Below are positions 1 to 64,000 of a stretch of DNA of 64,000 nucleotides, piece after piece. Source of the stretch: Sipunculus nudus. Taxonomy: Eukaryota; Annelida; Sipuncula; Golfingiida; Sipunculidae. Positions within the stretch are counted from its first letter, which is position 1; the number at the start of each line of letters is the position of its first letter. Position numbers and translations under genes: made by a program. The notes under the pieces were generated by a model. The model was not told where the DNA came from and made no database searches. It saw only the letters and a program-made list of their open reading frames with translations. The stretch is from assembly GCA_026874595.1 (NCBI GenBank), contig CM049306.1, positions 86,020,142 to 86,084,141 on the forward strand, read 5' to 3'.

Positions 1-132
1 ACACTCAGGACCTTCCCACAACATAGTAAGACATGTATATAGTCACATATCACTAAAAAAAGATGCGGTCTCCCGTGTCACAAAATTTATGATATTCTTG
101 TCAACAGCTCAACTTTCATTTGGCTTGGTTAA

Positions 133-1519
133 AGGCGGTTTCACACCAGATGCGTCCGAACGAATATGACACGAACGAATATTTCTGTCATTCCGACTAA
201 AATTCCGTCGCATCTAAAATTTCATTCACACCAAATCCGAACGATATTTTTGGATTCCGACCGAGGAATTTTTGTCTCCGAAATTCGTAAAGGACAGCTA
301 TATGAGCAAAATATCGGATGCACTACAATTATATAGGCTTGATGGCTATATATATACATATACAGAAAAAAGTCGAATATTTCTGAACTTGTAAATTGAT
401 TATCTCACCAATTTGTTATTAATAATAATTGATAATAATGTTTATCTCTGAGTGTACTGACTGTATAATTGGAAATTATTGGGCCTTGCTAGGTACCAGC
501 TAAAGTCCTGAGTTCACAGGTGACAGATATTTTACCATATTGGACCCAGATTCCCATTTCAACATGCCTTTAAAAATAATTGCGCAACCTGTTGTTTCAA
601 CAGAACAGATTCCATTGAAACTCTTGCATTTCAAGTTAAATTAAAGTTTGAATCACAAGTTTAGTTTTATTTATATTTGATTTTCAAATCCGCCAATATA
701 TTTAGAACAGTCTGCCCACAGCTTTGAAACAGCTGTTTATACGCAAAACGTTGAAATAAAAATAATACTATTATAATAAAAAAAATGACTCGTGAAAAAG
801 TTATTGTTCCATGATTTTTTTCTATATTTATCGCGGAACAATTTGTGTTCATATCGTTTATACAGCTGACTTATATTCAGGGGCGTCAATATAGCCCCCC
901 TTTCAGAAAATAACTTTAATGTATTGCAAATAATATATTAAAAATTAGAATTTTCCATGAAATATTATATCTTAACCTTGTTTAAAATTCTAAATGTTTT
1001 ATCCCCGTTTGTAAATTAAAATAAGTGGCCAAGCGGAGATTGACATCCCCTTTAAATAAAATATAATTTCCCCCAGGAAATATACATATTTTATGAAAAG
1101 AAGTCTGATTTAAATGGAAAATCATTGGAGCTAAAAATGTTATAAATATCTGTTTAAATCAAATTAATTTAATAAAAATAAAAAAATCCCTATTTTTATA
1201 TTTTTTATCACATAATTTTAAAACAGTGGACAAGTATTAAGCATTCTACAGTATTATATGTCAAAGAGGTAACGTACAAATGAAACAGTCTGGTTATAAA
1301 TGTTCAAACTCTTTTGTGCTTGAGGTGAAAAGAAGCCATTTTTGTCCGATGCGAACGACAAAAAATGGATCATGTTATTTTTTTTTCGTTCGGATAGCAT
1401 CGTTCGGATTAGGTGTGTCTGCATCCGACATAAAATAAAAGATTTTATTTTTTCGTTCGTACAGCAAATGTTCGTTCGGACGTAAAATTTGTTCGGACGC
1501 ATCCGGTGTGAAACCGCCT
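133..1519. mobile_element. Non-autonomous Harbinger-like DNA transposon
   Basis: The two ends are inverted copies. The left end starts AGGCGGTTTCACACC and the right end finishes GGTGTGAAACCGCCT, with one mismatch over the outer 30 bases. The inversion continues inward: CACACCAAATCCGAACGAT near 220 is mirrored by ATCGTTCGGATTAGGTGTG near 1400, and both ends are crowded with TTCGTTCGGA-type motifs. The trinucleotide TAA flanks both sides (130-132 and 1520-1522). A 3-bp TWA duplication is the usual PIF/Harbinger signature. The interior is AT-rich and has no open frame resembling a transposase or a Myb-like partner, so the copy would depend on an enzyme made elsewhere. TTAA also lies at both edges, but symmetric ends fit TAA better than a piggyBac-type TTAA. 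The element call is firm; the superfamily is inferred. Confidence 0.75.
881..1053. mobile_element. Possible nested hAT-like MITE remnant
   Basis: Inside the Harbinger-like element, CAGGGGCGTCAATAT begins at about 880. A weak inverted counterpart, ATTGACATCCCCTT, ends near 1053. CAGGGGCG-type termini are common in hAT elements. I see no 8-bp target duplication, so both boundaries and the nested insertion are tentative. A similar terminus, CAGGGGCGTCAATAC, occurs near 40254. Confidence 0.3.
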
Positions 1520-1522
1520 TAA

Positions 1523-2880
1523 GGCTCTGTTGCGATGGTACACGTTACGATCGTATCAGGACAGAATCCAGGATTTCTTTCAAAAGGATTTTGAAGACTA
1601 ATACATGTAAAGGCCAACAAAAATGTTTTAAAAAGAAAACATTTATTACAGCTTATATAGTATTATTTAACTTCCCCCACAGATATATTCTCGCCTGAAC
1701 GCTGTCATTGGAGTAGTTTGGTGTTTCTTCCATGTGCCCTTGTAGAACGATGCTAAGTTTATTTCAGCCAGTTAACCGAAACCGCTTTTGAGAATACAAT
1801 TTTGCGTACACACTAAAATCCGGATGATACAGGTCGCATGTCGAAATTAAGAATTTAGCGTTTACAATAAACTAACAGGTAATTGTGTCCCAAGACAAAG
1901 TCGGTGGATACTATGGTTTTAGCACGGTCCTGCCGCTCATTGCAGTAAAATCTTGTAAGCGAGATAGTTAACAAATATTTCACGGTTTTTCATTAAACTG
2001 TACATGTGCATAGGTATTGATGAGAAGCCTATTTAAATTAAGGTAATGACCTATACTAGGAGAGGAACCTTGACCTAGAAAAGGTCAATTTTTTGTGAAA
2101 AACCTTAAAATATCTAAAAAAGATTGCTTTGATTGGTCCTAAAATCGGGTTGACCAAAGATCTTGGATAGTTTTGTCTTGTACGGAAGACTTGTGGCGTC
2201 ACCTATAATTTTTTTGTTTTTAGCGTCTGTTATTACCTACATCATTGCCAATTTACAGTAGTGTGAGTAAAACAACAAACAGACATATTTCTTTTATATT
2301 ACGCACATGCATATATATAGGTCATAGAATGAAGTCTATTTAAAGTTGGGCCATGTCCTACACTATGAGAGTGGCCTGAGCCCTGAATATATCCATATCT
2401 GGTAAAAAAACAAAACAAACAAAAACATTATATTTGCTTTCTGAAGTGGTTAGATGCATTTTTCTAAAATCAAAATGAAATATGTCGGATGTTCGAAACC
2501 AGTGACCTTGACCTTGGTTTTCAAGGTCAAATCTAGGAATTGGTGGACCCCATAATTGTTTGGGTACCACATCAGTCAATCACCCGTCAAGCGCAAATTT
2601 TTCATAATTTGGGCAACTCTCCCAAAGAGAACACGTGTAGTCTGTACCAGCACCCGTTTCGGCATGTTTTTCGAGATATCTTTATACAAAGGTGACAGTT
2701 TAAAAAATTCTAGGCAAAAGGTTGCAGGAGCCATTCCGCCGACTACCGTGTGAATAAGTCTTACTTACTTAAGTCTTACTGGCATGTATTCGTATGAGAC
2801 AAATAATCCACAATATGCCAAGACACTTCGCAATAACTGCGATATATTCATCTCTGGAGAAAAGAGATATATGGCATTTC
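1523..2880. other. Intergenic or intronic DNA, no gene seen
   Basis: AT-rich sequence with short frames only. Around 2040-2560 there are scattered AAGGTCAA and TTGACCTTGG pieces on both strands. These resemble degenerate remains of the AAGGTCAAGG-type repeats seen at 38.8-39.3 kb. No boundaries can be set. Confidence 0.5.
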
Positions 2881-2887
2881 CAGCTGA

Positions 2888-2936
2888 TGACGTAAATCAA
2901 TGCGACGTCATACGTCATCGACCTTTGCGACGTCAC
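2888..2936. promoter_or_regulatory. Cluster of four CRE-like (CREB/ATF) sites
   Basis: Within 49 bp there are TGACGTAA (2888), CGACGTCAT (2903), TACGTCAT (2911) and GACGTCAC (2929). Each contains the ACGT core of the cAMP response element, consensus TGACGTCA, and most contain the TGACG or CGTCA half-site. The surrounding 2880-3250 is locally richer in GC and CpG than its neighbours, which would suit a promoter or enhancer. No TATA box, initiator or downstream gene can be tied to it. It could also be chance enrichment in a local CpG-rich patch. Confidence 0.35.
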
Positions 2937-3889
2937 TATTGTATTGTGAACACCTCTCGAAAGCATTGGCATGGAAGCCTTACTGTGTTGGAGCGTTTTC
3001 GAAGCTCATGAGCATAATTAGATTAAACGGGCGGAGCACATGGGCTGTTGTGGTTTGGTCAAATTACTGTGGTAATCTGCGCGAAACGTCGTGTCTTTAT
3101 GAGATCTGTCTGGTGACTGACGCCCTGTCCCGATTTATTTGCTCTGTTACTCAACAAATTCCATATAATATGCGCCAGACTTTACGTGACGATCCAATCA
3201 CTCGGGAATAAGAATCACTCTACACGTCCGCCCACTCTTTTTGTCGAACACTGAGATTACGTTGCATCAATATTTCGGAACGTTCTTCGACGTTTATCCA
3301 AATTATGCCATGCACCACTAATGGTTAGTATTCCAGTTCAAGCCCGTGAAGCTTTCACAATTATAATAAAACACATCTAAACCATGATACTTTATACTTC
3401 ACTGAAGTTGTCAGTAAAATAATAATTTCTCACTGCCAGATTGGCTGTGTAGAAGTGTTCGAAAGGTTTGTTGCAGGGTGGGCTGCTTGAAGCTAAGATG
3501 TATCAATTGACTTTTATTATAGATAAGGTTATGCTTTGATTTATTTCCATTTTTTCATAGGATATAAGCTATCATGTTTGACAAAAAAACTCCCTCGGTA
3601 TTTTAACTTAAAAATGTCCAAATTTTCTTTGTCTGTTATCCAAGTATCCTTTACTTTACATGTATATTATACAACGGTAAAGTTAAGTTCTGTGGCCGAT
3701 CTCCCGGTCCAGTACTGCAGATATGCAAGTCTTGAACTCCACACAAAAGAAGGTGAGAGTGCCGGTGACAGGTCTGTTGTGTTTTGAATTTATCTCAGAA
3801 TCCAAAGAAAAGATGAATATGTTAAGGCTGAGACAGCCGACCCCACTCAAGACGAATGATATCGGCTGCCAAATACAGTACATTTTTTT

Positions 3890-4180
3890 AATAGTAATCT
3901 CCACGGCCCTTGTTTCATGGGGGGGGGGGGGGTAAAATTGTTTCCATGGGTCTCGTCTCATGGATTGGACTGGTTATTATAATCTCCGCGGCCTTCGGTA
4001 GGGGGGGGGGGAGGTTGTATAATTAACTCCAGGGGCCCTTTTTGATGTGAGTGTGTGTTATAATTTTATCAATGGGTCTGGTTTCATTTTTTTACAATTT
4101 TCTAAATTTTTAAAGGGGGGGGGGGGGGGGATATGTCATAATTATTTCGATGGGCCATGTTTTATTATTGACAGGGATAA
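3890..4180. repeat. Degenerate tandem block with three long G tracts
   Basis: G runs of about 14, 11 and 16 lie at 3919-3932, 4001-4011 and 4115-4130. Similar text recurs between them: CTCCACGGCCCTTGTTTCATGG, CTCCGCGGCCTTCGGTA, CTCCAGGGGCCC and ATGGGTCTGGTTTCAT. This suggests an old tandem duplication whose units each carried a G tract. The unit length is no longer constant. I see no gene here. Confidence 0.5.
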
Positions 4181-4659
4181 ATGCCCCCTTACTCTTTCAG
4201 GTAGGGTTACAAACTACATTTTGTCCCTCTCCCTTTTTAACGAAATTTAATGCATATTTTTTATAATGGCGATTGCGATCCATGCAGGTTAGAGTTTCTC
4301 CAAAAACTCTGTCAGTTATGTATCTCATATTGAGAAAATGTAGGGTGTGCCTCATTAAATCGTCATAAATTTTAGTATACATAAGGTCGTTAATTATGAT
4401 GTGGGTACGTTGAAATTAATTTAAATCAAATTTAAATTATAATAAATAAAGTGTTGATAATTGATTAAAAACACTTCCGTATATTCAAAGTATGATCAGG
4501 AGGGTATGCGATCATTCTCATTCGTGTGTTTGTTCACAATGTAACTCACGCAATCATGATCGGAATCCCTTGAAATTAGTCGATAAAGAATCGATTGGAA
4601 TTTGGTGTGGGTCCCGCTGATGACCCGGATACAGGAAGGACTTCCAGGAATAATCACAT

Positions 4660-5357
4660 TGTTAAGGTGCCCCTTTTTATTGTGTGCAGCGGTCTTACAG
4701 ATGGTTGTTTTATTGTGCACACGGATGTTCCATGTGTTGTTGACGTTTGGTTCGTGTAGCACGCGTGGCTCGTTGCCGTGGCAGCGTCGCCTGGCCGGGC
4801 CGGGTTGGCCCACGTGTGAACCCTGACACGGCGTTCTCTGTTCTAGTATGTTTCTTTGAGCGTGTGTACTGTGTATTATGTTATATTCTTTAGACTTTTT
4901 GAGAAGTGGAAAATTATCGGCTTGGGGCGAGAAGTTATAAATAGGGAGCTGTGTTTTAAAACAGAGAGAGAGGTGAGAGAATATTCCAGCGGACACGGAA
5001 CGTGTTTGTCAGTGTGTGGGACCTATCCGATTATCCAGTAATTTCAGGGATTCTACTATTACTAATTCTTTACAATTTAATGCTGCCTGCCTCAAGTTTA
5101 CTTTCTGGATTGTTACAAGAGCTTTACATTGGACTATTATTCTCCGAGAGAATTTGTTTGAACTTTTCATCCGGCTTATACATTTTAAAAGACTCGCTGT
5201 GACAGTGTTGGTATCCACGTACTGTGCACTTTGTTTATTTTACTGAGTGATTGTATTGATTTGTTGTTATACTGCTGCTATACTGTGTATTTGTATTGAT
5301 TTAGTTTGTTGTAATGTTAGGGCTGTTTTAAGAATAAATTATAGTTATTTGTTAACA
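4660..5357 (+). mobile_element. Probable solo LTR of a retrotransposon (fossil)
   Basis: The segment opens with TGTTAA and closes with TTAACA, the TG...CA inverted ends usual for LTRs. Internally it has LTR order. A GC-rich upstream part is followed by a TATA box (TATAAATAGGG near 4937), then a GAGAGAG-containing stretch, then a polyadenylation-type AATAAA near 5332, about 25 bp before the end. Its length of about 700 bp is normal for a Gypsy or Bel/Pao LTR. No second LTR and no gag or pol sequence lies nearby, so it reads as a solo LTR left by recombination. A 5-bp target duplication is not evident, which suggests an old copy or slightly misplaced ends. The family cannot be assigned from the LTR alone. 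Confidence 0.5.
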
Positions 5358-6699
5358 AAAAAAAAATGACTTCTTTGTACATTCCTCTAGACTTTTCACG
5401 CTGCCTAGTGTTACATAATCTGATTTTTTAAAATCTCCATTACAAAATTTATGTTCATAACGCATACGTGATCTGTTGATATTAGATTCCGTAACAACAT
5501 GCAAAAGTGCAGTAACATATGCACGATTGAACATGGGAATATGGGTCGAATAAGTGGATGCAAACACTTGTTGGGGGAACTTTTGCACAAATGAACCTGG
5601 AAATATGGGCCAATAAGTGAATGAAAACACGGGTTGCGAAGTACCCAAAATTAAGGACCTCCAACACTGCGGAGGCCGGTATTCATGAGGTTGCATATTT
5701 CTAGTTATATAGTATGAAAGGCTATATGATATTTTGTCATAAGAGGTGTCGTTTGAGGAGAGTGAGCAGGTATACTTGTTTTAACACGAAAAATGGGCGA
5801 AAGATCCGATCAGACTGCCTGTTGTTGCGAGTGACAGGATAGTGAACGTAAAAGGGCAACGGAAGACGACTTGTGGAGTCTGTTGGTTTAGCCAGATGCC
5901 ACTTACGTGTTTCAAGTGTTTAAAAGGTTACTGGAACAATGCCCACCTTGTTAAAGCTAACACACACAGTCATTCCACAGAAAACGGAGTTTATATATTA
6001 CGAGAAAGGAAACGAGGGTAAAAAAAAAACAAGGCTAAATAGTCTTTCAGTAGTTCCTTTTTCCCTTCTGGCCAGCCCACAGGAACACAGGAACAATTTA
6101 AGCATTAAAACGTCGATATTTGTTGTCGCGGAAACATAATTTTTTTGTTGTAGTTGTAACGCCCGGATGTACAGGTGTTTTGACGTCATTATCGACTCCT
6201 CTTCACCGCGTTCTGTCCCCGTTCGTCTCAGGACCCATTTCCAGACAAGGTTCGCCTTGAGGGCTACGGAATTCTGTTTTTTTAAGGTTGCTTCCTTCCA
6301 CAAAAACTGTCTGACAGTAAACTTTTGAAGAGGGGCTGTCTGTGATGGACACAGCCATCACTTTTTTCAAACACTTCAGCTTATGTTAATAGCTTCTAAA
6401 GTTGTCCTTTGTTATATATTTGTTTTTTTATCACTCTGTATATATATATGTGTATTATGTTAATAAGTACGCTTAACATAATAATTGTTACTGCGGGTTG
6501 TCACGTATTTTGCTAATTTATGTTGAATGTTTTCATAGGAAGCATGTTTTCTATCCGTTTTGGTTTTTGGAACGTATCTCTTATCAGCCATATTTAATAC
6601 ATTGTTAACTTTAAAAAGGATTTAAATATATGTATAATGCAAACATATTGCATTGATGTATTTCCTTTAGAGACATTTAAGCATAAGTTATCCGGCTTA
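5358..6699. other. Intergenic DNA with one full CRE consensus
   Basis: No gene is supported. A perfect TGACGTCA octamer lies at 6181-6188. The stretch begins with a 10-A run just after the LTR. The rest is AT-rich sequence with short frames on both strands. Confidence 0.5.
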
Positions 6700-6866
6700 T
6701 TTTGTTAAGGGGTAGAGCACAGGACTCAAAGCCGAGTAGTGCTAGCACCCTGTCGCGTAGCTCCAAACAGTAATGAAATTCAAATTTTTAGTTTAAGGTT
6801 ATATCAGCATTACATAAAAGACGGTCACCGCCTCAAAAAAAAAAAAAATAAATAAATAAAAAAGGA
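6700..6866 (+). mobile_element. tRNA-derived SINE-like remnant
   Basis: TTAAGGGGTAGAGCACAGGA near 6706 resembles the D-arm and A-box region of a tRNA head, where GGTAGAGCAC followed by GGACTC is typical. The copy ends about 130 bp later in an A-rich tail of AAAT-type repeats (6836-6866). A clear B box (GGTTCGANTC) is missing between them, so the head is degenerate. Overall length and tail suit a SINE. A chance resemblance followed by an unrelated A-rich tract is possible. Confidence 0.4.
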
Positions 6867-7365
6867 AGGCCATTCCATGTTCTTTAGACTCTATTGACCC
6901 TTCTCTTAAGTGTTTATTCAGGTATAAAACCACAACCCTTAATGCATAAACTAAATAGTAAGCAAGGGGCTAAAGAATCGATTTACTTATCAATTACTTT
7001 ATTAGTAAAGTCCAGTCTTCTTTTGAATTAAAACAAATATTTTACCACAGTGGATGACAAATTTGTTTACAAATAAAGGGACAATTTATATTTAGCTCTC
7101 CCTCCGTTTAATGTCGCCACATGTTACTCTGCACATGGTGCCGTCACCGGCGAGGGCCGATACTAGATCTGTAGCACATACATGATATATAGCCTCAAAA
7201 TCACGGCGTATCCTTAAACATTTACACCTCACAAAGGGCTTTGGGGTTGGGCATGATCAGTATTATCGGAATAAAGCGATTCTAAGGTTGATAATCGATT
7301 ACAATGCTTCAATAATGAAAACTCCATCGAAATAGCTGTATGATTTAAAACCACAGTGTTATGTT

Positions 7366-7620
7366 ACACTCTAAGACAAAAAGGGTTCCAGGTAGAACTC
7401 AAAAGCGTTCTAACTGTAACCTTAAAAACATGGGTCTTTTTGGAACCTCCCGAGGGTACTATTTGGAATCTTACAGGTTCCATCCAGAACCCATTTAAAG
7501 GTTAGGGGAGGAACCATTCAAGGTTCTTGACAGTGGACTTAGTGGAGAACATTTAAAAGGGTGGAACCCTATGTATAAGGTTCATTATGGAACCTTCAAA
7601 GAAGGCTTTTCTTAGAATGT
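7366..7620. mobile_element. GGTTCC-type palindromic MITE
   Basis: The left end, ACACTCTAAGACAAAAAGGG, is mirrored on the right by CTTTTCTTAGAATGT. The 255-bp interior is a degenerate palindrome of GGTTCCA, GGAACC, AGAACC and AAGGTTC motifs. From memory, small elements with ACTCTAAG ends and GGTTCC-rich cores are abundant in fish and some invertebrates. I do not assign a superfamily. No target duplication is convincing and there is no coding capacity. Confidence 0.6.
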
Positions 7621-8201
7621 CCATTTAATTTTTGTTTGTACCAAAAATACGTTACATAAATGTATTCGTTACTACTGCCTTCTGGCAAAGGAATTAAAAA
7701 AAATCAAAAGTTTTTTTTTCATTAAATGTGGGAAAACTGAGTGGACTAAAAGTGAAAATAATATCAGCTGTAATCGTGATCATGATAATTACCTTTATGT
7801 GGACTTAAACATTGTAGTCATGAAACATATCTTTTAAAATATGGACTGGTGATAAGTTTGTTCGACAAAGATCATTTTTTCCTGATTGACCATGTTCCTG
7901 TAACAAAACTAATTAAAAAAATTTATTATGTATAATGGTTTACGCACCTCATTGGAAGACATGATTCGTTGAAGTATGAACTTGTCTTCAAACCAGGCCC
8001 GCCGGGTCTTTAATCCGATCATCCTGCCCCGCTGGGCTCTGTTATTTATCTCGCCTTAACAGGCCATTCTTCTTTATGGGATAAACTTACCCGCTAAATG
8101 AAAGTCATCTCCGATGGTGGATATTGATGCACTGCCCGAACTTGATAAAACCTTTGCCAAATACCGGTGTCAAGACCTAAAACTAACTCCAATTGAAGTT
8201 A

Positions 8202-8220
8202 CCCCCCCCCCCCCCCCCCC
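8202..8220. repeat. C19 homopolymer
   Basis: Nineteen consecutive C, followed by ACCCCACCCACA. The opposite strand is a long G tract with quadruplex potential. It sits directly before the GGGTAAC repeat block. Confidence 0.9.
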
Positions 8221-8244
8221 ACCCCACCCACATACACATACCAG

Positions 8245-8745
8245 CCAGGGTAACCTGAAATCGAATGCAGATAGCCCGGTGGGATAGCTGGAACCTGATT
8301 CAAGGTTACCCCTGTATAGTGTTCTGATTATGCTCCCCTTCCTCCCCTATAACTGATTCATCTATTGAACAAATAATTATGCTTTTAATACATAATATGT
8401 TATAATTGCATAAAACAGGTAAATAACCATCATATAAGCTACAATCAATCTATGAACAATAAAAAAGTCACAATGATACTTGGTCTATTAATTATATATA
8501 ATACACTTCACTTAAGCAGTCATCAAATTACTTACGAACATAACATGTATACAAAGATTCGGGTTAATTTGAGAAATTTATATTTTAAAGAGTACATAAA
8601 TATATAATGAAACTGTTTTGGAGACTAATCTTAAATCGTTGGGAACAGAAAGAAATCATTTCAAGTTACCTTTTGGGGTAACTTGAAACTGACGTCTAAT
8701 AAGCCCGCTAATCTGAAATGATTACAAATTACCCCGGTAATCAGA
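8245..8745. repeat. Paired GGGTAAC...TTACCCC palindromic modules
   Basis: Two direct copies of a module of about 65 bp lie about 420 bp apart (about 8250-8315 and 8676-8735). Each begins GGGTAAC(C/T)TGAAA, contains AGCCCG and ends TTACCCC, so each can fold on itself. A near-perfect hairpin precedes the second: TTTCAAGTTACC (8659-8670) and GGTAACTTGAAA (8677-8688) with a 6-base loop. The layout could be the two ends of one small transposon or two copies of a palindromic repeat. I found no flanking duplication. Confidence 0.45.
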
Positions 8746-8760
8746 AGCGTGGATAACATG

Positions 8761-10434
8761 ATATCGCTACACCTAGCCATCCGCTATTCATAATTCATCA
8801 CTTCATTCCAGCATATTACAGCAGTTGTTGGATTCAGCGTGCTGGTATTGAGCGTTTTTTGTATTAATTGTTACGTTTGCATTTACTCTTGTATTTTTGC
8901 CATATATAAGGCATAAATTACCTTTTTTACAGTTGTGGGCTAGGATTTCAATAATTTTTAATTAATATATTATGATTATTGTGATAATGCCTATTATTAT
9001 AAGCTTCAAACAAACGAGAAAGTTAAGATAGGGATGAAGTAATCATCCCATTTCTACGTGTCCTTTTCTAGGTCAGTATTAATCTGAATAGATGTTTAAT
9101 TTCAGTATTCGTATTTTTGTATTTTTCAGATTATTATCTGGTTCAGTTTAGAGCAAACTATTTTTAAATGAGGTAAACTTATTCCATTTAAAACGGAAGC
9201 GATAGGTTTATATTTTCTAGCATTTTTGTGAGGTCGCCAGATTTTGCGATGGATTTTGTTTGCCCATATATCTACTGTGAGAAAAATAAGGTGGTTGGCT
9301 CGCTGTCAGCCGTCGACATTTAAGATATGGTCGCCATGGTAATATCGAAAAACATGGAGTACCAGGATTCCCTGGATATGTTGGTACATACAACCATTTG
9401 TAAAAGAGACGCAATCCCTTGACAATTTGAAATATAGAATCAAGTGGTTTCGGGACTATGAGAAGAAACTACAATTATCAAATGCTTGACTTAAAGAATA
9501 TACTTCCATTTCAAATGAGAAGAAGCATACCGTTTGAGTTCCCAATTAGATGTTACATTTGCTTAGTTTAAAGAATACATTGAACTGGAATCACTAACAT
9601 ACACTCTCTATATATCTCGCACGTCTCGTATGATGCTGCTTATATAGGCCTAAAACCACAATGACGTCTACAAAACCGGAAGAATGAATTCTTGATCAAG
9701 GGGCCTGGGACAAGCAGAAGTCAGTTTTATGGTATAAGACGCCGGTCCCAAACTTACATGTCCTCTGAAGCTCCCAAAGATAGGTTGGATGACCGACCTG
9801 AAAACAACCTACAGTATGATACTAGTATGTATCATTAATGAAAAATTCAGCAACCTGCAAGGTTTCATTAGTCGTAGACCTGTCGACGTTTTCTCGCATA
9901 GAATTAAAATAGTTTCTTTTCCTCTCCAACAAAACAAATACTTTATCTTTTCAAAATAAAGTTAAAACAACAGGCGCACTGGGAAAGAAAGGTTTGACTT
10001 TTTAAATATACATACTCTTTTCATTGAAATAACAGGCTGGTGTATGTCACGAATTAATCGTGACAAGTTAAATCAAATAGCTTGTTTTATTTGATATTGA
10101 TTAATATATTATTTATTAAAGTTATGTATAACATATGATATTATTTTGTTTGGTGTTTCGCTGTAACGTTAATGATGTAGGGATGAGTTTTTTATTCGGG
10201 CATTTTTGTACAAGCTCTTAGATCTGCCATTCATAGAAGACTGTTTTTGCTGTATGTCAAATTTCGACGAGCGAGGTTTTAATTTCGTGGCATTGCCTGG
10301 TCATCAAATGCTGCAGATGTTTGGGGCCGTGTTTCTGATACTGATCATGCATTGAGGGACAGTCGCCATATTATCAAACGGGAGAAGCGGAAAATAATAT
10401 GATATCATACATATAGAGATATATGGTAATTAGG
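8761..10434. other. No recognisable gene or repeat
   Basis: AT-rich sequence. The only frame of note on either strand is 65 codons on the minus strand (9217-9414), which resembles nothing I know and lacks any surrounding gene signal. Confidence 0.5.
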
Positions 10435-10858
10435 AAGGGGGTATTGAATATATCGATACATTTCAATACACGACGCCGATACGGTTACCGATACGCTATG
10501 CATATAAGTTAGATGAAAGCCCAAAAGTGCTCATTAATATATATACAAGTCATACAACCGTGACCTAAACTACAATCTGGGTATATTTTGAAGATTTAAC
10601 TGCTTTCTATTCATTTTATTGACTTTTAAAACTTAAAAAAAATCACGTATTGTCGTATGATCGACTGGATGAGGAATGAAAAGCCGAGTGAGCTTGTGAG
10701 CGATGATAGACATATATTACGGTTTTGTTCTATTTGCGAAAAACTATATCCACAGAGAATGTAATCAGAAATGATACACACAGAAAAATGAAGCGTATCG
10801 TCAATACGTATCGGTTATCGCTTTAAGTATATCCCAATACGTATTGAACCTGATTAGG
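10435..10858. mobile_element. Probable MITE with GTATTG/CGATAC-rich inverted ends
   Basis: The left end (GGGTATTGAATATATCGATA, then TTCAATACACG and GGTTACCGATACGCT) is mirrored imperfectly by the right end (AAGCGTATCGTCAATACG, then CGGTTATCGCTT and CCCAATACGTATTGAACC). The length is about 425 bp. The interior is AT-rich without coding potential. The copy is clearly aged. Boundaries are good to about 10 bp and the target duplication was not resolved. Confidence 0.5.
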
Positions 10859-11685
10859 CTGACCGATACTCAGCACAAGTGTTTAAACAGACAGCTGAAG
10901 AAAGTTTAGGATATTGTAGAGCAAGGTGCTTTATGCTTTTGTTTGCCAGTTTGGGAAGTGGGGGAGGTGACAGGGTGACAGGAAGACACGATGAAAGACG
11001 CATTTTCTCAATTTCTTAACTCAAGGCAGTGGACATAAAACTCCTCGCTGTGATGTTCAGAGGTAAGACAAAGAGATTTACACGATTAATGACGTAGGAC
11101 CAGCGTCCTGTACATTTGTAAAAACTGTTTGTGTTTATATTAGAAGAGGAAAACGATGTCCAGTAACCGCGAGTTTAAGCAGAGAGACTTTTTTCCGGCA
11201 AGCGGTATGTGATATATGTGAACAATGTGGCGTACATTAGGGAAAAGACTACAATACCGATTTATGGCAAGTGCATTTTCTCATGTTATTAGCTCATTTG
11301 GGCTTAATACAGTTTCCCAGCAAAACAATCCCGGCACACGGACTTACGATCTGAAATTCACCTGTTTTATACCTGCTTATGGTGCTGTGTGTGAATTAAT
11401 AAACACAGCGCACCCGAGGTCCGATCTTGCGCATGCGTGACATTTGCATGGAGAAGAAACACGGAAGAAATGCATATAATTATTCCATTGGAAGCTTGAA
11501 ACATCTTGATTTGCAATGTACGGTTACCAGGTGGCTCCACGTTTCAGTTTTGCGCCACTAATCGCGCTCAGTACAAGTTTATTTCAACTGGTATATACAG
11601 GAGCAAGCACACGAATTTAGAACGGAATATTATCAGGTACCTTACTATATCTTGGAAGAGACCCTAATTGCATGTATATTTAACA
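10859..11685. other. No recognisable gene or repeat
   Basis: Ordinary AT-rich sequence. A 71-codon frame (11225-11440, plus) has no recognisable motif and no supporting signals. Confidence 0.5.
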
Positions 11686-11687
11686 TA

Positions 11688-11876
11688 CAGTGGCACCCCC
11701 CTTCGGACCGCCCCGCGATTGCGACCAACCCCACAATTACGACCACCTTTCTTGGTCCCAAATATACGATACAAGTAACTTAGAGTTTCAGAAATACGAC
11801 CCCCCCCCCCCCAAAAAAAAAAATAACGACCACTTTGGTCAGTCCCCAAGGTGGTCGTAATTGTGGGGTTCCACTG
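11688..11876. mobile_element. pogo/Tigger-type MITE (Tc1/mariner superfamily)
   Basis: The ends are CAGTGGCACCCCCC on the left and GGGGTTCCACTG on the right, a variant of the CAGTGGAACC terminus usual for pogo/Tigger relatives. TA flanks both sides (11686-11687 and 11877-11878). The arms continue inward as ACAATTACGACCACC and GGTGGTCGTAATTGT. The loop holds a C13 tract followed by A11. At 189 bp there is no room for a transposase. Confidence 0.8.
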
Positions 11877-12159
11877 TACTTGTTATGTGAATACGCCCTT
11901 TAAACCCCTTTTAATACCTCGCTTGATATTAGTCATGTAGAATATCTATTTCTACATCGCCGATTATGGCTGAAAAATGGAAAGGAGGGTGTCGGACAAG
12001 ATTGGTTTTAGGCAAATTTTAAAACTGAACAAATTTTTACAAAGGTAACCCCTTTTACTAAAGGCAATCCCTTGGAGCTTTTATAAAAAAAACAGGCAAG
12101 AAAACGTGGATATCACCGCACACAAGCTGCTTGTTTTGTTTATATCAACGTGTTTATAA

Positions 12160-12520
12160 TATGTGGAGGCCCGCCAAAATTATCATACAAATTCAACTGG
12201 GGCATATGGCAGCAAGTCTGATAAGCTAAAGCTTTGCAACTGGCGTTTTGCAAAGAGTGACCTTTCTACCTCCCATTATATACAACCTAGTAATTTAGGT
12301 TACATGTTTTCCCCGTTTGTTAACATGGCTGTGTTTACAAGTATGTTTTTGATAAGCAAGATCATACATCCTTTATGAAGGCCTTAATAAACTTTTTTAC
12401 AACCATAATTACCCTTTGATCATTTATATATACACAGAAGAAGCCAGAAATCACAGTTTCTTTTTCAAAAGGTAGGTGAATGGGCACCTTTCAACAGTTG
12501 AAAAGGGAAAGAGGCCTTTC
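12160..12520 (+). repeat. Old interspersed repeat, copy 1
   Basis: This segment aligns by eye, with many substitutions and gaps, to 22660-23010 in the same orientation. Shared landmarks are TGTGG(A/G)G(G)CGCCCGC near the start, GGCGTTTTGCAA about 85 bp in, and ATATACRCAGARNAAGCCAGAAAT about 280 bp in. Order and spacing are kept. No ends, tails or coding frame are shared, so the class is unknown. Confidence 0.55.
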
Positions 12521-14226
12521 AATCTTAAGGTTAAACTATTACCTAATGGTCTCAACTTTGTATACAGAGTTTATTTATATAAAATATGAATGATATGGAT
12601 GAATTATACAAAAATATATTTAAAAATCACAGAAATATAATATAATGTTTACTAATTCTGATCGGAGTCAATTATAGGGTGTAATCCTGTTATGTGTCAT
12701 CAATAAAAGTCAATTATTTACTCATGGGCATAAGAGTTTTTTTTTTCAACTTGTGATGGGAGCAAAAGTTGAAACTGCGCAGATCCAGAATAATTCAAAT
12801 ACAATTAATATTTAAAACTGAACAAATAGAGGTCATCTGCACGATAATATATACCTGTTGTCGGAGATATCAGGCTATAAACAAGCCATATCTTTTTTTA
12901 CATGGAAACATATTGTACTATATATAGACACAAGCTAACAAATCGTAATGTAGACCATAAGAATCATCTATATATGAAACAATGGTGTTGGACATTAACC
13001 AATGCTCTCTATGCTCATCCCTAAAGTTAAGAAAAATAAAATGATTAATGCTTGCTGTATTCGTGTTATTTCCGCATATCCATCATAAAACAATGACACC
13101 GGCTAACCCATAGGGTATGTTTACATCATTTGCGAATACCTGCGGGCTTCAGTACCAAATATAAATCTGAAATGGGGACAGTCTACTGATCGATGAGCTT
13201 AATTGGCAAGGTTTTACAGAACCATTAGATATCATAATAAAAGCAGTTAATTACTAGTTGGTGGGACATTTTTATGTATGAGTTGAACGTCCTCTCTTGT
13301 TCTTGTGTTGGGAATGCGACAGTCTGTGAGATGAAAACTGAAACTGGACCTCTGCTCCCTATTCTCCTTTTCGTATTCTCCTAGAACGAGGATACGTTAG
13401 GGGACATTGGAACCAGTCTGTGAGAAGCAGCCAACTTCTTTTTCCGTTATTTTATGCCTAAAAGCAAAGAGGATACTCCTGTATTTGAAAGGATTGAGTC
13501 GTTGACAGTCTTCAATATGTTAAACCCAGACTAACCGTTGTAAACATTGAATGTGCCTAGCAATGTGAATTCTGATAGTTGAGTTGCAACATTTGCATTT
13601 TTTTGGCTAAAAGGATGGTTTTGAAATACCTGTGATGAGTGGCAGATTTATTGATTTAAAAAGGGCAAGAAAATACGGATATTTATGTACTCCTGTGACA
13701 ATCGAAGAGTTCTTGGTGACGATCCGATCCGTAGCTGCAGAGAAGAAGCCAGAAAAACGCGTTTGCGTAACCACACCCATCACCTTACATGTTATAGTAG
13801 GACCTTACAGAATGCAGTGATATTATTTGTACCCAGTTTATAATATCCGACTATTTAATTTTAATCCAGATTACAGCGCGTTAACGCAGAGGCATAATGT
13901 CCTTAATTATATTTCTATCGTATATATATATATGACTACAACCTGGATGTATGCATTTTCGTAATAAATACCATTCAGTGCCAATTGCAAAGACAGCATT
14001 ATGTGTAATTAATATAAGGGTAAATAGTTTCAGTTACTAAAATGTTTGAAGCCACTTGTGAAGCCGTTTCGTCCTTGTTTACATTGATCCAGTATCACTC
14101 TCTTTTACACGTTAGATATATACAAATGTTTGTCACAGGATCATCAAATGGCATTGCGAGACCAGCGAACATAATTGTGCATAAAACTAATACCGGCATA
14201 ATAGGATTGTTTGTTTACTTATAAAA
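12521..14226. other. No recognisable gene or repeat
   Basis: AT-rich sequence with frames no longer than about 62 codons. It contains a short AT microsatellite (13920-13931). Confidence 0.5.
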
Positions 14227-14440
14227 TACAGTGAAACCTCGTTGTGTCGAACTCGGTTAAGTCGAATTCCCGCATGTGTCGAAGTCGAACGTCGGGTCCC
14301 TGAAAAAAAATAGTTAAAACCTTACTAATTTAGCTCCGCTTGTGTCGAAGTCGGATGTGTAGAATAACCGGATGTGTCAAGGTGTTTTCTTGGTCCCCAG
14401 CTAATATTTCTATCGCTTAACTCGAAGTCATGATTGGATA

Positions 14441-14490
14441 ACAGTTGTGCAGGGCCCGTCAATCATGATTGGGCCATGATGACCAGTCAT
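14441..14490 (+). repeat. Internal direct repeat with 16451-16500
   Basis: ACAGTTGTGCAGGGCCCG, then CAATCAT and GATGACCAGT here, match ACAGTTGTGCACGGTCCA, then CAATCAT and GATGACCAGT at about 16451. Both lie in the same orientation inside the pogo-like element, about 2.0 kb apart. Direct rather than inverted orientation means this is not part of the terminal arms. Confidence 0.6.
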
Positions 14491-14635
14491 CTATATAATT
14501 AATACGGAGTTGGGTTTTTTTATTACATATATTTGTTGAGATCCGTTGTCTGTAGGGACGGTAAACCATGAAACAATATCACCAGTACATCTTTAAATTG
14601 ATAACAAACTAGAATCTGTAGTCAGGGCGTACAGA

Positions 14636-14935
14636 CCTCCACCAGAATCTCCTTTAATATCAGTCATGTGTTCACGTGTATACGTTTCCTGTGTGAACAC
14701 TGTCATGCTTCAGTAACACGAGTTCACCTTGCGATTGGCAGAACAAATAAATACGAATGTGTGGCTTCCACACGGGGACAAAGAAATGGTCCTTTGTCAT
14801 AATGGTTTATAAGAAAATATATATTATGGTGCTTCTTATTACGTCCAAAATGAAATGGACAATTGATATGTCTTTACCCTTAACCTGTACAAATGTTCAG
14901 CAAAACATTTTTCGCTTGTCACGCTTTTCAGGAGG
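14636..14935 (+). repeat. Diverged tandem duplication, first unit
   Basis: Aligns to 15284-15600. Shared landmarks in order are CACCAGAATCT/CCGCAAGAATCT, CGTTTC(C/A)TGT, AACA(C)TGTCATG(C/G)TTCAG, GAGTTCACC/GGGTTCACC, GGCAGAACAA, GGGGACAAAG(A/G)AAT, ATATATTATGGTG and TTCAGCAAAA. The copies have drifted and differ by indels that break frame, so conservation of a protein is unlikely. Confidence 0.65.
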
Positions 14936-15283
14936 CAACCTGTAATCCTCACTGAACCCCATTTCCATTATATCGCCTGTTAAGGAATTTTACTCTGTCA
15001 AAAGGAAGTAAAGATTTTAAATTCAAGCGCCAAACATATGTCCACATGAATCTTTTAATAGGGAGCAGTTTTCCGTTGAGTGGACACAAAGAACTGAGAC
15101 CCTTTTCACAATCAACGTTTTATAGGTTTACAGGTATGTTGAATTTTATACATTCAGAAGTATCTTTCCAGGATAACCATGGTTTTAATAGTTCGGCCGA
15201 TTTATGGGTTGTTTGAAAAAAGTTTTTTTTTTCAAAAGGAAGCCCGGGGGGGGGGGGAGGGGTCCTCAATCTCTTAGGGAACT

Positions 15284-15600
15284 TTGAAACCACCGCAAGA
15301 ATCTACTAATCAGTCGTTCGTTCATACGTGCACGTTTCATGTAAAACATTGTCATGGTTCAGAAACATGGGTTCACCAGTCGAGTGGCAGAACAACTGCA
15401 TATGAATGGCCGGCTTCTACTCGGGGACAAAGGAATAGCCCCATAAAATTATTCCTTTGTGAAATTGTGATTATGGCACCTAAGAAAAAAATATATTATG
15501 GTGATTCCGATTACCTCCAAAAATGTAATGGATTGCGGATGCATTTTAATCTACCCTCTACACATTTTCAGCAAAATCTGTATATTACATTTTGCGTTAA
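15284..15600 (+). repeat. Diverged tandem duplication, second unit
   Basis: Partner of 14636-14935, starting about 645 bp downstream. It is preceded by a G12 tract at 15246-15257. A 130-codon frame overlaps it, but the aligned part of the first copy reads in a different frame, which argues against a conserved protein. Confidence 0.65.
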
Positions 15601-17031
15601 TTTGCTGAAAGACAATGAAACGAACCAAGGCTTTGGTTTCTTTGCTAAATGCTTTCATCGAAATATATCAACCTGATTTCTTTTTATCTGGGAGAGTTGT
15701 CCATTTTGCATCAGACCTGCTTATTCCATGACAATTTACACTACTTAAACCAAAAATTTAATACTGTTGGAATATATTTTTCTTGGCCTATCTTTTTTTC
15801 ACATTGGCAGCTATACGTTTTGCGTACAAGAGACTTCCACGACATATGTATGTATATACAAATAACGCATATGTCTGTTAACATGCCTTAGACTATACCC
15901 TCAACTGACTACACTGAATAAAAAAACATCATGTTTCACGATGTCGCCTGAGTTTCAACTAATACAAAGCATCCTTCTTATAATTCCAAGGTAGAATGCT
16001 TCTTTATACAATCGTTATATCTACGACATTCCCAAGTAATGAAGCTGTCGGACCTATGTTGTTTATCGGAAAAAACTTCCCACTTAAAAATTCGTACACC
16101 CTGTATATGCCTCACGTCTCTTTCCAAAATTTATTTTCTGTGTGATTTCTGGAATAGAATAACTTTTCTTTCTATGTTAATATTTTGGTTGAGGGTGTTC
16201 CTGGAGAATTCTAGCAGAAGTAATCTTTATATCATATAAGTGAAACACATGACAAAAGTTCCTGCTAAAACCTTAGGATTAAAATATGCGTCGTTTAGTT
16301 CCTATCAGCTCTTTACAAAAATATGCATCAGATAGAGCCGTGGATTTTCCACGGGAGCAGCTAGTAATTAATTAATACCGACCAAGCTCTCACTCATCAA
16401 GCGCGATGGCTCTGTCGACTCAAGTTCATGCCGCTTTAATGTTTGGACAACAGTTGTGCACGGTCCAACAATCATACCTATGGCCGCGATGACCAGTACA
16501 CAATAATACCGGCAAGGATCTTTCTCATCACGCGCGATGGCTGACATACCTATTCCGTTGTTTACTTGTATGGCCAATTAGTCACTCATGAACATAGCTT
16601 ACTTCACTCGCCGACAAAGCATTAATGAGAGGTTATTGATAAACCTAACATTATCCAATCCTTACCTTTGATGTGTCTAGGATAAAGCTGAACTGATAAT
16701 GATCTGAGCCAATCATTTTTTGATTTGGGTGCTTTTATACACGTACGTGTATGTCCTCTTATTTCACTTTCTTGATTAACCTTATACTAATATTGGTGGT
16801 ACTGATGTGTTTTTTATTATAAATAAAAATGTATATAAAATTTGTGTTGTTCTTTCATGAAAACATTTGTGAGAACTATATGATATAGGCCCTATACATG
16901 TGCTGTATTTATTGATAATAATCAAGGCTGAAGAAGGTTGAATATAATGAACATTGGATGTCTCGAACTCCGGTTGTGTCGAAGTAAATTCACCAGTCCC
17001 TTTGACTTCGACACAACGAGGTTTCACTGTA

Positions 17032-18774
17032 TATAATACCCGGGGTTCGCTTTGGGCCGCACATTTCAAGATGAAAGGGCTCATAGCAATACTCTTAATT
17101 CCATGCAGAATCTCCATAAATTTCCAGTTTAAATTGAAAAAAAAAAACACTGCCCACGATCCCTTGTTTTCTTTCTGTCTCTGTTTAATGTACTTTGATC
17201 ATCACTTTTACAAATTAATCAATATCTGATATATTAATGGACCTTCTGTTTGAAATTGTTTTAGAAAAGTTCCAAAATGTTTAACCTGACCGAAATCTCT
17301 GCATGCTCGGACTATCCAACAGTGTGGTAACCAGGGTATAAAAAGTGCTCCAGCTAGGATAAAGACCCCTCTCCTAGAGTTTCAAACTGGTGATGGACAT
17401 AAGCAGGTGCATGTGTTTGTGTGTGTGTGTCATGATGTAAAGAAGCAGAACATATGATTGGTAACAAACAGAGTCACTCTGACCTAATTTTGGTGTCAAC
17501 AAAAATTTTATCGCAACCTGTTTGGACTTTCAAGGGCAACTGTTTATGATTTGTGTGCCCTGCTAAGGACTGTCGGATGGAAAGTTGTCGGATCAAGACC
17601 AATCGCTACAGTAACATGACAATGATACCACGATTTATATTTAAATATCCCATAGTCACACTGGTGTATATAGCAACTAGGAAACATGAATAGGATTGCC
17701 CTCAGGGATCAACTTCCGATATACAGAAAGCATGAAATGATATGGATTCTTGCATGCAATTATAATAAGCTTAAAGTCCGCTATTCACCTACCTTTAATG
17801 CAGAGTGTATGTGATTTCTGGCTCACTCTGGGTACATATTAATGAACTAAAGGTGATTACTCTTGAAAACAGTTCATTTAACGCCTTTGTGACGGATTTA
17901 TGAGCAGAAGCGGAAAAAGGGGAGGGGATCTTTTTTAAAGGTTTCAATACGAATTTTGCGGTCTGGAACAGCCTTTTCCGGACCTTGGGGCCTTTGTTTT
18001 TGGTTCTGTCATTATAGTCCTCCTATGTTAGGCCCCCTTCTTATCGCAAATCCTATATCAGACCCTGATTAGCTTGTATGTATCTACAAGCTGTTAGTAA
18101 ATTCAGTACCTGCGCCTTAAATTTGTTAAAAAGCATGTAAGAAAAACCATGTAACTTAAGATTGTTGGATGCATATGCGCGGAAGTTTAAAGGCACTCAG
18201 TTTCGACGGAATCGCGCCAAATGTTTTTGTTGAATGTGTTTGAATCATTATGCTGTCACATGGGTATATTTTATTTAGTCTGTTATTTTATTCATTCTAT
18301 TGTTTATAAAATTTTCAAGAGATAATCTTCAGTTAATAGACGTCAGATATTAAAATAAACCCCTTTAAATGAATATGACACGCACAGAATAAACCCCATT
18401 TTTTGTTTTACCGCGTTTATTTGGCTGCTGACTGGTTCAAATGTATAAATTTGATCATGAATGGCGGCCTTACTTACAGATGTGTTACTTAACAAACCAC
18501 GGGTCTTCTCGAAAGGCAGTCGACTGGTGGGAATTACAGTACATGTCCGTGATAAACAAACTTTTGTTGGACAGAAAGTATTTGTCCGTGTTCATTATTA
18601 TTATAGCAGCGACTCTCAGAGTTTACTACATACAAAACACCTCAGTATTAATTAAAGTAATTTCAACATTGTTGTGTCATCATATTTCTAATTCAGGCAT
18701 GATTATAAAGGACAAATTCATTAACATTTCTCCGTTTAATATTCATGACTAGTAAAATCTATAGTCATCGCCTT
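17032..18774. other. No recognisable gene; minor GT microsatellite
   Basis: AT-rich sequence with a short GT run (17416-17430). No frame exceeds 103 codons and none is recognisable. Confidence 0.5.
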
Positions 18775-18777
18775 CTA

Positions 18778-19095
18778 ATATGTTATAACCCCTTTTTCTC
18801 ATTAATTATCTATTTTTATATGTAACTATAAATCAGGTGAAAGCATATTCAGACCCTCTGTATCGTAAATATTATAGATAAAGCTATAAAGGGTAAATCC
18901 ATAAACATGTCGATCATTTATTATTAACGGTCTGTCAGTATCCGCCAGTATGAGATATAGCGACAGCTTTCTTAAATGTTACAACTCTGTTTAGCATCAG
19001 TCATTAATTTTATATATAACTGTAGAACATTAGCCGAAGGTCAGCGCATATTTATACCCCCTTCATCCTAAATAGTTCATATATAGCTATTAATC
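18778..19095 (+). repeat. Diverged tandem duplication, period about 200 bp
   Basis: The unit at 18778-18890 (TGTTATAACCCC, CATTAATTATC, TATATGTAACTATA, GCATATTCAGACCC, ATAAAGCTAT) realigns to 18977-19095 (TGTTACAACTCT, CATTAATTTTA, TATATAACTGTAG, GCATATTTATACCC, ATATAGCTAT). Order and spacing are kept and identity is modest. No coding potential is visible. It may be an old local duplication or two units of a degraded satellite. Confidence 0.5.
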
Positions 19096-19688
19096 TTGCG
19101 GAGCAGGGTTACTTTACAAAATATATTGTCTGATTTAACAGTTAAAAGAGTACCCCTACTGGAGGTTCAGACCGTTAACATAATCCGTCACTGCCCATGG
19201 AATATTTATTTTGATTGATTTTAACCCATACGACGTAGGAAGACTGATAGGCCCATAAGCAGGCAGCTCGTTTAAAATCCAGCTAGCTATTGTGACACAT
19301 GGAAATACGCCGTGCGCTGTGACATTTCTTTTCAATTATGACTAAATCTGTCTGCTGCCTTCTCTTAATGCCGTAAATGACACCTCCGTGATCATCAAAG
19401 AAGAAGTCGATAGCCCCCTGCCCGAATCCCAAAACCCCTATTTAGACCAGCTTCAGCCAATATCAGTAAATCTGTTGACCCATTATATTTTAGATGTACC
19501 CTTCTGTCATTTATCATTTGCTTGTCCACATCTTTTTGTTTCGGAGTTTGCACGTATATAGACTCTGGAGCTCGCCTGTATCTCTTCATAACAGTGGTTG
19601 AGATAAATTTGATAAGAATAGGATGCATTGCTTTTAATCCGCTGTCTACCGGAAGAGTGAATTTAACAGATACAGAAAAAAGGCCAAA

Positions 19689-20004
19689 GGCCAAAAAAAA
19701 AAAAAAAATGGGAAATCAGTACGCGAGCGCGATTTTTTTTACCTTTTTGTATGTTTCGATAAAAATGTCATATGATCAGAGAAAAGCATGACTATAACAG
19801 AATTGTTTGGCCTAACAGGTAAAAGCACAACATAACAAAGGAAATCTTATCAAAATTGTATTATTATATCTTCTTGAAAGAAAATGTCGGAGCGGCTGGA
19901 GCTCAAAATTGGTAAGTTTCTATTGAAAATCAAACTAACAATTTTAGATGCTTGGGGTTAAAATTGACACGCGCGGTGTCTGAGTACCCTACCTTTCTTT
20001 GGCC
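19689..20004 (-). mobile_element. GGC(C)AAA-ended MITE family, copy 1 (inverted)
   Basis: Read on the minus strand, it runs GGCCAAAGAAAGGTAGGGTA, then GTCAATTTTAACCCC, TTTCAAGAAG, GATCATATGACATTTTTATC, AACATACAAAAAGGTAAAAA and a terminal T-rich ...GGCC. The same blocks appear in the same order at 33776-34035 and 40001-40251. This copy is the longest because of extra sequence around GAGCTCCAGCCGCTCC. The left boundary is 19689 or 19682, since GGCC occurs twice. Confidence 0.7.
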
Positions 20005-20784
20005 TAAAAATAGGGGATATGAAAGTAAAATATCCTGTGACTGATTATTTTCTTCTTCCAGTTTCCACGGGTTGTCATATCTACCAATGACGTCCTCAAG
20101 TGTAACACATCCTGATATAAGAAAATGTCATATTATATTATAAATCGTCAGGAGGACAGATCAGACACGCGAGAAAAAGACCGAATAAAGTTAATCTCTT
20201 CATCTAAACGCATGAATGTTTTAGGCATATAACTGATCTTGATAGTCCTGTTTATCAAATTACCATATTTGGCATAAATAAGATATTATTGTATATAATT
20301 TTAAAATTAAAGCCCGGATTATATTTGATAAACATCACCGACGCCCGATAAGTAGAGGACAGATTCAATTTAATTTTACATCATCCAAAATTGGGTAATA
20401 ATGGGGAAAAAAGAGTATTGGGCTTATCGAGTATTCAAATACAATTACAGCGGAAGGCATTACAGGCATCATATTTACCAACGTTGAAGCAAAGTTTCAA
20501 AACCTTCTTTAGAAAATCATATAAAATATATAACTTTTCTTCTTGAAGATGGCTTTTTTATTCATATGGGCAGCTAAGTTGATCCATTTTCTAAAAATGA
20601 CCTCCCTTGTCAGGTTTAATAAATGTATACACACCGGTCGTGGTAAATATCAAGGTTTTCTTGTTACCATAATTTTGACATTTTCAAGCTCACGTTTAAT
20701 ATCACTGTACGCGCTATAGCATTCACGCATGTTTCCTAGCTTGGGCGCAATTTTTGGCGAATTAATTGGACTCGGTCTTTTTGC

Positions 20785-20788
<4 letters not shown>
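20005..20788. other. No recognisable gene or repeat
   Basis: AT-rich sequence without frames or motifs of note. Confidence 0.5.

Positions 20789-20848
<60 letters not shown>
20789..20848. repeat. AT microsatellite
   Basis: About 30 uninterrupted TA dinucleotides, directly against the left arm of the inverted repeat at 20848. Confidence 0.95.
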
Positions 20849-20854
<6 letters not shown>

Positions 20855-21089
20855 TTACAAAGAAAATGTTCAGTTACACATTAACACGTGTTTTCAAGCT
20901 GTCGCACACATCAGATGTGATATGATAAGTAACGGTTGGTGACATTATGTAATTACGTGCCGAAGCACTCAGCCATGGTCATGTGGGAGTGTGTGGGGAT
21001 TATGATTATGTCTGCATTTGGAAATGAGCTCTGATCCTCTGTTGAGCCTTTATTAATGTGTTACTGAACATTTTCGTTGTAAATTCTGT
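20848..21089. repeat. Inverted-repeat element between two AT microsatellites
   Basis: ACAGAATTTACAAAGAAAAT, continuing GTTCAGTTACACATTAA, at 20848-20885 is mirrored at 21052-21089 with about two mismatches in 36 bases. The spacer of about 165 bp has no coding frame. The left arm touches a (TA)n tract. On the right, about 70 bp separates the arm from a second (TA)n tract. This looks like a small palindromic mobile element associated with TA microsatellites, either targeting them or seeding them. The family is not recognised. Confidence 0.6.
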
Positions 21090-21157
21090 GTATCAGCTCT
21101 TCGGTTCAGGCTCATAGAGCACTGTTGGATTCGTTCAGCACCTATTTACTACTCCTA

Positions 21158-21158
<1 letters not shown>

Positions 21159-21225
<67 letters not shown>
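21159..21225. repeat. AT microsatellite
   Basis: About 33 uninterrupted TA dinucleotides. Confidence 0.95.
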
Positions 21226-21228
<3 letters not shown>

Positions 21229-22640
21229 TTTCGTATTCCTCATATCATCTTGTTGGAAATAAGATGCTGTTAATAAAAATGGCTATTTAACAAGAAACAG
21301 TGCGAAACACATAGGTCTGTCTGCATAAAAATCGGAATTTGGCACCCTCGCTAGCAGAACCATGCTGGGTGCTTCTCTTATATCTTAAATTGCTTTCTTT
21401 TTTCCCGTCGTATAATTAGCAGAAGTCGTTATAGATCGCCGTCTATTTAATACAGAACAAACCGTGACTGACACAGGTGTTTCTCCGCTGAACTTGACAG
21501 CTGTAGCTCCTCATACATATAGACTTGCCACCTTAAATCATATTTAAGAAATTAAAATTTCAATTATCTCCACGAAGGTGTTCCATGGCTTTTATGTTTT
21601 GTTTCATTTATAATTTCCTCACGTCTTGGTGAGATGATTAAAAAAGTTAAATTTTGCTGTTGTTACTGATTCAAACAGTAACCCATGATGATACACCAAG
21701 GCTAGTTTTAATATATGACCATGTCCATGTGAAAATGTGTCAAGTTAAAATAATACTTATTCACTTTAAGGGTGAGGGACAAACCGAACGAATCAGCTAT
21801 GTAAAACTGGTTCTTGCTTTAAGTTTATTGTTCAATTAATTTCATTGCTTTCACACTAATTGGTTGGTGAAGTTATGTACATTGGTCAGACCTACAAAGA
21901 AATAGATTTACTGACTGGCAAACAGATAAAACACGGACGGAAGCAAGTATAATTTAAATTTCTATTTGAGTAATTGATGTGACAGTATGTACATGGGGAA
22001 GAGCCTTTCAGAGTACACGCACCTGTTACCGCTAACGGGAGTTAACAGTGTCCTAAAGCACTCCATCTGCTGATTATAAGTTACTCTGCTATAGTGTTAC
22101 AGGTCTAGTTTACCTGTGTTAATGACAACACTGCTGTAAGACTCATGTTGCCCACCTTTCAAACATACCTTGCTGATGGCATGGCTCTGCATATACGTCA
22201 AACGATTGGTACCTGGTGGTGAACAGTTGCTTGGGTTGTAGCTCTTTTTCCTTCTTTACAGTTAAAGGGGCCTATTCCAATTGCCATATCAAAAGCTAAT
22301 TAGCGAACCCCGCGGTCAGTTGTCCGTGAGATCGTTGTCGCACATGAATATCCAGGATTTTCGTGCATGATTGTCGGATTATACTTTACAATTAACCGAT
22401 ATATACATTTATCAAGTATTCATAAAAATGGAGAATTTTATTTTATATAAACATAGGAAAAGGTTTTTTTTTTTTTTTTTCATTATTTTATACAGTTAAA
22501 CGGGAAACACAATTATACGTTATACAATTAAGTTGGATCGACTGTATATGACGTCTATTAACTGAAGATGACCCCTTGATGCTTTTATGGAGATATCCCA
22601 GAAAACGCCTACCCTACTGCACGCAGTATGTTAATTTTCT
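21226..22640. other. No recognisable gene or repeat
   Basis: AT-rich, with a poly-T run near 22464-22480. Short frames only. Confidence 0.5.
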
Positions 22641-22659
22641 TTATATCCACTTGCATATG

Positions 22660-23010
22660 AAATGTGGGGCGCCCGCAAAAACAACCAAAACACATTTAAC
22701 AAGGACATCGGGCGGCAAGACAGCCGAACCAGAGTTTTACAAAGGCGTTTTGCAATTAGTGGTATTTCAACTTCCACACACACGCAACAAACCACCTTAG
22801 CTTGCAACGACTTTTTTTCTCAAAATTGGTGCATGTAGTATGTTTACGTACAGATTTTAGACAAACAACCTCATGCATCCAACACAGATGATTATAAAAC
22901 TCTTCTAAACAGGAATTACCTATAGTCCATTAATATATACGCAGAGTAAGCCAGAAATAGCATAAATGCTGCAGACAAGGCATGTGAATAGCTGGCTTTA
23001 AGCTTCATGG
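22660..23010 (+). repeat. Old interspersed repeat, copy 2
   Basis: Partner of 12160-12520 in the same orientation. TGTGGGGCGCCCGC, GGCGTTTTGCAATTAG and ATATACGCAGAGTAAGCCAG keep the order and approximate spacing seen in the other copy, about 10.5 kb away. Confidence 0.55.
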
Positions 23011-23585
23011 ATAATTTCAGTTAAAAGTAAAACTGAAACACAAGTGGAAGTATGCTTTTCCGATTTTACAGACCTATCACTCACACCGTAGAAGTGTACA
23101 AATTACGAAATATTCACATAGGTTGGTTTATTGTGATCCCGTGTGGTATATACATTTCTGTCAACCATCGTTTACCTTTATGATCGAGTGTATGCCAATA
23201 GCCCGTGGTACCGACCACGTGTCTCATTAATTCCAGTGAAATAACTAATATCTCCATCTGACCGAGTTCCACTGTTTTCCCATAGAAAGACTTCAGGTTA
23301 CCCCAGCATTGCAGGCTTTTTCCCCGGAGATACGGACTTTACCCCCGGGGGAGGCGGGGGCACTGTTTACTTTACCCCACCTGTTTACTTTTTGTGTTTA
23401 AGCCATATTATTTCAATCAAGCACGTGTAATATACAAGGTTCAAAAGATGGAAACAACGTGAGAAATCGTCGCAAAATGATATTTATATATATATATATA
23501 TCCCGAACTTGAAGGTGTAATATGAAATCATAGGGGTGATCTGAAATCAATTTCTTTGTGAGTTGAGGTCTCTGACTGTTTGTCA

Positions 23586-23589
<4 letters not shown>
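23011..23589. other. No gene; short AT microsatellite
   Basis: Contains a (TA)n run near 23484-23501 and a C/G-rich patch at 23320-23360. No coding signal. Confidence 0.5.
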
Positions 23590-23636
<47 letters not shown>

Positions 23637-23652
23637 GAGAGAGAGAGAGAGA
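23590..23652. repeat. GA microsatellite
   Basis: About 63 bp of GA dinucleotides with one short AAGGG interruption. Purine-rich on the plus strand. It creates spurious Arg-Glu and Leu-Ser frames on the two strands. Confidence 0.95.
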
Positions 23653-24430
23653 TGCCAGAACATCGATCATACAGCCTGGCTTAAAGGTCTCTTCCAGTTC
23701 ATTTTTACTCCATTTGATTTGAAAGCTTTTCGCTGTTCTGAATCTGATCCCTTCAGTTTTAGGCATTTCTTTGGATGTGAAAAGTAAAGGTAGGATAAGA
23801 TGTCTACTTCTTTTTATTATTCTGATATTTAAATAAAAATATCAGCTTAAATGGAAACAGTTACCTTGAGAAAAAGGAAATGAAACAGTATAACTCTCTC
23901 TGCTATATCGAATGACCTCGCGTTATTAACAGATGTATGTCAAGCAAAACAATTAATAACCATATATCGATGGTTAATGGTTTAGGTTATTCATGAATGT
24001 ATGAAGTGTGACCTGTGACATGAGGGTGTTATTGTGTAAACAAATTTCTAGCCTACAAACTGGGAGAAATTAACCTCTGAGGGTTCGATGGGGCACGGGG
24101 AAGCCGCACAAAAATGCTCTGAGGACAGCGAACATCTTTCTGCAGAGAGAGTTTGGTGGCAAAATATAACGCTTTTCTTGAACCACGCCCGAAACCAATA
24201 TATTTATATATTAGAAATGAAATATATAAAAATCAGAATGATAAACTTTGGTTCCCTTTCTGAGTTACTGTGAAATATTATTTATTGAAACATGTTTTAG
24301 AATTAATACAAACTGGAAAAAATAATACATTAACTTTGTAAAAACTAAATTGGTATATATTTGAAATGTGTCACACAGACAAATGAAAGGCGTATACCTG
24401 TATATATATATGTGTGTTTTAAATTAAAGT
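23653..24430. other. No recognisable gene or repeat
   Basis: AT-rich sequence. No frame above about 61 codons. Confidence 0.5.
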
Positions 24431-24433
24431 TAC

Positions 24434-24588
24434 CCAACCTCCCTACTAAGGACACCTCTCTGTTGCGAGCAAAATGTCCGGTCCCGTCCGTGTCTGTAAT
24501 TCAGAGGTTCTACTGTACTTTATAAAAAGTTTTCCCAACTTTGATTACCCTCCCACTCAAAGTCATCCCCCAACCTTGAAGATAAATT
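24434..24588 (+). mobile_element. Truncated copy of the 40.6-kb pogo-like repeat with its flank
   Basis: CTCCCTACTAAGGACACCTC, then GCGAGCAAAATGTCC, GTCCCGTCCGTGTCTGTAAT and the terminus AGAGGTTCTACTG match the right half of 40644-40811. The match continues about 70 bp past the terminus (TCCCAACTTTGATTACCCTC, then AGTCATCCCCCAACCTTGA), so the shared unit is larger than the MITE itself. The left half is missing. Confidence 0.65.
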
Positions 24589-26659
24589 TACAACACTGTA
24601 CCACTATACTGTACCAAATATTATTAAGGACACTATTTGTGATATATTCATGTAGTAAATAGTTAAAATAAAGAAATTTGATCACACTGAATTGGTAAAC
24701 TGCACCAGCCTGCGAGGTCGTCTTGTTCACGTGCCTGTTTTCGAATAAGTAAAAATCATGGCTTAACAACGTGGTATTGTAAAGTTCTTTGTTTTTTTCT
24801 GTCCATCAGGTTTACGTGCAATCAAGTCCCAATGACCAGTTCTTTGGATCAGGATCAGGTGTTTTAAACGTCTCGGAAATCTCTTCACCTGCCACAAGGC
24901 CTCTCATCGGCTCAAAGAAGCTTGTCGCACGTTCTTCTTTATGTGGCCATTCACTTTTTAATTACACCACGTGGAGATATTACTTCAACATATGTGGTGC
25001 GTTATTATAAAACTATAGTTACTCCAGAATCGGTATTTATGGATATTTATGGATATCAGTCAATGAGGACCGCCTCGGGGGGAATTTAGTGGCCTGATTA
25101 GTGAAATCTTCACATCGAAGCAAGCCCTTCACTAACATGTTTAATCATTCAAGCGGACAAGTTCATTTATGCAGCAGCATGATTTTATCGAACCAAGCAT
25201 GCTTAATCCAATGCATGGGCACACACCGACCCAAGGCATCACATTTTATCATTCATTCCAGTCCTGTCAGCACTCAGCCGTAAATTAATAGTTAAAACCA
25301 AGGTTATCTAGTACTGACGGCATCTCAGAGTTTCGAACTGCCCACAAGTGAGATTTACCAATACGTCCTGACACTAACAATAGTTTCAAGGCTCATTTCT
25401 GCTCAAGAGATTATCCTCAATTTCTGCCAGTTAATCCTGCGGACATAAACCTTGCACAATTTTCATCGATTAAGATATTTAAGGGACGGTTGTTCGGAGA
25501 TGTTGTCCAAGGCAAGCTTGAAAAACTCGAAGAACACGTGACCACAGGCCGTTTAACGATCGTTGGGTGTTTGGTGCAATGTGTAGACACACAGGAGCCT
25601 GATCAGCGTTTTAGCAAAGAATGTTTGTAGTTAGGCCAGACAAAATATTTGTTTTGTTCCACGGACTTCCCGCTACCTCATTTCTTTTTTTTTAAATGGA
25701 AACTAGGTCCTTTTTCAACGATGCAATGCCACAAATTCTCTGAAATAATTCTTATAGGTATGGAAAATTGAGTTGTCCTAAATTTTGTACAGATTGTTTC
25801 AAGAACAGGAGCATACTTTTGTGTTTTCTAGGAGGGCTGGTACAATTCTTCGTATTGTGTAAAAATACGTACCATATTTACTACCAGAGTCCGTAGAACA
25901 ATAATTTTTCTGTGTGGCCTCAGTGCATGACCACTGACCACGGACAAAACGGTGAGTTGTCAATTCATCTGTCTCTTCATCAAGAGTGTTGAACGTAAGT
26001 TTTAATATAAAAAAATCAGTTTGAAGTGAACTTTTCTCATGTCTATTTTTAAAAACACTACGTCGATAATGGTGATTTATATTTGTAGCCAGGATTTACC
26101 AAAGGGGGGAAGGGAGGTTCGCTGCATGAACACCTGCTGGGCATATAGTTCATTACACACACACACAGAATATAATATATTTATAACGTTAATACACAAA
26201 AAAACAGAAACAATTGCCAGAGCTTTATTGAAATTTGGAAATTGGCGAAAAGGAGCCAATTATTACAATTTTACAAGTGGGGCATGTGTTCGTGTGTATG
26301 TTTTTGCCTCCACCAGGAAACTATTGTTTATCCCCGTTTGTGTGTGTGTGTTTGTTCACAACATAACTCTCGAAATCATCAACGGAATGTTATTAAATTT
26401 TCAGGGCATTTGAGGACTAGAACAATGAAAATTTGATTAGATTTTGTTGTGTATGTGGAACATGATCCATGTTCAGGAGAGTCATCAAGGAATATTCACA
26501 AATGTACAATCACTTGTGCACGAATGAACCTAACTTGTAACACGGTTTTGGGAACAATAGGGACCCCCCTACCCCCAACCACACACAACACACATGCGGG
26601 AGATTTCTAGTTAAAGTATTTATCTTATTTCTTAAAAGTTATTTCATGACAATCAGATA
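24589..26659. other. No gene; possible bivalve-type repeat fragment
   Basis: Short AC and GT runs at 26155-26166 and 26339-26352. TGTTTGTTCACAACATAACT followed by AACGGAATG and AAATTTTCAGG (about 26350-26405) resembles, from memory, a motif common in mollusc interspersed repeats. A faint relative lies near 4525. No boundaries can be defined. Confidence 0.4.
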
Positions 26660-26890
26660 ATGGTTAAAGACGACAAAATGATATGGTATTGATGTGGATT
26701 TCAGGTTTTATAAGGATGGGGTTAGGAATAACTCAGAAGTTATCACCTGCCGCTAAGGCACCAAAACGATTCATTGAGTTTCTTACTAGGTTTCACAATT
26801 ATGATACTGAGGCACCGGTGAGGTTCGAACCAGGGACCTTCCGCTCTTTAAGTCCAATGGCTGAAATACCCCTTATTATACCCCTGCCTT
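26660..26890 (-). mobile_element. tRNA-derived SINE-like remnant, minus strand
   Basis: On the minus strand a B-box-like GGTTCGAACCTCACC lies at 26817-26831. It is preceded by CAGCCATTGGACTTAAAGAG and CGGAAGGTCCCTGG, as in degenerate tRNA heads of SINEs. The sequence downstream on the minus strand would be the SINE body. No clear tail or target duplication is visible. An intact tRNA can be ruled out because the stems do not pair. A 112-codon frame across it is coincidental. Confidence 0.45.
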
Positions 26891-28254
26891 TACTTGCGGG
26901 TGTGAACCAGGTGAAGGTCTCTTGGTCTACTTGCACTGTATCCACCATTTCTGTCTTTGGATTTACTTTACGTGGTGATATTGTTCTACATATATTATCT
27001 AGTATCTTTATTCATAAATAGCATGTGCTCGTTTTCTCCCTAGTATCATTTACTTGATGTGATCTTTGTGTTTTGCGGAGCCGAGCCATACAAGACATAG
27101 GAAGCTGACCTCTTTGATGTAAAGAGAAACCAGACGAACAGACCGGCGACCACATGAAAAAGGCAGCCCGGAAGTGTCTATGTGACAGGACAATCGTTCG
27201 CAAAACCGCGCCGCAAAAGAACGTTCAACGCAGCAAAGTGTGTCTGACAGGCAATGTTTAACGAGTTACCTTTCCTGATGAATAAGTCGTGCCATCTACT
27301 GAGAAACAGTGGCATAAGAAAAATGATCAATTACACTAATACCTAAAGAACCCGGGATGTTAAAACTCACAGATCACAGCGAATTTGAATTGCAGAACGA
27401 AGATTTCTTAACAGGACCTGGAGTGCCTTTGCTTCATTTGCGTCAAAACAGCACAAATTGTCCTACACAAATGAAATGACTGCAAGAGTAAAGTCTCTCA
27501 GTTAGAAGTGGAAAACAAAAGTGAAGTTTTTCAGCCATAGATAAATTAAGTAATATCGGCCGCGGTGATTGCAATTTACTCAAGGCAGAGAGTGATTATG
27601 TAACCTTTGCCATAGGGTATTAGATTTTCAAAAGCTTGTGTGTTGTCTATTTCAAGGATGCTAACCGTTGATGGATGTGGCGGCCAGCTCCGTTTGGGTT
27701 TGTCCACTCTGTGTTCACATTCGGATGAACATTTGTTTGGGTCATTTATTGTGTCTTTTGGCCCCAGGGCAACCTATGCCTGGATGTGGTTGAGAATATA
27801 GGGCAGTTTAACGCAGTCTGCACGCAAAAACTCAATCCCTTGATGAAGCCAGTCCAGAAAGACCTATTTTGTATTGGAAACATCACGAAGGAAACAGGGT
27901 TCATTTTTCACTAAGCGGTGCAGAACCTGGCATGACATGAGGCAGGGAACCCATATTTCCATCTTCCTACACAAATGATAAGCTTGCCAAGTATGACAGG
28001 ACACTGACAGATTATGGTGGGATTAGTGTGATGTTAATACCTCCCGGAAAAATAAAACTCTTGGCACAGCGCCGTCCATGAAGCTAACATCTGCAAATGG
28101 CAGAATTTTAAAGCCGTGGGTCTCGTAAAAGCTCGTCACACAATGATTTCACGGGAAAAAGAGGGTGCCCAGAGTTGATACACCTGCTACAACGACAAAG
28201 GCAAAAAAACGTGAATCTGTGGAATGTTTAAGCATGAGGTTTTTATTGGATAAT
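26891..28254. other. No recognisable gene
   Basis: Slightly more GC-balanced than its surroundings (about 27600-28200) but without a frame, splice pattern or motif I can defend. Confidence 0.4.
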
Positions 28255-28257
28255 CAA

Positions 28258-28571
28258 TACACTCTGAAATAAAATAACTATAAAATGGACGTCAACAATA
28301 TTGTCTGTGATGCCTTTGGACGGCCATTAAAATAAATCTTGCATGATTATGTTAGCTTTGGATTGGATCCTTGTGTTTTAGTTCTTACATATGTACATTA
28401 TAATATGATATTATATATAATACATTCATGATAATTTATATATTCTGAAATAAATTAATTATTCAAACTGGACATTAAGAGTATTGGCTGTTTAACCGTA
28501 GGACCACAATTAAAATTAATCTTTTGTAAGATAAATCTGTGAGCTCCGATTGTATCTTTGTGTTTTGATTT

Positions 28572-28622
<51 letters not shown>

Positions 28623-28680
28623 TATAATATAATAATATTTATATATGTAATACATAGATACAATCATACATATGATTATG
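28258..28680 (+). repeat. Diverged tandem duplication, period about 181 bp
   Basis: The unit beginning CTCTGAAATAAAATAACTAT at 28262 recurs from TTCTGAAATAAATTAATTAT at 28443. Shared landmarks are TGGAC(G/A)T(C/T)AA, TATTG(T/G)CTGT, CCA(T/C)(A)ATTAAAAT(A)AATCTT, TTGGATCCTTGTGTTTT/TTGTATCTTTGTGTTTT and an AT-rich end. The second copy is interrupted by the (TA)n tract at 28574-28618. No coding frame is shared. Confidence 0.65.
28574..28618. repeat. AT microsatellite
   Basis: About 22 TA dinucleotides inside the second unit of the 181-bp duplication. It gives a spurious Ile-Tyr frame. Confidence 0.95.
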
Positions 28681-28699
28681 ACAGTTACATTAAAATTGA

Positions 28700-30894
28700 A
28701 ATATTTTCGTTCTCTCATATTCAGAGACTGACTTTGACACTGTGACTCTGACAGGGCGTGTTTCTATCCTAGCTCACATTTAATAATTTATAGACGCATT
28801 AATTTTTGTAGTCGGAGCATCAAACTCATCAGCGAATATATATTCTTGTCATTTCTGTGGACCATCACTGCCAGGTGAAATAACTCTGTATGCCTTTACA
28901 CATGTTCGACCATTATGTTATCAATATTGGAAAATGTTAATTTGTTTTATATGAAAACAATATGCAGTTGCCATATAGGTGTCGAAAATATGACTCTATA
29001 AGAGGCCCCTTTTTAGCTACATGTATAAATAAAAGTTTAAAAAAGGAACCTGGATCAGTTAAGTCACTTGACATTGTATAATGGGACATAACATCGATTA
29101 AGACGTTAATGTTATTCAGGAAATGGAAACTATCTTTATGACATCGTGAACGGTTTATATTTTCTAGGTCGTGAGGACTGTGGTGGGATGGGAATGCTTG
29201 ATATATTGAATTAATATTTTGCTCTTAATCAAAACAACATGCTTGTACACACATAATGTACCCTTTCATCTAGAAGCTTTTTACTTTTTAAACTACAGAT
29301 ACTGACAGTATAATTAAAATTTTAATAATTATTGATAATTAAATCATGTAAAAGTTGGTGACCTTGGAATAAGAAAAAGACCTGGCATATCTACTCGCAG
29401 ATTCTGGTGACTTTGGTCGCGAACACGAGACCTAAAGAGGTTTTTGGTAATTTCGTCTTGTTTCTTTTATCTGCGTCATCTTGTAAGTCCGTTAGTGTGT
29501 CACACATCTATTTAATTCTACAAAGCATTTGAGATAAAGTGCCTCTGTCTGAAGGACAGAGCAAATTGATGACGTTTTGATGAAAGAAATGAATTGACGA
29601 CAGATTGTGCAGTGCAGGGTATTGTTTGTCTAGGCGTGCTCCATCTAGAAATAAGGCACTTATACATTTGCGTATAGCAGTAATATCCGAACTCATAGGA
29701 TTCCTAGCTATGACGGTGAAGGATACTTACTCATGAACTGCAGAGCGGTTATATTAGGATTAATGTTTACTCATAAATCTTCGACCAGCAAAGGAAGGGC
29801 TGCAGCCCCATCCATCAGCCATAACCCAGCACCAAATCAGCCCTACCAACCATTGCTGTAGTGGTTGTGAATGCTTTCTGCTGTAAGGATAAAATTAACA
29901 AACCTATTATTATGAAGGTAGGAACATTACAACACCAGGTATGGTCTTATACATTATAATGCTGAAAAGGAATATTGGATGTTTGTGTTTTCTGAAATTT
30001 TGTTTAAGAAGAAGAAAAGATAGTAAAAATATTATCCATTCATTGGGAAGGCTATATAAAATCACCCGTATGGTTTCCTTCCGTCTGAAAGTTTGTTTTC
30101 TGTTTAAAAAAGATTTAACAATATGATTTTTTGGGTGAATGGGCCTTTGCTAAATATCGTTGGTTCAATTTTATTATCCTTTATTGCCTTTCTGCGGTTC
30201 TTACTTATTGTAATTATTAAAATATTCTGTCAGAGACATATCCATAGCATGGAGGTTCTTCTAAGACGCCGTTCTGCTGCATCATCTTCATGCTATCAAG
30301 CCCCAGGGAGCTACGCTTTGAGAGACCTTGATTTCATTTATAATGAACAAGGATAAAACTTGTCAATCCAAAATCACAGCCAATCAAATCTAAGGAACCA
30401 AATGTGAGCACATTCACTGTTCACGGCTGTGCTAAACGTCTGGTATCAAGACGTACTGCGACAAGTGCAAGTCATTTTATTGGGTTTATTGTCGGTTATT
30501 ATTCATGAAACAGACGCCAGATGGACTCGATGAACCAAGGATTCTGAAAACATTACTGCCAAACGTTTGTAAGCTGAGAATATGTGATGCATTTACTTTA
30601 TAATCTACCTAAGCATTTAAAGGAACCAAGCAGCCATCAATTCTTAAATCTCATTTATCTGTTACGAAACGTACATCTACTTAATGGCGTAGGGTGACTT
30701 TCTTTCTAATATATATCAGTGCATACTACATCATACATAGGCAAGTGCTGGAGACCGTTACAGCGTGAAAAAAATAAATTGCAATTATTGAAATTAATCG
30801 ATCAAAGTATGTCTGATTAGAATATCAACTAATACCTGACTTCGATGCAGTGCATTGCGATTATTTGATGCATTTTTACAGCTCTAGTAGTCAC

Positions 30895-30896
<2 letters not shown>
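28700..30896. other. No supported gene; one short hydrophobic frame
   Basis: A 77-codon ATG frame (30123-30356, plus) would encode a hydrophobic stretch of about 25 residues near the N-terminus (IVGSILLSFIAFLRFLLIVI) followed by a basic tail. In AT-rich DNA, T-rich codons produce such segments by chance. There is no upstream signal or family match, so I leave it unannotated as a gene. Confidence 0.4.

Positions 30897-30932
<36 letters not shown>
30897..30932. repeat. CT microsatellite
   Basis: About 18 uninterrupted CT dinucleotides. Confidence 0.95.
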
Positions 30933-30935
<3 letters not shown>

Positions 30936-31070
30936 AATATTTGGCCTTGGGGAAGATGCCTGTTCTCTGTTCAGCTCTCTGATGCATAAATCATTAAAAC
31001 GAATTCATCGAGATGTATATGTGTGTGCTTAAGGCAAGATTGGAAAGTTACTTCATACTGTATAATTTCC

Positions 31071-31071
<1 letters not shown>

Positions 31072-31120
<49 letters not shown>
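31072..31120. repeat. AT microsatellite
   Basis: About 24 TA dinucleotides. Confidence 0.95.
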
Positions 31121-31124
<4 letters not shown>

Positions 31125-33775
31125 ATAGTCAAATACCGTGGTAACCCTCATTATATATATTTACTGTAGGACAATATTATTTTATTGAGAACAAAGAGCT
31201 AATGGCAATTTGACGTGAACGAGATGGCGAGATAAAAAAATAAAAAAACACTAATGGAAGATACGTATATGCAGATTACGTTCCCTCATTGGCATTGCCA
31301 GCCAGCTACTATTTTCCGCTTTTTCGGGCAATGAAACGGGCTTCATAATGGTGTGATGCTCATTTGGACGAACAGAGACTGCTTCATGAATAATAACAAG
31401 AACACTTTGCCTATATACCATTTAAAAGAAACCGCGGTGGTGATTAGTACGGATTCTAAAGGAAATAAAACGTTCAAACCTGTCAGGACTGATTGCGGCC
31501 AGTTTACGACTTGCTGAGGTGATACCGAGAATCGCATAATGATGCAAAGTATATGGCGTAAAAACTTTTGATACAATAAAGTAACAAGAAATGTAGGGTT
31601 GAAACTTCTCAAATTTATCATTTTTTTCATGAGGAGAGGTATCCATTATCTAAAATAGAAACAAGTAAAAAAAGATATAAGCAAGTCCGAAAACCAGAGT
31701 ACACATATCAATCACATGTTTTTTGTGATGTTTTACGTATCAACTCCATATCATTTTTCCATCAGGTATAGACAGTATGCCTTTGAGACGTCATTATGGC
31801 TAAATCATAATGGCAAATTCTTTTCCGGCTGAGTTTTTGTCAGATAAGTTTGTACATGTTTTGTACATGACGAGGAAAGAAAATGAATAGGATGAAACCG
31901 AATAAATTAAGACGATTCCACATGAATACGAATTTCCCATTTTTCTGCAAGGTTAACATTAATAGAAAAAAAAACTCTTCCACTCGAGACTTGTCATCTC
32001 TCTGACCTACGAATCCTCTTGCTGATGGGAAAGATTAACATCAGTCTTTTTTTCCTCGAGTCCATGCTTTTGTCTCGTTGCGGAAAGAAATGCTAATCTG
32101 ACGAGCAAATCTTGTCTATTTAGAAGATCTTATCTCTGGTTTAGATATAACTTATGTTTATGTGCAGTGCTGGATTACAAACGGGCTAAGCGGAGGTTAA
32201 GACCAAGACCGCATAATCTAGGGAGACATCGACCTCATAAAAAAATGAATAATAAAAATTACCTTTTACATTGTTCCATTTGTAACTAGTAATCTGCATT
32301 GTAATGAATGCAAGCCTCTTCCATACACTTATTCGGCCCGTATTCCAAGGTTCATTAGTGCATAAGTGATTGTACATTGGTGAATATTTCTTGATGTCGT
32401 TCCTAAATCCGGATTATGTGCTGTATCAACACCAAAATCTTATCGATTTTCATTAGCCCCTTCCCGAAAAGTCCTGACACACAAACACATACACAAACAC
32501 ACCCACAATATACACACACGAACGGGACTGACCGCATACCCTCCTGGCGGGGAAACAATCAAGAGCATAGCTGGGACAAAACGACGTATAAGCAACAAAT
32601 CAAAACATAAAGGAACACGTCCATGGGAGAGGTGAACGCACTCACGATTGATTTTTTATATCTAGGCCTGGTTGCTTAGTTACATTTGCAAAAGACAGTA
32701 ACCAATGTACAGCGGGCTTTGTGGAAAGTAACTAACGCTGCACTTAAATAGAGCTATTAAACTCTTTACCTTCAATACTTTTGTAAGCCTATTCCACGTT
32801 AAAAGTCAAATATCCTTATATATGCTAACATTTCAACAACTTTCGGTTTTCAAAAAGCAGATAACAGAGGATGTTTTGTTTCGCATTACAAGTGTTGTTA
32901 CATTTGGGACTCCAGAGGGTTTTATAGCCCGGAGCCTCCATGTCCCTGGGCAACTTTGCTGAACTTGTGACTCTGGAACGGTTCGACATATTAAAGAAAG
33001 GGACCAACTAAATCGTCTATTTCATGAACTTTGAATCTAGAAAGTTTTCCCAATGGTTTAGGCCTTTTCTGAACAAAGGCGTATCGCTCAAGAGGAAAGC
33101 GATCTCCTTGGATCTATCATTCGTGATCTTAATCGTAACTGGCCATTAAGCCTACGTGTTAATGGGTACTTAAATTTTATACTTTGGAAGAAACAATAAC
33201 AATGTGATCATAAAATGCAATGATTTAGTAATATACTTTATTAATAAACATTAAATCAGAATACCTCTAACACACATTCTAAAAAGAAACTTATTTCGTA
33301 TTTTAGAAGTAAGAGATAGCATCTCAACTACCAGTTTGACCACATGCGTAGTTTTTAACTTGCCCGTCATTTGTATCATTTGTTCCAGATCAGCTTCCGC
33401 TGCTTGTTTTTTTGTGTGTTTACATATTTTCTCTGCGGTGTTGATTTTTAAAACATCTTGGACAGCCCTCTCTTCGTTAGAGCCAAGAACATCGTAACAT
33501 TTGTGTCACAAACATGTTTTTTTTCTCACAGATATGTTTTTGGCCTATTTTGTAGCACTATTTAAGGAAATAAATCATGCTTACCATACAATGAGAATGA
33601 AAAGTCTTTATATATCCCTCCTGGATTTCTGTATTTTATACACGGAGATAAGAATAATATAGCAGGCAATATCTGCATGTAGTAAAAACATTAGAGCTAG
33701 GGGTGGATTGAGAGGGTCGCAGGGGCGCTCCTCTTGTTTTAGATGTACAGGTAGAGAAAAAAAGACGTGCATTTA
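31121..33775. other. No gene; one hAT-like terminus
   Basis: Short frames only. CAGGGGCGCTCC at 33720 looks like a hAT-type terminus just before the MITE at 33776, but no opposite end was found. Confidence 0.4.
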
Positions 33776-34035
33776 GGCAAAAAGAAAAGGTATGGTGCTC
33801 AGGCACCGCCAGCGTCAATTTTAACCCCACGCATAAAAAATGTTGATTTTAATTTTTATCTTTCAAGAAGAAAAATAATTAGTGCTTCAATCTGTTTAGC
33901 AAAACAATTTTTTTTTCATGCTTTTCTTGATCATATGACATTTTTATCGAAACATACAAAAAAGGTAAAAAATAAAATACCGCCCGCCCGCAATAATTTC
34001 TGAAAAAAGTGCCTGAGAACCATACCTTTTTTGGC
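33776..34035 (+). mobile_element. GGC(C)AAA-ended MITE family, copy 2 (complete)
   Basis: Best-preserved copy. The left arm GGCAAAAAGAAAAGGTATGG, then GCTCAGGCAC, is mirrored by the right arm GTGCCTGAGAACCATACC, then TTTTTTGGC. TTA flanks both sides (33773-33775 and 34036-34038), pointing to a 3-bp TTA/TAA target as in Harbinger relatives. Internal blocks shared with the other copies are GTCAATTTTAACCCC, TTTCAAGAAG, GATCATATGACATTTTTATC and AAACATACAAAAAAGGTAAA. It is 260 bp long and non-coding. Confidence 0.8.
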
Positions 34036-37000
34036 TTATATGTTGGAATGGATTTTCAAATAGGTTTTTATTAAGCTGAGATGTGAACGGGAAAAGCTTT
34101 TTTAATTGACGCCATACATATTGGCCGTTTACTCATCAGTGAATAAAATCAGGTTAAAAAATAACAACTTAGTATGTAAAATAAATGTAAAATATATATC
34201 TTTTTGAGCTGAGATAAACAACGATGGCTGTATCTATGTGTAAAATTTCTATCTTTATTTCAGATCCCATTATGCCCACCAAGGCTTTTACAGTGATATA
34301 TTTCTCCTATACATTAAGTAATAGAGCATCGTTGGAATGAGTCATTGGCCACTCAAAATTAATGTATATGTGAAATTTTAATATGAAATTATAATAACAT
34401 GTTATTACACCAGCTCGTGCATTTGATAGCTTTCACAGCAGTATATGACTATGAATAAGGTTACTGACAAACATAGGCCATTAAGACTAAAACCTTCCGC
34501 TAAGGAAATTATGTTGTATGTTAGTTTGTTTGTCTATCGGCAAGTTATCGTTGTTCCGTCCTTTTGAAGAGGAATGAATCTATCATGTTCATGTTTTTGT
34601 TTGGTGCTGATCCGGATAAAGAGAAGTGTCCAGTAGAAATGTATTAAATCGGCAAGTGCTATTCTAATCGCTTTGTTTTTTTTACATCAGCATGTGAAAG
34701 TTTAAATGAAAACATACTTGGGGACATACTTCAGGAAACGTATTTTGTTGTACAGTAAATATTTGAATAATAATCAATACTTTACTTATACTCGCTTTTA
34801 TGATATAGTGTGTGGTAATTAAAATATTAAAATATTATATATAATTAAAATATTAAAATTAACATAAGTTCATGTTACCTTTGTGGGTGCATAACCTGCC
34901 TAATTTATATAGGTGTAAGTGCAGAGAAGAGCCCGAAGCCGTGTTGGCCAAACGAATGTGGCTGGCTTGGACAAAAGGACGGCTGACTGAAGTAGTAAGC
35001 CGAGTTTCGTGGTTCGACTCAGCTTGCAAAATGTCGGGTGGCTTAAACTGACCCAGTCTCTACAATCGACCTTTTACCTTACGGTAAAGAACTCTCTGAC
35101 ACCATGCAGTGGGTCGTCGGACTACTTATCGGTCTCGGTAAACTGGCAACGAGTCTCGCCTATCGTAAACAACATGGTTGCGCCCATATAAGCGGACTAT
35201 CAGCTTGAGCGGTTGTACGAAATATAGCACACAAAGGTGGAATTGTTGTTTTAAATCCAAACTCGCCATTTTCTTCGCCACCGCAGCAGTTCACTGAAAA
35301 GGACGTATGATGAATCATGTAATCACAGCATCTCTGATTATCGCTCATTTGTCAGGTGTTTTTGTTTACATTTTGTTTTATACAGACATGTCACGTACCA
35401 CATGAACGTGTCACCACACGATACTATCTTATAATTATTTTCACCTGTACAAATAAACAGTAGCTAAACTGTGCATGAGTCCCGGAGATAAGATATATAG
35501 TAAATAAACTTTCAGACGAACAGAGGAACAATATATTTGAATTGTCAGAGACAAATCACAAAAGATAGAAAAAATATAGATTACAATAAACAATTATTCA
35601 TAGGGCACTAACGTTAAACGACTGGCTGTAAAAAAGCAAAATAGCAGAGAGAGCGAGCTATGTCCTTTATGATATGTACAAAAGTAAAGGTTTGAACATT
35701 TTTATTCAAATGTGAAATTAGAAAAAACTATGGGAAGGAAGGTTAAGCATGTAAATCATTCCTTTTAATACAGGGATGGTGGAATATACTGATAATGTCA
35801 TATTGGGGATTACAAAAGAACACACTTCAAGGAAAATAGAAATTATTGTATTATTAATGGGGAAAAAGCAGATGTTTATCTGTTTATTTTGCAATATATT
35901 CATGACTTTTTTCAAACACTGAAAAATACTTTGATATTTAGAGAACAATTACAGGAAAACACGACAGTTTATAAAAAAAATTAACAAAAAGGCAAAAATT
36001 TTCTAACTTTGATTTGATTTTAAAAAAAATTGATCACAATTTCAATTAAATATATACTAACATGCTCATACTTGTATTTGTGTTATTATGTGATGTTTGA
36101 TATTTGTTTTGTGTATTTGTTTGTTCTTATTGTTTTGTAAATGTTCAAACTAGTATAATAAATAGTATATAAAAAATGTGCTCGTGCTAATTTAGTCACT
36201 GCATTTTGACTTGCGACATCCTACGTTCAACATCCGGATATAAGTCTGTAAAAATGAAGTTCGTGAATTAAAGCATTTATTATGCATGGTAGAATTGTAA
36301 AAACACGAACATATCTGCAGCGATTGGACCCGCAGGCACGGAGAAGACGCCGGGATCCCGAGGGCAAGCCACGTCGTTATTCGTATATCAGGTAGGATTA
36401 TAAATTCATTCTTGGTTATGTAGTGCATATGAAGACGTTTCTCTCTTATGACAGAGTCTATACTCCTAGTCAACTGAAGCACACTTTGTAGACACTCTTG
36501 CCTTGAATCAACCGTGGAAACACATATACAAATCTTTCATGTCTTCTATATGTATCCAGCTGCTGCGATCTTTTCCATTCTGATATGACGTGCACAAAGA
36601 TTGTGAAGTTAAACAGCGTCTGAGAACATGGAGTAAGTCGGTATAGTGCGCGCCACCTATCTCCGTGTCACTTAATTTACTGTTTCCCAGAGACAGCATA
36701 TATATTAGGACCCTTCAGGACAGTTGGAGATCAACCGTTTCATGTCCAAATGTAATATTAGATTAAAAAGACACTTTTTCATCGCTTTAATTTTTGGCAT
36801 GATTTACTTATATGTAAATTTCAGAGAATTCCCGTTTATAAATCCTTCCTTCGTAGGACGGAGATTCTTATAGGGGGTGATGTGTTTATATCTATACTCA
36901 TATTTTGGTAAAACTTTTTTTAAGAATGGTCCTACTTGGTCCCCCAAGTACAAAACCGTTTCAATTTTTTTTTTTTAATACGCCATTTTTTGTTTGCGCT

Positions 37001-37741
37001 AGATCTTAAATATGCCGGGTTTACGAAGCTGAATTTCAGGCAAAATGTTATCTTTGTCCACATATTTGTACCTGATATTTAATTTGACCTGATAGGTTGT
37101 CATGAACAAAGTTACCAGTCATTTGAGTGAGGCATATTTTTACATGGAAATGATAAAACGTTGACCTTGTTTAAGGTACAGACATAATCTGACCTTGTTT
37201 GTGTAAATCTTGAATTATGGAGCTAGAAGTTGCAGGGCTAGTGACTGATATAGCCAATTACAACGTGATTACGGAGCTCGTGGAGTAAGGGTCAGTGTCG
37301 TTTACCCAATAACGTCCACGTCACCAGACAGGTATATATGACACAGGAAGCCCCTGTCCCACGGACAGCAAGATTATTGCCTTCTTAGAGGTATCTTTTT
37401 ACTTTAATTTTACACAATTTATACGGTAATGTTCAAGAAATGAGAATTTCATAGCCAGGTAAAGAAGTAAAACTGAATTATTCAAGCAGTGATGGAGAGT
37501 ATACTTTGGTAACAAAGCAATGATGGAGCCATTATAATGATTCCATTTTTTGGTTTACGAACCCTCCTGAACAAGTTTTCTAGAACTGAACAAGAAATTG
37601 AATTTTTAACTGACATTTACATCCCCCGCTTAAATGCAGTCATATTATTTTATCTGTGAGCAGGGTACAAATATAGAGATCAGAAGCCATACATGTTTGG
37701 TTGTTGGCTTAAGATTTCAGTTGAGCTTCAAGGTGTGTTAC
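34036..37741. other. No recognisable gene or repeat
   Basis: AT-rich with locally GC-richer patches near 34920-35210 and 36320-36380. A B-box-like GGTTCGACTC at 35011 may be a fragment of a tRNA-type SINE head, but no A box or tail accompanies it. No coding frame above 96 codons. Confidence 0.4.
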
Positions 37742-38147
37742 AACTGATAATGTTATGATCATCTTATAATATAATATTAACAGATATTGTAATAAGAAAT
37801 TAACCGATTATGTAACAAAAACTGATAACGTAATAACAAATCACCTAATCATGTAATACCAACTGATTACATAACCGATAATGTAACACTAATCAATAAT
37901 GTGTAAAACCCAAACCAATAATGTAACAACATATGTAACAAATGTCCCTCACCCTTAATGAAAAACAAAATTTCCCCCATTTTTATCAATATTATACTTG
38001 CAAATGATAAACAATGTTTCTTTGTTTGGCTCTATGGGGGGGGGGGGTTAATGCAACATTTGTGTTTTACAAGCAAGAACATTGATAAAAGCATTTATAA
38101 GAAAGAGCTTTTCAAGATTTATATAATTATCAAATTTTAAAACATAA

Positions 38148-38458
38148 CATGCAACAATTACTGAGATATCTCAGTTTAAGTATGAACTTCAGTGTATTTT
38201 TGAAAACTTGTCTGCAGCAGCTAGGAAAACCCACTGGATAAATTTTCTTCAAAATGTCCATAGTGATAGGAACAATGTGTTAGTAATGTACATGTTTGTA
38301 CATCAATTGCACAAATTGTGAAATTTGACATTTGCTTAGTCAACAGTTCTGAAGCACTGGCTGCACGAATCGTAACTGATGACTCTAGAAGCTACTATGT
38401 GAAATCCAAAGAGGTTCATGAAATATCTCCTTCGAAACTTGAAATAAGGTCACTGTAA
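38148..38458 (+). other. Possible decayed coding remnant inside the foldback-like element
   Basis: Two short open stretches in neighbouring frames (38148-38318 and 38315-38458) have balanced, protein-like composition unlike the AT-rich noise around them. The first reads like YELQCIFENLSAAARKTHW; the second contains SSEALAARIVTDDSRSYYVK. I do not recognise a family. They could be a relic of an exon carried by the element, or chance. Neither has a start context or splice signals I trust. Confidence 0.3.
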
Positions 38459-38689
38459 CCTATATACTTGAGTTATGAGGCTTGCAAGTAACCCCCCCCC
38501 CCCCCCGGGATAATTAAAAATTTGAAACAAAACCTCCAGTATCTTGATAATTCATTTTGATTTTATTTTTTATATATTTTTAGAATTTAAGATGACAGCC
38601 ATCATGTCAGTTTCTCAGCTTTGGTTTTATCTAGTGTCATAAAATCTGGTTTGTTTATTGATCATAAGCGGGTGGCCTATAGTAATCAC

Positions 38690-39370
38690 CCTTACCGTCC
38701 TTCTGTTCGTCTATCACTCTGTTTGTCTGTCCGCCCCTCCATCAATAAATTTGTTTCCAGATGAACACTCTTGGTTGGATTGACATATGAATTTTGGGTC
38801 ACAGGTTCAAAGGTCAAGGGCACAGGGGCCATATGTCCCCAAATTAGTTTTCAGATGATAACTCAAGTTTGGTTTGACTTATTGATTTTCAAAATTGACT
38901 TACATATGGCCCGCCACTAAAGTAAGAATCCAGTCAATTTAGGGCCTATGAGGTCAAAGGTCAAGGTTACAGGACCCATTCATTCACAAATTAGTTTATC
39001 GATGATAACTCTGTTTCTGATACACAGATTGGCTACTAATTTGATTTATTAATGACCCCCTCCAAGGTTAGAATCATTTTGGTTTCCGGATCCGGATGTG
39101 AAAGGTGAAGGTCATAGGACCCACATATTTCAAATGATTGTGGATGCACTTTAAACTTTTTTATCCCAAACTTTCTATCTTTCACATATGGCTTACCTGC
39201 CCAATGTTGAGGAAAACTGTGGATGTTTTGGTCACAAGGTTAATGGGCAAGGTCACAGGACCAACATTTTGAGAAAGCTCATAAACTATCCTTATAGACC
39301 AATTCAGCGAAGTGTCAGAACCCATTGGTCCCCAGTTTATATGTACACTGTAATGTTAATGTGCAGATGA
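38690..39370 (+). repeat. Degenerate AAGGTCAAGG tandem repeat, about four units
   Basis: It opens with a CCGTCC/TGTCTGTCCGCC stretch (38694-38745). Units follow at intervals of roughly 100-190 bp, each with (T)CA(A)AGGTCAAGG or GGTGAAGGTCA, then CA(C)AGG(A/G)(C)CCA, then AGATGATAACTC or a relative. From memory this is a common mollusc interspersed repeat type. The same pairing of a TCCGTCC stretch with a downstream tandem occurs at the start of the 44.88-kb satellite. A 60-codon frame at 39188-39370 lies in the last unit and is not a gene. Confidence 0.55.
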
Positions 39371-40000
39371 TGCACACTGTAATTTTTGTTGGTTGAATGC
39401 AAATATTTGCTTTGCGGCATAGAACACGTGTACAAGTGCCAACAATATACATCAGAGTACGTTACTCGTACAATGTAGGTCAAAATGAATTAAAGTGTAG
39501 AAATAGTTCTTTAATAATCGTTTAGATTGGTTTAGATTTAGCATAATCAATCACAAAATTTTCACTAAATTGTTATAACATTAAGGGTTGAATTTATTTA
39601 ACATGAACGGTTAGGAAACTTTGTTACATTATCGGATAATTTCATATTACGTTTTCGGTTAGCAAATGTTGTTACACTACTGGATGATTTTGTTATACAT
39701 TATTGGTTAATGTTACATTATCGGGTATTTTTTATTATGTTATCGGTTGATATTACATAATCAGTTGATTTGTGATGTCGGTTAATTTCTTAATACATTA
39801 TCGGTTAATGTTACATTAAAAGATGATAATTACATTATTTGTTTCACTGATGTATTTGTTATCGTATTTGTTACTTTTGTTTATGCATTGCGAGTAAGCA
39901 TAAAATCAAATATGTTTAACAATTCAGCCATTTTCCCCGTCATTTAACTATAAACAAAACATTCGTTAACCAAAAATTATAAAAAAAAATTCTGGCTTAA

Positions 40001-40251
40001 GGCAAAAAAAAAAAAAAATTAAAGGTTTCGATCTCAAGAACCGCCGGCGTAAAATTTAACCCCCGCATCAAACATTTAAATTTTGATTTTCATCTTTCAA
40101 TAATATAAAATAATTCAATTCTTTCAAGATTTCCTTTGCTATGCAGTGCTTTTCCTGTTTAGAAAAATCAATTATGTTTTTATCATTCTTTTCCCTGATC
40201 ATATGTCATTTTTATCTAAACATACAAAAAAAAGTAATGAAAATACCCGAC
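40001..40251 (+). mobile_element. GGC(C)AAA-ended MITE family, copy 3 (right end lost)
   Basis: Left arm GGCAAAAAAAAAAAAAAATT after a TTA at 39997-39999. Internal blocks AACCGCCGGCGTAAAATTTA, GATCATATGTCATTTTTATC and AAACATACAAAAAAAAGTAA follow the order of the complete copy. It stops near 40251 where CAGGGGCGTCAATAC, a hAT-like end, takes over, so the right end was replaced or interrupted. Confidence 0.7.
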
Positions 40252-40253
40252 AG

Positions 40254-40320
40254 CAGGGGCGTCAATACAGAGGGGGATTGCAAAAGGGGTGATCAATGGA
40301 ATCATCCCCCTGCTATTCAG
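40254..40320. mobile_element. hAT-like terminus, second end not found
   Basis: CAGGGGCGTCAATACAGAGG resembles hAT ends and the sequence at 881. A local inverse, GGGGGATTG and CAATGGAATCATCCCCC, gives a short hairpin. The matching opposite terminus was not found, perhaps lost in the AT microsatellites that follow. Confidence 0.3.
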
Positions 40321-40322
40321 AG

Positions 40323-40324
<2 letters not shown>

Positions 40325-40377
<53 letters not shown>
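40325..40377. repeat. AT microsatellite
   Basis: About 26 TA dinucleotides. It gives a spurious Ile-Tyr frame. Confidence 0.95.
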
Positions 40378-40380
<3 letters not shown>

Positions 40381-40561
40381 TAACAATTAGATGTACAGTC
40401 TTTAATTTCATTTCTGAATTTACTAGGAAAAATCAAACATATAAATCTGGTTTAACGTAACGTATATAGGAAACATTATAAATGATTTTTTAAACCTTAT
40501 ACTTAATTATATAAATTTGAAAAATGTCACACATATAATTAAAAGTACATATATATAAATA

Positions 40562-40564
<3 letters not shown>

Positions 40565-40609
<45 letters not shown>
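40565..40609. repeat. AT microsatellite
   Basis: About 22 TA dinucleotides, followed by shorter TA runs to 40626. Confidence 0.95.
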
Positions 40610-40610
<1 letters not shown>

Positions 40611-40643
40611 TATGTATATATATATATTCACACAAAGGTAATG

Positions 40644-40811
40644 TAGTGGAACCTCTCCTGACGGGCACCTCTGTACTAAGGGCACCTGTTTATGGCCACA
40701 TAGTCCCTTGAAGGTAGATCCCGAAATCTATAACTTCCCTACAAAGGACTTCTTTCCATTGCGGGCAAAATGTCCAGTCCCGTCTGTGTCTGTAATTCGA
40801 AGGGTCTACTG
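40644..40811. mobile_element. pogo/Tigger-type MITE, fuller copy
   Basis: The left end TAGTGGAACCTCTCCTGACG and right end TTCGAAGGGTCTACTG are imperfect inverses of the CAGTGGAACCTC type. The interior carries GGGCACCT motifs. The right half and the next 75 bp outside the element (to about 40886) match 24434-24588. The flanking match shows the MITE sits inside, or was mobilised with, a larger repeat. Confidence 0.65.
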
Positions 40812-40889
40812 AACTTTATGAAAAAGGTTGTCCCAACTCTGACTACCCTCCAACACCGAGTCATCCTCCACCCTTGAAGAAAAAAAAGG

Positions 40890-43065
40890 ACGCCACTGCA
40901 GAAAGTTGAATGGTTACATCAGTTCAAGAAGATTAAATCGGTCAATGCTTAGCCTAGTCAACAGAGAGATAATAGACAAAGAATTTATTTTGAGTTTATT
41001 CCCATCTTTATTGGGAGAGTGTGTAACGGTCAGTAATGAATATCTTTCCTCTGTAATCAGTTGATTATAACGTTTCTCTGTGTGGGAGTAAGTAGATGAA
41101 CAAAATGCTGGTAATATAACAGGTATATTAAAAATATCTTTCTAGAGTGCAAAGCGATAACCCGTTCTGCTCTGTCCTTATATAAATTCTAAAAAATAAC
41201 CAACTGCTCATTACCATCCTCATGTTTATTCATGACCAATAATGAGTAACGCCGTTTATAGCCTGTGATTGAAGAGGTGGCCGCAATCATTAAATCTTTT
41301 ACGATTTTGACATACAGAACCCTTACATAAGCTTGCCCTTCCTATTGCAGATGACTGATGAAGGTCACATACAAGGTCATGCAAAACAACACTTTAATAA
41401 ACGACCGGGTCAATAAATTACACGGGCGAACGGGTCACGTGACATGAAAAACTACGTGTCCTTTTTGGACATTAAGCGGGCATTAGCTGGATTGCTGGGC
41501 ACATTTAAAAAAACTGAATTTTGTGAGTGTTGGGTCCAGGTGTTTTGATTCGCTAGTCGAAATGTTTTAAAGCAGGATTTTGGCACAATGTCTTGCAGCA
41601 AAGTGGCTTTAATTCGATTATATCATGCCTAACCTAATATGGAGAAAATGGAAACTGTGATTTATCCGCCATTTTGGTTCTAGTGTGTTTCATGCAAGAA
41701 AACAAGAAAAAAACTCCATCGGCTTATCTACCAATTAAATTACAAAGCCTATGGACAAAAACAATATCATACGATTTTTTTATATGTATTCGTTGGAACT
41801 AGTAAATAACTCGTTGGGACGAGAAAGTATACTAAAGAAAGGAGGCACTAACTTTCGAGGAAGGGGTTCGTGTTACCTCCGCAATATAAATAGTGGTGTT
41901 TCTTATGTCTGCTTTATCGAAAAAGCATATTAATGAGGTTTACTGATAACCTTCGAGGAAAAGTAAAACCTAAAATTTTATATCCTTTTAACATGTACAT
42001 ATGCATGGGCGTTTATGGTCTAGTCAGTCAGCGACAATTATGTTTTCATGCCTCGTGAGTGACCACTTTGATGTACATATAGTTCTCGAAGAACTGCTGT
42101 TGCAATGAGGTCCGCACCACGTGATTAGAGATTCATTCTAATTTTAACATTCGGAGTTGCGAGGATGCACCGTAAGCAGAAAAAAAGCCATAAAAACTGA
42201 TAATGGATAACATGCAGAGACTAATTTATACGAGTTATCCCCAGGTTTAGTGAATTCTTGTTATTATCCGGTCTGTTTTTAAAAGATCCATTGGTTATTC
42301 GTTGAATTGTTCGTTAAATAAAGATGAAATTATAAAGGATGGTTGCAATGTTATTTTAATCTTACGCCTTCTGTTATCCAGATAATCATGTGAAGGTGTA
42401 ATAATAGGCCAAACGTCATAACTTTTTGTTCAGACATAAAAGCGAATTTCTTTGGGTCGACTCAAATTACACCGTACGAGTTTACGCACTGGTATGATCT
42501 TGATGCTGACGTGATTTTGTACACTTATTATTAATTTGTATACGACGAAAGGCAGATTGACGTCATTGAATGATGGCAAATAATCGCTTTTGGGGCCGAT
42601 TCGAAGAATAACCGGAAAAGTATTACTGGATGCCATTGCCTTGTCAATATACGAGCTCAAACAGAACGTTATTATATCGACTTTTTGCCGTTCCCACATT
42701 GTCCAGGGTGCATTAATAATGCAGCAAATCCGCATGACTGTGTGCTGAGATTGACACTTCCGATGCCGAAAATGGGTTCGGATGCCGCAAATACCCGCGG
42801 TTACGGAAACGTCCAAGTAACGGCGGCCAGGACCTGGGCATGTTTCAATAAGATTGACTTAATCCAGGATTTGGGCAGAAGTAAGGGGTGTTCGCCTAAG
42901 ATATTGTGCCAGTGTGACGTCATGAGGAAGGTACACTTGATTTCCTCCTGCCGATAATCACTTTGGTATAACATATCACGTGGTATTTTCCACAGACGAC
43001 CGACAGGTTTTACATAAGTGAATAATATTTTACATGATAAATAATTTAAACATTAAAACTAAAAA
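40890..43065. other. No supported gene
   Basis: The longest frames are 128 codons on minus (42430-42816) and 90 codons on plus (42685-42957). They overlap each other, show no recognisable motif and are not both plausible. No splice or promoter evidence. Confidence 0.4.
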
Positions 43066-43069
43066 CGGA

Positions 43070-43190
43070 GAAAACTACGGGCCTTGGACGGGCAACTAAA
43101 ACCAAGCCTCATAGCCAGGCGGGGAATCCAATCCGGGTAGCCAGCCAAGGTATCCAAGCGTTTTACCACTCCTTGTCCATAGCAGTTTGA
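43070..43190 (-). mobile_element. tRNA-derived SINE-like remnant, minus strand
   Basis: On the minus strand GACAAGGAGTGGTAAAACGC resembles the A-box region of Leu/Ser-type tRNAs (GGCCGAGTGGTTAAGGCG). About 45 bp later CCCGGATTGGATTCCCCG resembles a decayed B box (GGGTTCGAATCCC). Spacing suits a tRNA head. Stems do not pair well enough for a functional tRNA. No tail seen. Confidence 0.4.
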
Positions 43191-43199
43191 ATTAACGTA

Positions 43200-44790
43200 T
43201 ATTTTCATTATACGACAGAAAGAGTTGATTAAGCCTGGAATTCAAACTTATGTTCTTGAGGCAAAAATGATGGACGGCCTTCTCAACTAACAACTTTCAT
43301 GGGTGTGAGAACATTATTGAGTCTACATACTCAGGAGAAGGATACCTGATTTCAGAATATGAGGGGGGGGGGGGGGGGTGTCATACAGCAAGGACGCAAA
43401 GCTCCTAGTAGCGTATGGCGTAGAGTTGTTTAGAAGCTTTGAAAAACAAAATGTCGCTGAAATAGCGCAATCCGGGTAGTACGGTCAAAATTTGGAACGG
43501 CTTTCCTTGCTTGTTTTAGTCGACGACATTAGAATGGCAAAACGTGTCTACAGTTGAATAGGAATCTAACTTTTCATTTAAACTGTTAAGAAACGTTGCC
43601 ATGGGAATAAGGCTGTTTTACTCACTGTTTTTTTTTATATATGGATAGAAGGGACACATCCAGTTTTTTTGGCATATTCCATAATTAGCCACAACCCTCT
43701 TTTGACTATGTTTCTTACAATCCTTTAATGTATCTTAACAGTACTTTAATTTTTATGATAATCAAGTGCAGAATATCAATAGACCATATGTTAAAGCCTT
43801 TAGGGTCTATATATGAGAATATATAAAATGATTACAAACGTAAGGAATATAATTCGAAAGTACAGGCGCTGGGTTTCAGTTAGGTACGATGGAAAAGTTT
43901 ACTTATAAGGAAACAATACCAACGAAAGCTGCTAGCCAACCGTGGACATTAACCGACATAATTATATTATGGTGAACGCAGCTCAAGTATAGTCCTTCAC
44001 GTTAATCGTCAATAAAATAAATGTGACGAGACAGAAAAAGACTTTGACGTATAACGTGTCCGCCCGCCTAATTCCAAGATGGTCTTTTTTATCATATCAC
44101 TGCACACCCATTTGCGGACAGGTCATGTTTTCGAACCTAGCAAATCTAGCATTTAAATGCAGTCTGGATACATACAATCCTTTTAACGATCGTCCAATTG
44201 GGCCAAGGGATGGGAAGGGTGGAAGCGACGGAACGCACTATGCGTTTATGGTAAAGGCACTTTATGTTGCACTTCATCAGAACAACGAGAAGACAATCCC
44301 AAAGGAACACATGGAGTGGGCATTGCTGGTCAGTGGCTTCGTTATCGTCTCAGACTGAGAGATGGGGCTTACTGTTAACTCTAAAGGTCACTCGTGCTAA
44401 ATTAGACGGAGCGCCGTCCAAGTCGTACAGTTTGCCATTCTCTTGGATTACCAAGACGGTCGCCGTCTCACGAAGGTCTGTAATTAAAATCGAAGGCCGG
44501 CTGGCCGGATAACTGTACTTGAGGCTATATCGACACAAGCCGTCCACTCATAACATATGCTGGGAAATCTGTTAAAATCCTGGTATTTTTAATAAAGAAG
44601 GAACGTTTTCATTGAAATATTATTTCATTGATTCTTGTTATTTTGAGTATTTTGTGAATAACAATGTACTTTTTATCAAACACAAAAATTATTTTGTATT
44701 ATTTTAATATTATATGTTTGAAATACCTTCTCTTGTGTCATAAATGACGGACGTTGTCATGGTGTGTTATTGAAATATATTTAATGAGAC
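43200..44790. other. No supported gene; G16 tract at 43363-43378
   Basis: A 111-codon frame (44023-44358, plus) and a 65-codon minus frame (44350-44547) lie in a GC-richer patch. The longer one lacks an ATG at its open 5' end, and neither resembles a family. Treated as undetermined. Confidence 0.4.
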
Positions 44791-44879
44791 TTTTTATGCC
44801 CCCGCCACAAAGTGACAAAAGTAACAAAGCCACGTCATTCCGTCCTTCCGTCCTTCCGTCCTTCCGAAATAAAACAGTT
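44791..44879 (+). mobile_element. Transposon-like left flank of the satellite array
   Basis: TTTTATGCCCCCGCCACAAA followed by ACGTCATTCCGTCC and CCTTCCGTCCTTCCG repeats runs straight into the first satellite monomer. From memory this arrangement (a TATGCCCCCGCC start, a TCCGTCC microsatellite, then a tandem of about 180-190 bp) marks a family of bivalve elements with internal minisatellites. The matching right terminus lies outside the window, if it exists. Confidence 0.45.
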
Positions 44880-47377
44880 GTACAGACATTTTTTTCGCAA
44901 TGCCTGCAGATATTGGCCTGATTTTTGGTGTGTGGGCAGGTAATGACCAGTTACAGATCGAGTTCGCGTTTCGTCCCGGTAGACCTACTTTTGACTGATT
45001 TACAGCTCCTAAACTTAGAAAATTTCATGAAAAATAGAAATTTTTATGACAAATACACATGTACGGACTTTTTTTCGCAGTGCCTGCAGATATTGGCCTG
45101 ATTTTTGGTGTGTCGGCAGATAATGACCAGTTACAGATCAAGTTCGCGTTTCGTCCCAGTTGACCTACTTTTGACGGTTTTACGGCTCCTTAACTTAGAA
45201 AATTTCATGAAAAATATAAATTTTCATGACAAATACACAAGTACGGACTTATTTTCGCAATGCCTGCAGATATTGGCCTGATTTTTGGTGTGTCGGCAGA
45301 TAATGACCAGTTACAGATCAAGTTCGCGTTTCGTCCCAGTTGACCTACTTTTGACGGTTTTACGGCTCCTTAACTTAGAAAATTTCATGAAAAATATAAA
45401 TTTTCATGACAAATACACATGTACGGACTTATTTTCGCAATGCCTGCAGATATTGGCCTGATTTTTGGTTTGTGGGCAGATAATGACCACTTACAGATCG
45501 AGTTCGCGTTTCCTCCCCGTTGACCTACTTTTGACCATTTTACGGCTCCTAAACTTAGAAAATTTCATGAAAAATAGAAATTTTCTTGACAAATACACAT
45601 GTACGGACTTTTTTTCGCAGTGCCTGCAGATATTGGCCTGATTTTTTGTGTGTAGGCAGATAATGACCAGTTACAGATCGAGTTCGCGTTTCGTCCCAGT
45701 TGACCTACTTTTGACGGTTTTACGGCTCCTTAACTTAGAAAATTTCATGAAAAATATAAATTTTCATGACAAATACACATGTACGGTTTTATTTTCGCAA
45801 TGCCTGCAAATATTGGCCTGATTTTTTGTGTGTGGGCAGATAATGACCACTTACAGATTGAGTTCGCGTTTCGTCCCGGTTGACATACTTTTGACCATTT
45901 TACGGCTCCTGAAGATAGAAAATTTCATGAGAATATAAATTTTCATGACAAATATACATGTACGGACTTTTTTTCGCAATGCCTGCAGATATTGGCCTGA
46001 TTTTTGGTGTGTCGGCAGATAATGACCAGTTACAGATCAAGTTTGCGTTTCATCCCAGTTGACCTACTTTTGACTGTTTTACGGTGGTCTAACATAGAAA
46101 TTTTCATGACAAGTGCACATGTACGGACTTTTTTCGCAGTGCCTGCAGATACGGGCTTGATTTTTAGTGTGTACACAGATAATGACCAGCTACAGATCAA
46201 GTTCTTGTTTTGTCTCAGTTGACCTACTTTTGACCATTTGACTGCTCCTGAACATAGAAAGTTTCATGAAAAATAGGAATTTTTATGACAAATACACATG
46301 TACGGACTTTTTTTCGCAGTGCCTGCAGATATTTGCCTGATTTTTGGAGTGTGGGCAGATAATGACCAGTTACAGATCAAGTTCGCGTTTCGTCCCAGTT
46401 GACCTACTTTTGACGGTTTTACGGCTCCTTAACTTAGAAAATTTCATGAAAAATATAAATTTTCATGACAAATACACATGTACGGACTTATTTTCGCAAT
46501 GCCTGCAGATATTGGCCTGATTTTTGGTTTGTGGGCAGATAATGACCACTTACAGATCGAGTTCGCGTTTCCTCCCCGTTGACCTACTTTTGACCATTTT
46601 ACGGCTCCTAAACTTAGAAAATTTCATGAAAAATAGAAAGTTTCTTGACAAATATACATGTACGGACTTTTTTTTTTAAAATACCTGCAAATATTGGCCT
46701 GATTTTTTGTGTGTGGGCAGATAATGACCACTTACAGATTGAGTTCGCGTTTCGTCCCGGTTGACATACTTTTGACCATTTTACGGCTCCTGAAGATAGA
46801 AAATTTCATGAGAATATAAATTTGCATGACAAATATACATGTACGGACTTTTTTTCGCAATGCCTGCAGATATTGGCCTGATTTTTGGTGTGTGGGCAGA
46901 TAATGACCAGTTACAGATCAAGTTCGCGTTTCATCCCAGTTGACCTACTTTTGACTGTTTTACGGCTCCTGAAGATAGAAAATTTCATGAGAATATAAAT
47001 TTTCATGACAAATACACATGTACGGACTTATTTTCGCAATGCCTGCAGATATTGGCCTGATTTTTGGTGTGTCGGCAGATAATGACCAGTTACAGATCAA
47101 GTTCGCGTTTTATCCCAGTTGACCTACTTTTGACTATTTTACGGCTCCTGAAGATAGAAAATTTCATGAGAATATAAATTTTCATGACAAATACACATGT
47201 ACGGACTTATTTTCGCAATGCCTGCAGATATTGGCCTGATTTTTTGTGTGTGGGCAGATAATGACCACTTACAGATTGAGTTCGCGTTTCGTCCCGGTTG
47301 ACCTACTTTTGACTGTTTTACGGCTCCTGAAGATAGAAAATTTCATGAGAATATAAATTTTCATGACAAATACACAT
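44880..47377 (+). repeat. Simple, more diverged left part of the array
   Basis: About 14 monomers, mostly 179-181 bp, with one 161-bp unit (45960-46120). Neighbouring units differ at scattered sites, and the TACCAAC-type units that mark the higher-order blocks are absent until 47378. Diverged edges and homogeneous centres are expected for satellites maintained by unequal exchange. Confidence 0.7.
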
Positions 47378-49439
47378 GTACCAACTTTTTTTTGCAATAC
47401 CTGCAGATATTGGCCTGATTTTTTGTGTGTGGGCAGATAATGACCAGTTACAGATCGAGTTCATGTTTTGTCCCAGTTGACCTACTTTTGACCGTTTCAC
47501 GGTGGTCTAACATAGAAATTTTCATGACGAGTGCACATGTACGGACTTTTTTTCGCAGTGCCTGCAGATGCGGGCTCGATTTTTGGTGTGTACACAGATA
47601 ATGACTAGTTACAGATCAAGTTCTTGTTTTGTCTCAGTTGACCTACTTTTGACCATTTGACTGCTCCTGAACATAGAAAGTTTCATGAAAAATAGAAATT
47701 TTTATGACAAATACACATGTACGGACTTTTTTTCGCAGTGCCTGCAGGTATTGGCCTGATTTTTGGTGTGTGGGCAGATAATGACCAGTTACAGATCAAG
47801 TTCGCGTTTCGTCCCAGTTGACCTACTTTTGACGGTTTTACGGCTCCTTAACTTAGAAAATTTCATGAAAAATATAAATTTTCATGACAAATACACATGT
47901 ACGGACTTTTTTTTTTAAAATACCTGCAAATATTGGCCTGATTTTTTGTGTGTCGGCAGATAATGACCACTTACAGATTGAGTTTGCGTTTCGTCCCGGT
48001 TGACCTACTTTTGACTGTTTTACGGCTCCTGAAGATAGAAAATTTCATGAGAATATAAATTTTCATGACAAATACACATGTACCAACTTTTTTTTGCAAT
48101 ACCTGCAGATATTGGCCTCATTTTTGGTGTGTGGGCAGATAATGACCAGTTACAGATCGAGTTCATGTTTTGTCCCAGTTGACCTACTTTTGACCGTTTC
48201 ACGGTGGTCTAACATAGAAATTTTCATGACAAGTGCACATGTACGGACTTTTTTCGCAATGCCTGCAGATACGGGCTTGATTTTTGGTGTGTACGCAGAT
48301 AATGACCAGTTACAGATCAAGTTCTTGTTTTGTCTCAGTTGACCTACTTTTGACCATTTGACTGCTTCTGAACATAGAAAGTTTCATGAAAAATAGAAAT
48401 TTTCATAACAAATGCATATGTACCAACTTTTTTTCCTCAATGCCTGCAGATACCACCCTGATTTTTTATGTGTGGGCAGATAATGACCAGTTACAGATCA
48501 AGTTCGCGTTTCGTCCCAGTTGACCTACTTTTGACGGTTTTACGGCTCCTTAACTTAGAAAATTTCATGAAAAATATAAATTTTCATGACAAATACACAT
48601 GTACGGACTTATTTTCGCAATGCCTGCAGATATTGGCCTGATTTTTGGTTTGTGGGCAGATAATGACCACTTACAGATCGAGTTCGCGTTTCCTCCCCGT
48701 TGACCTACTTTTGACCATTTTACGGCTCCTAAATTAGAAAATTTCATGAAAAATAGAAAGTTTCTTGACAAATATACATGTACGGACTTTTTTTTAAAAA
48801 TACCTGCAAATATTGGCCTGATTTTTTGTGTGTGGGCAGATAATGACCACTTACAGATTGAGTTCGCGTTTCGTCCCGGTTGACATAATTTTGACCATTT
48901 TACGGCTCCTGAAGATAGAAAATTTCATGAGAATATAAATTTTCATGACAAATATACATGTACGGACTTTTTTTCGCAATGCCTGCAGATATTGGCCTGA
49001 TTTTTGGTGTGTCGGCAGATAATGACCAGTTACAGATCAAGTTCGCGTTTCATCCCAGTTGACCTACTTTTGACTGTTTTACGGCTCCTGAAGATAGAAA
49101 ATTTCATGAGAATATAAATTTTCATGACAAATACACATGTACGGACTTATTTTCGCAATGCCTGCAGATATTGGCCTGATTTTTGGTGTGTCGGGAGATA
49201 ATGACCAGTTACAGATCAAGTTCGCGTTTTATCCCAGTTGACCTACTTTTGACTGTTTTACGGCTCCTGAAGATAGAAAATTTCATGAGAATATAAATTT
49301 TCATGACAAATACACATGTACGGACTTTTTTTTAAAAATACCTGCAAATATTGGCCTGATTTTTTGTGTGTGGGCAGATAATGACCACTTACAGATTGAG
49401 TTTGCGTTTCGTCCCGGTTGACATAATTTTGACCATTTT

Positions 49440-52400
49440 ACGACTCCTGAAGATAGAAAATTTCATGAGAATATAAATTTTCATGACAAATACACATGTA
49501 CCAACTTTTTTTTGCAATACCTGCAGATATTGGCCTCATTTTTGGTGTGTGGGCAGATAATGACCAGTTACAGATCGAGTTCATGTTTTGTCCCAGTTGA
49601 CCTACTTTTGACCGTTTCACGGTGGTCTAACATAGAAATTTTCATGACAAGTGCACATGTACGGACTTTTTTTCGCAATGCCTGCAGATACGGGCTTGAT
49701 TTTTGGTGTGTACGCAGATAATGACCAGTTACAGATCAAGTTCTTGTTTTGTCTCAGTTGACCTACTTTTGACCATTTGACTGCTCCTGAACATAGAAAG
49801 TTTCATGAAAAATAGAAATTTTCATAACAAATGCATATGTACCAACTTTTTTTCCTCAATGCCTGCAGATACCACCCTGATTTTTTATGTGTGGGCAGAT
49901 AATGACCGGTTACAGATCAAGTTCGCGTTTCGTCCCAGTTGACCTACTTTTGACGGTTTTACGGCTCCTTAACTTAGAAAATTTCATGAAAAATATAAAT
50001 TTTCATGACAAATACACATGTACGGACTTTTTTTTTTAAAATACCTGCAAATATTGGCCTGATTTTTTGTGTGTGGGCAGATAATGACCACTTACAGATT
50101 GAGTTTGCGTTTCGTCCCGGTTGACCTACTTTTGACTGTTTTACGGCTCCTGAAGATAGAAAATTTCATGAGAATATAAATTTTCATGACAAATACACAT
50201 GTACCAACTTTTTTTTGCAATACCTGCAGATATTGGCCTCATTTTTGGTGTGTGGGCAGATAATGACCAGTTACAGATCGAGTTCATGTTTTGTCCCAGT
50301 TGACCTACTTTTGACCGTTTCACGGTGGTCTAACATAGAAATTTTCATGACAAGTGCACATGTACGGACTTTTTTCGCAATGCCTGCAGATACGGGCTTG
50401 ATTTTTGGTGTGTACGCAGATAATGACCAGTTACAGATCAAGTTCTTGTTTTGTCTCAGTTGACCTACTTTTGACCATTTGACTGCTCCTGAACATAGAA
50501 AGTTTCATGAAAAATAGAAATTTTCATAACAAATGCATATGTACCAACTTTTTTTCCTCAATGCCTGCAGATACCACCCTGATTTTTTATGTGTGGGCAG
50601 ATAATGACCAGTTACAGATCAAGTTCGCGTTTCGTCCCAGTTGACCTACTTTTGACGGTTTTACGGCTCCTTAACTTAGAAAATTTCATGAAAAATATAA
50701 ATTTTCATGACAAATACACATGTACGGACTTATTTTCGCAATGCCTGCAGATATTGGCCTGATTTTTGGTTTGTGGGCAGATAATGACCACTTACAGATC
50801 GAGTTCGCGTTTCCTCCCCGTTGATCTACTTTTGACCATTTTACGGCTCCTAAACTTAGAAAATTTCATGAAAAATAGAAAGTTTCTTGACAAATATACA
50901 TGTACGGACTTTTTTTTAAAAATACCTGCAAATATTGGCCTGATTTTTTGTGTGTGGGCAGATAATGACCACTTACAGATTGAGTTCGCGTTTCGTCCCG
51001 GTTGACATACTTTTGACCATTTTACGGCTCCTGAAGATAGAAAATTTCATGAGAATATAAATTTTCATGACAAATATACATGTACGGACTTTTTTTCGCA
51101 ATGCCTGCAGATATTGGCCTGATTTTTGGTGTGTCGGCAGATAATGACCAGTTACAGATCAAGTTCGCGTTTCATCCCAGTTGACCTACTTTTGATTGTT
51201 TTACGGCTCCTGAAGATAGAAAATTTCATGAGAATATAAATTTTCATGACAAATACACATGTACGGACTTATTTTTGCAATGCCTGCAAATATTGGCCTG
51301 ATTTTTTGTGTGTGGACAGATAATGACCACTTACAGATTGAGTTTGCGTTTCGTCCCGGTTGACCTACTTTTGACTGTTTTACGGCTCCTGAAGATAGAA
51401 AATTTCATGAGAATATAAATTTTCATGACAAATACACATGTACCAACTTTTTTTTGCAATACCTGCAGATATTGGCCTCATTTTTGGTGTGTGGGCAGAT
51501 AATGACCAGTTACAGATCGAGTTCATGTTTTGTCCCAGTTGACCTACTTTTGACCGTTTCACGGTGGTCTAACATAGAAATTTTCATGACGAGTGCACAT
51601 GTACGGACTTTTTTTCGCAATGCCTGCAGATACGGGCTTGATTTTTGGTGTGTACGCAGATAATGACCAGTTACAGATCAAGTTCTTGTTTTGTCTCAGT
51701 TGACCTACTTTTGACCATTTGACTGCTCCTGAACATAGAAAGTTTCATGAAAAATAGAAATTTTCATAACAAATGCATATGTACCAACTTTTTTTCCTCA
51801 ATGCCTGCAGATACCACCCTGATTTTTTATGTGTGGGCAGATAATGACCAGTTACAGATCAAGTTCGCGTTTCGTCCCAGTTGACCTACTTTTGACGGTT
51901 TTACGGCTCCTTAACTTAGAAAATTTCATGAAAAATATAAATTTTCATGACAAATACACATGTACGGACTTTTTTTTTTAAAATACCTGCAAATATTGGC
52001 CTGATTTTTTGTGTGTGGGCAGATAATGACCACTTACAGATTGAGTTTGCGTTTCGTCCCGGTTGACCTACTTTTGACTGTTTTACGGCTCCTGAAGATA
52101 GAAAATTTCATGAGAATATAAATTTTCATGACAAATACACATGTACCAACTTTTTTTTGCAATACCTGCAGATATTGGCCTCATTTTTGGTGTGTGGGCA
52201 GATAATGACCAGTTACAGATCGAGTTCATGTTTTGTCCCAGTTGACCTACTTTTGACCGTTTCACGGTGGTCTAACATAGAAATTTTCATGACAAGTGCA
52301 CATGTACGGACTTTTTTCGCAATGCCTGCAGATACGGGCTTGATTTTTGGTGTGTACGCAGATAATGACCAGTTACAGATCAAGTTCTTGTTTTGTCTCA

Positions 52401-53903
52401 GTTGACCTACTTTTGACCATTTGACTGCTCCTGAACATAGAAAGTTTCATGAAAAATAGAAATTTTCATAACAAATGCATATGTACCAACTTTTTTTCCT
52501 CAATGCCTGCAGATACCACCCTGATTTTTTATGTGTGGGCAGATAATGACCAGTTACAGATCAAGTTCGCGTTTCGTCCCAGTTGACCTACTTTTGACGG
52601 TTTTACGGCTCCTTAACTTAGAAAATTTCATGAAAAATATAAATTTTCATGACAAATACACATGTACGGACTTATTTTCGCAATGCCTGCAGATATTGGC
52701 CTGATTTTTGGTTTGTGGGCAGATAATGACCACTTACAGATCGAGTTCGCGTTTCCTCCCCGTTGATCTACTTTTGACCATTTTACGGCTCCTAAACTTA
52801 GAAAATTTCATGAAAAATAGAAAGTTTCTTGACAAATATACATGTACGGACTTTTTTTTAAAAATACCTGCAAATATTGGCCTGATTTTTTGTGTGTGGG
52901 CAGATAATGACCACTTACAGATTGAGTTCGCGTTTCGTCCCGGTTGACATACTTTTGACCATTTTACGGCTCCTGAAGATAGAAAATTTCATGAGAATAT
53001 AAATTTTCATGACAAATATACATGTACGGACTTTTTTTCGCAATGCCTGCAGATATTGGCCTGATTTTTGGTGTGTCGGCAGATAATGACCAGTTACAGA
53101 TCAAGTTCGCGTTTCATCCCAGTTGACCTACTTTTGATTGTTTTACGGCTCCTGAAGATAGAAAATTTCATGAGAATATAAATTTTCATGACAAATACAC
53201 ATGTACGGACTTATTTTTGCAATGCCTGCAAATATTGGCCTGATTTTTTGTGTGTGGACAGATAATGACCACTTACAGATTGAGTTTGCGTTTCGTCCCG
53301 GTTGACCTACTTTTGACTGTTTTACGGCTCCTGAAGATAGAAAATTTCATGAGAATATAAATTTTCATGACAAATACACATGTACCAACTTTTTTTTGCA
53401 ATACCTGCAGATATTGGCCTCATTTTTGGTGTGTGGGCAGATAATGACCAGTTACAGATCGAGTTCATGTTTTGTCCCAGTTGACCTACTTTTGACCGTT
53501 TCACGGTGGTCTAACATAGAAATTTTCATGACAAGTGCACATGTACGGACTTTTTTTCGCAATGCCTGCAGATACGGGCTTGATTTTTGGTGTGTACGCA
53601 GATAATGACCAGTTACAGATCAAGTTCTTGTTTTGTCTCAGTTGACCTACTTTTGACCATTTGACTGCTCCTGAACATAGAAAGTTTCATGAAAAATAGA
53701 AATTTTCATAACAAATGCATATGTACCAACTTTTTTTCCTCAATGCCTGCAGATACCACCCTGATTTTTTATGTGTGGGCAGATAATGACCAGTTACAGA
53801 TCAAGTTCGCGTTTCGTCCCAGTTGACCTACTTTTGACGGTTTTACGGCTCCTTAACTTAGAAAATTTCATGAAAAATATAAATTTTCATGACAAATACA
53901 CAT
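49440..53903 (+). repeat. Higher-order repeat, 1942 bp (11 monomers)
   Basis: TACCAAC units at 49498, 50201, 51440, 52143 and 53382 alternate in spacing 703, 1239, 703, 1239, so the pattern repeats every 1942 bp as a 4-monomer plus a 7-monomer block. Copies at this offset are nearly identical. For example, 49651 and 51593 differ by one base in about 40. The register breaks after 53903, where the next monomer is of a different subtype. Confidence 0.85.
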
Positions 53904-53947
53904 GTACGGACTTATTTTCGCAATGCCTGCAGATATTGGCCTGATTT

Positions 53948-55606
53948 TTGGTTTGTGGGCAGATAATGACCACTTACAGATCGAGTTCGCGTTTCCTCCC
54001 CGTTGACCTACTTTTGACCATTTTACGGCTCCTAAACTTAGAAAATTTCATGAAAAATAGAAAGTTTCTTGACAAATATACATGTACGGACTTTTTTTTT
54101 AAAATACCTGCAAATATTGGCCTGATTTTTTGTGTGTGGGCAGATAATGACAACTTACAGATTGAGTTCGCGTTTCGTCCCGGTTGACATACTTTTGACC
54201 ATTTTACGGCTCCTGAAGATAGAAAATGTCATGAGAATATAAATTTTCATGACAAATATACATGTACGGACTTTTTTTTCGCAATGCCTGCAAATATTGG
54301 CCTGATTTTTTGTGTGTGGGCAGATAATGACCACTTACAGATTGAGTTCGCGTTTCGTCCCGGTTGACATACTTTTGACCATTTTACGGCTCCTGAAGAT
54401 AGAAAATTTCATGAGAATATAAATTTTCATGACAAATATACATGTACGGACTTTTTTTCGCAATGCCTGCAGATATTGGCCTGATTTTTTATGTGTCGGC
54501 AGATAATGACCACTTACAGATCAAGTTCGCGTTTCATCCCAGTTGACCTACTTTTGACTGTTTTACGGCTCCTGAAGATAGAAAATTTCATGAGAATATA
54601 AATTTTCATGACAAATACACATGTACGGACTTATTTTCGCAATGCCTGCAAATATTGGCCTGATTTTTTGTGTGTGGGCAGATAATGACCACTTACAGAT
54701 TGAGTTTGCGTTTCGTCCCGGTTGACCTACTTTTGACTGTTTTACGGCTCCTGAAGATAGAAAATTTCATGAGAATATAAATTTTCATGACAAATACACA
54801 TGTACCAACTTTTTTTGCAATACCTGCAGATATTGGCCTCATTTTTGGTGTGTGGGCAGATAATGACCAGTTACAGATCGAGTTCATGTTTTGTCCCAGT
54901 TGACCTACTTTTGACCGTTTCACGGTGGTTTAGCATAGAAATTTTCATGACAAGTGCACATGTACGGACTTTTTTTTGCAATGCCTGCAGATACGGGCTT
55001 GATTTTTGGTGTGTACGCAGATAATGACCAGTTACAGATCAAGTTCTTGTTTTGTCTCAGTTGACCTACTTTTGAACATTTGACTGCTCCTGAACATAGA
55101 AAGTTTCATGAAAAATAGAAATTTTCATAACAAATGCATATGTACCAACTTTTTTTCCTCAATGCCTGCAGATACCACCCTGATTTTTTATGTGTGGGCA
55201 GATAATGACCAGTTACAGATCAAGTTCGCGTTTCGTCCCAGTTGACCTACTTTTGACGGTTTTACGGCTCCTTAACTTAGAAAATTTCATGAAAAATATA
55301 AATTTTCATGACAAATACACATGTACGGACTTATTTTCGCAATGCCTGCAGATATTGGCCTGATTTTTGGTTTGTGGGCAGATAATGACCACTTACAGAT
55401 CGAGTTCGCGTTTCCTCCCCGTTGACCTACTTTTGACCATTTTACGGCTCCTAAACTTAGAAAATTTCATGAAAAATAGAAAGTTTCTTGACAAATATAC
55501 ATGTACGGACTTTTTTTTAAAAATACCTGCAAATATTGGCCTGATTTTTTGTGTGTGGGCAGATAATGACCACTTACAGATTGAGTTCGCGTTTCGTCCC
55601 GGTTGA
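53948..55606 (+). repeat. Block duplicated 5677 bp downstream
   Basis: The order of monomer subtypes here recurs at 59625-61283, an offset of 5677 bp (about 32 monomers). Matching landmarks are 53948/59625, 54693/60370, 54800/60477 and 55367/61044. Single-base differences exist, such as GACAACTTAC versus GACCACTTAC near 54150. Confidence 0.75.
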
Positions 55607-56389
55607 CATACTTTTGACCATTTTACGGCTCCTGAAGATAGAAAATTTCATGAGAATATAAATTTTCATGACAAATATACATGTACGGTTTTTTTTTCGC
55701 AATGCCTGCAGATATTGGCCTGATTTTTGGTGTGTCGGCAGATAATGACCAGTTACAGATCAAGTTTGCGTTTCGTCCCGGTTGACCTACTTTTGACTGT
55801 TTTACGGCTCCTGAAGATAGAAAATTTCATGAGAATATAAATTTTGATGACAAATACACATGTACCAACTTTTTTTGCAATACCTGCAGATATTGGCCTC
55901 ATTTTTGGTGTGTGGGCAGATAATGACCAGTTACAGATCGAGTTCATGTTTTGTCCCAGTTGACCTACTTTTGACCGTTTCACGGTGGTCTAACATAGAA
56001 ATTTTCATGACAAGTGCACATGTACGGACTTTTTTTCGCAATGCCTGCAGATACGGGCTTGATTTTTGGTGTGTACGCAGAAAATGACCAGTTACAGATC
56101 AAGTTCTTGTTTTGTCTCAGTTGACCTACTTTTGACCATTTGACTGCTCCTGAACATAGAAAGTTTCATGAAAAATAGAAATTTTCATAACAAATGCATA
56201 TGTACCAACTTTTTTTCCTCAATGCCTGCAGATACCACCCTGATTTTTTATGTGTGGGCAGATAATGACCAGTTACAGATCAAGTTCGCGTTTCGTCCCA
56301 GTTGACCTACTTTTGACGGTTTTACGGCTCCTTAACTTAGAAAATTTCATGAAAAATATAAATTTTCATGACAAATACACATGTACGGA

Positions 56390-57550
56390 CTTATTTTCGC
56401 AATGCCTGCAGATATTGGCCTGATTTTTGGTGTGTCGGCAGATAATGACCAGTTACAGATCAAGTTCGCGTTTTATCCCAGTTGACCTACTTTTGACTGT
56501 TTTACGGCTCCTGAAGATAGAAAATTTCATGAGAATATAAATTTTCATGACAAATACACATGTACGGACTTATTTTCGCAATGCCTGCAAATATTGGCCT
56601 GATGTTTTGTGTGTGGGCAGATAATGACCACTTACAGATTGAGTTTGCGTTTCGTCCCGGTTGACCTACTTTTGACTGTTTTACGGCTCCTGAAGATAGA
56701 AAATTTCATGAGAATAAAAATTTTCATGACAAATACACATGTACCAACTTTTTTTTGCAATACCTGCAGATATTGGCCTCATTTTTGGTGTGTGGGCAGA
56801 TAATGACCAGTTACAGATCGAGTTCGCGTTTCGTCCCGGTTGACATACTTTTGACCATTTTACGGCTCCTGAAGATAGAAAATTTCATGAGAATATAAAT
56901 TTTCATGACAAATACACATGTACGGACTTATTTTCGCAATGCCTGCAAATATTGGCCTGATTTTTTGTGTTTGGGCAGATAATGACCACTTACAGATTGA
57001 GTTTGCGTTTCGTCCCGGTTGACCTACTTTTGACTGTTTTACGGCTCCTGAAGATAGAAAATTTCATGAGAATATATATTTTCATGACAAATACACATGT
57101 ACCAACTTTTTTTTTGCAATACCTGCAGATATTGGCCTCATTTTTGGTGTGTGGGCAGATAATGACCAGTTACAGATCGAGTTCATGTTTTGTCCCAGTT
57201 GACCTACTTTTGACCGTTTCACGGTGGTCTAACATAGAAATTTTCATGACAAGTGCACATGTACGGACTTTTTTTCGCAATGCCTGCAGATACGGGCTTG
57301 ATTTTTGGTGTGTACGCAGATAATGACCAGTTACAGATCAAGTTCTTGTTTTGTCTCAGTTGACCTACTTTTGACCATTTGACTGCTCCTGAACATAGAA
57401 AGTTTCATGAAAAATAGAAATTTTCATAACAAATGCATATGTACCAACTTTTTTTCCTCAATGCCTGCAGATACCACCCTGATTTTTTATGTGTGGGCAG
57501 ATAATGACCAGTTACAGATCAAATTCGCGTTTCGTCCCAGTTGACCTACT
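56390..57550 (+). repeat. Block duplicated 1960 bp downstream
   Basis: The rare variants GTGTTTGGGCAG (56971 and 58931) and ATCAAATTCGCG (57512 and 59472) recur at an offset of 1960 bp, again about 11 monomers but with a different internal order from the 1942-bp repeat. Confidence 0.7.
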
Positions 57551-58939
57551 TTTGACGGTTTTACGGCTCCTTAACTTAGAAAATTTCATGAAAAATATAA
57601 ATTTTCATGACAAATACACATGTACGGACTTATTTTCGCAATGCCTGCAGATATTGGCCTGATTTTTGGTTTGTGGGCAGATAATGACCACTTACAGATC
57701 GAGTTCGCGTTTCCTCCCCGTTGACCTACTTTTGACCATTTTACGGCTCCTAAACTTAGAAAATTTCATGAAAAATAGAAAGTTTCTTGACAAATATACA
57801 TGTACGGACTTTTTTTTTAAAATACCTGCAAATATTGGCCTGATTTTTTGTGTGTGGGCAGATAATGACCAGTTACAGATCGAGTTCATGTTTTGTCCCG
57901 GTTGACATACTTTTGACCATTTTACGGCTCCTGAAGATAGAAAATTTCATGAGAATATAAATTTTCATGACAAGTGCACATGTACGGACTTTTTTTCGCA
58001 ATGCCTGCAGATACGGGCTTGATTTTTGGTGTGTACGCAGATAATGACCAGTTACAGATCAAGTTCTTGTTTTGTCTCAGTTGACCTACTTTTGACCATT
58101 TGACTGCTCCTGAACATAGAAAGTTTCATGAAAAATAGAAATTTTCATAACAAATGCATATGTACCAACTTTTTTTCCTCAATGCCTGCAGATACCACCC
58201 TGATTTTTTATGTGTGGGCAGATAATGACCAGTTACAGATCAAGTTCGCGTTTCGTCCCAGTTGACCTACTTTTGACGGTTTTACGGCTCCTTAACTTAG
58301 AAAATTTCATGAAAAATATAAATTTTCATGACAAATACACATGTACGGACTTATTTTCGCAATGCCTGCAGATATTGGCCTGATTTTTGGTGTGTCGGCA
58401 GATAATGACCAGTTACAGATCAAGTTCGCGTTTTATCCCAGTTGACCTACTTTTGACTGTTTTACGGCTCCTGAAGATAGAAAATTTCATGAGAATATAA
58501 ATTTTCATGACAAATACACATGTACGGACTTATTTTCGCAATGCCTGCAAATATTGGCCTGATTTTTTGTGTGTGGGCAGATAATGACCACTTACAGATT
58601 GAGTTTGCGTTTCGTCCCGGTTGACCTACTTTTGACTGTTTTACGGCTCCTGAAGATAGAAAATTTCATGAGAATATAAATTTTCATGACAAATACACAT
58701 GTACCAACTTTTTTTTGCAATACCTGCAGATATTGGCCTCATTTTTGGTGTGTGGGCAGATAATGACCAGTTACAGATCGAGTTCGCGTTTCGTCCCGGT
58801 TGACATACTTTTGACCATTTTACGGCTCCTGAAGATAGAAAATTTCATGAGAATATAAATTTTCATGACAAATACACATGTACGGACTTATTTTCGCAAT
58901 GCCTGCAAATATTGGCCTGATTTTTTGTGTTTGGGCAGA

Positions 58940-60560
58940 TAATGACCACTTACAGATTGAGTTTGCGTTTCGTCCCGGTTGACCTACTTTTGACTGTTTT
59001 ACGGCTCCTGAAGATAGAAAATTTCATGAGAATATAAATTTTCATGACAAATACACATGTACCAACTTTTTTTTGCAATACCTGCAGATATTGGCCTCAT
59101 TTTTGGTGTGTGGGCAGATAATGACCAGTTACAGATCGAGTTCATGTTTTGTCCCAGTTGACCTACTTTTGACCGTTTCACGGTGGTCTAACATAGAAAT
59201 TTTCATGACAAGTGCACATGTACGGATTTTTTTTCGCAATGCCTGCAGATACGGGCTTGATTTTTGGTGTGTACGCAGATAATGACCAGTTACAGATCAA
59301 GTTCTTGTTTTGTCTCAGTTGACCTACTTTTGACCATTTGACTGCTCCTGAACATAGAAAGTTTCATGAAAAATAGAAATTTTCATAACAAATGCATATG
59401 TACCAACTTTTTTTCCTCAATGCCTGCAGATACCACCCTGATTTTTTATGTGTGGGCAGATAATGACCAGTTACAAATCAAATTCGCGTTTCGTCCCAGT
59501 TGACCTACTTTTGACGGTTTTACGGCTCCTTAACTTAGAAAATTTCATGAAAAATATAAATTTTCATGACAAATACACATGTACGGACTTATTTTCGCAA
59601 TGCCTGCAGATATTGGCCTGATTTTTGGTTTGTGGGCAGATAATGACCACTTACAGATCGAGTTCGCGTTTCCTCCCCGTTGACCTACTTTTGACCATTT
59701 TACGGCTCCTAAACTTAGAAAATTTCATGAAAAATAGAAAGTTTCTTGACAAATATACATGTACGGACTTTTTTTTTTAAAATACCTGCAAATATTGGCC
59801 TGATTTTTTGTGTGTGGGCAGATAATGACCACTTACAGATTGAGTTCGCGTTTCGTCCCGGTTGACATACTTTTGACCATTTTACGGCTCCTGAAGATAG
59901 AAAATTTCATGAGAATATAAATTTTCATGACAAATATACATGTACGGACTTTTTTTCGCAATGCCTGCAAATATTGGCCTGATTTTTTGTGTGTGGGCAG
60001 ATAATGACCACTTACAGATTGAGTTCGCGTTTCGTCCCGGTTGACATACTTTTGACCATTTTACGGCTCCTGAAGATAGAAAATTTCATGAGAATATAAA
60101 TTTTCATGACAAATATACATGTACGGACTTTTTTTCGCAATGCCTGCAGATATTGGCCTGATTTTTGGTGTGTCGGCAGATAATGACCAGTTACAGATCA
60201 AGTTCGCGTTTCATCCCAGTTGACCTACTTTTGACTGTTTTACGGCTCCTGAAGATAGAAAATTTCATGAGAATATAAATTTTCATGACAAATACACATG
60301 TACGGACTTATTTTCGCAATGCCTGCAAATATTGGCCTGATTTTTTGTGTGTGGGCAGATAATGACCACTTACAGATTGAGTTTGCGTTTCGTCCCGGTT
60401 GACCTACTTTTGACTGTTTTACGGCTCCTGAAGATAGAAAATTTCATGAGAATATAAATTTTCATGACAAATACACATGTACCAACTTTTTTTGCAATAC
60501 CTGCAGATATTGGCCTCATTTTTGGTGTGTGGGCAGATAATGACCAGTTACAGATCGAGT
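58940..60560 (+). repeat. Block duplicated 2659 bp downstream
   Basis: Private variants TACGGATTTTTTTTCGC (59220 and 61879) and TTACAAATCAAATTCG (59471 and 62130) recur at an offset of 2659 bp (about 15 monomers), ending near 60560 and 63220. A further copy of the first part appears at 63436-64000, an offset of 4437 bp (25 monomers), so one segment is present at least three times. Confidence 0.75.
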
Positions 60561-63500
60561 TCATGTTTTGTCCCAGTTGACCTACTTTTGAACGTTTCAC
60601 GGTGGTCTAACATAGAAATTTTCATGACAAGTGCACATGTACGGACTTTTTTTCGCAATGCCTGCAGATACGGGCTTGATTTTTGGTGTGTACGCAGATA
60701 ATGACCAGTTACAGATCAAGTTCTTGTTTTGTCTCAGTTGACCTACTTTTGACCATTTGACTGCTCCTGAACATAGAAAGTTTCATGAAAAATAGAAATT
60801 TTCATAACAAATGCATATGTACCAACTTTTTTTCCTCAATGCCTGCAGATACCACCCTGATTTTTTATGTGTGGGCAGATAATGACCAGTTACAGATCAA
60901 GTTCGCGTTTCGTCCCAGTTGACCTACTTTTGACGGTTTTACGGCTCCTTAACTTAGAAAATTTCATGAAAAATATAAATTTTCATGACAAATACACATG
61001 TACGGACTTATTTTCGCAATGCCTGCAGATATTGGCCTGATTTTTGGTTTGTGGGCAGATAATGACCACTTACAGATCGAGTTCGCGTTTCCTCCCCGTT
61101 GACCTACTTTTGACCATTTTACGGCTCCTAAACTTAGAAAATTTCATGAAAAATAGAAAGTTTCTTGACAAATATACATGTACGGACTTTTTTTTAAAAA
61201 TACCTGCAAATATTGGCCTGATTTTTTGTGTGTGGGCAGATAATGACCACTTACAGATTGAGTTCGCGTTTCGTCCCGGTTGACATACTTTTGACCATTT
61301 TACGGCTCCTGAAGATAGAAAATTTCATGAGAATATAAATTTTCATGACAAATATACATGTACGGACTTTTTTTCGCAATGCCTGCAGATATTGGCCTGA
61401 TTTTTGGTGTGTCGGCAGATAATGACCAGTTACAGATCAAGTTCGCGTTTCATCCCAGTTGACCTACTTTTGATTGTTTTACGGCTCCTGAAGATAGAAA
61501 ATTTCATGAGAATATAAATTTTCATGACAAATACACATGTACGGACTTATTTTTGCAATGCCTGCAAATATTGGCCTGATTTTTTGTGTGTGGACAGATA
61601 ATGACCACTTACAGATTGAGTTTGCGTTTCGTCCCGGTTGACCTACTTTTGACTGTTTTACGGCTCCTGAAGATAGAAAATTTCATGAGAATATAAATTT
61701 TCATGACAAATACACATGTACCAACTTTTTTTTGCAATACCTGCAGATATTGGCCTCATTTTTGGTGTGTGGGCAGATAATGACCAGTTACAGATCGAGT
61801 TCATGTTTTGTCCCAGTTGACCTACTTTTGACCGTTTCACGGTGGTCTAACATAGAAATTTTCATGACAAGTGCACATGTACGGATTTTTTTTCGCAATG
61901 CCTGCAGATACGGGCTTGATTTTTGGTGTGTACGCAGATAATGACCAGTTACAGATCAAGTTCTTGTTTTGTCTCAGTTGACCTACTTTTGACCATTTGA
62001 CTGCTCCTGAACATAGAAAGTTTCATGAAAAATAGAAATTTTCATAACAAATGCATATGTACCAACTTTTTTTCCTCAATGCCTGCAGATACCACCCTGA
62101 TTTTTTATGTGTGGGCAGATAATGACCAGTTACAAATCAAATTCGCGTTTCGTCCCAGTTGACCTACTTTTGACGGTTTTACGGCTCCTTAACTTAGAAA
62201 ATTTCATGAAAAATATAAATTTTCATGACAAATACACATGTACGGACTTATTTTCGCAATGCCTGCAGATATTGGCCTGATTTTTGGTTTGTGGGCAGAT
62301 AATGACCACTTACAGATCGAGTTCGCGTTTCCTCCCCGTTGACCTACTTTTGACCATTTTACGGCTCCTAAACTTAGAAAATTTCATGAAAAATAGAAAG
62401 TTTCTTGACAAATATACATGTACGGACTTTTTTTTTTAAAATACCTGCAAATATTGGCCTGATTTTTTGTGTGTGGGCAGATAATGACCACTTACAGATT
62501 GAGTTCGCGTTTCGTCCCGGTTGACATACTTTTGACCATTTTACGGCTCCTGAAGATAGAAAATTTCATGAGAATATAAATTTTCATGACAAATATACAT
62601 GTACGGACTTTTTTTCGCAATGCCTGCAAATATTGGCCTGATTTTTTGTGTGTGGGCAGATAATGACCACTTACAGATTGAGTTCGCGTTTCGTCCCGGT
62701 TGACATACTTTTGACCATTTTACGGCTCCTGAAGATAGAAAATTTCATGAGAATATAAATTTTCATGACAAATATACATGTACGGACTTTTTTTCGCAAT
62801 GCCTGCAGATATTGGCCTGATTTTTGGTGTGTCGGCAGATAATGACCAGTTACAGATCAAGTTCGCGTTTCATCCCAGTTGACCTACTTTTGACTGTTTT
62901 ACGGCTCCTGAAGATAGAAAATTTCATGAGAATATAAATTTTCATGACAAATACACATGTACGGACTTATTTTCGCAATGCCTGCAAATATTGGCCTGAT
63001 TTTTTGTGTGTGGGCAGATAATGACCACTTACAGATTGAGTTTGCGTTTCGTCCCGGTTGACCTACTTTTGACTGTTTTACGGCTCCTGAAGATAGAAAA
63101 TTTCATGAGAATATAAATTTTCATGACAAATACACATGTACCAACTTTTTTTTGCAATACCTGCAGATATTGGCCTCATTTTTGGTGTGTGGGCAGATAA
63201 TGACCAGTTACAGATCGAGTTCGCGTTTCGTCCCGGTTGACATACTTTTGACCATTTTACGGCTCCTGAAGATAGAAAATTTCATGAGAATATAAATTTT
63301 CATGACAAATACACATGTACGGACTTATTTTCGCAATGCCTGCAAATATTGGCCTGATTTTTTGTGTTTGGGCAGATAATGACCACTTACAGATTGAGTT
63401 TGCGTTTCGTCCCGGTTGACCTACTTTTGACTGTTTTACGGCTCCTGAAGATAGAAAATTTCATGAGAATATAAATTTTCATGACAAATACACATGTACC

Positions 63501-64000
63501 AACTTTTTTTTGCAATACCTGCAGATATTGGCCTCATTTTTGGTGTGTGGGCAGATAATGACCAGTTACAGATCGAGTTCATGTTTTGTCCCAGTTGACC
63601 TACTTTTGACCGTTTCACGGTGGTCTAACATAGAAATTTTCATGACAAGTGCACATGTACGGATTTTTTTTCGCAATGCCTGCAGATACGGGCTTGATTT
63701 TTGGTGTGTACGCAGATAATGACCAGTTACAGATCAAGTTCTTGTTTTGTCTCAGTTGACCTACTTTTGACCATTTGACTGCTCCTGAACATAGAAAGTT
63801 TCATGAAAAATAGAAATTTTCATAACAAATGCATATGTACCAACTTTTTTTCCTCAATGCCTGCAGATACCACCCTGATTTTTTATGTGTGGGCAGATAA
63901 TGACCAGTTACAAATCAAATTCGCGTTTCGTCCCAGTTGACCTACTTTTGACGGTTTTACGGCTCCTTAACTTAGAAAATTTCATGAAAAATATAAATTT

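What the first reader, a model, noticed from the sequence alone, without database searches (positions are those of the whole stretch)
44880..64000. At least 19 kb of satellite with nested higher-order repeats in a probable bivalve genome
Seen directly: one uninterrupted head-to-tail array of a 180-bp monomer in which specific monomer variants recur at offsets of 1942, 1960, 2659, 4437 and 5677 bp. Established: higher-order repeats of 170-180 bp monomers are the classic state of primate centromeric alpha satellite. Inference: this may be a centromeric or heterochromatic satellite undergoing recent block amplification in a mollusc, where such organisation is less often described.
Basis: partly seen in the sequence, partly recalled or inferred. 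Interest (0 to 1): 0.8.

Follow-up and report, generated by a model that had tools for sequence, protein, structure and literature searches.

The report
Overgrown transposon core with higher-order repeats
The repeat block is real, but it is the swollen middle of one copy of a common mobile element: a short, ordered row of repeat units was duplicated in blocks until it looked like a small centromere-style satellite.

Summary
In detail: a ~180-bp tandem array starts at 44,879, fills the window to its end, and shows all five stated offsets. It is not a free satellite. It continues past the window and closes as one bounded 34.5-kb element (C1:86,064,933-86,099,439) with the ends of a non-autonomous Helentron (HINE): 5' subterminal repeat, CGTCCTTC microsatellite, 194 monomer anchors, 3' subterminal repeat, palindrome plus CTAGT. 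The exact 3' end occurs 1,885 times in the genome. Other copies are typically about 1.8 kb, with an ordered core ending, in the clearest cases, K-L-N-Q. The higher-order unit (8-mer plus 7-mer, 2,659 bp) is that core duplicated without its ends. The founding junction is visible: internal N monomers begin as the penultimate monomer and end as a left-side monomer. A 44-bp array variant occurs 77 times exactly, all here, so growth looks local. This copy has also lost its 5' hairpin. Nothing found points to a centromere. HINEs with satellite-like cores are known in oysters; the 194-anchor size and traceable higher-order structure are the new part. Best reading: in-place unequal exchange. Read-level proof of block order is missing.

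The parts
44792..64000 (+). Giant HINE-like element, left 19.2 kb of 34,507 bp; right end lies outside the window at C1:86,099,439 (window-equivalent 79,298). The first T's may belong to the target
   Evidence: ends defined by comparison with other copies
44796..44806 (+). 5' subterminal inverted repeat ATGCCCCCGCC, one copy only in the element; its inverted partner GGCGGGGGCAT lies once near the 3' end (element position 34,473)
   Evidence: shared left end
44815..44832 (+). Altered left segment where other copies have the inverted repeat closing a 5' hairpin; the surrounding 35-mer is unique in the assembly
   Evidence: fold -1.5 versus -13.2 kcal/mol in a normal copy, L013; 1 genome match at up to 2 mismatches
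44833..44866 (+). CGTCCTTC microsatellite of the left module
44879..64000 (+). Tandem core, 108 monomer anchors in the window and 194 in the whole element
44879..48337 (+). Left edge of the core, before the first N monomer: monomers more diverged from their nearest relatives than the interior
   Evidence: nearest-neighbour edits mean 3.05 for the first 20 monomers versus 0.19 for monomers 21-190; first N at 48,338
48338..64000 (+). Higher-order region: N-B-H-(O)-E-J-K-L units of 7 or 8 monomers (1,239 and 1,419 bp), commonly alternating as a 15-mer of 2,659 bp, with shorter and longer variants
49909..51590 (+). 1,682-bp segment repeated exactly 1,942 bp downstream
56605..61450 (+). First copy of the longest exact repeat (4,846 bp); second copy 16,848 bp downstream, outside the window

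Best explanation
It is a single copy of a non-autonomous Helentron-type element (HINE) whose central tandem repeats expanded in place. Shown: it has the family's two ends, once each; other copies are typically about 1.8 kb, and those examined carry a position-ordered core ending in the clearest cases K-L-N-Q; the higher-order unit is that ordered core without the ends; a junction lies inside the N monomer, where the penultimate monomer switches, in register, to the tail of a left-side monomer; a 44-bp array variant occurs exactly nowhere else. Inferred: after insertion, unequal exchange (sister-chromatid crossing-over, slippage, conversion or repair between misaligned monomers) joined monomer R2 to a left-side monomer, giving a tandem duplication of the core; further exchanges of 7-, 8- and 15-monomer blocks and one very long duplication (lag 16.8 kb) built 194 monomers. 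The copy has lost its 5' hairpin and probably can no longer transpose, so it is turning into a satellite. I infer no host function.
For: Ends and boundaries. Of 14 other loci fetched, 13 show the left end (up to 1 error), 13 the right palindrome (up to 4 errors) and 12 both. Exact 3' end 1,885 copies, exact 5' end 1,912, reversed-pattern controls 0. Of 88 exact 3' ends on C1 below 48.2 Mb, 44 pair with an exact 5' end within 60 kb; 42 of these 44 spans are 285-5,167 bp; median of all 44 is 1,840. Reciprocal empty sites of L019 and L017a without target duplication. T before and T after the element in 13 of 13 copies shown. Ordered core: same position in different elements 21.4 edits, different positions 36.9; 0 of 2,000 permutations reach it (11 of 14 elements). 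Type-to-position match L=R3, N=R2, Q=R1: nearest type is Q at R1 in 11 of 14 and N at R2 in 8 of 14; L013 reads C-B-C-B-K-L-N-Q. Junction: modal internal N against ten short R2 monomers; 24 of 25 internal N have the left-type TGACCA and 17 of 25 the exact left-type tail, the last N does not. Private variant 77 of 77. Unique left end. Edge more diverged than interior.
Against: No autonomous partner with these ends was found: two Helitron loci examined, of 143 matches, lack both ends within the fetched DNA. The exchange mechanism is inferred from products only. Block number and order rest on an assembly that I could not check with reads. The positional match is imperfect: R2 is G-type, not N-type, in L015, L016 and L019, and R1 is not Q-type in L023, L017a and L024; 8 of 25 internal N monomers do not carry the exact left-type tail. 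Only exact copies of the 44-bp variant were counted, so near variants elsewhere are not excluded.
Confidence: 0.84

Rival explanations
1. A centromeric or heterochromatic satellite of the classic alpha-satellite type.
For: 180-bp monomers and true higher-order structure. In C. gigas, Cg170 repeats lie both in Helitrons and at some centromeres (PMC7348941, passages).
Against: 34.5 kb only, bounded by transposon ends; a 44-bp array variant absent, as an exact match, from every other place; no CENP-B-like box above chance; the 15 listed Helitron_like_N matches on C1 all lie at 53-72 Mb while the array is at 86 Mb, which hints, no more, that a repeat-rich zone is elsewhere.
Confidence: 0.04
2. Rolling-circle read-through during transposition produced the tandem core, as proposed for centromeric plant Helitrons.
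For: HINEs are held to move by rolling circle, and tandem truncated Helitrons are described (PMC12628747, passages). That review also allows partial rolling-circle rounds that multiply internal sequences.
Against: Many arrays of that model have multiple 5' ends and one 3' end; here the 5' subterminal repeat, microsatellite, 3' subterminal repeat and palindrome occur once each. The junction is an in-register switch inside a monomer. Blocks of several sizes fit repeated exchange better.
Confidence: 0.12
3. Assembly artefact: a short array over-extended or scrambled by the assembler.
For: Exact repeats up to 4,846 bp are hard for short or noisy reads.
Against: Both flanks are non-array sequence; many blocks differ from one another; monomers are more diverged at the left edge than inside. 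A collapse would shorten, not lengthen, the array.
Confidence: 0.08

Closest known systems
Cg_HINE elements of Crassostrea gigas (Vojvoda Zeljko et al. 2020, PMC7492417; parts 1-3 of 7 of the text and passages seen)
   Same: Left module with subTIR, inverted repeat and (in several elements) GTCC-type microsatellite; central tandem repeats mostly of 140-180 bp; right module with subTIR and palindrome; T-rich insertion sites; no target duplication
   Different: There arrays mostly have up to 5 monomers, the longest 29.3, and arrays are called homogeneous; here cores are ordered by position and one copy has 194 anchors with higher-order units
CgiSat01/Cg170 arrays of C. gigas (PMC8268682, passages)
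   Same: Satellite linked to Helitron/Helentron elements, rarely in long arrays
   Different: Longest element-bound array reported there is 89 monomers; the longest free one is 232 monomers (about 40 kb) and holds an assembly gap; the words 'higher-order' and 'HORs' do not occur in its main text
Primate alpha satellite higher-order repeats (recalled, no paper seen)
   Same: Monomers of 170-180 bp, multi-monomer units copied with high identity, diverged edges and homogeneous interior
   Different: Alpha satellite is megabase-sized and centromeric; this is 34.5 kb inside a transposon copy

Membership tests
HINE (non-autonomous Helentron) | Subterminal inverted repeats in left and right modules | tested here: met
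   ATGCCCCCGCC at element position 5, GGCGGGGGCAT at 34,473, once each
HINE (non-autonomous Helentron) | Inverted repeat next to the 5' subTIR (5' hairpin) | tested here: not met
   Lost in the giant copy (-1.5 kcal/mol) but present in a normal copy (L013, -13.2 kcal/mol); the exact family 5' end, which holds it, has 1,912 copies. The family meets it; this copy reads as a damaged member, so I file the family, not this copy's competence
HINE (non-autonomous Helentron) | Microsatellite between left end and tandem repeats | tested here: met
   CGTCCTTC repeat 44,833-44,866
HINE (non-autonomous Helentron) | Palindrome near the 3' end | tested here: met
   GTGTCGTTCCGACAC folds as a hairpin
HINE (non-autonomous Helentron) | Insertion in T-rich sites without target duplication | tested here: met
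   Flanks of 13 copies including the giant; empty sites shown for two other copies, not for the giant copy itself
HINE (non-autonomous Helentron) | Mobilised by an autonomous Helentron with matching ends | tested here: inconclusive
   143 Helitron_like_N matches exist; two loci examined lack both ends
Centromeric satellite | Binds CENP-A / lies at the primary constriction | not testable with these tools
   needs ChIP or FISH
Higher-order repeat | Distinct monomer types recurring in fixed order as a larger unit | tested here: met

The most novel reading that the evidence does not exclude
This locus is a satellite caught at birth: higher-order structure arises without a centromere, because a transposon's core already holds position-specific monomers, so the first unequal exchange makes a multi-monomer unit at once. 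The founding junction, progenitor-like short elements and later block duplications can all be read in one assembly. Loss of the 5' hairpin may mark the switch from mobile element to immobile satellite.
Probability: 0.5. Interest if true: 0.6.

Novelty: new variant of a known kind. Interest (0 to 1): 0.45.

Why it matters
How higher-order satellites start is usually hidden, because old arrays have erased their origin. Here the ordered short copies, a founding-type junction and the expanded copy coexist, so the step from transposon core to higher-order satellite can be tested directly by comparing individuals and related species. It also warns that 180-bp higher-order arrays in such genomes need not mark centromeres.

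Tried and rejected
Centromere reading: rejected as above. CENP-B box (motif recalled): 0 exact matches on either strand; with one mismatch 1 and 0 on the two strands against means of 1.15 and 1.10 in 20 shuffles. Autonomous partner: L045+L046 and L047+L048 hold stop-to-stop frames of 2,235 and 2,229 aa and share 6.56 kb at 86% identity, but show neither element end; one 10-bp near match to the 3' subterminal repeat in the second is not at an end. Four of the 13 window frames listed were scanned and gave no Pfam match, and the window has no Rfam match. The haemocyanin domain search, meant to separate bivalve from gastropod, found nothing, but no control genome rang either, so it is weak. Two pairs of ends 14,374 and 47,872 bp apart probably join different elements; I did not fetch them, so other large elements are not excluded. 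Paper searches: Helitron + satellite DNA + bivalve + tandem repeats (26 papers, 20 listed); Helentron + higher-order repeat + satellite (3); Helitron + higher-order repeat + mollus (4); satellite DNA + higher-order + bivalve + monomer (13); DINE-TR1 + tandem repeats + satellite (17, 10 listed). No listed title describes higher-order repeats inside a HINE; most hits were seen as listings only (PMC10048060, which holds the phrase once, was not opened). In the papers opened by passages, 'higher-order' has 0 occurrences in PMC11136912, PMC8268682, PMC12628747 and PMC7348941, and 1, in the reference list, in PMC5139131. Only open-licence papers are held.

Limits of counts: one search scored 40 of 5,547 candidates; one search scored 150 of 195. 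The pattern searches for the two ends, the R2 motif and the 18-mer list only the first 100 places, all on C1, so size and cluster statistics come from the first part of C1 (below 48.2 and 65.7 Mb). The 14 short loci were chosen as best matches to a 361-bp query from this array, so they are biased towards relatives of the giant copy. In some searches one element was taken from L017 (it holds two) and the first array of L014; the left boundary of L018 and the right boundary of L024 were approximate. In one search, 11 of 14 were used; L017a, L020 and L021 were dropped for irregular monomer lengths. L024, which has no recognised right end, was kept, so its positions are shifted by one against my reading. 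One search aligned ten of the 14 short R2 monomers.

Full report
What is there. The window is C1:86,020,142-86,084,141 of a 1.43-Gb assembly in 153 contigs. TRF finds one array from 44,879 to the window's end. Fetching the next 20 kb shows that the element closes at C1:86,099,439. The whole is 34,507 bp long with 194 anchors, 193 complete monomers and 65 distinct monomer sequences.

The ends. The left border is TTTTATGCCCCCGCC and the right border GGCGGGGGCATTC, a GTGTCGTTCCGACAC palindrome and ATCTAGT. Fourteen other loci that match the array were fetched; 13 show the left end, 13 the right end and 12 both, with 5 to 21 monomer anchors each. The exact 32-bp 3' end occurs 1,885 times and the exact 44-bp 5' end 1,912 times, on both strands, with 0 for the reversed pattern. 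On C1 below 48.2 Mb, 44 of 88 exact 3' ends pair with an exact 5' end within 60 kb; 42 of the 44 spans are 285-5,167 bp, the other two (14,374 and 47,872 bp) probably join different elements but were not read. L019 and L017a sit in the same host repeat at different places and give each other's empty site, without target duplication. These are the features reported for HINEs in oysters (PMC7492417, parts 2 and 3).

The higher-order structure. Monomer types recur as N-B-H-E-J-K-L (7-mer, 6 times) and N-B-H-O-E-J-K-L (8-mer, 6 times) among 27 segments, the rest being variants; together they give the 2,659-bp 15-mer. 146 of 186 type 8-mers are repeated, against 0 in 500 shuffles. Exact repeats reach 4,846 bp at lag 16,848, so the last steps are recent on a mutational scale; I cannot give years.

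Where the unit came from. In the short elements the last monomers are position-specific: across 11 of the 14, same-position monomers differ by 21.4 edits and different-position monomers by 36.9, and none of 2,000 permutations reaches this. Giant type L matches position R3, N matches R2 and Q matches R1; taken element by element, the nearest type is Q at R1 in 11 of 14 and N at R2 in 8 of 14, with G instead in L015, L016 and L019. L013 reads C-B-C-B-K-L-N-Q. Q, the terminal type, occurs once in the giant array, at its very end, while L and N recur 25 and 26 times. The motif that marks R2 occurs 1,600 times in the genome and 27 times in the giant element; among the first 100 listed places (C1 below 65.7 Mb, so without the giant) no cluster holds more than 3. 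So the unit is the core of a normal element without its terminal monomer and without its ends.

The founding junction. The commonest internal N monomer (14 of 25 copies) matches R2 up to GTGGGCAGATAATGA and then carries the tail of the first left-side monomers; the last N, before Q, keeps the R2 tail. Over all internal N monomers, 24 of 25 have the left-type TGACCA and 17 of 25 the exact tail. This is an in-register switch between R2 and a left-side monomer, the expected product of unequal exchange. Smaller block repeats in L011, L015 and L020 suggest that the process is common in the family (inference).

Local growth. The 44-bp motif of types E, I, J, K, O and P occurs 77 times exactly in the genome, all in this array. 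The altered left end is unique at up to two mismatches. Monomers at the left edge are more diverged from their nearest relatives than those inside, as in known satellites (recalled). Together these say that growth probably took place here, after insertion.

What it is not. Nothing found supports a centromere: size, bounded ends, a private variant not shared with other chromosomes, and no CENP-B-like box above chance. No chromatin or cytological data could be consulted. The organism is consistent with a bivalve but not identified (one search is weak).

Novelty. HINEs with satellite-like cores, and the idea that such cores expand into satellites, are known (PMC7492417; PMC12628747, passages). 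The longest element-bound array in the passages I saw has 89 monomers (PMC8268682). A 194-anchor copy with a readable higher-order origin is a new variant of a known kind, as far as my searches go.

Noticed in passing
G000:C1:53.26-71.80 Mb: All 15 listed Helitron_like_N matches on C1 (110.9 Mb; some are pieces of one copy) lie between 53.26 and 71.80 Mb; some other contigs look clustered too, by eye only. A low-recombination or pericentromeric zone is a possible reason.
   Followed up: no
L028, L029, L031, L032, L036: Helitron-type proteins in stop-to-stop frames of 2,229-2,426 aa, so possibly intact autonomous Helitrons exist in this genome.
   Followed up: partly
L017, L019, L020, L023: Several copies have inserted into one host repeat with a motif like GGTGGCGCCACC, giving natural empty sites.
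   Followed up: partly
L011, L015, L020: Short elements with small internal block repeats, such as I-L-G twice in L015 and K-L-G followed by K-L-N in L011: incipient higher-order units.
   Followed up: partly
L014: A second monomer array and a second 3' end follow directly after the first element, a nested or tandem insertion.
   Followed up: no
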